Below are positions 1-64,000 of a stretch of 64,000 bases of DNA, one piece after another. The DNA is from Calliopum simillimum (Eukaryota > Arthropoda > Insecta > Diptera > Lauxaniidae): the NCBI GenBank assembly GCA_951812925.1, contig OX638368.1, positions 77,048,909 to 77,112,908 on the forward strand. Direction: 5' to 3'. Under the pieces are notes generated by a model. It was not told where the DNA came from and did not search any database. It worked only from the letters and a program-made list of their open reading frames with translations. Position 1 is the first letter of the stretch, and the number at the start of each line of letters is the position of its first letter. Position numbers and translations under genes: made by a program.

Positions 1-354
1 TGATTGAAATTTAGTTGGATTATCTCAAAAAACGTTTTCAGTATATTGTTTTGAAGCTTCTGCTTATGTGGGAGGTGTCACGCCCTCTTGTCTAAGTTCT
101 TCTAGTTTTTTCTCAGAGCTTGCGCTCACCATTCCTAGTATTTATGTGTCGTGATAAATTTTCCTTAAGTTGCATTTTGACCATATATTTTGTATGGGCG
201 GTAAGCGGAGGCACACGGAAAAAACTAAATCGTAAAAATTCATTGAAAATCCCAGTTGTTTCTACTGATTTTTTGAGTAACTGTGCGCTCGTAAAGAAAA
301 ACCGTAGTTTTTACGGTTTACGTTTGGTAAAATTTATTGAAAATAGAAAAATTT
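1..354. other. AT-rich sequence, no feature recognised
   Basis: A 101-codon plus-strand open frame starts at 120 but shows no family resemblance, and it runs into the tRNA-like remnant that follows. I see no repeat partner for this stretch elsewhere in the window. Confidence 0.5.
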
Positions 355-426
355 CGTGCGGCGCTAGTATGGAACTTATAACCTTTGTATTTGTAGGCGA
401 CGCTCTTACCACTAAGCTACTGTAGC
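355..426 (-). repeat. tRNA-like (Pol III promoter-like) remnant
   Basis: Read on the minus strand this begins GCTACAGTAGCTTAGTGGTA, which contains a good A-box (TAGCTTAGTGG). It continues through an anticodon-arm-like segment to AAAGGTTATAAGTTCCATAC, a degenerate B-box. The T-arm resembles the AAAGGTTCATAGATCGATCC segment in the ribozyme elements at the right end of the window. It is probably the head of a tRNA-derived SINE or a third ribozyme-element family, but I found no hammerhead core downstream. It is not a functional tRNA: there is no proper acceptor stem or anticodon loop. Confidence 0.4.
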
Positions 427-1172
427 ACTTTCATTTCTATAGCTTATTGTATAATTTAAATTTTTTTTCAATAAAATTTTTTACAATCTCTATTGAAATG
501 TATTGTAGGTAAATATTGCAGAGCTCACTGGTATTTTTTCATGGACAACTTTTCACTTCTCTTTTCAATATTTTTCACTGTTTGTCTCAGTAATTTTTGA
601 AGTTTAAACCGTATGTTTTACTTTCGTGCCATTACTTTTTCATGAGAATTCAGTAATTGTATAAAGGTAAGTGTACCGAATTACGGCATGTTAAGGTACT
701 CTCTACTTCTAGAACAACTCCAAGTCTTACAACTCAATTATCAGATCGGATATATAATTTTTCATAAGGATTGATAACCCCTATATTATAATAATTCTTT
801 AAACATTTAGTATCACTTCATTTATCCCTCATTCCGGTCTAAAATCTTGCGTTGAACCTAACTCCGTATGCGTGTGCACTAGGCATGCACTTATTTTACG
901 ATTTTCTGATTTTCGTTGATGCCAACCCCTGAAATCCTTCCATTGGTCATAAGAACAAACACGATGAAGTTTCACGGCAATCGGATAACGATAACCCGGC
1001 CCTCAAGAGAGGTCAAGGTCAAATTTAGCTTTCAGGCAAAAAATAATGAACATTTTTTTTAACTTAATCAAATTAGTCAAAGCATAATTTTATCTTATAG
1101 AAAATTGAAATACCTTTCTAACAAGCTATAATAGTTTTATATCGGGTAGTTAATACGAATTCTATGAATTTT
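427..1172. other. Intergenic repeat debris, no gene
   Basis: No coding signal. Around 662-685 the string GGTAAGTGTACCGAATTACGG reappears in reverse orientation, as two adjacent partial copies, near 30812-30865. This marks an uncharacterised interspersed repeat. Otherwise nothing is recognised. Confidence 0.45.
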
Positions 1173-1440
1173 CGATTTACATATAAGTCTATCAATGCAT
1201 TTTCTAACACATAATTATGACAAATCAAGGAACGGATTAAAAACACGGCTATAGTGACATATGTTTCGTCTTTCGCCACAAAGACTCATCAGACTATTTT
1301 TGTTGTAATTATAATTATATTTATTTCACTAAATTAATTATAATTGAAAAATTGCAAGTTTGAAAACTTTTTTTTTTAATCCGTTTTTTGATTTGTCATA
1401 ATTATGTGTTAGAAAATGCATTGATAGATTTATATGTAAC
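1173..1440 (-). mobile_element. Hammerhead element, family 1, copy 1 (truncated, inverted)
   Basis: The left arm carries the tail sequence plus a hammerhead on the minus strand. From about 1374 the same tail returns in plus orientation (TTTTTAATCCG, then GATTTGTCATAATTATGTG) without its ribozyme. The two halves therefore lie head to head. The tRNA-like head present in the copies near 14.5 and 15.0 kb is missing here. The tail agrees closely with those copies, so identity to family 1 is secure. The outer boundary at 1440 is approximate. Confidence 0.75.
1251..1297 (-). ncRNA. Hammerhead self-cleaving ribozyme (family 1)
   Basis: Minus-strand 47-nt motif with all core elements: CTGATGA, stem II GTCTTT/AAAGAC (6 bp) closed by loop GTGGCG, GAAA, a minimal stem III (A-U and C-G pairs, loop ATAT), cleavage triplet GTC, and stem I ATAGT/ACTAT. 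Predicted cleavage lies between 1256 and 1255. A stem III this short is known from hammerheads of Penelope-like elements and small metazoan retrozymes, where activity is often dimeric. Activity here is inferred from sequence only. Confidence 0.9.
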
Positions 1441-1640
1441 ATTAAGTAACACACTTAAAAATTCTTAGAACATAAAGATAAAACAAAACCAAAACACAAC
1501 CAGAAATAATTCACCAAAATAAAAAAATTACTAGATTTTACGCGTCAAAAAAAAGTAAAAAGATATTAGTATAACTACAAAAACTAGCTTCATATTACAA
1601 ATTAATTTTTGATTTGTTTTCCTTAAGTCTTAAATACTAC

Positions 1641-1932
1641 ATTCAGTCTTCTAGAAATGGAACCGACCAGATTTTTCGTAATATCAGGGAAGATTTTGCT
1701 CTGTTATTTTCTAAACATCTGTTTTAGATTCTTCTTGATAGCAATGGTCCTTTCCCTGATTTTCGTGTCAACACTTTTCTACAAATGTTCACTAGGGTTA
1801 CGATCTTGGGACTGAGGGGGCAACCAAGGGTCTTAGGTGTGCGGTGTTGTAACCATTCCTTAATAATTTGGACTTTTGCTTTATATTGTTGTTCTGGAAG
1901 ATACTGTTACTTAATACATCGAATAGAGCTTT
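1641..1932 (-). pseudogene. Tc1-like transposase C-terminal relic
   Basis: The minus strand encodes fragments in shifting frames that match the end of a Tc1/mariner DDE transposase. They include PPQSQDRNPSEHL (family form PPQSPDLNPIEHLW) around 1775-1815 and a terminal SRRLN about 45 codons later. The first DD region and N-terminus are absent, and stops and frameshifts interrupt the rest. A second plus-strand copy of the same segment lies at 26911-27130. It is dead; only the C-terminal third is visible. Downstream, near 1885-1930, is a short string also found at the start of the Jockey ORF1 region near 12.83 kb. Confidence 0.75.
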
Positions 1933-2783
1933 AAGTGCAATTCAAATCTCAGGAAAAAAAATGCACAGACATCATGTACATCATTGACTGTCATAACCGT
2001 CAGGAGAAATCTCTATAAAAATGGCTTACATGGAAGATAACCACTCAATAGCAATTCATATCAAAAATAAACAAAGAAGAAGCTTATGGATGTCGCTAAA
2101 AAATACAGAAATGAGGCTTCACCTTCTTGGGAAAACATTTTTTTGACGAACCAAAAATTAAACCTTCAGTAAAGCATGTGTTATAAACACTCTTAAACTT
2201 GATAGAGAGGATCCTTTATGATATGAATCGCATTTTGAGTGCAGCGTTGCCAGGGCTTTTTTGAGAAAGTTACATGTTTGTTGCTAAAAAGATACATTTT
2301 TTGATAAAAAGTTACATTTTGATTAATTTTTTCTAAATAAATGGCACAATTTTCAATTGCATATACATACATAGCTTTTGTATTACAAAAAATTTCGCCA
2401 AGATTTGTTCAGGATATATTTTACTATGCAGAGACTTTTCAAAAAGTTTATAACAACAATTCCAAATAAATCCAATGCATAGCTGAGCTTCCATTTGAGC
2501 TTAGGGGTGTCCATAAACTCCGTGACGCTAAAATTCGCTAAAATGAACCCCCTCCCCCTTATGTGACAAAAAGTGACGCTGGACCAGACCCCCCTAGCGT
2601 CATGTGACGGTAACCGAACCCCCCCCCCCTATCCATATTTTTTTTATGCATATAAGTACCAGTGCAAAAGTTGTTTAAGTTGCCTTTTGAGCACACTGAT
2701 ATGCACGTATTTTCACGAACAATACTAAATAGTAGAGAAAAATAAATTCTCATTATAAGTTTCTATTTATATTCATATTAATG

Positions 2784-3034
2784 TATCGAGCCCTAACCGC
2801 CAAAAAGGCTTAACCGACACGATTTCAGATTTCCGTTTTTTGAAAGAAATCGATAACTCGCGTCCATAGCATCTTTCCTTCAAATTTCATGACTGCAACA
2901 AGTACCATTACGAAGTTAAAGCGAAACCAATTTTGACTCTGGCACTACAATGTATGCAAAGAAAATTCAAAAAAAGGTCCTACTGTAAAATTTGTTTTTT
3001 GACGGTTAAGTCCTTTGGCGGTTAAGGGTCGATA
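2784..3034. mobile_element. MITE with about 35-bp imperfect terminal inverted repeats
   Basis: Left end TATCGAGCCCTAACCGCCAA and right end, inverted, TATCGACCCTTAACCGCCAA, each followed by a variant of CTTAACCG. Length is 251 bp. Superfamily is not clear, and I could not define a convincing target duplication. No coding potential. Confidence 0.6.
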
Positions 3035-3655
3035 TAGTTGCACTAGTTTTGTCATTTTTTTTTTTTAGACGGGTATTGAGTTTTGAACTTTGAGTTGTTA
3101 TATTAAGTATTGTGATGACCTCTTTTCTGGTAAAATTTCCTTCATAAACTACAATCATTAAACTGAAGGTTTTCAGTATATCACTGACATTTAACGATTC
3201 TAGAGAATAACAATTTATGTTTTCAAAATACTCCTCAGTTCACACCGAAAGTGTGTTATAAATTGTTAATCATTATTTTTGTATGCAAAAATTACAAAAC
3301 TAATATTTTTAATATTGTAATTTAAAGTCAGTGGAAATCAATCCCTAAAGTTAGTTTTTATTTCCGTACTTTAATTCAACCTAAGTAATTGATGAAGGCT
3401 CTAATCCGACTAAAATGAAGGGGTTGCATCAAATTGAACTATACTGTGGAAGAGTACACGGAATGTAGACGAAGCAGTTAAATTTCATATTTCCAAAAGT
3501 CTTTTCAGTTGCACCGAAATTTAAGAAAACGTCACGCGGAACTCGTGTAGCGTTCTTATTTCTAGGCCTCGTTTTCAATTATTTTAAATGGAGTTCCATT
3601 AAATAAAACTTAACTATGGAAAAGCTTACAAAATGAAGTTATGAACACAGTTTAA

Positions 3656-3725
3656 CCCTTTCGACCCGGCTGGGACAATATATCCCGATTTACATTTATA
3701 TATTGTCCCAGCCGGGTCGAAAGGG
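3656..3725. mobile_element. 70-bp near-perfect hairpin, piggyBac-like MITE
   Basis: Positions 3654-3683 and 3698-3727 are 30-bp perfect inverted repeats (AACCCTTTCGACCCGGCTGG at the outer end) around a 14-nt loop. The left end is TTAA followed by CCCTTT, and the right end is AAAGGG followed by TTAT. This is what a piggyBac-type terminus with a slightly decayed TTAA duplication looks like. The assignment to piggyBac is inference from CCCT plus TTAA only. Confidence 0.55.
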
Positions 3726-5001
3726 TTATAATTTATCATTTGTTCACTTTCTAATAACTGACGAAAATTAAAATGGGAAGAATTCAATTTTTTTTTATAA
3801 AAGTTTCAATAAAAAAATTTAAATATTCGGATTTTCACTTTTTTTTTAATTTCTCAAAACTGTGACAAACTCAGTGCTTTCATAAAAATTTAGAGAATTG
3901 AAATGATTGAGGAAGTACTATAATTGATTTAAATGATTGCGATTGGTGATTCGAAGTTCGTAGAGTCAACACGGCCTTTTAAATCAAATAAAGACACTTC
4001 TCTGACAACCAAATCATAAAAAAGTAAGAAAATGTTCTTATTAGCTTAAGTTTAATTTTTAAATTTTTTCTTCTGAAATATAGGTTATTTTAAACGCCGT
4101 CCCATGACGCTTGCTGGAACCCCCCCTCCCCCCAGTGACAAAAAGTGACGCTTGCTCGAACCCCCTCCCCCCTAGAAGCGTCACGAAGTTTATGGACAGC
4201 CCCTTATCACTTTAACCTACTAAAATATAGTCATGAGAAATTTCAATGAAATAATACTACGTTTCTACCGCAAATTTTAAGAGGTGATTTACGGCTGTTT
4301 CGAGATTTAGCTTATGACGTGATCCATACAAAAATTAAATCTATTTCTGTAGGGATTTATTTTAAATCTGCGTATAAATCACATCCGGGCTACAAATTTT
4401 TGCGATTTTCGACGAAATGGCACCCATTTACTTGGCATTAAATGTAATTAAAAACAAAGCAAATCGAAGATAAGTATGAAGAAGAAAAGGAAAACCAACA
4501 TTCATACATATCAATATATGAACAATAATAAATCTTTCGGTCGGTGGAAACGGATAGGATTGAACGACTATATTTATAAATCACGTCAGAGCTAAATTTC
4601 CGGCGAAAACTTTGTATAAAGCTCACAAGATTCGGTGCCTGGTACAAGGTTTATGTAGCCAAAAGCTAAGGGAGATCGTAATCATTGCCACATTATGTTT
4701 TTTTTACTGTATTGTTTCGTTTTTTCAGTGCAACAAAATTTAAAAAAAAAACACGTTAATATAAATTGAGTAATGTGAAAAACCTGAAAAGTTACGAAAA
4801 ATGGCCAAAATACAAATTTTACTTACAAGTTACGTGAGAGGCCAAAAAGTTACGCAAAATGTATAAAATGTAACCGATTGGCAACGCTGATTGAGTGGTT
4901 ATCTTCCATGTTAGCCGTTTTTATGGAGTTCTCTCCTGACGGTTATGACACTCGTTGGTGTACATGATTTCTATGCATTTTTTTCCGAGATTTTAATTGC
5001 A

Positions 5002-5454
5002 CTTTTTTTTTGTTTTTTTCTTATTTTATTTTCCACATTTTATTACACCTGCCCTTAAGCATTAAGTAATTTTTATAATAAGAAGTTGGGAAGTAAGTAT
5101 TGTAATTTGAAATGAAAATTTACAATATTACATGGTTTATATACAGTGTTTACAATACAGCGTTTCTAATACTATATACATAAAAAAATTAAATTTACAA
5201 TATAACATACTTCAAATATAATAATTAAAGATTTGACTATATTCTGTTTATAAGTTCAGTTGGTAAAATTATTTTTAAGCGCCTTTGATATGCTGTTTCG
5301 GTGATTGGTAATTGCCTCATCTCCTGATTCGGATGAGCCAGTAATCTGGTGGTGTGTTTTATGCTAGTTTTTCTTATTGTTTCCGCAACAAGTTCAATAT
5401 TTAGATCTCTATGAATGTCGTAGTTGGAGATGTACCATTCTGCATTAATAACAC
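5002..5454 (-). pseudogene. Jockey-type ORF2 C-terminus and 3' UTR
   Basis: The minus strand encodes the end of a Jockey-clade reverse transcriptase ORF. Just before the TAG stop (5237-5239) it reads EWYISNYDIHRDLN, then TRLLAHPNQEMRQLP. The 'HRDL..' followed by 'RL..HPN' arrangement is the classic tail of Jockey ORF2. The 3' UTR runs down to a T-rich (poly-A on the minus strand) tract near 5002-5035. Upstream, at 5455, the frame stops being recognisable. The EN and early RT segments reappear at 6905-7834 in the same orientation, so this is plausibly the far end of the same insertion. Confidence 0.8.
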
Positions 5455-6904
5455 TAGTTTACAAATGATTAAAAATTTTTTTCCCATTGATTGCCATTAT
5501 TCATTTTATTTGTAAAATAGGCTGCTGATTCCGAAAATCGCATTATTTTTTTTTTATTTCGTGTCGTTTTCGAGATATTGGTTATTATCGGTTTTTGGAC
5601 CAAAAAAAAAAGATAGTTCCACTTAAATACAAGTATCTCAAGAACTAATACTTGTGTTTCAACGTATTATATGTCATATTAAAGGTAATTAATTACCTAT
5701 AAATGATATTCACTATAATACTTTTTGGCTGGTTTGTTAGTTTTGGAGAAATAAATTGATTTCTGAAAAAAAAAAAATAGTTTTTTTCGAAAAAATTAAA
5801 AAAAGGCAAAATCAACTGCAGATTTGTATAAGAAAAAAAAATTTTAAAAATCATTTTGTTTTTTAATATCATATTTTTTATATTTGTCAAGCAAATAAGA
5901 TACTATTTAAGAAAATCGATGGAAAAATTGAAAAGTTGTAACAATTCATTGACAAATTACTAAAATGCACTTTTGCCTATTTTTTTCGTTTTTTTGTAAT
6001 AAACTACTCGATAATTTGAAACTTTTTGTAAAACACATAAGAAAATCCAAAAAATTCTTAAAGTAGTCATTAAAAAAATACCCGTGTCTCATCATTTTTC
6101 TCCAGCACGTCAGATTTTTTTTTAATCGATTTTTGAAGTTTTTAATCCACTGTACATGAAAAAAACAAAAATAACGCATTCTTGTGTTAAATCGATGAAT
6201 TTAACTATATGATCCTTACACCTGAGGTGTATCATGTGTCCAGTAAACTTATGCAAGATGTTGCGAGGAATATTTTTGTAAGCAATTTTAACCCACCAAC
6301 ACCCTTACATGTGGGTCATTTTGACCCCCACGTATTGCTTTTACAATTTTAAGCATTTTTTGCCTAGTACCTACACATTTTACGCAAGATGCTTTCCTCT
6401 CGAGTAAAAAAGATTTTTGCCTGCCGCGGGCGTTCAAAAGCCAAAAGCACCCATGTAGCGTCCGAATTCCATCTGGAGTCATACATCATTTTAAAGCTTA
6501 TAAATAATGCTTTAACTTAAATTTTTTTTTTAAAAAATCTAAGTGGGGTTTATTTAAAAAAAATTCAAAAGTATTTTTAAGTGTAAAAAATTTTTGTGAA
6601 AAGAAAATTTTTTCACTAAGAAATATTTGTTTAAAAAAAGAACACTTCAAAATGAATGGGACCTGTAACTTAGATTTATAAATTTACAAACTTTAGTGAA
6701 AGCTACAAATTTCTGAAAAAACACCCTTTTCATGAAAATGACTAAAAACGCCAACTTCAACACCCTGTATTTTAACAACAAATGGTACTAGGACCAAATC
6801 CTCCCGGATTGTTGTTTTTGCATACCGGATCTACCATATTACCAAATTTGAGCGAAATCAGAGACAAAAAAATTTAAACCTGGTACACTTGGCGTGTTTT
6901 GCTT
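5455..6904. repeat. Block of three uncharacterised repeats replacing the Jockey RT core
   Basis: Three units are visible. At 5500-5765, sequence around GGTTTTTGGACCAAAAAAAA and GGTTTGTTAGTTTTGG recurs at 38160-38390 and 46500-46720. At 5960-6260, sequence including ATACACCTCAGATGT-like text recurs at 35440-35880. At 6340-6904, sequence with CCGCGGGCGTTCAAAAGCCA recurs at 31496-31985, and both copies end TGGTACACTTGGCGTG. No coding potential. The block sits exactly where about 450 RT codons would be expected. Confidence 0.6.
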
Positions 6905-7834
6905 CATATATTGTAATGCTTTTGAGTTCACTCAAGATTTTTCCTGCTATACCATCGTAGCCGGGTGATTTTTTTGCATCCATTTTGTGCTTAATTGTGG
7001 CTTTAATTTCGCTGGCAGTTGTCTTTTTTATTGGGACGCTTTGTATAAAGACATTAGGATTTAATTTGATGTTAATTTTATGTATTATCTGCTCTCTTTA
7101 GTGGAGGTTGGTGCAAAATATTACCATTAATATGTTTCGTTGCTTTCCACAATGAATAGTTTGTAGCTTTTGTGTTGTTTAAGCTCGCAATATATTTTTC
7201 AGTTTTACTATTATTTTCGTTTTTTAATAGTTCTTTTATTTCTTTCGAAATTTTATTTAGTACAGTTTTTAGTTGAGGTGACCGATTTTCCTGCCATAAC
7301 TTTCTTAATTTTCTCTTTGCACAAATTTTCTGTTAAATGTGGTTTGGACACCTAGTGCTCGAGTTGTTAACTTTTTTTGTACCTGTCGATTCTGATGCAG
7401 CTTTAACTAATAAATCATTAAAGTAAGCAATTGCACTATCGGTTTGGTCGGCATTTTTTAAGGAGACTGTTAACTGGAGGTTAAGTAGTGTGATTAAATA
7501 TGGGTGTGTTGTTACTATACATTTTTTGCGATATTTCATAGACAAGAATAACTGGCGAGTGGTCAGATGACAAATCAATTGAGGATTTTATTGTTAGTAG
7601 TTGTTTATTGTTGTTTTTGAAAATGAAAAAGTCTATGACGTCAGGATGTTTTTTTAAATCAGATGGCCAATATGTTGGTTCACCGGAGCTTAGCGTTTCT
7701 GCTCTATTTTCCAATATCGCATTGTATAGGTTTTTTCCTTTGCCATTTGTTAATCTGGACCCCCATATGGTGTTCTTGGAGCTCAAGTCGCTACCTGCTA
7801 TATATCGATTGCCAAGGGTTTTGAGGTACTGAAA
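6905..7834 (-). pseudogene. Jockey-type ORF2, endonuclease C-terminus to RT start
   Basis: The minus strand encodes the second half of an apurinic-type endonuclease: WGSRLTNGKGKNL, GEPTYWPSDLKKHPD, and the catalytic SDHSPVIL near 7560. The EN-RT linker follows with frameshifts, then the RT entry motif SPGYDGIAGKILSEL near 6905-6960. There the element is cut off by unrelated repeats. The missing first half of the endonuclease lies at 10994-11351, beyond the BEL insertion, and joins across the GTATG target duplication. The element is a decayed pseudogene. Confidence 0.85.
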
Positions 7835-7839
7835 GTATG

Positions 7840-8125
7840 TGAATAATTCCGGGGGAATTTGAGGGGGAAAAAACTAAACTTTTAAAAACTTATTAAAAAA
7901 CTTAAAAAAGGCGGAAAAGAAATAAAACTCGCGGAGTTCGAAATTTAGGTAACTTTATTGCTTCATCGACATAAGAACAATGTCGTTTTCAAAAAGGGAG
8001 CGAGAAGCGCTGCCCACACATGAATTAAAGAAGAAGAAGGAAGAAGGAAAAACATAGAAAAAAACCTTAACGACTAGAATAAACACCCTGTGCCCGCACA
8101 GCTGTGTTTATTGCTGGTGTTAACA
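7840..8125 (-). repeat. BEL 3' LTR
   Basis: 286 bp; on the plus strand it begins TGAATAATTCCGGGGG and ends GCTGGTGTTAACA. It differs from the other LTR at about two positions by eye (CATAAG/CATGAG and ACCTTAA/ACTTTAA), so the insertion is young. Confidence 0.9.
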
Positions 8126-8241
8126 TTCCGCCCGCCTTGCAAGAATGCAACATCTAAAATCTGGAGAAAGAGAAACGGCATAAGGAAGAGGAAAAAAAAT
8201 ATAGAAATAAAAACCTCTTACTTGTCACGCGGTTTCGAAGA

Positions 8242-9297
8242 TTACCAGGAACAGGGTCCTGACAGAACAAACCCAAATATGGTGTTCTGAGCTAACGGCT
8301 GGCCACTTGTGTTAGGGCACACGCCCGCTAGCATAATCCTGGGGTAGATGTCTACCCCAAGCCGGATGTGTACCGGCCCCGATTTAAAGAAGCCTGGATC
8401 GGCTAGCTTAAAATTCACGAACGGCTCTTGAGCCCTTGCGTCAAGAGTGCGCGGGGGAGTCACCAGCTCGCACCTTGCGTCAACGACCGCCATGACATCA
8501 ATGGCCATGCTCGTGTCATTCCTCGCCCGTAGCTGCAACGCACACACCTCTTCACCGTCAAAGTGAGAGGTATGCAACCGCCATCTCCTAACCAAAGACC
8601 CAGAAATCAGAGTCTTTGGTGAGCATGCGTCCAATAACGCACGCTCCGTTACAAGGCGCCCAGGCACCATGACCCGCATCAACACCGTGGGTAAAAGTGT
8701 TACCAAGCGTTGAAGTGTCAGCGCAGAAAGTGTTGCGGGGGGAGGCAGCGTAGGGATATGTGCCCTAGTCGAGGACGCATTTGGCCCTGACCGCGGCCTC
8801 TGCCGGGACCCCGTATTCGATCCCTGAAGCGCTGGCTGACCACGGTGATGACTGAGATAGTCTCGCTGTGCCTTTGCCTTGCGACCCGCTCTCCGTCTTT
8901 GGGACCTTCTGGAAGAGGAGGACCGTCGAGAACGTCCCCGAGTGGGTGAGTGCAGAAGAGTGTGGTGATCATCACCACAGTGGTGACATCTTCCGGTGCT
9001 TCGGCAGCCCTGGCGCAAGTGACCTGAGGACAGGCAATTGGAGCAATATCCATTACTGAATACTGCCCTCAATCGCCCCTCAAGGTTCTTGTCCAGGAAC
9101 TGACGACACCCCGCAAGACCATGCTCTAACGAGCACAAACAGCATTTCGTTTGACGTGGCACTTGTACCACCACACTTCTCACCACATCCGGAGAACGCT
9201 CGCGAACAGTCTCGGGTTCACTAAATTGAACCTCGGATTCTGTCTGGATATTCAATTCTTCCAGAAGATCGCCAGCGATGGAGGAGGTAGAAGACAT
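8242..9297 (-). CDS. BEL gag zinc-knuckle region fused to protease
   Basis: A 351-codon open frame from the ATG at 9297 (MSSTSSIAGDLLEEL). The large capsid region of a normal BEL Gag is absent: after about 50 residues the frame enters the cysteine/histidine-rich nucleic-acid-binding part (CCLCSLEHGLAGC, CSNCLSSGHLRQGC, CHHCGDDHHTLLH). An Arg/Ser-rich linker follows, then a retropepsin-like segment with LLDACSPKTLIS where the family usually has a D-x-G-S active site; the Gly position is Cys, so activity is doubtful. The frame ends with a stop after FGFVLSGPCSW, where RT would normally begin. Base composition is clearly more GC-rich than the surroundings. Confidence 0.8.
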   Translation of the reverse strand: MSSTSSIAGDLLEELNIQTESEVQFSEPETVRERSPDVVRSVVVQVPRQTKCCLCSLEHGLAGCRQFLDKNLEGRLRAVFSNGYCSNCLSSGHLRQGCRSTGRCHHCGDDHHTLLHSPTRGRSRRSSSSRRSQRRRAGRKAKAQRDYLSHHRGQPALQGSNTGSRQRPRSGPNASSTRAHIPTLPPPATLSALTLQRLVTLLPTVLMRVMVPGRLVTERALLDACSPKTLISGSLVRRWRLHTSHFDGEEVCALQLRARNDTSMAIDVMAVVDARCELVTPPRTLDARAQEPFVNFKLADPGFFKSGPVHIRLGVDIYPRIMLAGVCPNTSGQPLAQNTIFGFVLSGPCSW

Positions 9298-9350
9298 TCT
9301 GAAACGAGACAAAAGATGCTATTTTAAAGGGAAAAAAAGTGATTTTGGTT

Positions 9351-10688
9351 TTATGCCGCTGGGAGCACGACAAGCTTTATAATTGGTCGCGTGATGCAAC
9401 CACGCTCGGTTCGGATGTCCGCGACGCGTGTACGATTATCGTTACCGGGATAAGTTTTGATTACCCTACCTAACCGCCACTCATTTGATGGTAAATTCTC
9501 CTCTTTAACGACAACTAAATCATTAATGCAAATATCTTTTTGAGGAGACTTCCACTTAACTCGCCTATGTAACTCAGTTAAGTATTAACTTTTCCATCTC
9601 TGGCAAAAGTGTTGTTGCATTGCTTTGACTTTTTGCCATCGGTTGACAATTTTCAAAGGCTGTTCTTCAATTTCAGGCTCAGCTGTAGATAACAGCGGCC
9701 TGCCGACCAAAAAATGGCCAGGAGTAAGTGGCTGAAAATCATTTGGATCTTCCGACATGGCGTTAAGTGGGCGCGAACTAAGGCAAGATTCGATACGACT
9801 TAGCAAAGTGAGAAATTCTTCGAAGGTATAACTCATAGCTCCGGCCATCTTTTTGAAATGGCTCTTGAAACTTTTAACCCCAGCTTCCCACAATCCTCCC
9901 ATATGGGGAGCATCAACGGGAATGAAATGCCAAGAGATCTCTTGATGAGCATATTGTGCCTGCACGATGTCCTTGGATTGGTTTAGAAAATCCTTAAATT
10001 CTCTTGTAAGCACCTTTGAAGCTCCTACGAAGTTGGTGCCATTGTCCGAATAAACCTTTGCTGGACAACCACGACGAGCGACAAATCGCATAAACGCTGC
10101 CAAAAAGGTAGCTGAAAAAAGATCGCTAGTGGCTTCCAAATGAACTGCTTTTGTGGAAAAACAGACAAAAGGGCAGACATAGCCCTTAGTAATTCGACAG
10201 GCTCTACCCAGGTAGCTCTTTATATCGAACGGACCAGCAAAATCAACGCCGGTAGACGAAAAAGGGCGTGACAAAACAGTTCGCTCTGGTGGAAGAGCTG
10301 CCATTATTCGTGATCTTAACTGTTTTTTGTGTGTAACACAAGTTTTACAATTGAATAAAGTAGTTTTTATGAGGTTTTTTGCACGTGGGATCCAATATTG
10401 CGTTCGAATAAGACGAAGCATTAGTTGATTCCCTCCATGAAGTGAATCTTCATGAATAAATCGTACTAAAAGCCGAGTAAAATGACAATTGTATGGCAAT
10501 ATAACTGGAAATCTTTCATCGTAAGTAAGTGAAGGTGAAGAGGCTAACCGCCCACCAACACGCAAAAGTGCATCTGTGTACAGAAACGGATTTAGAGATA
10601 ATAGCTCACTTTTAGGACCAAGGATTTGCTTGGTCTCAAGTTTGTGGTACTCCTCCGAAAAATTTACTTTTTGACACAACAAAATCAA
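9351..10688 (-). pseudogene. BEL pol: pre-integrase and integrase, one internal stop
   Basis: This minus-strand frame has no ATG; it opens right after the 5' LTR and primer-site region. In order it shows the pre-integrase segment (LLRVGGRLAS), an HHCC zinc region (EDSLHGG to FNCKTC), and the integrase core with D in STGVDFAGPF, D in VYSDNGTNF and E in GGLWEAGVK. A C-terminal domain ending PIIKLVVLPAA follows. One in-frame TAA at 9585-9587 interrupts it between RWKS and YLTELH; reading then continues cleanly to the natural TAA at 9351-9353. Everything upstream in a normal pol is absent. An intact integrase core next to a single stop fits a recently dead copy. Confidence 0.85.
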
Positions 10689-10702
10689 GCTCGAAGGACC
10701 AA

Positions 10703-10988
10703 TGAATAATTCCGGGGGAATTTGAGGGGGAAAAAACTAAACTTTTAAAAACTTATTAAAAAACTTAAAAAAGGCGGAAAAGAAATAAAACTCGCGGAGT
10801 TCGAAATTTAGGTAACTTTATTGCTTCATCGACATGAGAACAATGTCGTTTTCAAAAAGGGAGCGAGAAGCGCTGCCCACACATGAATTAAAGAAGAAGA
10901 AGGAAGAAGGAAAAACATAGAAAAAAACTTTAACGACTAGAATAAACACCCTGTGCCCGCACAGCTGTGTTTATTGCTGGTGTTAACA
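10703..10988 (-). repeat. BEL 5' LTR
   Basis: 286 bp, same length as its partner at 7840-8125. On the minus strand it is followed by TTGGTCCTTCGAGC, the probable primer-binding region, and then directly by the integrase half of pol. Confidence 0.9.
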
Positions 10989-10993
10989 GTATG

Positions 10994-11351
10994 TATCCTT
11001 AGTATTATTATATTCGGGAGGGCAATATACTGCAGAGAGCTTAAGTTGACCATACTTATCTTGTATTACAATGCTCGTCGCTTGAATGTGTTCAGTACAA
11101 TATTGATCAGCTTCGATATATTCTATATTATTTTTAATGAAAATTGCTGTTCCTCCATGTGCTTTACTGTCGGGGTGGTTAGTGTTAAACATTGTATAGT
11201 TTGGGATTTTAACATAATTTTTTTCGGTGAGGTGTGTCTCAGAAACTAGTAACACATCGATTGCTTTTTCTTGTAGGAAAGATTTAAGCTCTAGTTTGGG
11301 GAGGCCATTTGCATTCCAGGTTACTATTGTCAACTTATTTGTTTGATCCAT
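10994..11351 (-). pseudogene. Jockey-type ORF2 start, endonuclease N-terminus
   Basis: Starts at an ATG (11351) that overlaps the end of ORF1, as in Jockey elements. It encodes TIVTWNANGLPKLELKSF, then VLLVSETHLTEKNY, AHGGTAIFIK and SAVYCPPEYN, the N-terminal half of an apurinic/apyrimidinic-type endonuclease (catalytic E in SETH). The reading frame is interrupted at 10993 by the BEL insertion and resumes at 7834. Confidence 0.85.
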
Positions 11352-12870
11352 TTAGATGGGTGACGAGCGTTGTTAAAAGATTTACTACATTAGACACTTG
11401 TTGCATTAATTGTTTCATCATGTCTCTTAGTTCAGCAAGTTCTGATTGTTTAGTTTGATTATCTAGGGTGGGGTGAGGCGCTACCGATTCAGCATAGGTC
11501 TTAGGTCATGCACTATAGGCCTGAGTTGATACTGCAGGTGCACTGTTTTTGGACGTTGTTGGTTGTTCAGGTTGAGTTCCCTTGGTTTCATTATTCTTAC
11601 TTCTAAGGGCAGGAAAGCGATAAATTTTTAGAATTTTGTACAATTTGCACCCTTTGTAGTTAGCCGTATGGTTTTCTATACGCACTTTACATTGTTATTC
11701 TTACCGTGTAGTTGGCAATTAATTGTTTTATGATCACCTGCGCATTTTACAAACACAGGTTTTTTTATGCAAACATTTTTTGTGTGGCCGTATTTTTGAC
11801 AATTGGTTCATTGTGGGATCGTTCGTTTCTAATGCGGAGCTTCAAATGTGAGTATACAGTGCACTAGGATTGATATTTTGTAGATATCTTTAATATTTTC
11901 ATTATCTTTCAATTCGATGGAGAATAGATTCAAAGGGTGTTTTTTGATCGACTGTAGTACGTTTTGTATGTTTATGACTTCGAGTCCTAATTCGTATAAT
12001 TCTTTTTTGATTTCATCTTTATCGGCAGAGTGATGCATTTCACGAAGGAAAATTTTGAAGCCTTTCTCTTCTTTCGGCTTGTATGTGTAAAATTCTACCT
12101 GTTTTTCTTTCAAAAATTTTACTGTGCAAGTATAATCTGTGCTTTCATAAGGTTGTATTTTTATTTCATCATTTTGTAATACGCGAATTTCATATTTTGA
12201 TACTTCTAAAGCACCTACAGTTTTTACGAGGTTGTCCAACTGTTTCACTTTTTGTACATAAATAGGTGGTGATTTTTTTCCTCTGCCAATTTTACTGTCT
12301 TTTGAATTGTTGTTTTTAGTATTGTTAACATTCACATTCTTATTGACAGCTTCTTTTGTTTTGTTATTGTCATTTTTATTGTTTTTGACAGTTTCTTCGT
12401 TATCTTCGGTTGAGAGAAGTTTGCAAATCTATTTGATGCTAAGAAGTAATCATTTAATGTATTTTGCTTTTCTGCCTGTTTGTGCTTTTTCACGCTTTGT
12501 TCATCATTTCTCTTATTGGGCGAAGTTCGGTTTCTCTTACTTGCTGATGGTGAGTTAGTAGAATTGTTAGATTTTATATGAGATGTGCATGCAGCTGAGC
12601 TGCTTTGTGATGCAATAGCCGGCGTCATTCTAGGCTGCGTCGTGGCGGCTGTATATGTAGTTGTTGTTGTTGATGCTAGTGTGGTGATTTTCGAATTTGA
12701 AGTAAATGGTGTAGCAGAAGTTGCATTTGTAGGAATTGCTGCCGTTGTAAAAACGCTGTGTTGTGATGACCGGATCGGTGGGATTCGGAACGATGAATTA
12801 CTAGGTGCACTTGAAACTCTATTCGATGTATCAAGTAACAGTATCTTCCAACAGGACAACAATATAAAGC
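11334..12870 (-). pseudogene. Jockey-type ORF1 (nucleic-acid-binding Gag-like), frameshifted
   Basis: Two long frames on the minus strand meet near 12335. The upstream part is Ser/Thr/Asn-rich and low complexity. The next contains the Jockey ORF1 signature KSPPIYVQKVKQLDN and the RNA-binding region with FLREMHHSADKDEIKK. Downstream, in shifted frames around 11660-11830, are zinc-knuckle remnants (CQKYGHTKNVC, VKCAGDHKTINC and a YKGC-type end). The final Ser/Gln-rich tail ends LNGSNK and overlaps the ORF2 start codon. The 5' limit is uncertain because a different repeat begins near 12870. Several frameshifts mark it as dead. Confidence 0.8.
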
Positions 12871-13250
12871 CTAGCACCGTTCGCGAGTCGGCAAAATTTT
12901 GCCAACGAACCGACTCGACTAAACCTTTCATAGCATGGTTAACGAATGTGTTAATTTGCCGAGTCGGATAAAATTCGTTCGCCACAAACGCTTAAGTCCG
13001 TCGAATGAAAAATGTATGTGACAACTTAACGAATACATCAGACTTGGATAAATAACTCAAAAAATCAAGCATAAATTGCACAAGTTATTTTATGCAAATA
13101 AAAATATGCAAATAAAAAGATGCAGCAGCAAATGCAATAGACAGGCAGACGTTCTTGTTTAGTAAACTCGTTACTTTTGTTTTGCTTTGACGTAAGACAG
13201 ATTTATTTTATTTTATTTTTATTTTATTTATTTAAGAATTTTTTAAGAGT
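12871..13250. repeat. Interspersed repeats upstream of the Jockey element
   Basis: The 12880-12970 part carries GCCGAGTCGG-type palindromic text that also occurs at 26600-26905. The 12995-13190 part (GTATGTGACAACTTAA, then ATGCAAATAAAAAGATGC) recurs at 17966-18180 and partly at 23425-23520. A (TTTTA)n tract at 13200-13240 precedes the hammerhead element. No coding potential. Confidence 0.55.
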
Positions 13251-13401
13251 GTTACTTAATGACATTTTATATTGAAAATTGATTTTATTTAATTGAACTT
13301 TTAGTCATATATTTGCAAAGATCGATTTACATATAAATCTATCAATGCATTTTTCTAACACATAATTATGACAAATCAAGGAACGGATTAAAAACACGGC
13401 T

Positions 13402-13448
13402 ATAGTGACATATGTTTCGTCTTTCGCCACAAAGACTCATCAGACTAT
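13402..13448 (-). ncRNA. Hammerhead self-cleaving ribozyme (family 1)
   Basis: Same 47-nt motif as at 1251-1297 with every core and stem base conserved. Predicted cleavage between 13407 and 13406. The cleaved unit up to copy 3 would be 534 nt if the piggyBac relic were absent. Confidence 0.9.
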
Positions 13449-13483
13449 TTTTGTTGTAATTATAATTATATTTATTTTATTAA

Positions 13484-14459
13484 CACTCAAATCCACATCA
13501 TGGGTAAAATTTACCCATGCGAAGTTTGTTTTCGTAATAATTCGCTAAAAAACGAACAAAAAAACGAAGTAAGCGCATGTAAATTACTTCACTGTATTCT
13601 CCTTTTGTTGTGGGCTTTGTCGCAAGCGGTCGTCGTCTGTTGTCGGAGGTATAGCGTTTTAATTTTTTTTTCGGGTAAATTTTACCCATGTTGTGGACTT
13701 ATGTAAGTTTTTTTTTTTCGTTTTGATTGAAAATAGTGAAAAATGGCACGTAAAAGAGTAAAACATGACGACGAAATAATTAGAATTTTGAAAAACATTG
13801 AATTCTCGTTGTTTTAGCCAAAGTTAAAAAGCAGATACCAAATCACACAACTTCGAAAAAGTTTGAAGGAGCTTATAATGAAAATTTTTCGTACTTTTAG
13901 TCCACTCTGAAAACAACCAATGTTGTACTAGAAATACTTGTCAGATGTTTCTAATGTCCGGCAAAAAAAGACCGAAAAACTAAAAACCTTTAAATTTGAT
14001 GTAAAAACCTTTTTGCTCTGAGCATAGGGCTATGATTTGCAGTACATGCACATCCTTATTTGTTTTATTTTTTTGGTACATTTTTATGAGCTTGTATAAA
14101 AAATTTTGAAATGTTATTTAATTGAATTGATAATAATATAAAAATAGTTTATTTTATTTATATAAAAAATGTATTTTGTTACAAAAAACATTAAGTTTTT
14201 TTTTTGTGTTTCAAAAAATTGCCAATGAATTAATGTTAAAATTATTTATTTTCAAAGTTTTCTTAAAATATATGTAAAAAACAACAGATATGACTTATTT
14301 TCCTTTCAATTCACCTTGGTATTAGATTGTTAAAGTAGAAATAACTAAGTTTCGTTAAAAATTTGGGATATTGACCAAAACAGAATGTTTTTAAGTTATG
14401 GGTAAAATTTACCCATGATGTGGACTTGTGATGCTAAAAATATGTTGGGGAGATGAGGG
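13484..14459 (+). mobile_element. piggyBac-like element, internally deleted, with TTAA duplication
   Basis: Flanked by TTAA at 13480-13483 and 14460-14463. Ends are CACTCA on the left and CCCTCA (inverted) on the right. A subterminal inverted repeat TCCACATCATGGGTAAA occurs at both ends, and palindromic GGGTAAAWTTTACCC occurs three times. A plus-strand start at 13743 (MARKRVKHDDEIIRILKN, then a stop after six more codons) looks like a transposase N-terminus. Around 13935-14065 decayed text RCF, CPAKKDRKTKN and spaced Cys codons resembles the C-terminal cysteine-rich domain of piggyBac transposases. The middle of the gene is deleted. Confidence 0.75.
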
Positions 14460-14511
14460 TTAAATTAATTATAATTGAAAAATTGCAAGCTTGAAAACTT
14501 TTTGTGTTTTT

Positions 14512-14583
14512 GGTCTGGGCGGGAGACGAACCAAGGATCTCCAGGTTGGTAGCAGGAGTCGTTACCACTGCACCAGCCTTGCC
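14512..14583 (-). promoter_or_regulatory. tRNA-like Pol III promoter head of hammerhead element
   Basis: On the minus strand GGCTGGTGCAGTGGTAACGA gives a good A-box (TGGTGCAGTGG), and GGTTCGTCTCC is a near-consensus B-box about 35 nt later. The segment resembles a degenerate tRNA, but the anticodon arm does not fold with a 7-nt loop, so it is not a tRNA gene. It lies upstream of the hammerhead of copy 2 on the same strand. Confidence 0.7.
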
Positions 14584-14915
14584 CGGCTGCGAAGCCGACT
14601 TTTTGCCAGTTTTATTTGTGTGTTAATACGTATTGATATATCATAATTGTTGTTTTGTGTTATTTATTGATATTTGGTATAGTTGTTCCTTTGGAACAAA
14701 TTCAATACCGATTGCAGGTGTTTCCACCTTATCAGGGCGTGTTTTCCCAAATAACTTTAAGTGTGTTACTTAATGACATTTTATATTGAAAATTGATTTT
14801 ATTTAATTGAACTTTTAGTCATATATTTGCAAAGATCGATTTACATATAAATCTATCAATGCATTTTTCTAACACATAATTATGACAAATCAAGGAACGG
14901 ATTAAAAACACGGCT

Positions 14916-14962
14916 ATAGTGACATATGTTTCGTCTTTCGCCACAAAGACTCATCAGACTAT
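14916..14962 (-). ncRNA. Hammerhead self-cleaving ribozyme (family 1)
   Basis: Identical motif to the other family 1 copies; predicted cleavage between 14921 and 14920. Confidence 0.9.
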
Positions 14963-14992
14963 TTTTGTTGTAATTATAATTATATTTGTCAT

Positions 14993-15061
14993 AAGGCTGG
15001 TGCAGTGGTAACGACTTCTGCTACCAACCTAGAGATCCTTGGTTCGTCTCCCGCCCAGACC
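14993..15061 (+). promoter_or_regulatory. tRNA-like Pol III promoter head (plus copy)
   Basis: Plus-strand counterpart of 14512-14583: A-box TGGTGCAGTGG at 14999-15009 and B-box GGTTCGTCTCC at 15041-15051, differing at two or three positions from copy 2. The hammerhead starts about 85 nt downstream. Confidence 0.7.
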
Positions 15062-15144
15062 AAAAACACAAAAAGTTTTCAAACTTGCAATTTTTCAATT
15101 ATAATTAATTTAATAAAATAAATATAATTATAATTACAACAAAA

Positions 15145-15191
15145 ATAGTCTGATGAGTCTTTGTGGCGAAAGACGAAACATATGTCACTAT
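15145..15191 (+). ncRNA. Hammerhead self-cleaving ribozyme (family 1)
   Basis: Plus-strand copy used to define the fold. Stem I ATAGT (15145-15149) with ACTAT (15187-15191); core CTGATGA 15150-15156; stem II 15157-15162 with 15169-15174; loop GTGGCG 15163-15168; GAAA 15175-15178; stem III ACATATGT 15178-15185; cleavage after C15186. Confidence 0.92.
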
Positions 15192-15317
15192 AGCCGTGTT
15201 TTTAATCCGTTCCTTGATTTGTCATAATTATGTGTTAGAAAAATGCATTGATAGATTTATATGTAAATCGATCTTTGCAAATATATGACTAAAAGTTCAA
15301 TTAAATAAAATCAATTT

Positions 15318-17965
15318 TATTTATTTATTACGACTTACACGAGCCTAGTTCTATTCGCTTGAATTTAATATGACAAAGTATAATATATGAAAAAAAAATT
15401 ACAATATATAAAGAACATAATAATAAAAAATTTACATAACTAATCAACCCTCGAAACATGTGCCACTCACTATTCACTGCTCAGGATTTATCGGATCTCT
15501 AGTGATTTAGCATAATTATAAAGTTTATTTTTAAATAAGTTACTATCACAGTTTTTAATACTTTCAGGTAATTCATTATAGGATTTCAATCCTTTGTAAG
15601 ACAGACTATTTTTTTCAGCCTCTGTTTTATAAAGAGGCAACTTAAAGTTATTTCTACTTCTGGTGTATCTATCATGTACCTCATAATTAAATTGAATGTT
15701 ATTCATTAAGTAATCTGGTAAATGGCCATTCTTAATGTTATGTATAAACTTCATTGTGAAAAAGAAAATTTGTTGTTTTATACTTAGCCAGTTAAGGCTG
15801 CGTAACATTTCCTTAATTGACGTATCATATGGTTTTTTATATATAAACCGCATAGCTTTATTTTGCATTTTTTGAAGCTTATCAATTTGGGAATCTTTCA
15901 TGATGAAAAAAATAGTGGGACAGTATATAAAGTGTGGCTCCACAATAGACCTGTATACCTTTTCTTCGTAAAATTTACTTAATTCCTTGCAAGTTCTTTT
16001 TATGAACCAATTTTTTTTGCAATTTTGCTAATGGTGTAGTCGATGTGTTCATCAAATTTTAATTTTTCATCTATTTGAATGCCTAAATATTTAATGTTTT
16101 GTACTTTTGCAATTTCTTTATGACTAATTTTAATGGAACCCACGTTAATATTGTTCTTTCTTGTAATAATCATATATTTGGTTTTATCTATATTAATTTT
16201 TAATTTGTTAGCACACAACCACGCATATAGAGCATCGAGGTCAGATTGTAGTTTTTCTCTCAAAACATTTTCATTTTTTCCACATACTGAAATTAATGCA
16301 TCATCAGCAAATAGTTTAATAGAGCTAGATTTTAAGACGAATATGATATTATTAATATAGATATTGAATAATATTGGAGCCAAAACTGAACCTTGAGGAA
16401 GACCAATGTCAACAGCAAGCTCTTCCGAAATAGCAGAACCAATTGATGTACACTGCTTACGATTACTTAAAAAAATTTCAAACCATCTCAATTCCGTATT
16501 TCTGATACCTATAATTGAAAGTTTTTCTAGAAGTGTTTTTCTATCTATTGTTTCGAAAGCTCTCTTAAGATCAATAAAAACTGCTATTATAATATTTTTA
16601 TTATTTAGTTCTTCTTTCCATTCAGCCATAACCATATTTAAAGCTGTTTCAGAAGAGTGTTTTTGTCTAAATCCGGATCCGCTTTTAATGTATTTTTTAC
16701 TTTTTCAATTGGGACTATAACCGAAGTTTTCCAAATACTTGGTACTATACCTGTACTTAAGCTTTCATTTATGATTTGAGCATAAAAAAACCCAAATACG
16801 GCATTAAATCTTTAAGAACACCTTCAGACAATAATTTTCTCCCACCTCTTTTTGCTTTAAATTTATTAACTATTGTTTCGATATCACTGGAAGTTACTGG
16901 ACTAAATTCTAATCTATAATTTACTGGAGTTATAAAACTCAAGTCTCTATGAATTAGTGCTATACTGTTGTTAATATTCACAATACTATCAACAAAAAAC
17001 TTATTTAAACCGTTCGCTATTTCTAATTCGCTCATAAAAATTCTACCATCAATGATTATTTTTTTTATAGGTGTATTTTCATTCACCATGCAAATTGCAT
17101 GTTTAAGATACTTCCACATCTTTTTACTATCTTGACTATTGCTAGTTATTTTGTATTCCAAATGTTTTACTTTTTTAAATCTTAATAGTTTTTTGTAAGA
17201 CTGTTTTACGTTTTTGTACTCTTGCCAGTTTCCCGATACTTGCGCCAGCTTATAAAGTTCAAACATATATTTGTTCAGATTGGCTAACTCGTGATCGTAC
17301 CATTTATTCATAATTTTTAATTTAATTTCTTTTTCATGGGTTAAATTTTTCATGATATTCAGAACAGTGTCATTAATTACCCATACTTTACTTTCTAAGT
17401 CAAGCGCATCAAGATTGCTAAAGTTGCACAAACGAAGTTGGTTTAAAAGTGCTTCAGTATTATAAAATTCCCATGAAAGTATTTTAATAGTGCTCCTCAT
17501 TTGGAATTTGGGGTCCCGTTTAATTGTAAATTGAATCGTTTCATGATCTGATATTTGATATTCTTCTAACTTTTTACACATTACATCATTAGAATTAGAA
17601 AACAGTAAATCAATTTTTGTTTTGGACGAATCGGTTATACGGGTATCAAAATCAATTTTTCGGGACATCGAATGTGACTGAAACAGTTCAGATAATTTGG
17701 TGCTATACGTCGAAATTTTGTTAAAATTGATGTTAAAATCACCTACGATAATATTACAGTCAGATAATTCGCATGTATTACCTACTATAACACATTACTT
17801 AAATAGTTAATAAAATTTGCATCACTTGAACTGAGTGAATGATACACTACTCCAAGTTGCCATTTAGGTTTAACGTTTTTCAATTTAATGAAGATACACC
17901 AGATCAGTGCAGTGTTGAAATTTAAAAAAAGAATTGGAGGGATTTTTTGTATCACAAATGCAAAT
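15318..17965 (-). pseudogene. Non-LTR retrotransposon, CR1/Jockey-superfamily type, 5' truncated
   Basis: Minus-strand ORF in pieces. The endonuclease C-terminus has WQLGVVYHSLSSSDANF, NIIVGDFNINF and ISDHETIQF (17570-17880, one frameshift). A linker follows to the RT entry. RT has VFIDLKRAFETIDR, GLPQGSVLAPILFN and the catalytic FADD (near 16310). The C-terminal domain has LQKMQNKAMRFIYKKP and YNELPESIKN and ends at 15488-15490. A short deletion between 16640 and 16720 removes the RT segment before SGFRQKHSSE, and other frameshifts are present. The 3' end is AAATA-rich near 15318. Clade within the CR1/L2/Jockey group not resolved. Confidence 0.85.
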
Positions 17966-18240
17966 GCCAAAATCCGGCGAATGAAAAATGTATGTGACAA
18001 CTTAATGAATGAATCAGATTTGGATAAATAACTCAAAAAAAAAAAAAAAAAAAAAACCAGCATAAATAAAACGTATTTATTGAGAAAATTATAGGGAATA
18101 TAAAACTACACAAATTTTCTGCAACAAATATGGAAATTCCAATAAAAATTCATAATGCACAAGTTATTTTGTTACGATGAGAGGCAGGTATATCTTCTTC
18201 TTCTTCTTATAATGTACTGAATATTGCAACAGTACAACCC
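17966..18240. repeat. Interspersed repeat shared with 12995-13190
   Basis: GGCGAATGAAAAATGTATGT and following text, including a 20-nt A tract at 18039-18058, recur upstream of the Jockey element. No coding potential. Confidence 0.55.
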
Positions 18241-18640
18241 TGCAAACAGTGTACTAGATACAAACGGCGTATCCCTGCAAACAGTGTACTAGATACAAAC
18301 GGCGTATGTATCGGGGACATAAACACGTATTTTTTTTTGTTTGTTTTTGAAAATCACATAGAAATTGCCGTACTCTTTCAATAACGTTTACATTGCTGTC
18401 GGGAAAAATACAGGCATTGGTTTTGTCGTACCAATACTTGTATTGTATCTGTTTCTCGTCCCTGCATAAATACTTAGATACGCATACCGGGACTGTATCT
18501 GTTATACGTATCTGAAATAGTACAAGTACGTTTCTAAATATGCGTACAGGTACCATTCTCGTTACACGTATCTACAATAATCCGAGTACGTTTCTAAGCA
18601 CGCGTACTGGTACTGTATCTTGTAGGTATGCTGATTGAAA
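18241..18640. repeat. Degenerate direct repeats
   Basis: A 35-bp string beginning CCCTGCAAACAGTGTACTAG is tandemly duplicated at 18239-18273 and 18272-18306. Then three diverged units of about 75 bp share text of the type CGTATCTGAAATAGTAC and GTACGTTTCTAA (18470-18625). An inverted relative (CCCTGCAAAAAATGAGTACC) occurs at 19882-19915, so these could be termini of an element that encloses the small spliced gene. The flanks do not show a target duplication. Confidence 0.5.
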
Positions 18641-18861
18641 TCACATTCAAAATCCAAAAAAAAAAAAAACGAAAACATGAACAATTCCAATGGAAATTTT
18701 ATTTCACAATAATGGTGATAAAATTTCATTGGTCTTGAAGGCTTTATAATTACAAATTTGAATGAATGATATTAAAGTTAGAGTATAGTAAAAACTAGTC
18801 TTAATAAATAACAATGAAGATATAAGCCAATCCAATGAACTTCCGGAGTGCTTTCCTTGTA

Positions 18862-19705
18862 TTAAAATACTCTTTTCCACATGGCTTCTGTGGCTACCAT
18901 TGTACCTGTAAATTGTATTAGAAATTAAGTTACAATATAATTTTCAATTCGAAATAAATTTAATATTTAGGTACAAAACTGTGTCCATTAGACTGCCCAT
19001 AAGATAAACATATGAACTGTGCAAAGTTGTATTTTTTTTGTTCCTCGTAGTATATTTTCGTAAAGAGGTCAAAGAAAGATTAAAAAAACAATTGGAATTA
19101 GTGGGAAAACTCAGCTCGTTTTCAATTAAGGTTTCAAAAATGGGCTTTAAAAGGGCAAATCACTTTTACTGTCCGTAACTTCAAAACAAACAATTTTTGG
19201 CTTATTGTTAGGTAAGGTAAGCGCGGGAAATGGCAATCATAACTTAAGCTAACTTCGTTTTTAACCTATGTATATGAAATTTTCAGAAATTTTTATAAAC
19301 TTCAGAATGGATTTGTGATTCTTTTCAACGATATCTTTAAAAGAGTCGAAGAAGTAACTTAATGTGCTTAAGGCATCTTTTGTGAAGAATAATCAGAAAA
19401 AAAATTAAAACTTTGCACATCTGGGCACTCTTATGTTCATGGACAAAAGCTAGAAGGGTACTTTATGCAAGACTTACCATTAATTATCTTTTTAAGAAAA
19501 CGTCTTGAGTTGTGAAAAGGCATCTTTGCCGAGCAGACACTTGAATGTGCAAATGATTGCCAGCAACTCTGAAAGAATATAAATATAGAGTAATTATATT
19601 TTTTTAAATTCAAAGATTTCCATTACACACTACTACTCACCCTGGACTGAGATAATCGCTCACCGGTGCATTATATTCTGATTTCATATTGACTTTTAGC
19701 AGCAT
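18862..19705 (-). CDS. Putative small three-exon gene, 65 codons
   Basis: Minus strand: exon 1 from ATG at 19705 to 19641, exon 2 19566-19478, exon 3 18905-18862 (TAA). Splice sites are CCAGG|GTGAGT, CTTTCAGAG|TTGCTGG, AATG|GTAAGT and TTACAG|GTACA. Introns are 74 nt (72 nt if the alternative AG two bases upstream is used, but that frame hits a stop in exon 2) and 572 nt. The product starts MLLKVNMKSEYNAPVSDY and ends TMVATEAMWKRVF. AATAAA lies on the minus strand near 18698. I do not recognise the protein; no signal peptide or transmembrane segment is evident. Three consistent splice junctions argue for a real transcript, but a non-coding RNA with chance frames is possible. Confidence 0.45.
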
Positions 19706-19769
19706 TTTTGATTTTTAAACAAATTTTAGTTTTGTTTTTAAAATTTGAATTTTCAAAACTGACAGAAAA

Positions 19770-20015
19770 CTACATGTTGGAAAAATAGCGGTACGAATAC
19801 CTAGAAAATACAGGAAATGTTCCAGATACTCGTACGTGAAACAAAAATGGAAATAAAAAAATAAAGAAATGTAAAAAATTCAAATACAACTGGTACTCAT
19901 TTTTTGCAGGGAAGGTATTGGGAAGGACTACCACAAACTCGAGATCCTTTCTGTAATCCTTAGCGTAACCCACCAGCACGTTCCCGGAGGCCGACACCAA
20001 ACCCCGCGCGAGAAA
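19770..20015 (-). other. Exon-like GC-richer fragment with flanking repeat
   Basis: On the minus strand 19900-20010 encodes SASGNVLVGYAKDYRKDLEF followed by VVVLPNTFP, in a stretch clearly more GC-rich than its surroundings and without stops. After that the frame passes into the AT-rich repeat that resembles 18241-18640. I do not recognise the protein. It may be a captured exon fragment or the internal edge of an unknown transposon gene. Confidence 0.3.
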
Positions 20016-20378
20016 TTGGTGTTGTACTTTTTATAAGGTTAAAAACGAATTTTAACTTTTTAATTAAAAATTTTACTTTCATGTGATTAACCGCGAACGG
20101 TAAAAATGTCCATTTTATTACTCTAATACAGAAAATTTTACTGTTATATCGCGTGACTACAATCGAACGGTATAATTCTCAAACGGTAAAAACGTATGCA
20201 CATTTAATACATGTGGCTTAAAAAAATTAAGACATCAATAAAATATTAACACAAAAACGCGTCACAAATCTTATTTGCTTATTCACAAAGTAACAATATG
20301 TACTTAACTTAATAATTATAACGTTTTCAAAAAGAGAAAAACACAAAAAAAGAAAAAATCGAAAAAGAAAAAATTACG
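20016..20378. other. AT-rich intergenic sequence
   Basis: Contains degenerate repeats of CGAACGGTAAAA type (20090-20190) and A-rich tracts. No gene or known element recognised. Confidence 0.4.
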
Positions 20379-20382
20379 CGCG

Positions 20383-20915
20383 AATTATATAATTTGGCCT
20401 ATCGATTAAGCCAATTATATGTTTTGTGTTTGATGAATGTTTATATTTTCACTATTCACTTTAAAAGATACACAAACTTTGGTTTTTAAATATTTAATTC
20501 TTTTTATTTTTAATCTTTAGATTATTATTATTTTGAAGAACTGTCTTCTTCGACTGACCAAAGTATTCTCTCTATATTTTCTAATGAAGAAAGTATTTAT
20601 ACAAAATTATCTTAAAACTAAATAAGTTCTTAATTATAGGTTTTTCCTTAAAACTAAATAAATACCTAGAATAATACATTTGTAACAATAAAACTTTATT
20701 GCGGTCGATATTATAAAATGGAATCCTAAGATACATTTATTACGGTTGGTGTTATAAAAACATCCCTTGCATCTTAAGTGCACATTCTTATTCTTACGAA
20801 ACAGCTGTTACTTTTAGTAATAACAGATACTGAGAATTAGTTAAATTGTAATTAATCTACGATTAGTTTGTAGTTAGTGTTTAGGACTAAGTGAGGGTTA
20901 GGTCAGGACGTAACT
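20383..20915 (-). repeat. 3' LTR of the 20.4-23.4 kb gypsy-group element
   Basis: 533 bp, matching 22841-23379 along its whole length except for about six substitutions and a 6-nt ATT-repeat length change. Confidence 0.8.
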
Positions 20916-21000
20916 CCTCCATCCCGTGAATCGAGATTCTCCCGAATCGCATTATTTTATTTCATATTTTTACTTTTTTTTTTTTTTTTTTTTAAATATT

Positions 21001-21414
21001 AGGGGTATTCACGATCTAGAGTAACGTCCTGAGTAACAGAGTAACAGGGTAACAGTGCACAACCACAACAACAAAATATACGTAAGTTACTCTGTTACCC
21101 TTTTAATCTTTTAGTCAAGCTATTTTCTAGTGTAAAATAATCTTACACTTTTGCCTTTTTTACTATTTCTATTTCTATAGAAACGTTTGAACTTGTTTAT
21201 GATTGAGAGGCAATTTTCGTTCATCAAAAATAAAAATTTGAATGAGAGCAAAATATTTATTTAAAACAATTTTTTTTTTGTTGGCAGCTAAAATTATTTT
21301 GAGAAACAAAAAGCAAATATACGTGCAAAGTATTGAGTATGCTCACTATTTAGAGTAACTGAGTGCACTTTTACCCTGTTACTCAGCTCGTTACTCCAGA
21401 TCGTGAATAACTCT
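21001..21414. mobile_element. MITE nested in the gypsy-group element
   Basis: Long imperfect terminal inverted repeats: left AGGGGTATTCACGATCTAGA, right (inverted) AGAGTTATTCACGATCTGGA. Subterminal repeats GAGTAACAGGGTAA occur at both ends. ATT flanks both sides (20998-21000, 21415-21417). 414 bp, no coding potential. Confidence 0.65.
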
Positions 21415-21961
21415 ATTATTTTTCCATTTTGGTCTACATATATGATTACAATGTTTTTGATTAATAGAAAATCTTCATCTATAAAATTTCAGTGTTATTA
21501 TTAACTTTATATTTGTACGTATAATTTCTTCCGAATAATTTAATAAGCTTTAGCTGTAATTGATTGTGAATTAAGTTCTCTAACTCAGAATAAATCGATA
21601 TGTCCTCGGACAATATCAACAATATTAACGGAAAATCTTTATCATAAAATAAGAAAAATATACATAAAGTAGAACCCTTTTTTTATCAAGGCAGAATTTT
21701 TCTTATCTTATTTTATCTCGATTTTCCTATAGATATTCATGATTTAGAACTCAATTACTACTGTCATCGTTCAGTGTTGAATACTTTCTTATGTTTAATG
21801 TTTAATAAACTCATTTTCTAAGCAAATTTTTGTTTAAAAACATGTATTTTTTTTTAATATTTTCCTAATTAGTCTTTGAAAGTTTTTGTTTGTCCTAATA
21901 GAAAGTTGAATAGGTTTATCTAATTTTATTTTGGTTATGGGTGTTCTCATTTAAATGACTA

Positions 21962-22752
21962 CTATAGACAGTAGTATGACTCTCTTATTGTTTTCAGATT
22001 CCTATTATACATGCTACCAAATAAATGTGGCGGTATGTTAAATAAAAATGTTTTTAGGATATGTGTAATATGTTTTTCATTAAAATATTCGCTTACGTTT
22101 GAATTTTTTGTGTTGATCGTTCTCTGGTATAGTTGTTGACTTTGTTGTTTTTGTACTTTTTTCTTATCTGGTTCGGGTAGAGCTCGGATCACATTGGCTG
22201 CTCTTTCAGTATTTTCACCCGTCTCTTGCATATCCACATCTGCAGTACCAGCAGCGTCGACAATAGTGTTAGCGGTTTTTTCAGTTTCGGTTGTTTTGCC
22301 TGCATCATCTTTCTTTACAATGGCACTTTTTACGTTTTTCGTTGGCTCTGCATCAACTACGACTTTTTCAGATAATGTGTCTTTAGCTGTTGCTGCTTCT
22401 TCTTCTGCAACATCAATGTCTAATATTTGTTTCTTCGGATTAAGCAGAATATCATCATCAGCTGTTGTGGTACATTAGGGGTTTCAGTCACTGGTTTTTC
22501 TTCTACAGTTTTATAATTCTGTTGCATTTCTTGTTGCTGCACTTGCAACTTTTGTCCATGCAATCCCCGCTTTTGCAAATATTGTTGCATTAGTTGTTGT
22601 ATTTGTTGTTGATTCTGCTGTTGCTGTTCTTGCATCTGCTGTTGTATCTGCTGTTGCATCTGCTGTTGTTGTTCTTGCATCTGCTGTTGTTGTTTAAGCT
22701 GTTCGTCCATTCCCATGATGACTTGCATTAACTGGTCCAATCGTTGTTCCAT
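21962..22752 (-). pseudogene. Gln-rich gag-like ORF with one frameshift
   Basis: Begins at ATG 22752 with MEQRLDQLMQVIMGMDEQLK, followed by a run of QQQ/MQEQQ repeats to about residue 65. The first frame stops at 22420. The next frame continues from about 22470 with ADDDILLNPKKQILDID, a Lys/Ala/Thr/Glu-rich stretch, and RALPEPDKKKVQKQ, stopping near 21965. A short leading coiled coil followed by a Gln-rich tract is typical of the N-terminus of gag in 17.6/297-like elements. No capsid or zinc-knuckle motif is visible, so the identification rests mainly on its place just after the primer site. Confidence 0.5.
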
Positions 22753-22840
22753 TGTTGACTCAATTTTTCACACTCTGACCTTAATATTTTTGGTTCGTTA
22801 AAAAAAAATCTTCGGATTTTTTTTCCTCTATGACTGCGCC

Positions 22841-23379
22841 AATTATATAATTTGGCCTATCGATTAAGCCAATTATATGTTTTGTGTTTGATGAATGTTT
22901 ATATTTTCACTATTCACTTTAAAAGATACACAAACTTTGGTTATTAAATATTTAATTATTTTTATTTTTAATCTTTAGATTATTATTATTATTATTTTGA
23001 AGAACTGTCTTCTTCGACTGACAAAAGTATTCTCTCTATATTTTCTAATGAAGAAAGTATTTATACAAAATTATCTTAAAACTGAATAAGTTCTTAATTA
23101 TAGGTTTATCCTTAAAACTAAATAAATACCTAGAATAATACATTTGTAACAATAAAACTTTATTGCGGTCGATATTATAAAATGGAATCCTAAGATATAT
23201 TTATTACGGTTGGTGTTATAAAAACATCCCTTGCATCTTAAGTGCACATTCTTATTCTTACGAAACAGCTGTTACTTTTAGTAATAACAGATACTGAGAA
23301 TTAGTTAAATTGTAATTAATCTACGATTAGTTTGTAGTTAGTGTTTAGGACTAAGTGAGGGTTAGGTCAGGACGTAACT
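22841..23379 (-). repeat. 5' LTR of the 20.4-23.4 kb gypsy-group element
   Basis: 539 bp; adjacent to the primer-binding site GGCGCAGTC on its inner side (minus strand, about 22832-22840). Confidence 0.8.
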
Positions 23380-23832
23380 CGCGTGCGTACTCTGGCCCGG
23401 CCAGAGATCAGGCAGGTTTATTACTTAGTATGCAAATAAAAAGATGCGACGGCAAATGCAACAGACAGAGACGTTCATGTTTAGTAAAGTTGTCATTTTT
23501 GCTTAGCGTTGACATAAGAAAGGTCACTGCAGTGCAGTGTTGATATATTAAATAAGATTTTGAGGAATTTTTTGTTTCAAAGATTTATTTTTTGAGGATG
23601 GTTACGAATTTTTAGAGAACAACATTCAAAGATTGCGACGAACTATTAGAGATATGTACATTTAATCCACTTGAACTTCCATATCAACTGAAAGTAAACC
23701 AATATTTCACAACGTTAATAGTAAACGTACAACACTACTATACAATTTGTTTTCTCAGATTTGTATCTTAGTTTAGATTGAATAAAGAATTTTTTGTTTT
23801 TATTCCATTCCTCTGACATTGAAATTAGCTTG
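23380..23832. repeat. Repeat debris
   Basis: Contains another copy of the ATGCAAATAAAAAGATGC repeat seen at 13108-13125, then AT-rich sequence leading into a transposase relic. No gene. Confidence 0.4.
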
Positions 23833-24084
23833 TGCTCTACACTTTTTCGTTGACGGCTCCTATAAAAAAAGTGTTGGAAATGACTTTGAGTTGGGCTTTG
23901 CTCAAACAACGGTTTCAGTAGTTTTAAAAGAAATTTTTAAAATATTTAAGTCACTTGCCCCGAGTTCATTAACACGGAAATGACAGAAGGCGAGAAGCAA
24001 GAGGCAAGAAATTTCTTTTTTAGAAAATCTGTATCCCCTGGAGTCATTTGATGTTTTGATGGAACTCATATGGGCATCGTAGTT
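23833..24084 (+). pseudogene. PIF/Harbinger transposase relic, first fragment
   Basis: Plus-strand fragments SYKKSVGNDFELGFAQTTVS followed by VVLKEI match the helix-turn-helix entry of PIF/Harbinger transposases (family form GSYQxSVGxDxxLGxSQxTVSR). Then SVSPGVI, a stop, and CFDGTHMGIV give the first catalytic Asp (DGTH). The fragment ends exactly where hairpin A begins. Frameshifts and stops show it is dead. Confidence 0.75.
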
Positions 24085-26261
24085 CAGGCAAATTAGCATT
24101 TGAAATAACAATACTTAGAACAAAGCTGAAAATCGGTACAGACCTTAGATACACCATTACAAGTAAACTGTCAAAAGTCCCCATTGATCCCATGTGAGCT
24201 AAAAATGTTATTCAAGGTCAAAGGTCACAAAAAATAGTTTTTTGGAAATATCTCGCCAGCGGTAGCCACTAGAGAAAAATATTTGTGCGTAATTTTATAG
24301 CTAATAAAATTTCCTATACAAATGGTCTGCGAATCGATATCATGCGATTTATAGCTTAGAAGATATTCTTATCTAAATTGCGGCAAAAACTAGTAAAATG
24401 AGCGTGCCGAGTATGAGCAATGCATAGTGATGTGTTGAGCTTTAAATTTAATTAACTCTTGAACGGTGAGTCACATGTAAAAAGTGAAAATACTGTTTAA
24501 AGGGAATTGCTTGCTTTACAAAATGCATGTTTTTTTTCTTTCTTGTGAATAATAGTTTAGGAGATATTTTTTGACAATCCCAAAATTTATAAAAAAACCG
24601 TTTTTGCCAAATACCTCGGAAACGATGTGCCCTAGGAAAAGTTTTTTCATCTATTTTGTAGTACATGCAATTCTCTGTGGCGGTCCCTACGAGTACTTTT
24701 TTCGTCCGACTTACCGTTCAAGAGATATCGCGATTTGAAAATCATTCAAAAATCAACTTTAAAATTATTTTACAATGCACACTCGTATGCAGCAAGGCCT
24801 TTGCTTTGTCGTAGCTACGTCGACTGCGCACATTATCGTTTTCAGGGCTGTCACATGGTATTTTGTTAAGTAATGCTTAAACCATACATATAGCAAAATA
24901 AAAAATATAAATTTTTGTTTTAAAAAGTTTATATAAACTTTAAAAGTCCAATATTCACTTTTAGGGTTGCCACCTGGTTTTTTTCGTATATTTGGCTTAA
25001 TCCATATACTTTAAAAACAAAAATAAATTTAAGTTTTAAAACGCTTAGATAAAGTTTATAAAAATCTATTATAAGTTTTTATGATTGCCACCTAGTCATT
25101 CTACAAAATATTCATTAAATCTCACTTCTTTTTAGGTGAAACCACGAAAGTTTTACTTATTTTTTGAAGAGATTATTTAACCGTATTTGAAGGCCAAAAA
25201 ATTGAATTAAGTCAAAAAGAAGTGAGATTTAATGAATATTTTGTAGAATGACTAGGTGGCAACCATAAAAACTTATTTTTATAAACTTTATCTAAGCGTT
25301 TTAAAACTAAAATTTATTTTTGTTTTTAAAGTATATGGATTAAGCCAAATATACGAAAAAAAACCAGGTGGCAACCCTAAAAGTGTATATTGGACTTTTA
25401 AAGTTTATATAAACTTTTTAAACAAAAATTTTTGTTTTTTATTTTGCTATATGTATGGTTTAAGCATTACTTAAAAAATACCATGTGACAGCCCTGAAAA
25501 CGATAATGTGCGCAGTCGACGTAGCTACGACAAAGCAAAGGCCTTGCTGCATACGAGTGTGCATTGTAAAATAATTTTAAAGTTGATTTTTGAATGATTT
25601 TCAAATCGCGATATCTCTTGAACGGTAAGTCGGACGAAAAAAGTGTTCGTAGGGACCGCCACAGGGAATTGCATGTACTACAAAATAGATGAAAAAAACT
25701 TTTCCTAGGGCACATCGTTTCCGAGGTATTTGGCAAAAACGGTTTTTTTATAAATTTTGGGATTGTCAAAAAATATCTCCTAAACTATTAGTCACAAGAA
25801 AAAAAAAACATGCATTTTGTAAAGCAAGCCATTCCCTTTAAACAGTATTGTCACTTTTTACATGTGACTCACCGTTCAAGAGTTAATTAAATTTAAAGCT
25901 CAACACATCACTATGCATGCTCATACTCGGCACGCTCTTTTTACTAGTTTTTGCCGCAATTCATATAAGAATATCTTCTAAGCTATAAATCGCATGAAAT
26001 CGATTCGCACACCATTTGTATAGGAAATTTTATTAGCTATAAAATTACGGACGAACATTTTTCTCTAGTGGCTACCGCTGGCGAGATATTTCGAAAAAAA
26101 AAATTTTGTGACCTTTGACCTTGAATAACTTTTTTAGCTCACATGGGATCAATGGGGACTTTTGACAGTTTACTTGTAATGGTGTATCTAAGGTCTGTAC
26201 CGATTTTCAGCTTTGTCCTAATTATTGTTATTTAACATCAATTTTTATGCTAATTTACCTG
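24085..26261. mobile_element. Hairpin element A, 2.2 kb, near-perfect inverted repeat
   Basis: Arms 24085-25133 and 25214-26261 are complementary along about 1.05 kb with scattered mismatches and an 80-nt spacer. Termini are CAGGCAAATTAGC and, inverted, CAGGTAAATTAGC. The element splits the PIF transposase. Flanking host text ATCGTAGTT and ATATAGTT suggests an 8-9-bp duplication that has diverged, which with CAGG ends would fit hAT. The arms are built from about 105-120-bp modules: outer ones around GAGATAT, inner ones around TTGCCACCTGG (24962 and 25083). No coding potential. RNA from either strand would fold into a 1-kb hairpin. Confidence 0.8.
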
Positions 26262-26450
26262 TGATATAGTTGCACCGGTTGAGTTGAAGCATCAATATTT
26301 AAACAGAAAAGGCTTTTACAGCCTGAATGCAATGATTGTATATGAAAACTGCAAAAAGTCTATAAGTATTCTCCAATTTTTTTATGATGCAGGTTTGTGA
26401 TCACAACATGGGGATACGATACGTTGACGGTAGATTTTCAAACTAATAAA
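26262..26450 (+). pseudogene. PIF/Harbinger transposase relic, second fragment
   Basis: Reading resumes with IVAPVELKHQYLNRKGFYSL followed by NAMIVYE, the segment that follows DGTHI in PIF transposases. A little further, VCDHNMGIRYVDGRFS corresponds to the second catalytic Asp region (VCD...I.YV..RFPGSxHD). Between them NCKKSISILQFFYDAG looks inserted. Together with 23833-24084 it shows that hairpin A landed inside one transposase gene. Confidence 0.75.
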
Positions 26451-26599
26451 CATGGATTTAATTTAAACAAACTTCAATTTTTTATGTGAAAGGTTTCCCC
26501 AGTTTCCTGTTGGTTATTTCTGAATTTGTGACTTAGTAGCCTTGATTCTAAATATTTTAAACTTCAAGATTGACATTTTAGCTTTAAATTCTGAATTGG

Positions 26600-26905
26600 T
26601 AGCCTTGGCGTTTGGCGAATCGAATATTCGTGAACCATCTTACGGAAATGCAGCCGACTCTGCAAATCAGCCGAGTCGGCGAACTTAAGAAAATTAAAAT
26701 GGTTATTATCATATGTCTTATAATTTAAAGTAATTTGTCCAAATCTGCATATTACTAGGTTTCACTTCTATTTTTTACTTGTGTATGGAATTTAGTCGAT
26801 TAAACATATGAAATATGCATTTTTTTTTACATTCGCGTGATTTCAGCTGTGCTACCAATCTTGCCGATTCGTTTCGTTTTTCTAACGAATCTTGCCGACT
26901 CGCGA
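26600..26905. repeat. Repeat with CGAATCGGC/GCCGAGTCGGC termini
   Basis: Ends carry GGCGAATCGAATATTCG and, near 26870-26910, GATTCG/CGACTCGCGATCG text. Related text is at 12871-12970. Probably a MITE with decayed ends. Confidence 0.45.
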
Positions 26906-26910
26906 TCGCT

Positions 26911-27130
26911 GCTAAGGCCCTACAACAACGCACACCTAAGACCCTTGGTTACCCCCTTGAGACCCAAGATCGTAACCCTAGTGAACATTTATAGAAAAAT
27001 GTTGACAGAAAATCAGGGAAAGGACCATTTCTATCAAGAAGAATCTAAAACAAGTGTTTAGAAAACAATAGAGCGAAATCTCCCCTGATATTACAAAAAA
27101 TCTGGACTGAAATCAAAAATTAATCTGTAA
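26911..27130 (+). pseudogene. Tc1-like transposase C-terminal relic, second copy
   Basis: Plus-strand homologue of 1641-1932, again beginning near CGCACACCTAAGACCCTTGG and giving NPSEHL in one frame. Stops and frameshifts differ from the first copy. The shared 3' flank (GTTTTAGTTTTGTTTTATCT, 27219-27238) shows the copies derive from one family. Confidence 0.7.
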
Positions 27131-27285
27131 TATAAAGCTAGTTTTTGTAATTATATTAACATCTGTTTTTTTTTTTTTTTGTCGTGTAAAATCTGGTGAA
27201 TTATTTCTGGTTGTGTTTTAGTTTTGTTTTATCTTTATGTTTAGTTCAACTCTCCATAAATGACTACTGACTTATGCATTATTAC

Positions 27286-28214
27286 CAGGGCTTGGATTTT
27301 GATGAAATGTCATCCTTTTTCTGCTCTTACATAGACGTTTTCTGATAACACAGAAACACCGTTCATGGTCGCTACGTTTCAAAGCTAAAAGTAGTTATGC
27401 CATTTTTTTTGCCTTTTTTAGTCATTTTTGGTTTTTAGTATACGACATTTTTTGAGGCATTTTTATGGTTTTTTATGTTAATTTTTAGTTTTTAGGTAAT
27501 TTTTCATAGTTTACGCCATTTTTTGTGGCATTTAAGTTGATTTTTATATTTTTGTCACTTCTTTACAATAAGTTTTGAATTGAAAAGCGTTGCATCTTTG
27601 TTTTTCGAAACAGTAAAAAAAGTCGTAGATACGTTTGAAAGTTTTGATGCCAAAGCAGTTGGAGAGGCTCAACAATATTTTTCCAGAGATAAAATAAAAG
27701 GTTGATTAGCGTACATCAAAACTAGTTGATTAGCGTACATCAAAACAAGGTATAGAATCTTTGTAGTCAACATCATTGTCTTTGGAAAATGGAATTGCTT
27801 TGATTTAAAGTATACTAAAAGAAAAGCTTAACGCGTTAATGCTGGTGGGAATGTTTTTAGAAAATTTATTTACGTGCTGGATAAAAATTCTGGATATAAA
27901 AGTTTGTGTCATATTTTCGAATTATAAAGTGGCAACATTTTTGCAAATAGCCAACTAAAATCAAATTCTTTTTTTTAAATATGCCCATCTCGTCAGTGCA
28001 AAAGTAGAAAGAAGTTTTTTTAAAAACTTACGTTGTAATTTATTAGAACGCAAATTAATACATTTTTTTATCAAAAGACTAAATATGCACTGATTTTATT
28101 TTTTTACGGCATTTTTTCGTTTTAAAAGGTCTTTTTTAGGGTTTTTAAGGGCATTTTGTCATTTTTTTTTGGTCATTTTTCGATGTTTTTAAGGGCATCA
28201 AAATCCGAGCCCTG
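27286..28214 (+). mobile_element. hAT element, internally deleted, exact 8-bp duplication
   Basis: Termini CAGGGCTTGGATTTTGATG and, inverted, CAGGGCTCGGATTTTGATG. Flanks ATTATTAC at 27278-27285 and 28215-28222 are identical 8-bp target duplications. Inside, plus-strand fragments FFETVKKVVDTFESFDAKAV (27600-27660) and SAKVERSFFKNLRCNLLERK (about 28000-28060) resemble hAT transposase, the latter its C-terminal dimerisation segment. T-rich degenerate repeats of CATTTTTGGTTTTTAG type fill both ends. Non-autonomous. Confidence 0.85.
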
Positions 28215-28384
28215 ATTATTACTTTTTATTTATAGTGAATTGCTTTGTTGCTATTAGATTTTGAAAATTTGAAAGCAAAGTGTTTACTTTATTTTGACGC
28301 TAACTGTACAGTACAATCATAAAATGATGTTACCTAAAAAGTTTTGCGGGATTTTTGCAAATGAGTTATTTTATAGATTTCAAT

Positions 28385-29178
28385 GTGCTCTTTCAGAATT
28401 TCAACTTTGCTACCTCGAATCGTGTTCGCTCTCGCAGCCATATTGGTAAAATGGCGTCCAAAATCAGTCTTTTACAAATATCTCTTTAACGGTTACATTT
28501 AGAGAAAAATATTGTGGCGCAATATTATAGCTTATCAAAATTACCTTTGAATTGTTTTCGTACGACTTATAACTCAGGAGATATCCTAATTCAAAATTCG
28601 AAAAAAAATTAGAAAATTGTGCATGCCGCTTATGAGTAGGCACAGTAATGTGTTGAGCTTAAAATTACGATAACTCTTGAACGGTGAGTCACACGTTTAA
28701 AGCAAAAAAATGTGTTTATAGGGAATTACTTGTATTATAAGCTATGTACTATTTTTTTATCCATATGACCTATAGTTTAGGAGATATTTTTTCAACAAAC
28801 CTAAAATTTAGAAAAGAACCATTTTTTCAAAAATAGCTCCAAACGGTTCTTCCCCTAAAAAAAAAATTGTGCATGCATTTTGTAGAAAGTTCAATTCCCT
28901 ATAAGGGTCTCCTCGAACTATTTTTTCGTCAGACTTACCCTTCATGAGATATCGCGACCTTAAAATCATTCAAAATTGAACATAGTAGGAAGCATAGTAA
29001 CATGTTCAATTTTGAATGATTCTCAAGACGCGATATCTCATTTTTATAGAAAATTTTATAAGCCATAATACTGCAACACAATATTTTTCTCTGATTTTGG
29101 ACGGCATTTTTCCAATATGGCGGCGAGAGCGAACACGATTCGAGGCAGCAAAGTTGAAATTCTGAATGAGCACATTTG
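28385..29178. mobile_element. Hairpin element B, one arm partly deleted
   Basis: Outer ends GTGCTCTTTCAGAATTTCAA and, inverted, GTGCTCATTCAGAATTTCAA. The arms match through CGAATCGTGTTCGCTCTCGC and meet near 29000. The right arm lacks about 350 bp present on the left (28560-28930), so the hairpin is lopsided. The left arm carries the periodic text AAATATCTC ... TATAACTCAGGAGATATCC found in elements A and C. Confidence 0.7.
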
Positions 29179-31019
29179 GTGTCAAAATAAAGCTGTGGCA
29201 ATTGCGCACAAAACCACGAATATTTTTTTTTTAATTTTACATTTGTTTAATCAAGATATGTGTAATTAAAGGTAGATGGGTTTTGGTTTTTTCAATAAAT
29301 TTTCTCAATAAAACGGGCATAAAAAAAAGTCTGTCGGACTGAATAAATTTTTTTTTTTTTCGGATTTGTAATTTTTGTTTTTGTTTTGCATCGTTTGGCA
29401 TTCTCTTTTTGAAATTCTGACGGCTAAAAATTTTTTAATTATTTTTTTCGCGGTTGCAAATCGTGATTTTGGATTTGTCATTTTATCTGAAAACTGAGAC
29501 GTGATGGAAAAATTTTGTAATTGCAGTTCTACTATTAATAGCAAGGAATAATAATTACATAGTCCGAACTCAGATAAAATCAAAAGTCTGAAATTCGTTG
29601 AACAGTGTTACTTAAAGCATTACTATAAAATTCTTATGTAAAATGACTCCCTGATAGTAAACCAAATCTAGAATAGAGCTGTCATTTTTCATCCGATCTT
29701 GGTCCGCATTAACTCAAAATTTTTGTAATAAAATAGATAAATGACAAAAATAATAAAACTTGACTTTTTCTGTTTTTTCGAACTAGAAAATGTAAATGGC
29801 GTTTAAGAAAGATTCTGAAAATCATCGAAATTTGCTTTAAATTTGAAATTTGGTTTACTATAGAATATAATTTTTATCTGGTATCAACAAATGACCCAAT
29901 GTTAAAAAGGCAATTAATTTGCCTTTTCAATGAGATCCTCAGATAAGGAGTAGAATATGACGTTCTCTTTACAGATCAGTTGAAGTTAAGTGACACCTCA
30001 AATAATTGTTTTTTTTTTCTAATATGGCAACACTACACGAGCGAAAAAAATAAAAATAATTTTTTTTTACTAATGATGGTCCACCTAATCAAAAAAAATA
30101 TGAATCGGCCGAATCGGAAAAAAAAATTACAAAATTGTACCCTTCTGCAAGGAAAATTACAAAAATAGAGTAAAATTTGACTTTTGGTATTTTCACTTAA
30201 TTGATTATAACTCCTTTATTTATCCATCGATTTTCTCGATTAGTATCTTTTCTTTAGACTTTTGCACATTGAAGTTTTTTTATTTTTACCGAATCTCATT
30301 TCAAGAAAATATCCCAATTGAAAAACTTTTTTTTTCGATTTTTTAAAAGAAAGATCAAAATTTTTCGAAATGTTTATTAATAGCGCAGAAACTAAAAAAC
30401 TGATCGAAAAGTTTAGCATTAGACGTTTATGTAAAATTTTATTACCTTTCTTTTGTTGTCTTACATGTTAAGCTGGCTTTACTGGTTTACGAGATATATG
30501 TGATTATATGCGATCATATTTTTCCCCCCTTCAAAAACAGGGAAAGGGGGATTTCTCGAAAACGTCTCCGTAGAAAAAAAAAAAATAAAATTATTTTCGG
30601 AATCAGAGAGTCATTTTACATTAGAATTTGATAGTGGACCTCAGATCACAGAAAAAAATTATTAATTTGTAAACTAGTGTAATTGTAAAAATTAAATTTT
30701 TACTTTTTGACATCAATTATAAGAATTGAGTATATTTTGATTTAAAAATATTCAAAACCGTACTTAGTTTTCTTATTTTTCAACAAAAACTGACGGAATT
30801 AGGTACTAGCCCGTAATTCGGTACACTTACCTTACTTGAATTCGGTACACTTACCTTACTTGATAAGATTTTTATCATTTCGTGCTATTTGAAAATCAAA
30901 TAATCATCGAATTATCCTGCTCAGTTTTCCCAAAAAATATATTTCCACGCACAGACACCCAGCCAGACAGTCGGACATTGCTATATCGACTCTGGAGGAG
31001 ACGCTGATAAAGAATATAG
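29179..31019. other. AT-rich repeat debris, no gene
   Basis: Minor shared pieces only: 29385-29440 (TTTGGCATT ... TGACGG) resembles 56130-56165, and 30808-30870 holds a tandem duplication of TTCGGTACACTTACCTTACT related to 662-685. Short open frames here are low complexity. Nothing else recognised. Confidence 0.4.
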
Positions 31020-31495
31020 TGTAAACCATGTCAAAACTATCAAGAAATTTGTTCATGGAATCCGATTTGACTATAAATTGGCATAAGCAATAGCAGCATA
31101 GTGAAGAAAATTACTACCAAATATTTTTTCAAAATTGAAAAAAATGGCGGAGATATGGGACTTCGAAATTTTTAGGTTAGCTTTATTTGAGAAGCTATAA
31201 CTTTAATTGCGTTTATCCAATACTCAATTTTATGGTGTCAAATGATTTGTCTTGAAACAGGCTTTAAAATAAGAACAAGCAAAAATAATATTTTTTTTTA
31301 TATAGTTAACACTGAAATAAAAATTTTAAATTGAGTTTCCCAAAATACTTCATTTTCGATATTTTTTATTTTGCTTGAAAAAAAAAGCTACAGGTGTAAC
31401 GTACCAGTCCTCCAAAAATTGGAGTGGGCCTGCCAGTGGTTCTCCAGAAAAACAATAAGATATAGCATGTTCCGCAATTTTTCAGTATTATTATT
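31020..31495. repeat. Half copy of hairpin element D
   Basis: Matches the left arm of the element at 48077-49177 (ATCCGATTTGACTATAAATTGG, then GGAGTGGGCCTGCCAGTGGT) but the second arm is absent; unrelated repeat E follows directly at 31496. Confidence 0.7.
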
Positions 31496-31985
31496 TCCTA
31501 AGCATTTTATGCCTAGTACACTTTTTTCGTAAGATGCTTTCCGTACGATGCTTTCCTAAAAAAAGAATTTTGCGTTCCGCGGGTGTTCAAAAGCCAAAAA
31601 CTTCCATTAAGCGTCCGAATCCCATCTTGAGTCATACATCATTTTAAAGCTTTTAAATTATGCTTTAATTTAAAGTACTTATAAAAAAATCTAAGGGGGG
31701 TTTTTTTAAAAAATTCAAAAGCATTTTTAAGTGTAAAAAATTTTGGTGAAAAAAAATTTTGTTCACCAAGAAATATTTCTTTATAAAAAGAACACTTTAA
31801 AATGAATGGGACCGGTAAATTTACAAACTTTATCGTCATGAAAATTACTAAAAATGCCAACTTCAACCTGTATTTTAAAAACAAATGGTACTAGGACCAA
31901 ATCCTTGCACACCGGATCTACCATATTGCCAAATTTGAGCGAAATTTTGAGCTGGTACACTTGGCGTGGATTGCTTCATATATAA
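31496..31985. repeat. Uncharacterised repeat, second copy of 6340-6904
   Basis: Shares GCGGGTGTTCAAAAGCCAAA, AGTCATACATCATTTTAAAG and the end TGGTACACTTGGCGTG with the copy inside the Jockey element. No coding potential. Confidence 0.6.
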
Positions 31986-32574
31986 AAATGTAGTGTGCGT
32001 GTGTTTGTCGCCTTATAACTTTGAAACAGCTTAACCGATCATTACTATTTTCGCACTATGTATTTGTTTTGTACTGCAGGTGGTTCATAGCTATACTAAA
32101 GGGGGATCGGATGAGGGGGAGCTGTAGCCCCCATACAAAAAAAAAAAAACATTTAAAATGCTATTTCTCTGCAGGTATTGCAGATTTTTTTATAAAACTT
32201 GGTACGTGGATACATGTTTTTACTGCCAATCAACGTGCAAAAAGTGGTGTGGATTGAACAAGGGGTGTTGCATCTGTCACACAAAAAAATTACTTTAAAT
32301 GCTATATCTCTGTAAGAATAGCAGCTTTTGCTATAAAACGTGGTACATAAATATAAATAGTGCCAGCCATTAGCCTTGCAGGGATCTTTATGAGGTTGTT
32401 GAGCACGCTATAGAAAAAAATTTGTTTAAATGATAATTCCCTGCACCCATAGCAGCTTTCGTTCAAATCAAACTCATCGTGCCACCTATTGAAAAAGAGC
32501 AGAACAACGTTTGCCGGGACTGCTAGTACATATATGTAACGTGTGAATGCAGTGTTGCCAACTTTTAAATTTGA
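31986..32574. repeat. Uncharacterised repeat with GTGTGCGTGTGTTTGTCGCC start
   Basis: Text such as TATAACTTTGAAACAGCTTA and internal degenerate repeats of 'gctatatctctgyargwatrgcagctttt' type about 130 bp apart (32155, 32300, 32430). No coding potential; class unknown. Confidence 0.4.
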
Positions 32575-34515
32575 AAACGCACCAAATCATCAACATGTGC
32601 TCAGCCGGAAATTTTAAAATATACCAAAAAAAAGTTCTTTCGCATGTAACTTTAAAGACCTTGATTTCCTCAAGATATTTAAAGGTTTTTTATTTTTCTT
32701 TTCTTAATAGTTTTTCCACAATTTTTCATTAAAGTTTTCCGGCTGAAAAACATACAACTTGCTATAATATCGTTACGAACAGACATTCGTCCATAAAAAC
32801 ACTTGAGGAAATAACCTTTTAATATCCTCAAGTTTCCTCAAGCTTTCCGATTGTTATTTTACCTTTGGATTTTCCATAATTTTCCCATAAAGGAAAAACA
32901 CTTTCCGGCTGGGCACATAAAGTTTTAACCGTTTATAGTGTTGTTATTATTGCACAGTTTATCATAAAATTACTGAAGTAAGTTACTATACAACATCCTC
33001 AAATTTCCTCAAGTTACCATGCTTTTCTAATTTCCTCAGTTTTCCCCCAATTTTCCACCAAAGTTTTCCGGCTGAAAAATTTTAAATAACGCATAACAAT
33101 ATTTTTGAAAGAAAATTCTTGAGGAAATCAATCTTCCATACACTTAAGTGTTTTGCATTTTCCGAATTTTTCCTCTCTTCTCAAGCTTCCCACAATTTTC
33201 AATCAAAATTTTCCGAGAGGAAAATATTCACGCAATCAAGTTTTTGCAACTATTGCATACTTGTAGGCTAAAATTTTAAAACACTTTATTCCACTAACTT
33301 TATTTGTTAATAGGTATTTTTACAGAAAAACTTAAGAAAATAAGTTTTCCACCTTCTCAAAATAAGTTTTCAATTTTCCCTAAATAACTATATCATGTTC
33401 CACTCTTCGAAGTTCACCCGTAGTTTTTAATCGAATTTTTCTGCCTGAAATTCAGTAAATTTCACATAACTTTGTTATTATTCAATATTTTTCAATGAAA
33501 ACAAAAGCAGACTTTAGTCTTTACTTTCCTTAAGTTTCCTCAAGTTACCACGTTTTTCTACTTCCCTCAGTTTTCCCACAATTTTCCACCAAAGTTTTCC
33601 GGCTGAAAAATCTTAAATCACGCATAACTTTGATTGTGTTAAATAATTTTGAAAGAAAATTCTTGAGGAAATCAATCTTCCATACACTTAAGTGTTTTGC
33701 ATTTTCCGAATATTTCCTCTCTTCTCAGGTTTCCCACAATTTTCAATCAAAATTTTCCGAGAGAAAAATATTCGGACAATCAAGTTTTTGCAACTATTGC
33801 ATACTTGTAGGCTAAAATTTTAAAACAGTTTAATCTACTAACTTTATTTGTTAATAGATATTTTTACAGAAAAACTTAAGAAAATAAGTTTTCCACCTTC
33901 TCAAAATAAGTTTTCAATTTTCCCTAAATAACTATATCATTTTCCACTCTTCGAAGTTCACCCGTAGTTTTTAATCGAGTTTTTCTACCTGAAATTCAGT
34001 AATTTTCTCATAACTTTGTTATTATTCAATATTTTTCAATGAAGACAAAAGCAGACTTTAGTCTCTACTTTCTTTAAATTTCTCAAGTTACCATGCTTTT
34101 CTACTTTTCTCAGTTTTCCCATAATTTTCCACCAAAGTTTTCCGGCTGAAAAATCTTAAATCACGCATAACTTTGATTGTCTTAAATATTTTTGAAAGAA
34201 AATTCTTGAGGAAATCAATCTTCCATACACTTAAGTGTTTTGCATTTTCCGAATTTTTCCTCTCTTCTCAAGTTTCCCACAATTTTCAATCAAAATTTTC
34301 CGAGAGAAAAATATTCGGACAATCATGTTTTTTCAACTATTGCATACTTGTAGGCTAAGATGTTATAACAGTTTTTATTCTTATGTGTTATTATATACAA
34401 TATTTGTTGTTAAATATTTTTTAAGAAAAACTTGAGGAAAATAGTCTTTATTTACTAAAAAATTTTCCGAAAGTTTTCAAAGTTTCCCACAATTTTCATT
34501 TTTTTTCATATATTT
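32575..34515 (+). repeat. Satellite array 1, unit of about 540 bp, forward
   Basis: The mark AAAGTTTTCCGGCTGAAAAA recurs at 33059, 33591 and 34134, giving periods of about 532 and 543 bp. Within each period the pieces TTTTCCGAGAGRAAAATATT and TTTTTCTRCCTGAAATTC occupy equivalent places, so the unit is about three diverged monomers of 150-200 bp. The left edge (32575-33060) has more diverged single monomers. Every monomer contains CTTGAGGAAA or its complement and CATAACTTTG-like text. No coding potential: open frames here repeat with the unit and are not conserved between units. Confidence 0.8.
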
Positions 34516-34713
34516 TGGCTTTTATAAATAAAACTTGATTTTAGTACCGAACAACGCCATCTGAGTGTGACAGAAATAATCATGAAAAATTTTTGCGATA
34601 TTTTTCAGGGCTTCAAATTAGTTTTAGCTTTTATATGAAAATTTTAAAAAACTAGCAGACATTTTTATGGTTGCCGGCTTATTGTTTCAGTAATATATTT
34701 GTAATTTATATAT

Positions 34714-34978
34714 AATTGAAGAGTGGTCGTACCAAAGGGCCTAAGTACCATTTTCAGGCAAAAGTAGTGTCATTGTATGAAACGGGTAACATTTTTTTTG
34801 AAGTTAATAAAATTGTTTTCTGTCTTCACTTAAAATTTACTTGATAGTGTGAAATTCATGTCAATATGTATAAAAAATTATAACAATCAATTATTCGACT
34901 ATAAAGCACATAAAAAGAATGACATTACTTTTGCCTCGAAATGGTACTTAGGCCCTTTGGTACGGCCACTCTTCAATT
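34714..34978. mobile_element. MITE with about 55-bp terminal inverted repeats
   Basis: Ends AATTGAAGAGTGGTCGTACC and, inverted, AATTGAAGAGTGGCCGTACC, continuing through CAAAGGGCCTAAGTACCATT on both sides. 265 bp, AT-rich centre, no coding potential. Target duplication not certain. Confidence 0.75.
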
Positions 34979-35879
34979 TTAGTTCGAAAAACGTTTTTTA
35001 AAAATTGAACACAATTCTTCAGGGTTGCTGTTGTAAATTTTACTTAATCATTCCAAAAAATGTTTGCCCTTATGCTTTTAAATGAACTTATTAAAAATCG
35101 TACATACACATTAAGGTATCAAGTTATTTTCTAAAGTTTTGTTGTAATCCAATTCTTTTTTAATTTATTTGAAATATTGGTCCCCAAAACCCTCAAATAT
35201 ATTTTAAATTAAATTAAAATATTTGAGTATTTTTGATTTGAATATAATTTTTAGCATTGCCACCTAGTTTTTGTTGTATATTGTTCTAAAATCGTTCTTA
35301 AATTATGAGATATGAAAACAACTACCATGCTGACGCATGTGGTCTGTTAAGTTCATAAGAAGTTAGGAGACCAACCTTTTTTTTGAATTTTGGAGAAGAA
35401 TTTTATGGGGGAATTTCTCGTAAGTTAACTGATAACACTGTTCGACACAAAAAAAAACACATGAGATAATCAAAAAAATTCTTAAAGTAGACGTTAAAAA
35501 AAATACCCGTTTCTCGTGGTATTTCCCCAATATTTCCCTGTTTTGGGTGTCATTTTTGTGCCTTTTTAAGAAAAGGGCAAAAATGACCCACAAGTGGGGG
35601 TTAAACAGGGCTAAAATTTTATACAAAAATATTCCCTGCATAAGTTTGCTGAACACATGATACACCTCAGATGTAAGAATCATATAGTTAAATTCATCGA
35701 TTTAACACAAGATTGCGGTATATTTGTTTTTTTCATGTACAGTGAATAAAAAACTTCAAAAATCGATTAAAAAAAATGTGGCATGCTGGAGAAAAACCAC
35801 TAGAAACGGGTATTTTTTTTATCGTTCACTTCAGGAATTTTTTGGATTTTCTAATGTGTTTTAAAAAAAGTTCAAAATT
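34979..35879. repeat. Repeat block including copy of 5960-6260
   Basis: 35440-35880 matches the block inside the Jockey element (ACACATGATACACCTCAGAT and CTTCAAAAATCGATTAAAAA). The 34979-35430 part is AT-rich with one TTGCCACCTAG module at 35253. Confidence 0.5.
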
Positions 35880-36570
35880 GTCGAACAGTGTAACCTGGTT
35901 ATTTTTCAAAATGTTTGAATTATACTTTTGTAATTAAGTTGATTATTCCGGTTCCAAAAACGCTCAGATGAACATTTTTAAAATTGAACGTAAGCTGGTA
36001 GATTCGCCATTGATTTTTTTCATGTCTTAAATTATACTAAAAAAAAAGGTTTTCGTCCTTAATCGTTTACTTACCGTTTCAAAAATTCATCATATAGTTG
36101 TAGGGCAGCCACTTGGTTATTTTAAAAAATTTTTCTTACCATAACTACTTTTACGAAAGTCAAATTTTTGGTCTAGAAATTTAAATTAAATTCTTTACAG
36201 ACTTCAAAATATTTTCAGAATTCCCACTTGGTTATTTTTCAAAATGTTGTTTAAATCACATTTGTTGATACCATATAAAAATGTTTGGTTTGAAAAACGC
36301 TTGGATAGACTTTTTGAGCAGTGTACATAAAATTTCAGGGCTGCCTCCTAAATTTTTTAGTTTTTCTTTAGCCATATCTAAACGGTAAAAAAGTTGCCTT
36401 ATAACGTTTAAATACCTAAATTTTTTAAGAATTTAACAAACATTTTTAATGTTGCCACTTAGGTATTTGCAAAACTTTTGTGCAAATCATACTTTTCTCA
36501 GCTAAATTAAATATTCTGGTTCTCAAAACGTTCAGAAAGTCTTTTTTTTTTAAATTAAACATAAACAATC
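35880..36570 (+). repeat. Degenerate tandem modules of about 115 bp
   Basis: Variants of GCCACTTGGTTATTTTTCAAA occur near 35888, 36108, 36222, 36340, 36452 and 36572, spaced about 112-120 bp (the first gap is about double). The same module with the same spacing is found in the inner arms of hairpin A (24842, 24962, 25083). Confidence 0.6.
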
Positions 36571-38933
36571 ATGTTGGCCACTTAATTTTTTTTTAATACG
36601 TCTTAAAACGTTTACACGGGTATTCCTGATATTTACGTGTATTTTGGTCGCATTATTGTTAATAACGCTCATTGCGTTACCCGATTTCGCTTATTTTTCA
36701 TTACTTTAAAATAATTTTCGCAGACATACACCCATCAAGTTAGATACACGGGCAAGTCTGCATCGATTCAGGAGGTGACATACATACATACATGATTCCT
36801 TCTCAAAATGAATATTCCCTGGTTGTAGAGTATCATTAAGCTTTATTATTTGCTTTCTTTGCCTGTTTGATCATATGATAGAAATATATTTTACCATAAG
36901 TAGCTTTTCAATTGTAAGCCCAAATGGTTTTAGGGCAGAATTAAAAATAAAACTAAATATAGAAAAACTAAGCTCAATAAATATGTTGTAAATATAAATT
37001 TACTGTGTAATTGAAAGATTTTAAGCATCTTGGTTTTTTGCAGTATTATCAATATACACATATATACATACATCCGAAAATCAGTTAAGTCATTGAAATT
37101 TAATAATGAAAGCAATTATCAATATGCATTGACTTCTTTTATAATAAGTGAAAGTTAACAAAAACAAAATTATTATTAAAATAGCAATAAGTATTATAAA
37201 ATATGAATAAAAAGTTATAATTCAATCATAAAAAAATAGTTTCAAGCATTAAAAGCTCTGTATTTAAACAATTATGGACACTTAAAATTAATTAAATTGA
37301 ATGCACAAAATGCTATGAAATGTTCTATCTTTCTGTAAGTCTATATTTTTATTAAGCGGTTCTAGAGTTCCGCATATTCTCATGTCATTTCGTTTGTCCC
37401 AACAATTTTCAACACCTAATGTTCGACAAAACGATATATAATGATTAGTTGTATATTCTATAGCCCCCACTAATTCAAATCGTCTATTTTGAATATTTAA
37501 ATTAGTTGGAAAGCTTGTTAGGGGGAATGAGTAATTTTTAAATTGATTTTCCACATCTATAAATATGTATTCTCCAACTAATACCTTTTTATAACATGAA
37601 TGATTTTTACAGTTTTTACAAAATAGTTTGTCTTTTGTTAATGTATTACATATAATATTTAAAAAGTTGTGAACTAAAATTAAAAAAAATTGTAAAAGTT
37701 GTAAAGTAGTTTTGTAAATTATTTGATTCTCCAGTGTAAGTATGTGACTTATATTGCATACATAATTTTTTTAAATACAATAAAATCTATCTAAAACATG
37801 CATACATATATGAATCGGCAAATGTTAAAAAGTCGGAAGTCAATAAAAAGCAAAAGTAATGTCATAATATTAAATGGCTGATATTTTGCAAGATAACAAT
37901 AAAATTTATCTCTATTTTAATCAAAGGTGAACTTGATGGTGTGGAATTGACGAAGTAAACATAATAAAGCCTCGTTTTGTGACGTCCTCAAGGGCAGCTC
38001 CCGACTTTTATGATTTTTTTTTTTTTGAAAAATGTTGTTTCCTTATTTTATCAAAAATTAGAAACGTTTTGTAGCTGTACTTTGCAATGTTGTGTCCGAA
38101 CCTGCCATCAAAATTGATGTGTCTCGTATGGTTTTGAGATATTTTCTCTTCTTATACGATCTATCACTTTTTTTTTTTCTTTCTCGTCGTTTTCAAGATA
38201 TCGATCATTTTCGGTTTTTGGACCAAAAAAAAACATGGTTCCACTTAGCTACTAATATCTCAAGAACCAATATCTATGTTTAAACGTTCTATAAATTAAA
38301 TTAACGGTAATTTAATTACCTAAAAATAATATTCACATCACTGTTTGGTTGGTTTGTTAGTTTTGGTGAAATAAATTGATTTCTAAATTTTTTTTTTTTT
38401 TGGAAAAAATTAATCATCTGAAAATTATTATTTTTTTTTTTTATTTATCATAAATTTTTATAGGTGTTATATAGGGTGTACCGCATAAGGTTACGAAGCA
38501 TCTAGGAGGCGATAAAGAAAGCCTGGACCAACAAAAAATTGCACCTGAGGGTAGTCTAAACTGTCCCCTGAGTAATTATAGGGTTAAAACTGATTTCCTG
38601 ACTCGTTTTAGAAAAACAATTTTACTGCGTCAACCAATCGTTTTAGACAAAAAATTTTTTTTTAATAAACATTTAGCTTATTATATGAGCTTTTTAAGGG
38701 TGTTTTTGGTTTATACAGTTCAAAAGGATTTCGTAAAGTTCTGGACCTTTTCAGTTAATATTATATCTTTTTTTTCCTAATTTTTGAATTTGGCGGCTAT
38801 TTTGGTATGAAAAAGGTCCTATTAACATACCCTTTTATAATTTTTGTTTTTGAATTTTTGTAAAATTTTCTTTAACTCGATAATACATTTGCCATACCAA
38901 CTTTTTAATTTGAGGTCGGAAAAAATACTTTTC
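36571..38933. repeat. Tandem duplication, copy 1 (2,363 bp)
   Basis: Begins ATGTTGGCCACTTAATTTTT and ends GGTCGGAAAAAATACTTTTC; the whole stretch is repeated directly after it at 38934-47261, where it is interrupted by the gypsy element. The copies differ at only a few positions by eye (for example an ATGTTGTTTCC/ATGTTTCC length change and AAGCCTCG/AAGTCTCG). The junction shows 2 bp of microhomology (TC). Confidence 0.9.
37288..37673 (-). CDS. Terminal exon encoding USP-like (peptidase C19) C-terminal segment
   Basis: Minus strand; an acceptor TTTTAATTTTAG|TTCACAAC precedes an open stretch to TAA at 37288. It encodes FCKNCKNHSC (a Cys-x2-Cys pair), GEYIFIDVENQ, FPLTSFPTNL, then RFELVGAIEYTTNHYISFCR with a C19-type His box (NHYISF), and WDKRND. 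In USP enzymes the order is zinc-binding Cys pairs, 'FPxxL', 'Y/F-L-xG-xI-xH...HY', then W and D, which fits. The catalytic Cys box would lie in upstream exons that I cannot see. About 128 codons in the exon. It may be host-derived or carried by an unknown element. Confidence 0.5.
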
Positions 38934-39418
38934 ATGTTGGCCACTTAATTTTTTTTTAATACGTCTTAAAACGTTTACACGGGTATTCCTGATATTTACG
39001 TGTATTTTGGTCGCATTATTGTTAATAACGCTCATTGCGTTACACGATTTCGCTTATTTTTCATTACTTTAAAATAATTTTCGCAGACATACACCCATCA
39101 AGTTAGATACACGGGCAAGTCTGCATCGATTCAGGAGGTGACATACATACATACATGATTCCTTCTCAAAATGAATATTCCCTGGTTGTAGAGTATCATT
39201 AAGCTTTATTATTTGCTTTCTTTGCCTGTTTGATCATATGATAGAAATATATTTTACCATAAGTAGCTTTTCAATTGTAAGCCCAAATGGTTTTAGGGCA
39301 GAATTAAAAATAAAACTAAATATAGAAAAACTAAGCTCAATAAATATGTTGTAAATATAAATTTACTGTGTAATTGAAAGATTTTAAGCATCTTGGTTTT
39401 TTGCAGTATTATCAATAT

Positions 39419-39742
39419 TGTCACATAGTCACGTTCATAACTATACCTAAACATTCCAATCTACTATCCATTACCCTATTCATTGTCATTATCATTATTA
39501 CTATCACTATTATTATCACTACTATTATTATTATCACTTTCATTATCATTACTATTATTTTTATCACTATCAATATAAATATTATTATTTTAATGTAACT
39601 TCTACTTTGCTTAAAAATACTTTGCGTTTACTTTGTTTGTAAAAATAATTTTTGTAAAAGTAAGATTTTGAAAATACTTCAAATAAATTTTATAGTTTTT
39701 AGTTTTAATAAAGATTTTTAACTGAAAACACGACTTTTCACT
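39419..39742 (+). repeat. 5' LTR of the gypsy element
   Basis: Begins TGTCACATAGTCACG and ends CGACTTTTCACT. Contains a microsatellite-like (ATTATC/ACTATT) tract and AATAAA near 39707. An open frame across the tract is not a gene. Confidence 0.9.
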
Positions 39743-40457
39743 GGCGCAGTCGGCAAACTTTTTTTTCTGGTGTACTAAGAAAATTACATCAGCCAATAAA
39801 AATTTTTAAATTTTAATTAAAGAAAATTAAAATGAAAGAATTAAAAATCATTAATTTCAATTTGTGAAGAAGCAAATTTTAAAACAAATTGGTGAATTTT
39901 CGTTCTGCTAAGAATTCACAAGAAAACGGAACCAAGGTCATCATTGTTAAATCAAGGTCATCATTTTTAAATCAAGGCGGTGCAAAAGGATTCAGTTTGT
40001 ACAATTTACACATAAAGATCCGTGGTACACTACATCCATTATTTGCTGCCTAATCTTCATTTGGACCAGATTTTGTATCAAGCCAAGCCAAAGCAAAAAA
40101 ATTTGTGTTTATCTGCTACCAAGACGTCGCTTGGACCAAATTTTGCATCAATCATCACAAAAATAGAAACATTCATCAACATTTGAATAAAGAATCAGCT
40201 ACATCAAATAAAAGGATGGACCAACAATAGACATCAACATCACATGGTATTCATGCGTAAGAATAGTATTTTAAGATATTTTAGAATACGTGATAAAAGT
40301 ATTAAAAATTGAGTATTAAAATATAGTGTGTTAAAAGTGTTAAAAAATAAGAAGTGTAAAAAAAATACTTTCCTGAAAATTTTCAAAAACATTAAAAACG
40401 TTTAATATTGAGTTTTGTTAAATAGTAAAAAAAAAAAAAAAAACAAAATACAAAAAA

Positions 40458-41522
40458 ATGGATAACAACACAGTCCAACAAATGAACCTAATGATCACGT
40501 GTATAGGTCACATAAAAGACTTCGACGGGACGGATTCAAATTTATTACCAGATTTTATTAAGCAAATTGAAAATATTTTACCAGCTTTTAATAACTTTGA
40601 TAAGACATTGAAACTTATTCTTTTAGATTATATAAAAAATAAATGCGTTGGAAAGTGTAGAGAAGCTTTGCATCGTGAACATAGTACAGAAACTTGGGAA
40701 CAGGTAAAAGATACTCTAAAGAAGAATTTTGGTGAAAAAGAAACTGTTGTAGAACTTATGGACAAATTAAAGACAGTTACACTTAACGGTACCATAGAAA
40801 ATTTTTTCTATATAATTCAAAAATTTGCTAATAGAATAATAAATAGACTAATGACACATAATGAAGATCTTTACTCAATTGAAGACATAAATAGAATTTC
40901 ATTAAAAGTTTTCAAAGATCATTTACCAGAACCAACTAAGACAATGATAATAACGAGAAATCCTCATAGTTTGACAGAAGCTTTTAAAATCATATCTGAA
41001 GCTAGACATCAGGGGTACACTCAATATGGTCCTCCCCAACATAAACCAACAGGTAATCAATTCTCACGCCTCAATTTTAGCGACAATTGTAACAATTATT
41101 ATGGAAATAAAAAACCAAATTATAACTCTAACAAGCAAAACCAAAATGGTAATAATTATTTCAGAAATCAAAATGATCAGTATAGTAGTCAGCAACAAGT
41201 GAAAACTTATGATAGGCAACAACACTATGATTGCAACAACACCAGTTATAATAGACCACAAACTTATGGTAACAACAACACTAATTATAATAGATCACAA
41301 TATTATGATAACAACAACACTCGTTACAATAGACCACAAAACTCTTACTACAATCAAAATGAAAACGTTTCTCAAAATACACGTCATACTTACAATAATC
41401 AAAATTTAGGAAATGCAAATAGAAGCACACAATCCAAAAGATCAAATGAACATGAACCAATGGACGTTAATAATACACAATCGGATTTTTTAGAACAAGC
41501 CCCAAGAAACTTCCTTACATAA
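40458..41522 (+). CDS. gypsy gag
   Basis: 354 codons from ATG 40458. Residues 1-200 have the fold-like pattern of retrotransposon Gag capsid (IKDFDGTDSNLLPDFIKQIE, then YIKNKCVGKCREAL and TWEQVKDTLKKNFG). Residues about 205-330 are an Asn/Tyr/Gln-rich region with repeats of the form YDNNNT-YNRPQ. No CCHC zinc knuckle is present, so RNA packaging must rely on something else, perhaps the Asn-rich tail. The end overlaps the pol frame, and a slippery heptamer lies 30 nt before the stop. The only upstream ORF start competitors are short. Frame intact. Confidence 0.9.
   Translation: MDNNTVQQMNLMITCIGHIKDFDGTDSNLLPDFIKQIENILPAFNNFDKTLKLILLDYIKNKCVGKCREALHREHSTETWEQVKDTLKKNFGEKETVVELMDKLKTVTLNGTIENFFYIIQKFANRIINRLMTHNEDLYSIEDINRISLKVFKDHLPEPTKTMIITRNPHSLTEAFKIISEARHQGYTQYGPPQHKPTGNQFSRLNFSDNCNNYYGNKKPNYNSNKQNQNGNNYFRNQNDQYSSQQQVKTYDRQQHYDCNNTSYNRPQTYGNNNTNYNRSQYYDNNNTRYNRPQNSYYNQNENVSQNTRHTYNNQNLGNANRSTQSKRSNEHEPMDVNNTQSDFLEQAPRNFLT
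41486..41492 (+). promoter_or_regulatory. Probable -1 ribosomal frameshift site
   Basis: In the gag frame the bases read GAT TTT TTA, giving the heptamer T TTT TTA, a canonical X-XXY-YYZ slippery site. Pol is in the -1 frame, which is open from 41474, so slippage here would fuse gag to protease. I did not identify a downstream pseudoknot. Confidence 0.7.
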
Positions 41523-44500
41523 AATTAAGACGAGGTAACGATTCATTTTATTTAGTTATTGATACAGGCGCAGAATTTAGCATTATAAAACCAGGCGTTT
41601 GTGATCCTAAATGGAGAATAAAAGTTAACGCAGAAGTTAAAGCGTTTGGTAATATTTACAAAAGCAATTACGTCTATAGATTCCCACTATTTAAGGAATT
41701 CGGTTCATTTAATCCCCATAAAAATTGTGAATTTTTGGAATTCAATTTTCATCAAAAATTTGACGGCCTTATTGGTAACAACATCCTTGATGATATCAAA
41801 TGCACTATTGATTACCCAAATAGAAAATTAATTACAACAAATGCAGAAGTACCTTTTTTCATTTGCAAGGAAGAAGAAGAGTATTATGAACAATTGCATA
41901 GTGAAAAAAATTTCGAAATCTTAAATTGTGAAACTAAAGAAATTAAAAATGACAATAGTAATTTAAATAATTTTGAAAAAAGTCAGTTATTAAAAATACA
42001 AAAGAAACATGCAATTGTATTTTATAATGAAGATAGCAATCTTACATTTACTAATGATATTAAACATAAAATAAAAACTAAAAATGATATTCCAATATAT
42101 AGCAAATCTTATAGATACCCAGAAATACATAAAGCAGAAGTTAATAAGCAAATCGATGAAATGCTAAAGCAAAACATTATTAGAGAGTCTCATAGTCCTT
42201 ACAATAGTCCAATATGGATAGTTCCTAAGAAAGCAGATAATACAGGTAAGCAGAAATGGAGAGTTGTAGTCGATTATAGAAAATTAAACGAAAATACTGT
42301 AGAAGACAGATTCCCTATCCCCAATATAGAAGACATATTTGATAAGCTCGGAAAATGCCAATATTTCACAACGTTAGACTTAGCCAAAGGGTTTCACCAA
42401 ATTGAAATGGACCCAGATGATGTTTCTAAAACAGAGTTTTCGACAACACATGGACATTATGAGTTTCTGCGAATGCCATTTGGTCTAAAGAATGCCCCGG
42501 CAACCTTCCAGAGGCTCATGAATAGCGTACTAAAAGAATACATTGGAAAAATTTGTTTAGTGTATCTAGACGATATTATTATATTTTCAACAAGTATCGA
42601 AGAGCATCTTGATTCTCTTGATAAAATTTTTAAATGTCTTAATCGTGCAAATTTAAAAGTACAATTTCAAAAATGTAAGTTCATGGCTAAAGAAACAGAA
42701 TTCTTAGGTCATATAGTTACAGCAGACGGTATAAAAACAAACCCTAACAAAGTAGAAACTATAAAAAAAATTCCTTTGCCTAAAAATCAAAAAGAAATTA
42801 AATCATTCTTAGGTATCACGGGGTACTACAGACGATTTATTAAAGATTATTCGAAGATAGCGTACCATCTTATAAAATATCTAAAGAAGGATATTAAAGT
42901 AAATATAAAGGATAAAGATTTTATAGAAGCGTTTCAAAAATTAAAAACACTACTCCAAAGTGATCCTATACTCACCCATCCTGATTTTACAAAACAATTT
43001 GTTTTAATTACCGACGCTAGCAATTTTGCATTAGGAGCGGTTTTAATGCAAAATAACAAAACCATTGCGTATGCAAGTAGAACTTTAAACCAACATGAAA
43101 AGCATTATTCTACCATAGAAAAAGAATTATTAGCAATAGTGTGGGCTGCGAAGTATTTTAGGCCATACTTATTCGGTCGCAAATTTATTATAAAAACAGA
43201 TCACAGACCGCTTGTCTGGCTAAATAATTTAAAAGAACCCAATAGTAAACTACAGCGATGGAAGATTAAACTTAATGAATTTGACTTCGATATTATTCAT
43301 ATTAAAGGTAATGAAAACGTTGTTGCAGATGGACTTAGCAGAATAAATTTTGATGCAATAAACGAAAATACTCAAAATTCCAATACTTGCGAAAATAAAA
43401 GACAAAATCAATTGACAGACGGACTTAGCAGAATAAGCCCAGTCACGATAAATGAAACTATTCAAGAAATAAACATGAACGAACACATTGAAGTTCCAAT
43501 GTCAACAGGAACCATTCATAGTGCAGAAAGCGATAGCACAAATTTTATAAAAATATCAGAAAAACCACTTAACTTATTCAAAACACAAATAATAGTTGAT
43601 TATTCACAGAATACATCAAATAAAAAGTCGGTACTATATAAAAACACAATAAGACATACAATTTTAATAAAACCAGAAAATAATCTTTTGCAAATCATGC
43701 AGGACACTCTTCCTTCTAAAGGACTAATTGCTATTTTTATTCCTAACTTAGAATTGTTTTTGAAATTTCAAAACCTTTATATTAAATACTTTGCACAAAA
43801 TAAAAATTTGAAAATATTAAAATCCAATTTATTTATAGAAGACGTAACAGACAAAGAAGTTTTGCTACAGAAAATAGAAGAAAGCCATCTTAAAAATAAT
43901 CATAGAGGCATAAATGAGACATTCAAAGAATTGAAAACGTCTATCTATTATCCAAACTTACAAGAGCAAGTACATAAATTCATAAATAATTGCGAAATTT
44001 GCAATTTAGCTAAATTTGACCGAAATCCAATGCAACATAAGCTTAATTTAACAGAAACTCCTAAAAGACATAATGAAATAGTTCATATTGACATTTGGTA
44101 TCCGTTACGAAACACAATGTATCTAACAACTATAGATAAACTAACTAAATATGCCACAGTGTATTGTTTAGATGATAGAACTTGGATTTCTATAATTAAA
44201 GCAATAAAACAAAGAATACAGTACTTAGGGAAACCCGAAAAAATTGTAACTGACAATGAGCTAGATACAAAAACAATTAGAGAATTTTTTAAGGATAACA
44301 ATATAGAAGTTCATTATACGACCCCTTATAACAAAACTGGCAACGCAGACGTTGAACGCTTACACCAAACCTTGAACGAACACTTACGAATCTTTCATGC
44401 AGACCAAAATAATACTGATAGCTTAGACGAAAAAATATATTAAGCCATAATGTTTTATAATGCGACAATTCATTCAACTACTGAAAAAAGACCAATAGAT

Positions 44501-44782
44501 TTCATAAATAATGTAATCACAAAATAAGAGATAGATCAATTTTCAAATAAAATGCTGGAAAATAAAACTAAGAAAATTAACACGTTCAATGATAAAGTAA
44601 ACGATGATAACAAACTACTTACCGACAACTTTGTAAAAAATTACCGCGTTAGCAAATCGCAACCAAAATACAAAAAACTTACAAATTATACTACGGACAA
44701 AAATTACATTGTATCAAATACCAATAACAAAGCAAAAAGATATTACAAGACTCAAGTTAAAAGAAAGTATAAATACCAATAA
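41493..44782 (+). pseudogene. gypsy pol (PR-RT-RNase H-integrase) with two in-frame stops
   Basis: In the -1 frame: protease with active site VIDTGAEFS (Asp at 41561); RT with FTTLDLAKGFHQIEM, FGLKNAPATFQRLMN and YLDDI (42563-42574); RNase H with LITDASNFALGAVL and TIEKELLAIVWAAK; an HHCC zinc finger near 43890-44010; and the integrase core with Asp in IVHIDIW, Asp in IVTDNE and Glu in DVERLHQTL. TAA stops at 44441-44443 (after LDEKIY) and 44525-44527 (after NVITK) break the integrase just past the catalytic Glu. The frame otherwise continues to TAA 44780-44782 with a basic tail. No other damage seen. Confidence 0.9.
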
Positions 44783-45059
44783 AATAAACTTCTTTACTTT
44801 CAAGATTAAAAATGGATTCTTCAAAAGTTTTACATATTTTACTCATACGAAATAACAAAGTATTAAAAATAAATAAGGAAAGTATTTTTGAATAAGCTAA
44901 TTATGTAATGAAAACATTTTAAAAATTATTAAAATAAAACTAAAAAAAGCAATTCAAGAACTAGGATACAATATTGTAAATAAAAAATTCCTAAAATGCA
45001 TGTAAAAATTAAAAGATTTCAGCAGATTTGCAGGGACTGCAAATATCTTAGGGTGGAGG

Positions 45060-45383
45060 TGTCACATAGTCACGTTCATAACTATACCTAAACATTCCAA
45101 TCTACTATCCATTACCCTATTCATTGTCATTATCATTATTACTATCACTATTATTATCACTACTATTATTATTATCACTTTCATTATCATTACTATTATT
45201 TTTATCACTATCAATATAAATATTATTATTTTAATGTAACTTCTACTTTGCTTAAAAATACTTTGCGTTTACTTTGTTTGTAAAAATAATTTTTGTAAAA
45301 GTAAGATTTTGAAAATACTTCAAATAAATTTTATAGTTTTTAGTTTTAATAAAGATTTTTAACTGAAAACACGACTTTTCACT
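45060..45383 (+). repeat. 3' LTR of the gypsy element
   Basis: 324 bp, apparently identical to the 5' LTR; preceded by GGGTGGAGG, the polypurine tract. Confidence 0.9.
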
Positions 45384-45619
45384 ATATACACATATATACA
45401 TACATCCGAAAATCAGTTAAGTCATTGAAATTTAATAATGAAAGCAATTATCAATATGCATTGACTTCTTTTATAATAAGTGAAAGTTAACAAAAACAAA
45501 ATTATTATTAAAATAGCAATAAGTATTATAAAATATGAATAAAAAGTTATAATTCAATCATAAAAAAATAGTTTCAAGCATTAAAAGCTCTGTATTTAAA
45601 CAATTATGGACACTTAAAA

Positions 45620-46005
45620 TTAATTAAATTGAATGCACAAAATGCTATGAAATGTTCTATCTTTCTGTAAGTCTATATTTTTATTAAGCGGTTCTAGAGT
45701 TCCGCATATTCTCATGTCATTTCGTTTGTCCCAACAATTTTCAACACCTAATGTTCGACAAAACGATATATAATGATTAGTTGTATATTCTATAGCCCCC
45801 ACTAATTCAAATCGTCTATTTTGAATATTTAAATTAGTTGGAAAGCTTGTTAGGGGGAATGAGTAATTTTTAAATTGATTTTCCACATCTATAAATATGT
45901 ATTCTCCAACTAATACCTTTTTATAACATGAATGATTTTTACAGTTTTTACAAAATAGTTTGTCTTTTGTTAATGTATTACATATAATATTTAAAAAGTT
46001 GTGAA
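45620..46005 (-). CDS. USP-like terminal exon, duplicate copy
   Basis: Second copy of the exon at 37288-37673, in duplication copy 2. The encoded protein is the same by eye, including the acceptor, FCKNCKNHSC, NHYISF and WDKRND. Because it lies on the other side of the gypsy element from the start of the unit, any gene extending through 39.4 kb would now be interrupted. Confidence 0.5.
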
Positions 46006-47261
46006 CTAAAATTAAAAAAAATTGTAAAAGTTGTAAAGTAGTTTTGTAAATTATTTGGTTCTCCAGTGTAAGTATGTGACTTATATTGCATACATAATTT
46101 TTTTAAATACAATAAAATCTATCTAAAACATGCATACATATATGAATCGGCAAATGTTAAAAAGTCGGAAGTCAATAAAAAGCAAAAGTAATGTCATAAT
46201 ATTAAATGGCTGATATTTTGCAAGATAACAATAAAATTTATCTCTATTTTAATCAAAGGTGAACTTGATGGTGTGGAATTGACGAAGTAAACATAATAAA
46301 GTCTCGTTTTGTGACGTCCTCAAGGGCAGCTCCCGACTTTTATGATTTTTTTTTTTTTGAAAAATGTTTCCTTATTTTATCTAAAATTAGAAACGTTTTG
46401 TAGCTGTACTTTGCAATGTTGTGTCCGAACCTGCCATCAAAATTGATGTGTCTCGTATGGTTTTGAGATATTTTCTCTTCTTATACGATCTATCACTTTT
46501 TTTTTTCTTTCTCGTCGTTTTCAAGATATCGATCATTTTCGGTTTTTGGACCAAAAAAAAACATGGTTCCACTTAGCTACTAATATCTCAAGAACCAATA
46601 TCTATGTTTAAACGTTCTATAAATTAAATTAACGGTAATTTAATTACCTAAAAATAATATTCACATCACTGTTTGGTTGGTTTGTTAGTTTTGGTGAAAT
46701 AAATTGATTTCTAAATTTTTTTTTTTTTTGGAAAAAATTAATCATCTGAAAATTATTATTTTTTTTTTTTATTTATCATAAATTTTTATAGGTGTTATAT
46801 AGGGTGTACCGCATAAGGTTACGAAGCATCTAGGAGGCGATAAAGAAAGCCTGGACCAACAAAAAATTGCACCTGAGGGTAGTCTAAACTGTCCCCTGAG
46901 TAATTATAGGGTTAAAACTGATTTCCTGACTCGTTTTAGAAAAACAATTTTACTGCGTCAACCAATCGTTTTAGACAAAAAATTTTTTTTTAATAAACAT
47001 TTAGCTTATTATATGAGCTTTTTAAGGGTGTTTTTGGTTTATACAGTTCAAAAGGATTTCGTAAAGTTCTGGACCTTTTCAGTTAATATTATATCTTTTT
47101 TTTCCTAATTTTTGAATTTGGCGGCTATTTTGGTATGAAAAAGGTCCTATTAACATACCCTTTTATAATTTTTGTTTTTGAATTTTTGTAAAATTTTCTT
47201 TAACTCGATAATACATTTGCCATACCAACTTTTTAATTTGAGGTCGGAAAAAATACTTTTC

Positions 47262-47882
47262 TATGTAACACACGGGTTACTCGCATGCGTTGTGCGCGCT
47301 ACTACTGGTGTCTTCAAGTGGATTGTTCTTGAAAAGTTTTTTTTTTTTGACCTCAATCAAAAAAATTGGTATAACAAGTGTACTTTAACGAGGATTCCAA
47401 AAAAAAAAAATGTCAATACTTATGTTTGGTTAATATTGGCTTTCGCCCTTTTAATATTTCTCGATTCATATTATATAAGATGTTTTTTTTTTTTTTTTTA
47501 GTAAAAAACACTGTTGTAAATACCGAAATAAAATCAAAAATTTAGTTTTATCAACACCTACCAGAGGTTTCTTACCTTAAAAATTTTTAAAATCCTTTTA
47601 TGTTACTCCTAAACTATCTTTAATAGAAATTATATCCTCTTCAAACACAATTGACACGTACTTATATTTATGAACACTATAAAAAAGTTAATCGATTCAT
47701 TTAAATAATAATAAGGCTGTAACTTTTTGTAACAAGTATCAAAAATAAATAAGAAAATTTATTTTATACTAATACAACTATGAAATAATCGGGCTATGTA
47801 CTATGGGTAAAAAAGCACACTTTTATGGTCAATACCTAATTTTTAGAAGTATTGCTATTGAATTTTTCATGATACAGTGTGA
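47262..47882. other. AT-rich unique-looking sequence
   Basis: A short GC-richer patch at 47268-47325 (CACGGGTTACTCGCATGCGT) is followed by homopolymer-rich text. I see no gene or partner repeat. Confidence 0.4.
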
Positions 47883-48076
47883 CACAGGATACTTCAAACT
47901 ATGGGTGAACTTCGAAGAGTGGTAAATGATATAGTTATTAAGGGAAAATTGAAAACTTATTTTGAGAGTGTTGAAAACTTATTTTCTAAAGTTTTTCTGT
48001 AAAAATATCTATTAACAAATAAAGTTAGTAGAATAAAAACTGTTTTAAAATTTTAGCCTACAAGTATGCAATAGTT

Positions 48077-49177
48077 GGTACAAACCATGTGTAAACGATC
48101 AAGAAATTTGTTCATGGCATCCGATTTGGCTATAAATTGGCATATGCAATAGTTGTATAGTGGAAAAAATTACTACCAAATATTTTTTCAAAATTTAAAA
48201 AAATGGCGGAGATATGGGACTTTGAAATTTTTAGGTTAGTTTTTTTTGAGAAGCTATAACTTCGGTTGCATTTATCCAATTTTCAATTTTATGGTGTTAA
48301 ATTATTTGTCTTAAAACAGACTTTAAAATAAAAACTAGCAAACATTTTTTTTTTCTTTATATATAGTTTACACTGAAAAAAAAAATTTAAATTGAGTTTC
48401 CCAAAATACGTCCTTTTTAATATTTTTTATTTTTCTTGTAAAAAAAGCTACAAGTGTAACTTACCAGTCCTCCAAAAATTGGAGTGGGCCTGCCAGTGGT
48501 TCTCCAGAAAAACAATAAAATGTAGCATCTTCCCCAATTTTTCAGTACATTTTTTTAATTTAAAATTTTTATTGAAAAAAATTTTCAAATCCTGAAAATA
48601 GTTTATTGACTGGTTTTTTGCTTGTATAGTACTAATATAAGTACCAACGCACTTTTTTCAAATTCAAATTAACGTTTAATTAAAAATTTCAAATTCAAAA
48701 AAATTGTACTGAAAAATTGCGGCAAAAGCTACATTTTATTGTTTTTCTGGAGAACCACTGGGAGGCCCACTCCAATTTTTGGAGGACTGGTAAGTTACAC
48801 TTGTAGCTTTTTTTACAAGAAAAATAAAAAATATTAAAAAGGACGTATTTTGGGAAACTCAATTTAAATTTTTTTTTTCAGTGTAAGCTATATAAGAAAA
48901 AAAAAAAAAATGTTTGCTAGTTTTTATTTCAAAGCCTGTTTTAAGACAAATCATTTAACACTATAAATTTGAAAATTGGATAAATGCAACCGAAGTTATA
49001 GCTTCTCAAAAAAAACTAACCTAAAAATTTCAAAGTCCCATATCTCCGCCATTTTTTTAAATTTTGAAAAAATATTTGGTTGTAATTTTTTCCACTATGC
49101 AACTATTGCGTATGCCAATTTATAGCCAAATCGGATGCCATAAAAAAAATCTTGATCGTTTTGAAATGGTTTGTACC
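48077..49177. mobile_element. Hairpin element D with terminal repeats and 4-bp duplication
   Basis: Termini GGTACAAACC and GGTTTGTACC, flanked by AGTT (48073-48076, 49178-49181). Arms of about 490 bp meet around 48576-48690. The empty site (ATGCAATAGTTGCAAAAACT) is present in sister satellite units, for example near 50467, which proves insertion. Internal text GGAGTGGGCCTGCCAGTGGT is repeated inverted. No coding potential; superfamily unknown. Confidence 0.85.
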
Positions 49178-49333
49178 AGTTGCAAAAACTTGATTGTCTG
49201 AATATTTTTCTCTCGGAAAATTTTGATTGAAAATTGTGGGAAGCCTGAGAAGAGAGGAAAAATTCGGAAAATGCAAAACGCTTAAGTGTATGGAAGATTG
49301 ATTTTCTCAAGAATTTTCTTTCAAAAATATTTA

Positions 49334-49552
49334 TAGCCTTATCATGTATGACGAACGAATAAAGTGACTGATTTTCACTCATTAATATCAACTTATTAAA
49401 ACTTTTTATTAAGAACTTACTATAACCTAAGCGTTCATTTTAGTTCAAAGAATAAAGTTTCTAAGCATAAACTTCAAATCATCTTTTAACTTGGAGGATA
49501 TAAGCAGTTGAAAATCAGTAAAACGATTCGTTCGTCATACATGATAAGGCTA
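49334..49552. mobile_element. MITE with TTA duplication inserted in the satellite
   Basis: Terminal inverted repeat starts TAGCCTTATCATGTATGACG (27 bp perfect). Flanks TTA at 49331-49333 and 49553-49555. The empty site AAATATTTAATATGTTAAGT exists in the sister unit near 50623. 219 bp; TTA suggests PIF/Harbinger. Confidence 0.85.
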
Positions 49553-52062
49553 TTAATATGTTAAGTTATGCTTGGTTTAAGATTTTTCAGCCGGAAAACT
49601 TTGGTGGAAAATTGTGGGAAAACCGAGAGAAGTAGAAAAGCGTGGTTACTTGAGGAATCTTAAGGAAAGTAAAGACTAAAGTCTGCTTTTGTTTTCATTG
49701 AAAAATATTGAATAATAACAAAGTTATGAGAAATTTACTGAATTTCAGGCAGAAAAATTCGATTAAAAACTACGGGTGAACTTCGAAGAGTGGAAAATGA
49801 TATAGTTATTTAGGGAAATTGAAAACTTATTTTGAGAAGGTGGAAAACTTATTTTCTTAAGTTTTTCTGTAAAAATATCTATTAACAAATAAAGTTAGTA
49901 GAATAAAAACTGTTTTAAAATTTTAGCCTACAAGTATGCAATATGCAATGCAAATTTTTCCCTCGGAAAATTTTGATTGAAAATTGTGGAAAACCTGAGA
50001 AGAGAGGTAAAATTCGGAAAATGCAAAATACTTAAGTGTATGGAAGATTGATTTCCTCAAGAATTTTCTTTCAAAAATATTTAACACAATCAAAGTTATG
50101 CGTGATTTAAGATTTTTCAGCCGGAAAATTTTGGTGGAAAATTGTGGGAAAACTGAGGGAAGTAGGAAAGCGTGGTAACTTGAGAAAACTTAAGGAAAGT
50201 AAAGACTAAAGTCTGCTTTTGTTTTCATTGAAAAATATTGAATAATAACAAAGTTATGAGAAATTTACTGAATTTCAGGCAGAAAAATTCGATTAAAAAC
50301 TACGGGTGAACTTCGAAGAATGGAAAATGATATAGTTATTTAGGGAAAATCGAAAACTTGTTTTGAGAAGGTGGAAAACTTATTTTCTAAAGTTTTTCTG
50401 TAAAAATATCTATTAACAAATAAAGTTAGTAGAATAAAAACTGTTTTAAAATTTTAGCCTACAAGTATGCAATAGTTGCAAAAACTTGATTGTCTGAATA
50501 TTTTTCTCTCGGAAAATTTTGATTGAAAATTGTGGGAAGCCTGAGAAGAGAGGAAAAATTCGGAAAATGCAAAACACTTAAGTGTATGGAAGATTGATTT
50601 CCTCAAGAATTTTCTTTCAAAAATATTTAATATGTTAAGTTATGCTTGATTTAAGATTTTTCAGCCGGAAAACTTTGGTGGAAAATTGTGGGAAAACTGA
50701 GAGAAGCACAAAAGCGTGGTTACTTGAGGAATCTTAAGGAAAGTAAAGACTAAAGTCTGCTTTTGTTTTCATTGAAAAATATTGAATAATAACAAAGTTA
50801 TGAGAAATTTACTGAATTTCAGGCAAAAAAATTCGATTAAAAACTACGGGTGAACTTCGAAGAGTGGAAAATGATATAGTTATTTAGGGAAAATTGAAAA
50901 CTTATTTTGAGAAGGTGGAAAACTTATTTTCTTAAGTTTTTCTGTAAAAATATCTATTAACAAATAAAGTTAGTAGAATAAAAACTGTTTTAAAATTTTA
51001 GCCTACAAGTATGCAATAGTTGCAAAAACTTGATTGTGTGAATATTTTTCTCTCGGAAAATTTTGATTGAAAATTGTGGGAAACCTGAGAAGAGAGGAAA
51101 AATTCGGAAAATGCAAAACACTAAGTGTATGGAAGATTGATTTCCTCAAGAATTTTCTTTCAAAAATATTTAACACAATCAAAGTTATGCGTGATTTAAG
51201 ATTTTTCAGCCGGAAAACTTTGGTGGAAAATTGTGGAAAAACTGAGGGAAGTAGAAAAGCGTGGTAAGTTAAGATAGATTGAGGAAAAAAAAGTAAATTT
51301 AATTTTTAATTTCATATAATAATGTTGAAGATTAACAAAGTTATGAAAAATTCAATGAATTTAAGCCAGAAAAGTTCGATTAGAAACTATGGGAAAAGTT
51401 TGAAGAGAGGAAAATGAGTTATTTTGAGGAAATTAAAAAATTAATTTCCCTAAGTTTTCTTTAAAAATATTTAATTTTTAAGATTAAATGCAACAGCAAA
51501 GTTATAGGTATAGTATTACTGTTCACCCAAAAAGTATGCAATAGCAGCAAAACTTTGATTATCTGAATATCTTGATTGTGGAAAACTTTAATGGAAAATT
51601 GAGGGAAAACTATATGGAGATGAAAATTGGGTTTGCTTGAGGAAACTTAGAGATATTCAGGACTTATTTTTACGAGTAGATGCTGCAGCAAATTTTGAAT
51701 AATAGTTACGTTATAAGTAGTATAACAATCATGTGTTCAGCCGGAAAGCATTTTCAGCTTTGATGGAAAATTGTGGAAAAACTGGCAGTAAGAGGGAAAT
51801 ATAGAAACTTGAGGAAACTTAAAGAAGCTTAAAGTCAATTTCCTCAAGAACTTTTATTCAAAATTATTCAAAAACAACATAATTATAGATATTTCAACTT
51901 TCTTCAGCCGGAAAATTTTGATGGAAAATTGTGGGAAAACTAGTGGGAAATTTTAAGTAATGAAACTTGAGGAAATGATGTTCTTTAAAATGTGTTTGAT
52001 TTTAGTTTGAAAAAGTATTTTTTGAAGATGTAAAAATTTTCCGGCTGGGCACATTGAAGTCA

Positions 52063-52336
52063 CCAAATCCGGCAAAAAAACGCGTTTTTTCCCAAAAAAA
52101 AGCACTCAATTCTAATTTGCAAAAAAAATAAAACTCAAAAAACATAGAACAAAACAATTAAATTTATGTTATTCGTTAAAGGAATCAATTCACCTTTCTT
52201 TTGATTCACTTTCAGATAAATATCTCATCAGCATAAAGAAAAAAAGTAAAAAAAAAAAATATTCAAAATTAAGATAAAAAAAGTGTAGTGTTATGTGAAC
52301 TATACAGTCCATATTGGCCCACATGTTTCTTTGGGT
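52063..52336. other. A-rich sequence between satellite and hairpin F
   Basis: Contains GCACT-type text also seen at 53660-53750 (AAAAGCACT), possibly a decayed hAT terminus. No gene. Confidence 0.35.
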
Positions 52337-52715
52337 ATCTCGGACTTAGTTTCAGAGATGTAGCCATCGGAAGATCCGGATGTATCTTCTACGAAAACCG
52401 CTATAAGTTGGGAACCACTGGATGGATTTGAAAAATATTGGTGTCGTATGAAAGGTATTTTAACAACCTTAAAAATATATGTTATGCGCATATTTTCAAT
52501 TGGATTCATAGTTTTGGAGATATGACTTTTTCTGAAATTTTTCAATTACAACAACAAATGCATAAAAAACACCAACAACAACAAAATAACTTTCATATGA
52601 CACCAATATTTTCTAAGTTCATCCAGTGGTTCCCAACTTATAGCGGTTTTCATGAAAGATATATCCGGATCTTCCGATGGCTATATTTTCGAAGCTAGGT
52701 CCGAGAAACCCGTTT
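52337..52715. mobile_element. Hairpin element F
   Basis: Inverted arms 52337-52465 and 52590-52715 share AGCCATCGGAAGATCCGGAT and AACCGCTATAAGTTGGGAAC. The centre has (CAA)n-rich text. Partial open frames on both strands are by-products of the palindrome. Confidence 0.7.
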
Positions 52716-53390
52716 TGATCACATATTCTTTTAAAGGACTAAGAATTCAATGATATAAGATAAGTTTCAGAATTTTAGCGAATTTATCTCTAAACGACAT
52801 ATGACCATTTTGACCTCCATATGAACTTGAAATTTTTTTTCTCAGACGTTCTGGAAAAAAACGGACCCCGGATTCAGATTCAGGACGTCAAAGTCACTAG
52901 GAAACACATAGTCTGGTCAAAACGCCATGAAATTTTTTTTTTTTTGTAAACCTGTGTTATTAATGGTATTCACTGACTTTATATAGCTAACCATTTATTT
53001 AAAACACCATGTCTTTAAAGTGAAATAATGAAATTTAATCACTGGGAAAAAATGATCACCAAACTCTTTTTTAGAAGAAAGAACTTAACAGAATCATGCG
53101 ACTGCACCGACCGCTAAAATCGCACTGACATAAGCTTTAGGTATTGGCTTAACGTTTAAATATGAATGACGGTAAATCCTATGTACGCAATGGAAAATAT
53201 CCATGTGGTCCATATTACCCACGTAGTCCATATTTCCCTCCCTTACCCTATATACGTGTATATGTGTAGTTAAATATCAAAACTGCCTAAGTCCCTCTCT
53301 GATATGTGGGCAAAATAAAATAAATTAAAAAAACTTTTAAAAGTGTTTGATCTGGTAATTCATAAGTGTCGCAGCAGCAACCATTTCATT
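52716..53390. other. Intergenic, no gene recognised
   Basis: Contains two short variants of GTCCATATTACCCACGT / GTCCATATTGGCCCACAT (53200 and 52306), suggesting another inverted or duplicated short repeat. Otherwise AT-rich. Confidence 0.4.
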
Positions 53391-53675
53391 TTAATCCATA
53401 TTTAATATGAAGTAAAGAAACTTAAATAAATAAATAACTACTCTTTCTACTTCAGCATTGGGATATGGCAATGACAACACATGTAGAACTAAAATTGCTA
53501 GATCTTCAAAAGCGTTTAGGCCTAAAGAATCTTTGAAACCTTTTTCATTGATCCAAAAAGACGTAGCACTGTTTTCTAATTCCAAATTAAAAGCCTGTTC
53601 ACATCTGCGTTTTATGAACTTTACTCAACGAGCAAAACAAAGTCTTCAAGAAGAAAGAAAAAAGCACTAAAAATT
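53391..53675 (-). pseudogene. hAT transposase C-terminal relic
   Basis: Minus-strand SATSFWINEKGFKDSLGLNAF followed by EDLAILVLHVLSLPYPNAEV and ERVV is the dimerisation segment of hAT transposases (family pattern F..LA..VL..LP.SNA.VER.FS). The frame begins mid-domain after a frameshift near 53590-53640 and ends at 53391. Only about 65-90 codons remain. AAAAAGCACTA repeats on its flank (53660-53750) may be the old terminus. Confidence 0.75.
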
Positions 53676-53854
53676 AAAAAGCACTAGGCAAAAAATTTTA
53701 CGGGTAATAATCCCAAAAAAGCACTAGATCTAGTGCGAAAAGCACTGAAAAAGAAAAAGAAGAAGCTGTTTTTCAATTTCTTATTAAAAAATACTGAAGA
53801 TACTACAAGAACAAGTAACTTGGGTAAATGTGCGCATAATTTTTGCATTAGGTT

Positions 53855-54325
53855 TTTTGAAAAATAGAGATATTTGAGGTCAATATACGAAAAATAAGTA
53901 CTTTTGTTACTTTTGAGGTTAGTTGTAGACTGCACAAAATTTTTTTTTATTTTTTTTGCGTAATTCATTACTGAGTACGACTTTTACCTTCGAAACCAAC
54001 TCTTAAAAAGTGCCAAACAATACTTTCTTCAAAAGTTATTGCAGATTTAAGATGATATCATGAAATCCAAAGTTGTGTCGTTTTACCCGTTTTATGGGAT
54101 TTTAAGATGTTATGGCATGTCATCTTAAATCGGCCATAATTTTTAAAGGAAGTATTGCATGACATTTTTTATGAGCTCATTTTGAAGAAACATAACAGAA
54201 CTACGTTATACATTTGGTAAAAAAAATAATGAAAATTTTGTGCAGTTTGCATCGAACCGCAAAAATAGCCAAAATAGCCATTTTTCATGATTTTGACCTC
54301 AAATATCTCCAAATCCTTAAGTGGT
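53855..54325. mobile_element. Hairpin element H
   Basis: Arms 53855-54075 and 54110-54325 are inverted relatives: GATATTTGAGGTCAA, ACTGCACAAAATTTT and CAATACTTTC/CTTCC-type text occur in mirrored order. Divergence is higher than in A or D, so this one is older. Confidence 0.65.
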
Positions 54326-55379
54326 AGGTCAATTCTGACCTCCGGTTCGGATTTAACGCATGGAGTTACTTCGGAAATGCTTAAAAACAAAACCTTGCTG
54401 GTATGTCTTATTTATTTAGAGAACTTATTACGTGCCATTTTTGACCCGGTAGTCCAAGGGTTAAGATTTTTTTCGGAATTGTTCTTTTAGTCTAGAGTCA
54501 ACATAAGAACTACATTTGCAGTCGGTATCCGTGATAATATGGGCGTCATGAATTTTGGCCAAAAAAGTGTGCCTTTTGACCTATAGTGCGCTGCAAGTAT
54601 CTGCTACTGCACAAATTAATTGCTTGATTGGGTTTTTTTTTTTTTTTTAAAGCACTAACACACTTTTTATTACCTTTAAGAGCTATTTTTGGGCACTATA
54701 GAAGGCTTTTTTGTTAATATTTTTTCCCAATGGAAAAACTTAAAAAAAAACAATATACAAAACACTCTCGGCGAAAGCGAAATTTTTCCGAATTTTTAAA
54801 CCAAAACGCGAGCACTTAAAAAACGGGTCGAAAGGACAAAATTTTTCGACGACAACTTATGAGTTTTCGCGAGAGAACTGGGGAAACTTTATTCTAGCTA
54901 CCTAGAATAAAACTTGGGATAGAATCGAGATAAAAGAAATGAAAACAAGTCGGTTCAAAAACGCACTATGATCTTTATTGTACGAGTAATAATACAGAAT
55001 AGAGTAGCTTATATTCTAACGTAAATTATTGAGAGCGCCAAACCGCCTAACGAAAATGACTCTCAATTTTTTTTACGTTTTCGCCATTTTTTTTTTTTTT
55101 TTTTTTTTTCCAAGTAAAAAAATTTAACGATAACTATTTCGTATATTTTTTTATGTATCAAATAATATTTGTAGATCATGTAAGTTTTCATAAAATAGAT
55201 CCCGTTACTTTTTATCGAGCGAAAAACAGCTCCGGAGATTTCCATTCAAAACTTGAACGGTTTTTGAAAGATATCTCCTGAGCACACATATGACGTAACC
55301 TTTTATATGTGGTCTTTTCGTTTACTACAAGTTTTTGCAGGTTTTTATCCGAACACACATCCGCGCGACAATGTATCCA
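54326..55379. other. No gene; possible solo LTR-like segment
   Basis: 54770-55040 has, on the minus strand, an AATAAAG signal and two TCTAG-type repeats around ACTCTCGCGAAAAC text, which could be part of a solo LTR, but I see no partner or target duplication. 55060-55375 is T-rich and shares ATATCTCC / GTAGATCATG-type text with the hairpin elements. Confidence 0.3.
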
Positions 55380-56175
55380 AAATTTTCAGCGTTAAAATTA
55401 AAAACAAAAAATGTCAAACTATGCAGAAAATAGCGGAGATTCCAAATTCGAAAGAATTTTTAAATCGGTCAATCTCAATTTTTTTTAAATTCCGATTTAT
55501 TGAAAAAAAAAACCATTTTGTACTAAAAAAAAGAAAAAAGAAAAAAAACGGAGGTCTGTTCTTTTAATTACCTGTATCTCGCTTAAAAAAAAAGAAAACA
55601 AACAAAAACTCTTTCTACTTTTAAGCGCAATGATCACGGCTACAGTTTGGCATCAAAAACTCAAAGATTGGGCCAGACAGAAAGAACTAGATAGCTTTCG
55701 TGCATTTTAGAAAAAGGAAGAAATGGAGTCTTACTTCAAAATAACTTATCTCGGTCAATTTTAACGCTAGAAATATGGTTAAAAAGTGAAAAAGTGCAGA
55801 ATAACATAAGCTTTTAAGTAAGACTCCATTTCTTCCTTTTTCGTAAGCGCACAAACTGCTTTGGTTTGAATTTTGTTTTTCAAGAGCTATTTATTTTTTT
55901 CTGCTTGGGCCAATCTTTAAGTTTTTGATGACAAATTGTACCGTGATCATTGCTCTTAAAAGTATGAAAAGTTTTTGTTTGTTTAAAGCGAGATACATGT
56001 AATTAAACGAACAAATCTTCGTTCTTTAATTTTTTTTTTTGTTTGTAGTACAACTTGGTAATTTTTTCAATAAATTGGGATTTAAAAAAATTGAGGTAGA
56101 CCGATTTAAAAAAATTTTTCTTCGTCGTTTGGCATTTTTTTTATTTTTAATTTTGACGGTGAAAAATTTTTACAT
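55380..56175. mobile_element. Hairpin element E
   Basis: Arms 55380-55745 and about 55810-56175 mirror each other: GTCTTACTT/AAGTAAGAC, CAATGATCACGG/CCGTGATCATTG and TGTATCTCGC/GCGAGATACA. The centre is near 55775. Many homopolymer-length differences. No coding potential. Confidence 0.7.
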
Positions 56176-56783
56176 ACATTTTTTCTGGTGGGGGTTCCTG
56201 ACTCTTCGTAATTTTTCAGGACCGGATAACTGGAGAAAGTGTTTGCACCAATCGATATGGCTTGAAAACTTTTGCGTCAGTTTTTGTGCTGTGAAGTTCG
56301 GGTGCTGATTATTGGGTGTGTTCCCAGCGGTACACTAGATCACCAACTTTCGGTATCCAATTTCAATTCTAAGGTTTTTGTCGTATTTTTTTCGTCGAAT
56401 TTGTCATTGCCAAATTCTTTTGCACCTATTCATAAAACTTTTTCAGGTCTGGGATTTTCAAATCTTCCCCAGGGACACTGGAGGACACAGAACTCTTCCA
56501 TAATTGAGTTCAGCTGCCAAATGCTTGGTGTTTTGGTGGCGGGCCGAATTCATGGCAAAAGCTATTTCTTCTAGAGTCCCGTCCTATCTTCGACGGCTGA
56601 CTTTTGCGTTTTGGGTCAACATGGCCTTGAAGAAGCGGTTCACCCTTTTGGTGGGGTTTTCTTGTGAAGAATATGGAGTCGATGGAGTATTTCATATTTC
56701 TCAAACAGCTTCCTCATATTCGTATATATTATGAACATGTTGCCGCTAAAATTAACTTTACTTCTTGACCTATTTTAAGCTTA
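56176..56783 (-). pseudogene. gypsy integrase C-terminal relic
   Basis: Minus strand, several frames: PYSSQENPTKRVNRFFKAML corresponds to the Ty3/gypsy integrase segment after the catalytic core (PYxPQxNxxERxNR), then TLEEIAFAMNSARHQNTKHL and LNYGRVLCPP, ending near 56290. It is separated from the upstream integrase fragment by the MITE at 56784-57027. Stops and frameshifts present. Confidence 0.75.
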
Positions 56784-57027
56784 AGGGCCGTTCACATATT
56801 ACGTAAAGCGTCAAGGGGGTGGGAAGGTGGAACGATTTGTTACGAAGTGTGTCATGAGAGTGATAGGGGTCATCAACTACGTTACGAAACGACGATTTAT
56901 AATTAAATGCGACAAAAAAATTCAAATTCAAATTAATAAAATTAAGATTTTTACGTTACTAGGGGGGAGGGGGTTTTACGGTTTGTTACGTTGCGTTACG
57001 ACCGGGAAGAGGGAGGTGAACGGCCCA
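56784..57027. mobile_element. MITE, GGGCCGTTCAC ends, TTA duplication
   Basis: Left AGGGCCGTTCACATATTACG, right (inverted) GGGCCGTTCACCTCCCTCTT, flanked by TTA (56781-56783, 57028-57030). Interior has ACGTTACGAAACG palindromic text and G-rich patches. It splits the gypsy integrase relic. Similar ends to the 2504-4203 element place it near PIF/Harbinger. Confidence 0.75.
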
Positions 57028-57030
57028 TTA

Positions 57031-57835
57031 AATAACTTTTGAAAATTTAGAATTTGAGATTTGAATTGTAAGACATAAGGGAATAAAATATAAAATTAAA
57101 AAATACGAATTCAAATAAAATATCACATATTTTAATTAAAATTGGTGCCCAACCAGTGTTAGGCAACATACAACATAAGTCGAGTCGAGTGTTTTCCAAC
57201 AAATTTATATGGTGTTCCATTATCGGAGATAATAGTTTTTGGACACCCAACACGGAAGACGATACGTGCCCTTAATGCATTTATAACAACCGCGGTAGTT
57301 ATTTTCCGCACTGGGATTAGTTTGACCCACTAAGTAAATTTGTCCACAAAGACTAGGCAGGCCCATGGAAAGAGGAAACGGTCCTATGAAGTTGGAACTT
57401 ACTACATTATATTCCATGGTGCTGACCGCAGGTTTTGCATCGTTCTATGAATGCTGTCATGTCCTTCTTCATGCCAGCTTTCAGCTTTCTTTAATGAATA
57501 CTTGGGCCATTCCTCCGGAATTTTCACGACGACTTTCTTTAGCTTGGTCTACCAGTCCATTGATTCCTTTGCTGCTGTTGAGAACAGTCTATTTATTTTC
57601 CAGCACTAAAGGTTTCCGAGGTAGGGCGTCTGAGATTACATTGGTAGTTCCCTCGCGGTATTTAATGGTAAAGTCATACTGTTGAAGTTCTAATGCCCAG
57701 CGAACGAAGCGGCCAGCCGGGTTTTCCAGAAAGGGCAACCACTTGAGGGAAAGGTGATTAGTGATCACAGTGAAGTGAACTCCTTCAAGGCATGGGCGCA
57801 CAGTATGGCCAGGCATTCCTTTTCGGTGGTGGACT
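57031..57835 (-). pseudogene. gypsy RNase H and integrase relic
   Basis: RNase H: EKECLAIL at about 57805-57828, then EGVHFTVITNHLSLKWLPF and DFTIKYREGTTNVISDAL, ending in PRKPLVLENK (57589-57816 is one frame). The integrase continues in broken frames with a fragment VGCPKTIISDNG near 57220-57260. Frameshifts and stops throughout. At about 57836 the sequence jumps directly to gag, so protease and RT are deleted. Confidence 0.8.
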
Positions 57836-58529
57836 AGTTCTTTTCCAAGTTATTGAGCGTGCGGGTCATACTCCGCCGTAAATTCGGTCCATAAAATCAA
57901 TTGTCCGCATTTGGGGATGTTGTGAAATCAGATTCTGGATAGGCAGTATGTAATCTTTTCCTCTTTCGCGGGGGCCTTTCCGATGTATGTCATCCTACAA
58001 AAGGGTGACGTATCTTGCTGAGATAAAGAAGCCTTCAGCTTCCCTGCGGAACTGTTTCCAAGTCGATATTCTGTTCCTTTTTATCCTCAACCAATCAGCT
58101 GCTTTCCTCCTCAGCTATCCAATAATTGGAACCAGAAATTTATCGAGTGGAATTTCGTAACACCAAGCCATTTTCTCGACCTCTTCGATAAAACTGAAAA
58201 TATCTTCAGTCACTTCATATCTTAAATTCCATTTTTATACGAGATCCATTACATCCACATTACTTAGAACAGAGCTTTTCTGTGGACTTCCGACCACGTG
58301 GGTTTCTGATAAAGGTACTAAGTCTGCGTCGAAGGGCCTCTATGTTCCCTTCGGTTTTGAGTCCTTATTTCGCCATTTCCTCTATCAATCTTTCTTTTCT
58401 CAAATGGTAGATTTATTTAAAGCCGCTAGACTAGCAATGAAGGAACTGTCGTATTAGTTTTATATTCTTGTTGAAGTGGTATTCCAGTTATAAGTATTTG
58501 TAGGATAGCTGCATTATTCTCTGAGCTAG
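57836..58529 (-). pseudogene. gypsy gag relic
   Basis: Fragments such as FSFIEEVEKMAWCYEIPLDK, KAADWLRIKRNRISTWKQF and DYILPIQNLISQHPQM follow the Retrotrans_gag pattern (Fi..ve.m...y ... W......W..F ... dYi...q.li...p.m). Minus strand, upstream of the RNase H relic and downstream of the primer site, so in the correct order. Stops in several places. Confidence 0.7.
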
Positions 58530-58547
58530 GTCTCTGCTCGGGCGCCA
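58530..58547 (-). promoter_or_regulatory. Primer-binding site, tRNA-Lys type
   Basis: Minus strand TGGCGCCCGAGCAGAGAC follows CGATCGTTACAAA at the presumed LTR end. It closely matches the tRNA-Lys3-complementary primer site, also used by Osvaldo-like gypsy elements. It places the LTR remnant at 58550 and above. Confidence 0.7.
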
Positions 58548-59084
58548 TTTGTAACGATCGTTTTAGTTTAAGGCTGAGGAAAGCGTTAGCTATGTCCAGG
58601 ATTAGATTACATCTGCAATTTTAAAGCTAAAACCAAGCGTTATCTGTGGTTGATGATTTTTCACCGATATTTTCCAAAAAGTGTTCAAATAGCATAATTA
58701 AACCGATTCGTATAACTTTTAATGCTTGTCTTCGTGCAAGCACATTTTTGTACGTACCTATGTACTGGTTAAATCACAAAAATGTTTAACTAATAACTTT
58801 GATGTTTATTTAAATTTTAGTTAGTCAAATTAAATCCAATATGATCAAAACTGAAAGATAAAAAGTTTCTCCAGTTATGGCCTATATTATGCAACGTTAC
58901 AATCATGCAAAGAATTAGTTCAATAGTAACATGTAAAGAAAGTTTTATAAACTTCTGGTGTTCAAACAAACAAGTAGAAAACGTCAGAAATTAAAGTATT
59001 ATACCATTTAGAAACCGAATGTGACATTTCAAAATTAGTGGGATTCAATGTTAACTTTTTTTTGTGAAATCGCCCAAATCACAA
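58548..59084. repeat. LTR remnant and AT-rich flank
   Basis: 58550-58700 is probably the inner end of the gypsy 5' LTR (minus strand ends ACGATCGTTAC). No second LTR is visible, so its outer limit is unknown. Beyond about 58750 nothing is recognised. Confidence 0.35.
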
Positions 59085-60440
59085 TTAGCCCAGGAAAATA
59101 AGACGAAAAAAGAGCTTCTGTGCGAAAAAATTCCCAGTGGAAATTTTTCCCCGGAATTGTCTTTATTTATGCATGATACACAAACTGTTAAAAGTCCACT
59201 GCAAAGTCGTGTGCGCATAAAAAGTTATTCGGGCTCAAAGGTCGCTAAAATCAGTTTTTTGCAAATATCTCGATAATGCTAACTTTTACAGAAAAATGTT
59301 GGTCTCCAATTTTGTAGCACAGGAAGTTTCCTATAAAAGTACGTTAAAAGTATTTGCGTACGACTTCTAGTTTAGGAGATCACCTCATTTAAAAAGTTGT
59401 TAACAGTTATGATATGAAATACTACCTATGAGTTCATATTAAAATATCTTACTTTTTAAATTGCAATAACTCTTCAATGAGAAGTTGTACAAACAAAATT
59501 AAAATACCGTTTGAAAGATAATTTAATTTTCTATATACCGTATAAAATTTTTTTTTCGAACGGCTCATGACCTTAAAAATATTCTTGAATACCCGTTGAG
59601 GCTTCGAAATTACTGGTTTTTTAAGAATATCTGCGAATTGGTAAGTACTACGATAAAAAGTAATGGGACCAAATTTGTAGATAATTACAAGATCTACAAA
59701 AATAAGCGATATATGTACACATAAAAGTACCCGTATAGAAGATATTCAATAGAAACCGGTTTTTTGGCATTTTAAGGGTTTTTTTGGAATATCTTCTAAA
59801 CGGTTACTTCTATGTGCACACATATCGCTTATTTTTTGTAGATCTTGTAATTCTCTACAAATTTGGTCCCATTACTTTTTATCGTAGTACTTACCAATTC
59901 GCAGATATTCTTAAAAAACCAGTAATTTCGAAGCCTCAACGGGTATTCAAGAATATTTTTAAGGTCATGAGCCGTTCGAAAAAAAAATTTTATACGGTAT
60001 ATAGAAAATTAAATTATCTTTCAAACGGTATTTTAATTTTGTTTGTACAACTTCTCATTGAAGAGTTATTGCAATTTAAAAAGTAAGATACTTTAATATG
60101 AACTCATAGGTAGTATTTCATATCATAACTGTTAACAACTTTTTAAATGAGGTGATCTCCTAAACTAGAAGTCGTACGCAAATACTTTTAACGTACTTTT
60201 ATAGAAAACTTTCTGTGCTACAAAATTGGAGACCAACATTTTTCTGTAAAAGTTAGCATTATCGAGATATTTGCAAAAAAATGATTTTAGCGACCTTTGA
60301 GCCTTAATAACTTTTTATGCGCACACGACTTTGCAATGGACTTTTCACAGTTTGTGTATCATGCATAAATAAAGACAATTCCGGTGAAAAATTTCCACTG
60401 GGAATTTTTTCGCAGAAAATGTCTTATTTTCCTGGGCTAA
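59085..60440. mobile_element. Hairpin element C
   Basis: Outer ends TTAGCCCAGGAAAATAAG and, inverted, the same. Arms of about 660 bp (to 59747 and from 59797), spacer 49 nt, very few mismatches. Inner text CTTGTAATTCTCTACAAATT and ATATCTTCTAAACGG recurs with a period near 100 bp. It shares the order AAATATCTCG ... GAAAAAT ... CGTACGACTT ... TAGGAGAT with elements A and B. No coding potential. Confidence 0.8.
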
Positions 60441-61654
60441 ATTAGCATTAAGTTTATTCAAAAAATTAATTAGAAATTCTCTTTTCCCAAGGAAGTACAA
60501 AAGGACTGTTCAGCATCAACTATATCGAAATATCGCTTTTTATGGCTAAATTTAAGTGAATTACTACAGTCCTTAGGAAATGCTTATGCAAGGACATACT
60601 CTACTTACTGCATTTTTATGTAAGTATTTGTTTAAATTTATTATAATTATATTTATAAGGGATGTTCTTAAGGAACCACACACCTCCCTTCCACCAAAAA
60701 GTGTATGGATCAATCGCCTTTCAATGGAGTACTAAGAATAGCTTAGGTCGTCTAATTCTTTTAAAACGTACCCTCTTGGCAAGAATTACGGCTGGTTCAA
60801 CGCTGGCGACTTCGAAAAAGAAGAAATTACTTTTCTACTAACCAAACAAATACATATAAAAAATTTCAGTGGAAGGAACCTTATTTTGGTAGAGGTCGTT
60901 TTAAATACCACATCATATGTATAAATTATGTCACAAGCAAGGTTTTATCTTTGGTAGTAAAATGGGCTATCATGTTGTTCACAAATGTACATTAAGCATC
61001 TTGATATTTATGAGTAATTTACTAAATACTGACTTTTAAGAACACAAAAACCAAAAATGGACTTCTGAAATGCGGATTAACATTTGTTTTATAACTATTT
61101 TTCACCCTTAAGCAAATGTTTGATCTTTTATATATGTGACTATAAACAAAGGAAATGCAAGTTCACCCAACGCACCTTAGAATACTTAAGACGCGTATCT
61201 TAAACCAAAAAGTGTAAACAAAAACTAATCCTGTTCTACTGCTCTTTCAATGTTCTTTAAGCCGCATGCTTAATATTTTATGAAAATATGAAAAACATCT
61301 TGCTCTGCGACGCCTTTCAATTTCTTTGTCTTTATCAGGAATAAATTCTCGTTCAATTATTGTATAATCTACACAAAAGCAATCAAAATCATTTTTCCTA
61401 AGAACGTAAGACTAGCGAATGGGTATCAACAAGGTCGAATGATATATAATCAATTAATTTTTTGTTCTATTTCTGACAATCTCTTTTTTCTTCTCACTCA
61501 GTCTATAAGGGCGTCTCCGCATCGTTTTCTTTGAATCAAACAAATATATTTCTCACTGTCCCTTGGTAACTCTACTTTGCGGAATACCCTCAATGAACCA
61601 TACTAAAAATTATTTAAAAATTTTACTCAACAAAAACTTTTTATCTTCGTCGTT
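60441..61654. other. No gene or element recognised
   Basis: AT-rich, no partner repeat seen, no convincing frame. Likely the least repetitive stretch of the right half. Confidence 0.4.
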
Positions 61655-62042
61655 AAGTTCTGTGTTAGGCTAGGTTAAGTTAGCAAGGAGGATGACAGAT
61701 GTCATCATAACTTAGGCCGCAGTTGGGCGCATTGTATACTCGGATTATGACTTAGTTATCAACCTATAAGAACCACTTCAATAACTCCAAAAAGCACTTT
61801 TGAGCGATATCTTCAAGAGAGTCGAAGAGTTCAAAAGTTCGAAAACCCCATCGCCGTCAGGATCTTTACAATATCTAAAAAGATGTCCTACGTCGTGGAG
61901 CCCCAACCTTGAGGTGTGTTTGTCTATTAAATAGTGCCCTGTAATGACACCAATTACAATTCTGATGCTTCGCCTACCTACTAAGATAATTTAATCTATT
62001 TGCTCTGTGGTAAAATTTATACAATTTTTATTGTCTCCAGTC
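61655..62042 (-). pseudogene. 3' end of an I/R1/LOA-type non-LTR element
   Basis: Minus strand RIVIGVITGHYLIDKHTSRL followed by GLHDVGHLFRYC resembles the C-terminal zinc-like region of I/R1/LOA ORF2 (family pattern R..vG.LTGH..L..H...mGL....CR.C...EEt). The 3' UTR ends in AACCTAGCCTAACA near 61660, as is common for these elements in insects. Upstream sequence stops at about 62042 (5' truncation). Confidence 0.6.
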
Positions 62043-62225
62043 CAGAGATGGGCACAATTGTAACTTTATTACTTTTGTAACAAGTATCATACATTTTTTA
62101 GTTACTTGTACATTTTACAAGTTTTACGTTTACATTTTACTTAATACAAAAGTAACAAGTTACTACAAAATTTTTGATACTTGTTGAAAAAGTAGCATTA
62201 TCATGAATAACTATTGTTATTTATA
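62043..62225. mobile_element. hAT-like terminal fragment
   Basis: Begins CAGAGATGGGCACAATTGTA, a hAT-type end, with internal inverted and direct repeats of ACTTTTGTAACAAGT. No right terminus is seen before the hammerhead element begins, so it is truncated. Confidence 0.5.
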
Positions 62226-62345
62226 CAAATTATACTAATTTTATGAACTTTAGTCAATGTTTTGCAAGAATCGAAAATTCCATGCATTTTCCAACTTAGA
62301 ATATTATGACAATTAGGAGAAGAGAAAAAACTACTGAACATGGCT

Positions 62346-62393
62346 ATGGTGACATATGTTTCGGTTACCGCCACGTAACCATCATCAGACCAA
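62346..62393 (-). ncRNA. Hammerhead ribozyme (family 2)
   Basis: Minus strand: stem I TTGGT with ACCAT (4 pairs), core CTGATGA plus one extra T, stem II GGTTAC/GTAACC, loop GTGGCG, GAAA, stem III ACATATGT, cleavage after GTC between 62351 and 62350. The extra residue between A9 and stem II matches the position tolerated in the plus hammerhead of chrysanthemum chlorotic mottle viroid. Confidence 0.8.
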
Positions 62394-62874
62394 TTTATGT
62401 TTTATTTAATTTATTTTAAATTAAATGAAATAACAATTGAAAAATTTTTGAACTTTTTGTCTGAGGCTGGGATCAATCTATGAACCTTTCGAAATCAATC
62501 TCTCTACATAGCGCATTTATCAACGGAATGCGCTGTGTGCCCTCGGAAAAATTGGTAGCTTAAGTGCCTATATGCAAGTAGCGTGGTTTCATTCTCTATA
62601 CTCCTTTGTCATCATTCATGTTGTGTTTGTTTGGTAAGGCTCAGCCATTGGCTGAGAATCAATACCGTTATATTATATGACTGACAAGTGTTGCCAGTTG
62701 CACATATTTGGCGTTTTCTCCATGATTACTTAAAATGGTTTATGTTGACTATATGAAAATTATACTAATTTTATGAACTTTAGTCAATGTTTTGCAAGAA
62801 TCGAAAATTCCATGCATTTTCCAACTTAGAATATTATGACAATTAGGAGAAGAGAAAAACTACTGAACATGGCT

Positions 62875-62922
62875 ATGGTGACATATGTTTCGGTTACCGC
62901 CACGTAACCATCATCAGACCAA
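62875..62922 (-). ncRNA. Hammerhead ribozyme (family 2)
   Basis: Same motif as 62346-62393 with no difference in the core or stems; predicted cleavage between 62880 and 62879. Confidence 0.8.
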
Positions 62923-63355
62923 TTTATGTTTTATTTAATTTATTTTAAATTAAATGAAATAACAATTGAAAAATTTTTGAACTTTTTGTCTGAGGCTGGG
63001 ATCGATCTATGAACCTTTCGAAATCAATCTCTCTACATAGCGCATTTATCAACGGACTGCGCTGTGTGCCCTCGGAAAAATTGGTAGCTTAAGTGCCTAT
63101 ATGCATGTAGCGTGGTAAACAAACACAACATGAATGATGACAAAGGAGTATAGAGAATGAAACCACGCTACATGCATATAGGCACTTAAGCTACCAATTT
63201 TTCCGAGGGCACACAGCGCAGTCCGTTGATAAATGCGCTATGTAGAGAGATTGATTTCGAAAGGTTCATAGATCGATCCCAGCCTCAGACAAAAAGTTCA
63301 AAAATTTTTCAATTGTTATTTCATTTAATTTAAAATAAATTAAATAAAACATAAA

Positions 63356-63403
63356 TTGGTCTGATGATGGTTACGTGGCGGTAACCGAAACATATGTCAC
63401 CAT
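63356..63403 (+). ncRNA. Hammerhead ribozyme (family 2)
   Basis: Plus strand; predicted cleavage after C63398. With the next copy it would release a 530-nt monomer. Confidence 0.8.
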
Positions 63404-63885
63404 AGCCATGTTCAGTAGTTTTTTCTCTTCTCCTAATTGTCATAATATTCTAAGTTGGAAAATGCATGGAATTTTCGATTCTTGCAAAACATTGACTAAA
63501 GTTCATAAAATTAGTATAATTTTCATATAGTCAACATAAACCATTTTAAGTAATCATGGAGAACACGCCAAATATGTGCAACTGGCAACACTTGTCAGTC
63601 ATATAATATAACGGTATTGATTCTCAGCCAATGGCTGAGCCTTACCAAACAAACACAACATGAATGATGACAAAGGAGTATAGAGAATGAAACCACGCTA
63701 CATGCATATAGGCACTTAAGCTACCAATTTTTCCGAGGGCACACAGCGCAGTCCGTTGATAAATGCGCTATGTAGAGAGATTGATTTCGAAAGGTTCATA
63801 GATCGATCCCAGCCTCAGACAAAAAGTTCAAAAATTTTTCAATTGTTATTTCATTTAATTTAAAATAAATTAAATAAAACATAAA

Positions 63886-63933
63886 TTGGTCTGATGATGG
63901 TTACGTGGCGGTAACCGAAACATATGTCACCAT
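63886..63933 (+). ncRNA. Hammerhead ribozyme (family 2)
   Basis: Plus strand; predicted cleavage after C63928. Core and stems as in the other three family 2 copies. Confidence 0.8.
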
Positions 63934-64000
63934 AGCCATGTTCAGTAGTTTTTTCTCTTCTCCTAATTGTCATAATATTCTAAGTTGGAAAATGCATGGA

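Follow-up and report, generated by a model that had tools for sequence, protein, structure and literature searches.

The window (the whole 64,000-nt stretch of DNA that was analysed) carries two families of tandem repeats with hammerhead ribozymes, F1 and F2. These repeats are likely to be non-autonomous, protein-less animal retrozymes that combine a canonical type I hammerhead with a tRNA-derived segment and are inserted by the machinery of Penelope-like elements (PLEs). As read from the sequence, this explanation is based on covarying hammerhead stems, tandem units without open reading frames (ORFs), target-site duplications, two fixed outer ends and resident PLEs with reverse transcriptase (RT) and GIY-YIG domains. 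The two-site ends, the duplications, the AT-rich targets and the resident PLEs together point to a non-autonomous element that would be moved by a Penelope enzyme.

The window contains eight type I hammerheads, F1 and F2 contributing four each (Table 1), and all of them carry the CTGATGA...GAAA...GTC core. Both families are identical in loop II (GTGGCG), in the TAGCC of the stem I loop and in helix III (ACATATGT), which consists of two pairs and a palindromic tetraloop. Between F1 and F2, pairing is retained by compensatory changes, from GTCTTT/AAAGAC to GGTTAC/GTAACC in stem II and from ATAGT/ACTAT to a shorter TGGT/ACCA in stem I. Furthermore, the F2 hammerhead has one additional T between the core and stem II, which is why a descriptor of stems I, II and III misses the F2 copies. 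The matches of this descriptor in the window are the four F1 copies and one unrelated site at 16307, within a LINE reverse transcriptase. No descriptor match was obtained in 300 Markov-simulated windows, a control that, given the unrelated match, understates chance in real sequence. Genome-wide, the pattern CTGATGAN{8,26}CGAAACATATGTCA has 1480 + 1473 exact matches (2,953 together) and the reversed-pattern control 0 + 0, which bears out the hammerheads called in the sequence-only reading of this DNA. The viral contigs scanned for the hammerhead motif gave no match.

The sequence-only reading had named the lack of a hammerhead score above threshold as an outcome that would speak against the ribozyme, and an Rfam search of the window indeed gave no match at the gathering score. 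The RF00008 (type III) matches in the window are weak and out of register, for which reason a type III reading was rejected. An in-register match to RF00163 (Hammerhead_1) was obtained on four tandem copies in locus L024, with 21.5 bits versus a cut-off of 34. Minimum free energy (MFE) folding prefers another fold for the isolated F2 hammerhead and gives a result no better than shuffles for F1 (z 0.72), short three-way cores being poorly judged by MFE. In our view, covariation, copy number and conservation outweigh the sub-cut-off Rfam scores for the identity of these predicted hammerheads. Within F1 unit positions 1-322, the hammerhead is the least changed part, with 6 of the 84 substitutions in ~4,630 of 22,444 aligned bases versus 78 in ~17,814 bases elsewhere (binomial p 0.001, a rough value given the dependence among copies within an array; each position is covered by ~60-79 copies from the fetched loci). 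A single substitution, at the cut site, was found in the 13 core positions checked (68-69 copies), and the core residues thus do not vary at random, which had been named as another outcome against the ribozyme. Unit positions 323-553 change more, but are not comparable with positions 1-322, because the loci were chosen with a search query that covered the latter part.

The main F1 insertion in the window runs from ~13235 to 15318, between the copies of a 14-nt flanking repeat, and consists of a minus-strand tandem array, interrupted by a nested insert, and a plus-strand arm placed head to head with it. The two head-to-head arms form a 199-nt perfect inverted repeat (14789-14987/15120-15318). 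The span of 14764-15317 assigned to the element in the sequence-only reading does lie within this insertion, but takes in only part of it. By its TTAA target, the nested insert is presumably piggyBac-like. The F1 unit is 528 nt long in the window copy and 545-553 nt in two other arrays, while the F2 unit has 530 nt. The longest Met ORF in three tandem units has 61 aa in F1 and 40 aa in F2. With a GC content of 0.315 (F1) and 0.343 (F2), both families are AT-rich and lie below the limit of 45-50% GC that is used for retrozymes. A tandem unit with a retrozyme-like organisation, as originally proposed, is real. The window also contains coding stretches at 41474-44443, 8242-10736 and 15488-17794, which we take to be Gypsy-like, BEL-like and LINE-like, respectively, and domain matches to RVT_1 (16000-16704) and PRE_C2HC (11829-12428). 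The latter domain, with what is known of its family, was the sole ground for assigning the host to the arthropods. The inverted repeat at 3642-3738 matches several Rfam miRNA models. Such miRNA matches, at 63083-63195 and 3642-3738, were rejected, as both are located on inverted repeats, the former being the head-to-head centre of the F2 insertion.

Table 1. Coordinates of the F1 and F2 insertions and of their predicted features in the window.
Feature	Position	Strand	Remarks
Target-site duplication, left copy	13221-13234	.	ATTTTATTTATTTA; identical to 15314-15327; low complexity, exact length uncertain
Target-site duplication, right copy	15314-15327	.	Identical to 13221-13234
F1 array, last unit	13235-13483	-	Hammerhead and 3' part; outer end at ~unit 363 (site 2, A-run)
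Nested insertion, 976 bp, not part of F1	13484-14459	.	TTAA duplication 13480-13483, 14460-14463; related GGGTAAAATTTACCC inverted ends
F1 unit, 528 nt	14460-14987	-	Hammerhead, 3' part, spacer, tRNA-like head, linker
F1 plus arm, 326 nt	14993-15318	+	Outer end at unit 326 (site 1, AATTTT)
tRNA-like head, minus unit	14517-14580	-	A-box 14575-14565, B-box 14532-14522
tRNA-like head, plus arm (arm begins here)	14993-15056	+	A-box 14998-15008, B-box 15041-15051
GC-rich hairpin CGGCTTCGCAGCCG	14584-14597	-	Directly upstream of head; possible reverse-transcription stop
T-runs TTTT (15076) and TTTTT (15091)	15076-15095	+	Between F1 head and hammerhead; potential Pol III terminators
Hammerhead type I, F1	13393-13455	-	Motif and descriptor; motif start 13443
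Hammerhead type I, F1	14907-14969	-	Motif and descriptor; motif start 14957; weak RF00008 match
Hammerhead type I, F1	15138-15200	+	Motif and descriptor; motif start 15150; predicted cleavage 15186/15187
Second F1 insertion, rearranged, head-to-head	1172-1439	.	Carries hammerhead 1242-1304 (-)
Hammerhead type I, F1, in second F1 insertion	1242-1304	-	Motif and descriptor; motif start 1292
F2 insertion, (-)(-)(+)(+)	62227-64000	.	Reaches ~64078, beyond the window; outer ends at F2 unit 323 and 349; 14-nt shared flank
Candidate F2 tRNA-like head, doubtful	63214-63279	+	A-like CAGCGCAGTCCG (1 mismatch) and exact B-core GATCGATCC; 57 nt between their starts
Hammerhead type I, F2	62337-62401	-	Motif; motif start 62388
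Hammerhead type I, F2	62866-62930	-	Motif; motif start 62917
Hammerhead type I, F2	63348-63412	+	Motif; motif start 63361
Hammerhead type I, F2	63878-63942	+	Motif; motif start 63891

The outer ends of the insertions fall at two internal sites of the unit. Of the 22 two-armed F1 insertions, 20 have one outer end within unit 320-338 and the second within 362-386, and in nine of the ten F2 insertions one lies at 315-331 and one at 348-356. Each site is thus used by one end in 29/32 two-armed insertions, the exceptions being L021 and L030 (F1) and L065 (F2), with site windows that were defined after the ends had been seen. Site 1 of F1 is located at ~326, after AATTTT, and site 2 at ~363-385, after or within an A-run and TTCTTA. 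The F2 sites are located at ~323 and 349, and both sites look homologous between the families when compared by eye. The F1 loci are the 40 best-scored of 1475 candidates plus L067, and the F2 loci were hand-picked, including nine extra regions from the 100 matches listed. Excluded from the counts were L020, an apparent duplicate of L004, and overlapping loci of one array. L036, L042 and the window insertion at 1172-1439 were too rearranged to class, and five single-arm F1 insertions (L034, L039, L041, L043 and L044) stand outside the two-armed table, in which L032 was counted despite an unmatched internal gap of 263 nt.

The longest string common to both flanks has a mean length of 12.1 nt in 28 insertions (27 F1, 1 F2) versus 6.3 nt in 756 mismatched pairs. 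It reaches at least 9 nt in 23 of these 28 insertions, compared to 7.1% of the control pairs, and stays below 9 nt in five; duplications in the nine extra F2 regions were judged by eye only. The flanks are 80% A+T. Head-to-head centres were read in 14 cases, of which ten show 0-4 nt of microhomology, three a filler of 3-5 nt and one an overlap of 11 nt. L003 has an 11-nt overlap at its central junction (466|204), which it shares with L067, a separate F1 insertion. Since the outer ends lie apart from the hammerhead cut (F1 unit 194/195), they are not explained by a linear self-cleaved monomer copied from its 3' end.

This pattern corresponds to the published behaviour of PLEs. In a lizard Penelope element, reverse transcription is described as starting internally at two adjacent sites, with both target strands being cleaved and extended at AT-rich targets, and the segment between the two start sites forms an optional 'tail' of 30-40 bp (PMC11167929, accessible text). 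Rotifer Penelope copies are described with inverted pLTRs, one of which can carry a 31-bp optional tail, with duplications of 8-10 bp and with head-to-head palindromes (PMC3846280, accessible text). As far as these texts extend, F1 and F2 have in common with PLEs the inverted arms, the optional tail between two start sites, the short duplications, the AT-rich targets and a hammerhead upstream of the reverse-transcription start sites. The accessible text of the lizard study reports no start-site difference between strands and does not contain a rule of one site per arm. F1 and F2 differ from PLEs in that they have no ORF, in that their hammerhead is canonical instead of minimal and in that tandem units make up the whole element. 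As the F1 units hold no Met ORF above the length given above, F1 is not an autonomous PLE.

PLEs are resident in the same genome. At least 51 GIY-YIG matches were found at E <= 0.001, with 150 of 209 candidates scored; a few of the matches, on small contigs, may be bacterial. The GIY-YIG matches at C104:11024 and C183:63226 lie in open frames of 612-622 aa and are possibly bacterial and UvrC-like. Two near-identical PLE copies (L046 and L047) carry an 841-aa open frame, which in the one scanned matches both RVT_1 and GIY-YIG. By eye, L047 has a duplication of 12 nt, and its arms end at two sites separated by ~25-31 nt; L046 is without the two-site pattern, the outer end of its inverted arm corresponding to a point inside the ORF. 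Motif matches that were read as minimal hammerheads are present at nine of 11 Penelope-side loci (L046-L056, without L049 and L051), with the extra T of F2 in all but L054. Comparison of F1 and F2 with the PLE sequences fetched gave no similarity beyond short weak matches and no partner family. A long F1 match in L049 (C118:46500-48100) belongs to a tandem satellite, F3, with a tRNA-like head, an F1-like linker and a broken hammerhead, which lies beside a fragment of a Penelope ORF.

In the proposed mechanism, a tandem RNA would be provided by an array transcript, or by a circle arising from hammerhead cleavage and ligation, and would be bound by a PLE protein. An AT-rich target would then be cut on both strands, and each cut strand would prime reverse transcription at one of the two internal sites, which lie ~125-190 nt 3' of the ribozyme cut. 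Both cDNAs would finally meet head to head, often via a few matching bases.

Two other routes of spread have to be weighed against insertion by PLE machinery. An element mobilised by a LINE through target-primed reverse transcription, with inversions produced by twin priming, would likewise be expected to show the shared flanks, which measure 9-19 nt in 23/28 insertions, and the A-run before one end also fits. In twin priming, the inverted part lies upstream of the direct part and the outer end is variable. The arms analysed here, however, overlap in their unit positions, and their outer ends keep to two fixed internal sites in all but three of the two-armed insertions, so that LINE mobilisation appears rather unlikely. 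A plain satellite DNA that is spread by recombination and in which the hammerhead is a fossil would agree with the long homogeneous terminal arrays of a further family, F4, that is described below. F1 and F2 are instead interspersed, with shared flanks in the manner of target duplications and a conserved ribozyme core, and for them this alternative is considered highly improbable; for F4 it may apply.

The second component of the unit is a tRNA-like head, which in F1 starts 152 nt upstream of the hammerhead core on the same strand. It contains an exact A-box (TGGTGCAGTGG) and a near-exact B-box (GGTTCGTCTCC) at a spacing of 43, the single B-box mismatch to GGTTCGANTCC falling on the conserved A. 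Equally good pairs of A- and B-boxes were encountered four times in 400 simulated windows, counting both strands. ARAGORN reports no tRNA in the window at default settings and a degenerate 'tRNA-???' in the F1 head at an 80% threshold, a call also obtained for 6 of 200 shuffles. The tRNA covariance model of Rfam, a check that the sequence-only reading had also put forward, gave no match with an E-value of up to 10 in 14400-15330, L049 or L024. The F4 head has an exact B-box and an A-box with one mismatch at a spacing of 44, and the F3 head (L049) has an exact B-box at a spacing of 52 to the best A-box. ARAGORN gives no tRNA for the candidate F2 head at thresholds of 50-100%. Among the first 22 exact heads listed on scaffold C1, 19 are followed by an exact hammerhead-pattern match 142-155 nt downstream, in line with the claim that the head precedes the ribozyme on its strand. 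Because of the tRNA-like spacing of the boxes and this linkage to the hammerhead, the head is probably tRNA-derived and integral to the unit. It is probably a captured tRNA gene or the end of a SINE, and may serve as an aid to transcription or as a structural domain.

The original proposal was a Pol III retrozyme, in which the head would be a working promoter that drives transcription through the hammerhead, with multimers that self-cleave and circularise. The box spacing in F1 and F4, the exact F4 B-box with its nearly intact A-box and the linkage of head and ribozyme in 19/22 places are in its favour, as are the F1 arm 5' ends at the head start (unit 550-3; 4/46 tabulated ends, namely in the window, L011, L040 and L041). 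The head and the ribozyme are, however, separated by T-runs in the four families seen: four plus five T in F1 and F3, five in F4 and one TTTTT in F2. A TTTTT is also present at 15199, just past the F1 ribozyme. Metazoan Pol III transcription usually terminates at such T-runs, and a Pol III transcript is therefore expected to end before the ribozyme. In addition, the F1 B-box is altered at its conserved A, a tRNA covariance match is missing in the regions searched and the F2 head is barely tRNA-like. The F1 substitution rates (0.0042 for the head, 0.0053 for the linker, 0.0039 for the post-ribozyme part and 0.0013 for the hammerhead) show a head that is no better conserved than its surroundings. 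The arm 5' ends as a mark of Pol III initiation are weakened by the GC hairpin that adjoins the head and by a second cluster of 5' ends at unit 455-475 (7/41), as reverse-transcription stops can explain the ends at the head. The list of inner ends does not include L032, L036 and L042, nor one of the ends of L037. Acting as a Pol III promoter with read-through of the ribozyme is thus not the best-supported role of the head, and the Pol III mechanism is unlikely. Head and ribozyme could also be unrelated, if a tRNA-SINE had inserted by chance into a hammerhead satellite, and between F1 and F3 the head does seem more diverged than the adjacent linker in an alignment judged by eye. The head nevertheless occupies the same place in F1, F3 and F4 and is followed in each by a similar linker, the F2 unit is of similar length and heads without an exact hammerhead are few (3/22 listed), which makes such a nested SINE quite improbable.

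The additional family F4 has hammerhead repeat units of 385-410 nt, in which head and ribozyme are arranged as in F1. Its hammerhead variant has 232 exact matches in the genome; the 100 matches listed are all located at most 25 kb from a scaffold end, and so are 68/68 on C1-C3, for which the list is complete, although this terminal position rests on the assembly order of the scaffolds, which could be wrong. A 24-nt string of the F4 head has 187 matches; 99 of the 100 that are listed have a terminal position, the exception being at C4:40.4 Mb. F4 reaches the last base at six of the ten ends of C1-C5 (the C1 start, both C3 ends, the C4 end and both C5 ends), and the last 1 kb of the other four ends is free of F1, F2 and F4 matches. 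In the terminal arrays, read at L057 (C1:1-3600), L071, L072, L074, L075 and L076, the 5' side points outward at 6/6 ends (two-sided p 0.03 if the ends are independent, which they may not be). By eye, three inner array borders, at the C1 start, the C3 start and the C4 end (L057 3534-3586, L078 and L079), end at the equivalent of site 1 and are then followed by the same subtelomere-like flank. This shared border is explained equally well by one ancestral insertion that was exchanged between ends and by reverse transcription that extended the ends repeatedly. Five TTAGG units are matched 36,512 times in the genome, overlaps included, by which the reading of a host without TTAGG was rejected; the 100 matches listed are all in one interstitial array at C1:4.6 Mb (L077, C1:4599144 onwards). 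In the outermost 1-3.6 kb that were read at the ten scaffold ends, TTAGGTTAGG is absent. It is conceivable, if on the unlikely side, that a tRNA-headed hammerhead retrozyme, Penelope-copied from circular or multimeric RNA at two internal sites, had its F4 branch recruited to oriented terminal arrays, as a reverse-transcribed, ribozyme-bearing telomere or subtelomere repeat.

Among known systems, F1 and F2 agree with the metazoan non-LTR retrozymes as described in the accessible text of Cervera and de la Pena (2020, PMC7229834), with a type I hammerhead, a short helix III with a palindromic tetraloop, AT-rich non-coding tandem units and target duplications, and insects are among the hosts. The F1 and F2 units are longer than the ~170-400 nt given there for animal retrozyme RNAs, with F4 at the limit, but unit size is a soft feature, as the same text also gives repeats of 150-450 bp. 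That part of the source makes no mention of head-to-head arms that have two fixed ends. The combination of a SINE-like segment with a hammerhead had been presented as novel in the sequence-only reading, which overstated the case: schistosome SMalpha and Sjalpha are termed SINE-like retroposons with a hammerhead (Ferbeyre 1998; Laha 2000; both as cited in the accessible text of PMC8490949). Going by that text, these are the nearest published hammerhead SINE-like elements, and they resemble F1 in being described as SINE-like with a type I hammerhead; the same portion contains no Penelope insertion signature. The pDo500 satellite of Dolichopoda cave crickets is likewise an insect hammerhead satellite, with a unit of ~500 bp going by its name (PMC2837043; PMC2808323; accessible texts), and the terms tRNA, SINE, polymerase III and promoter are absent from the accessible portion of PMC2837043. 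A search of mainly open-access literature, with subscription papers mostly outside its reach, returned in the texts available no tRNA-headed retrozyme, no Penelope insertion signature in retrozymes and no hammerhead repeat at chromosome ends.

According to the accessible text of PMC7761336, retrozyme repeats show no motif that reveals their mobilising partner, and in that of PMC7229834 PLEs are named as a strong candidate for mobilising animal retrozymes. The F1/F2 repeat may show what moves animal ribozyme repeats, as insertion ends fixed at two internal sites, one per arm, would open the PLE hypothesis to direct testing in genomes and to a simple biochemical assay. If the use of one site per arm holds in an unbiased sample, it would limit the ways in which a PLE dimer can use its RNA. 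The terminal F4 arrays would be striking if the scaffold ends correspond to telomeres or subtelomeres, in which case ribozyme repeats may be part of the chromosome-end structure.
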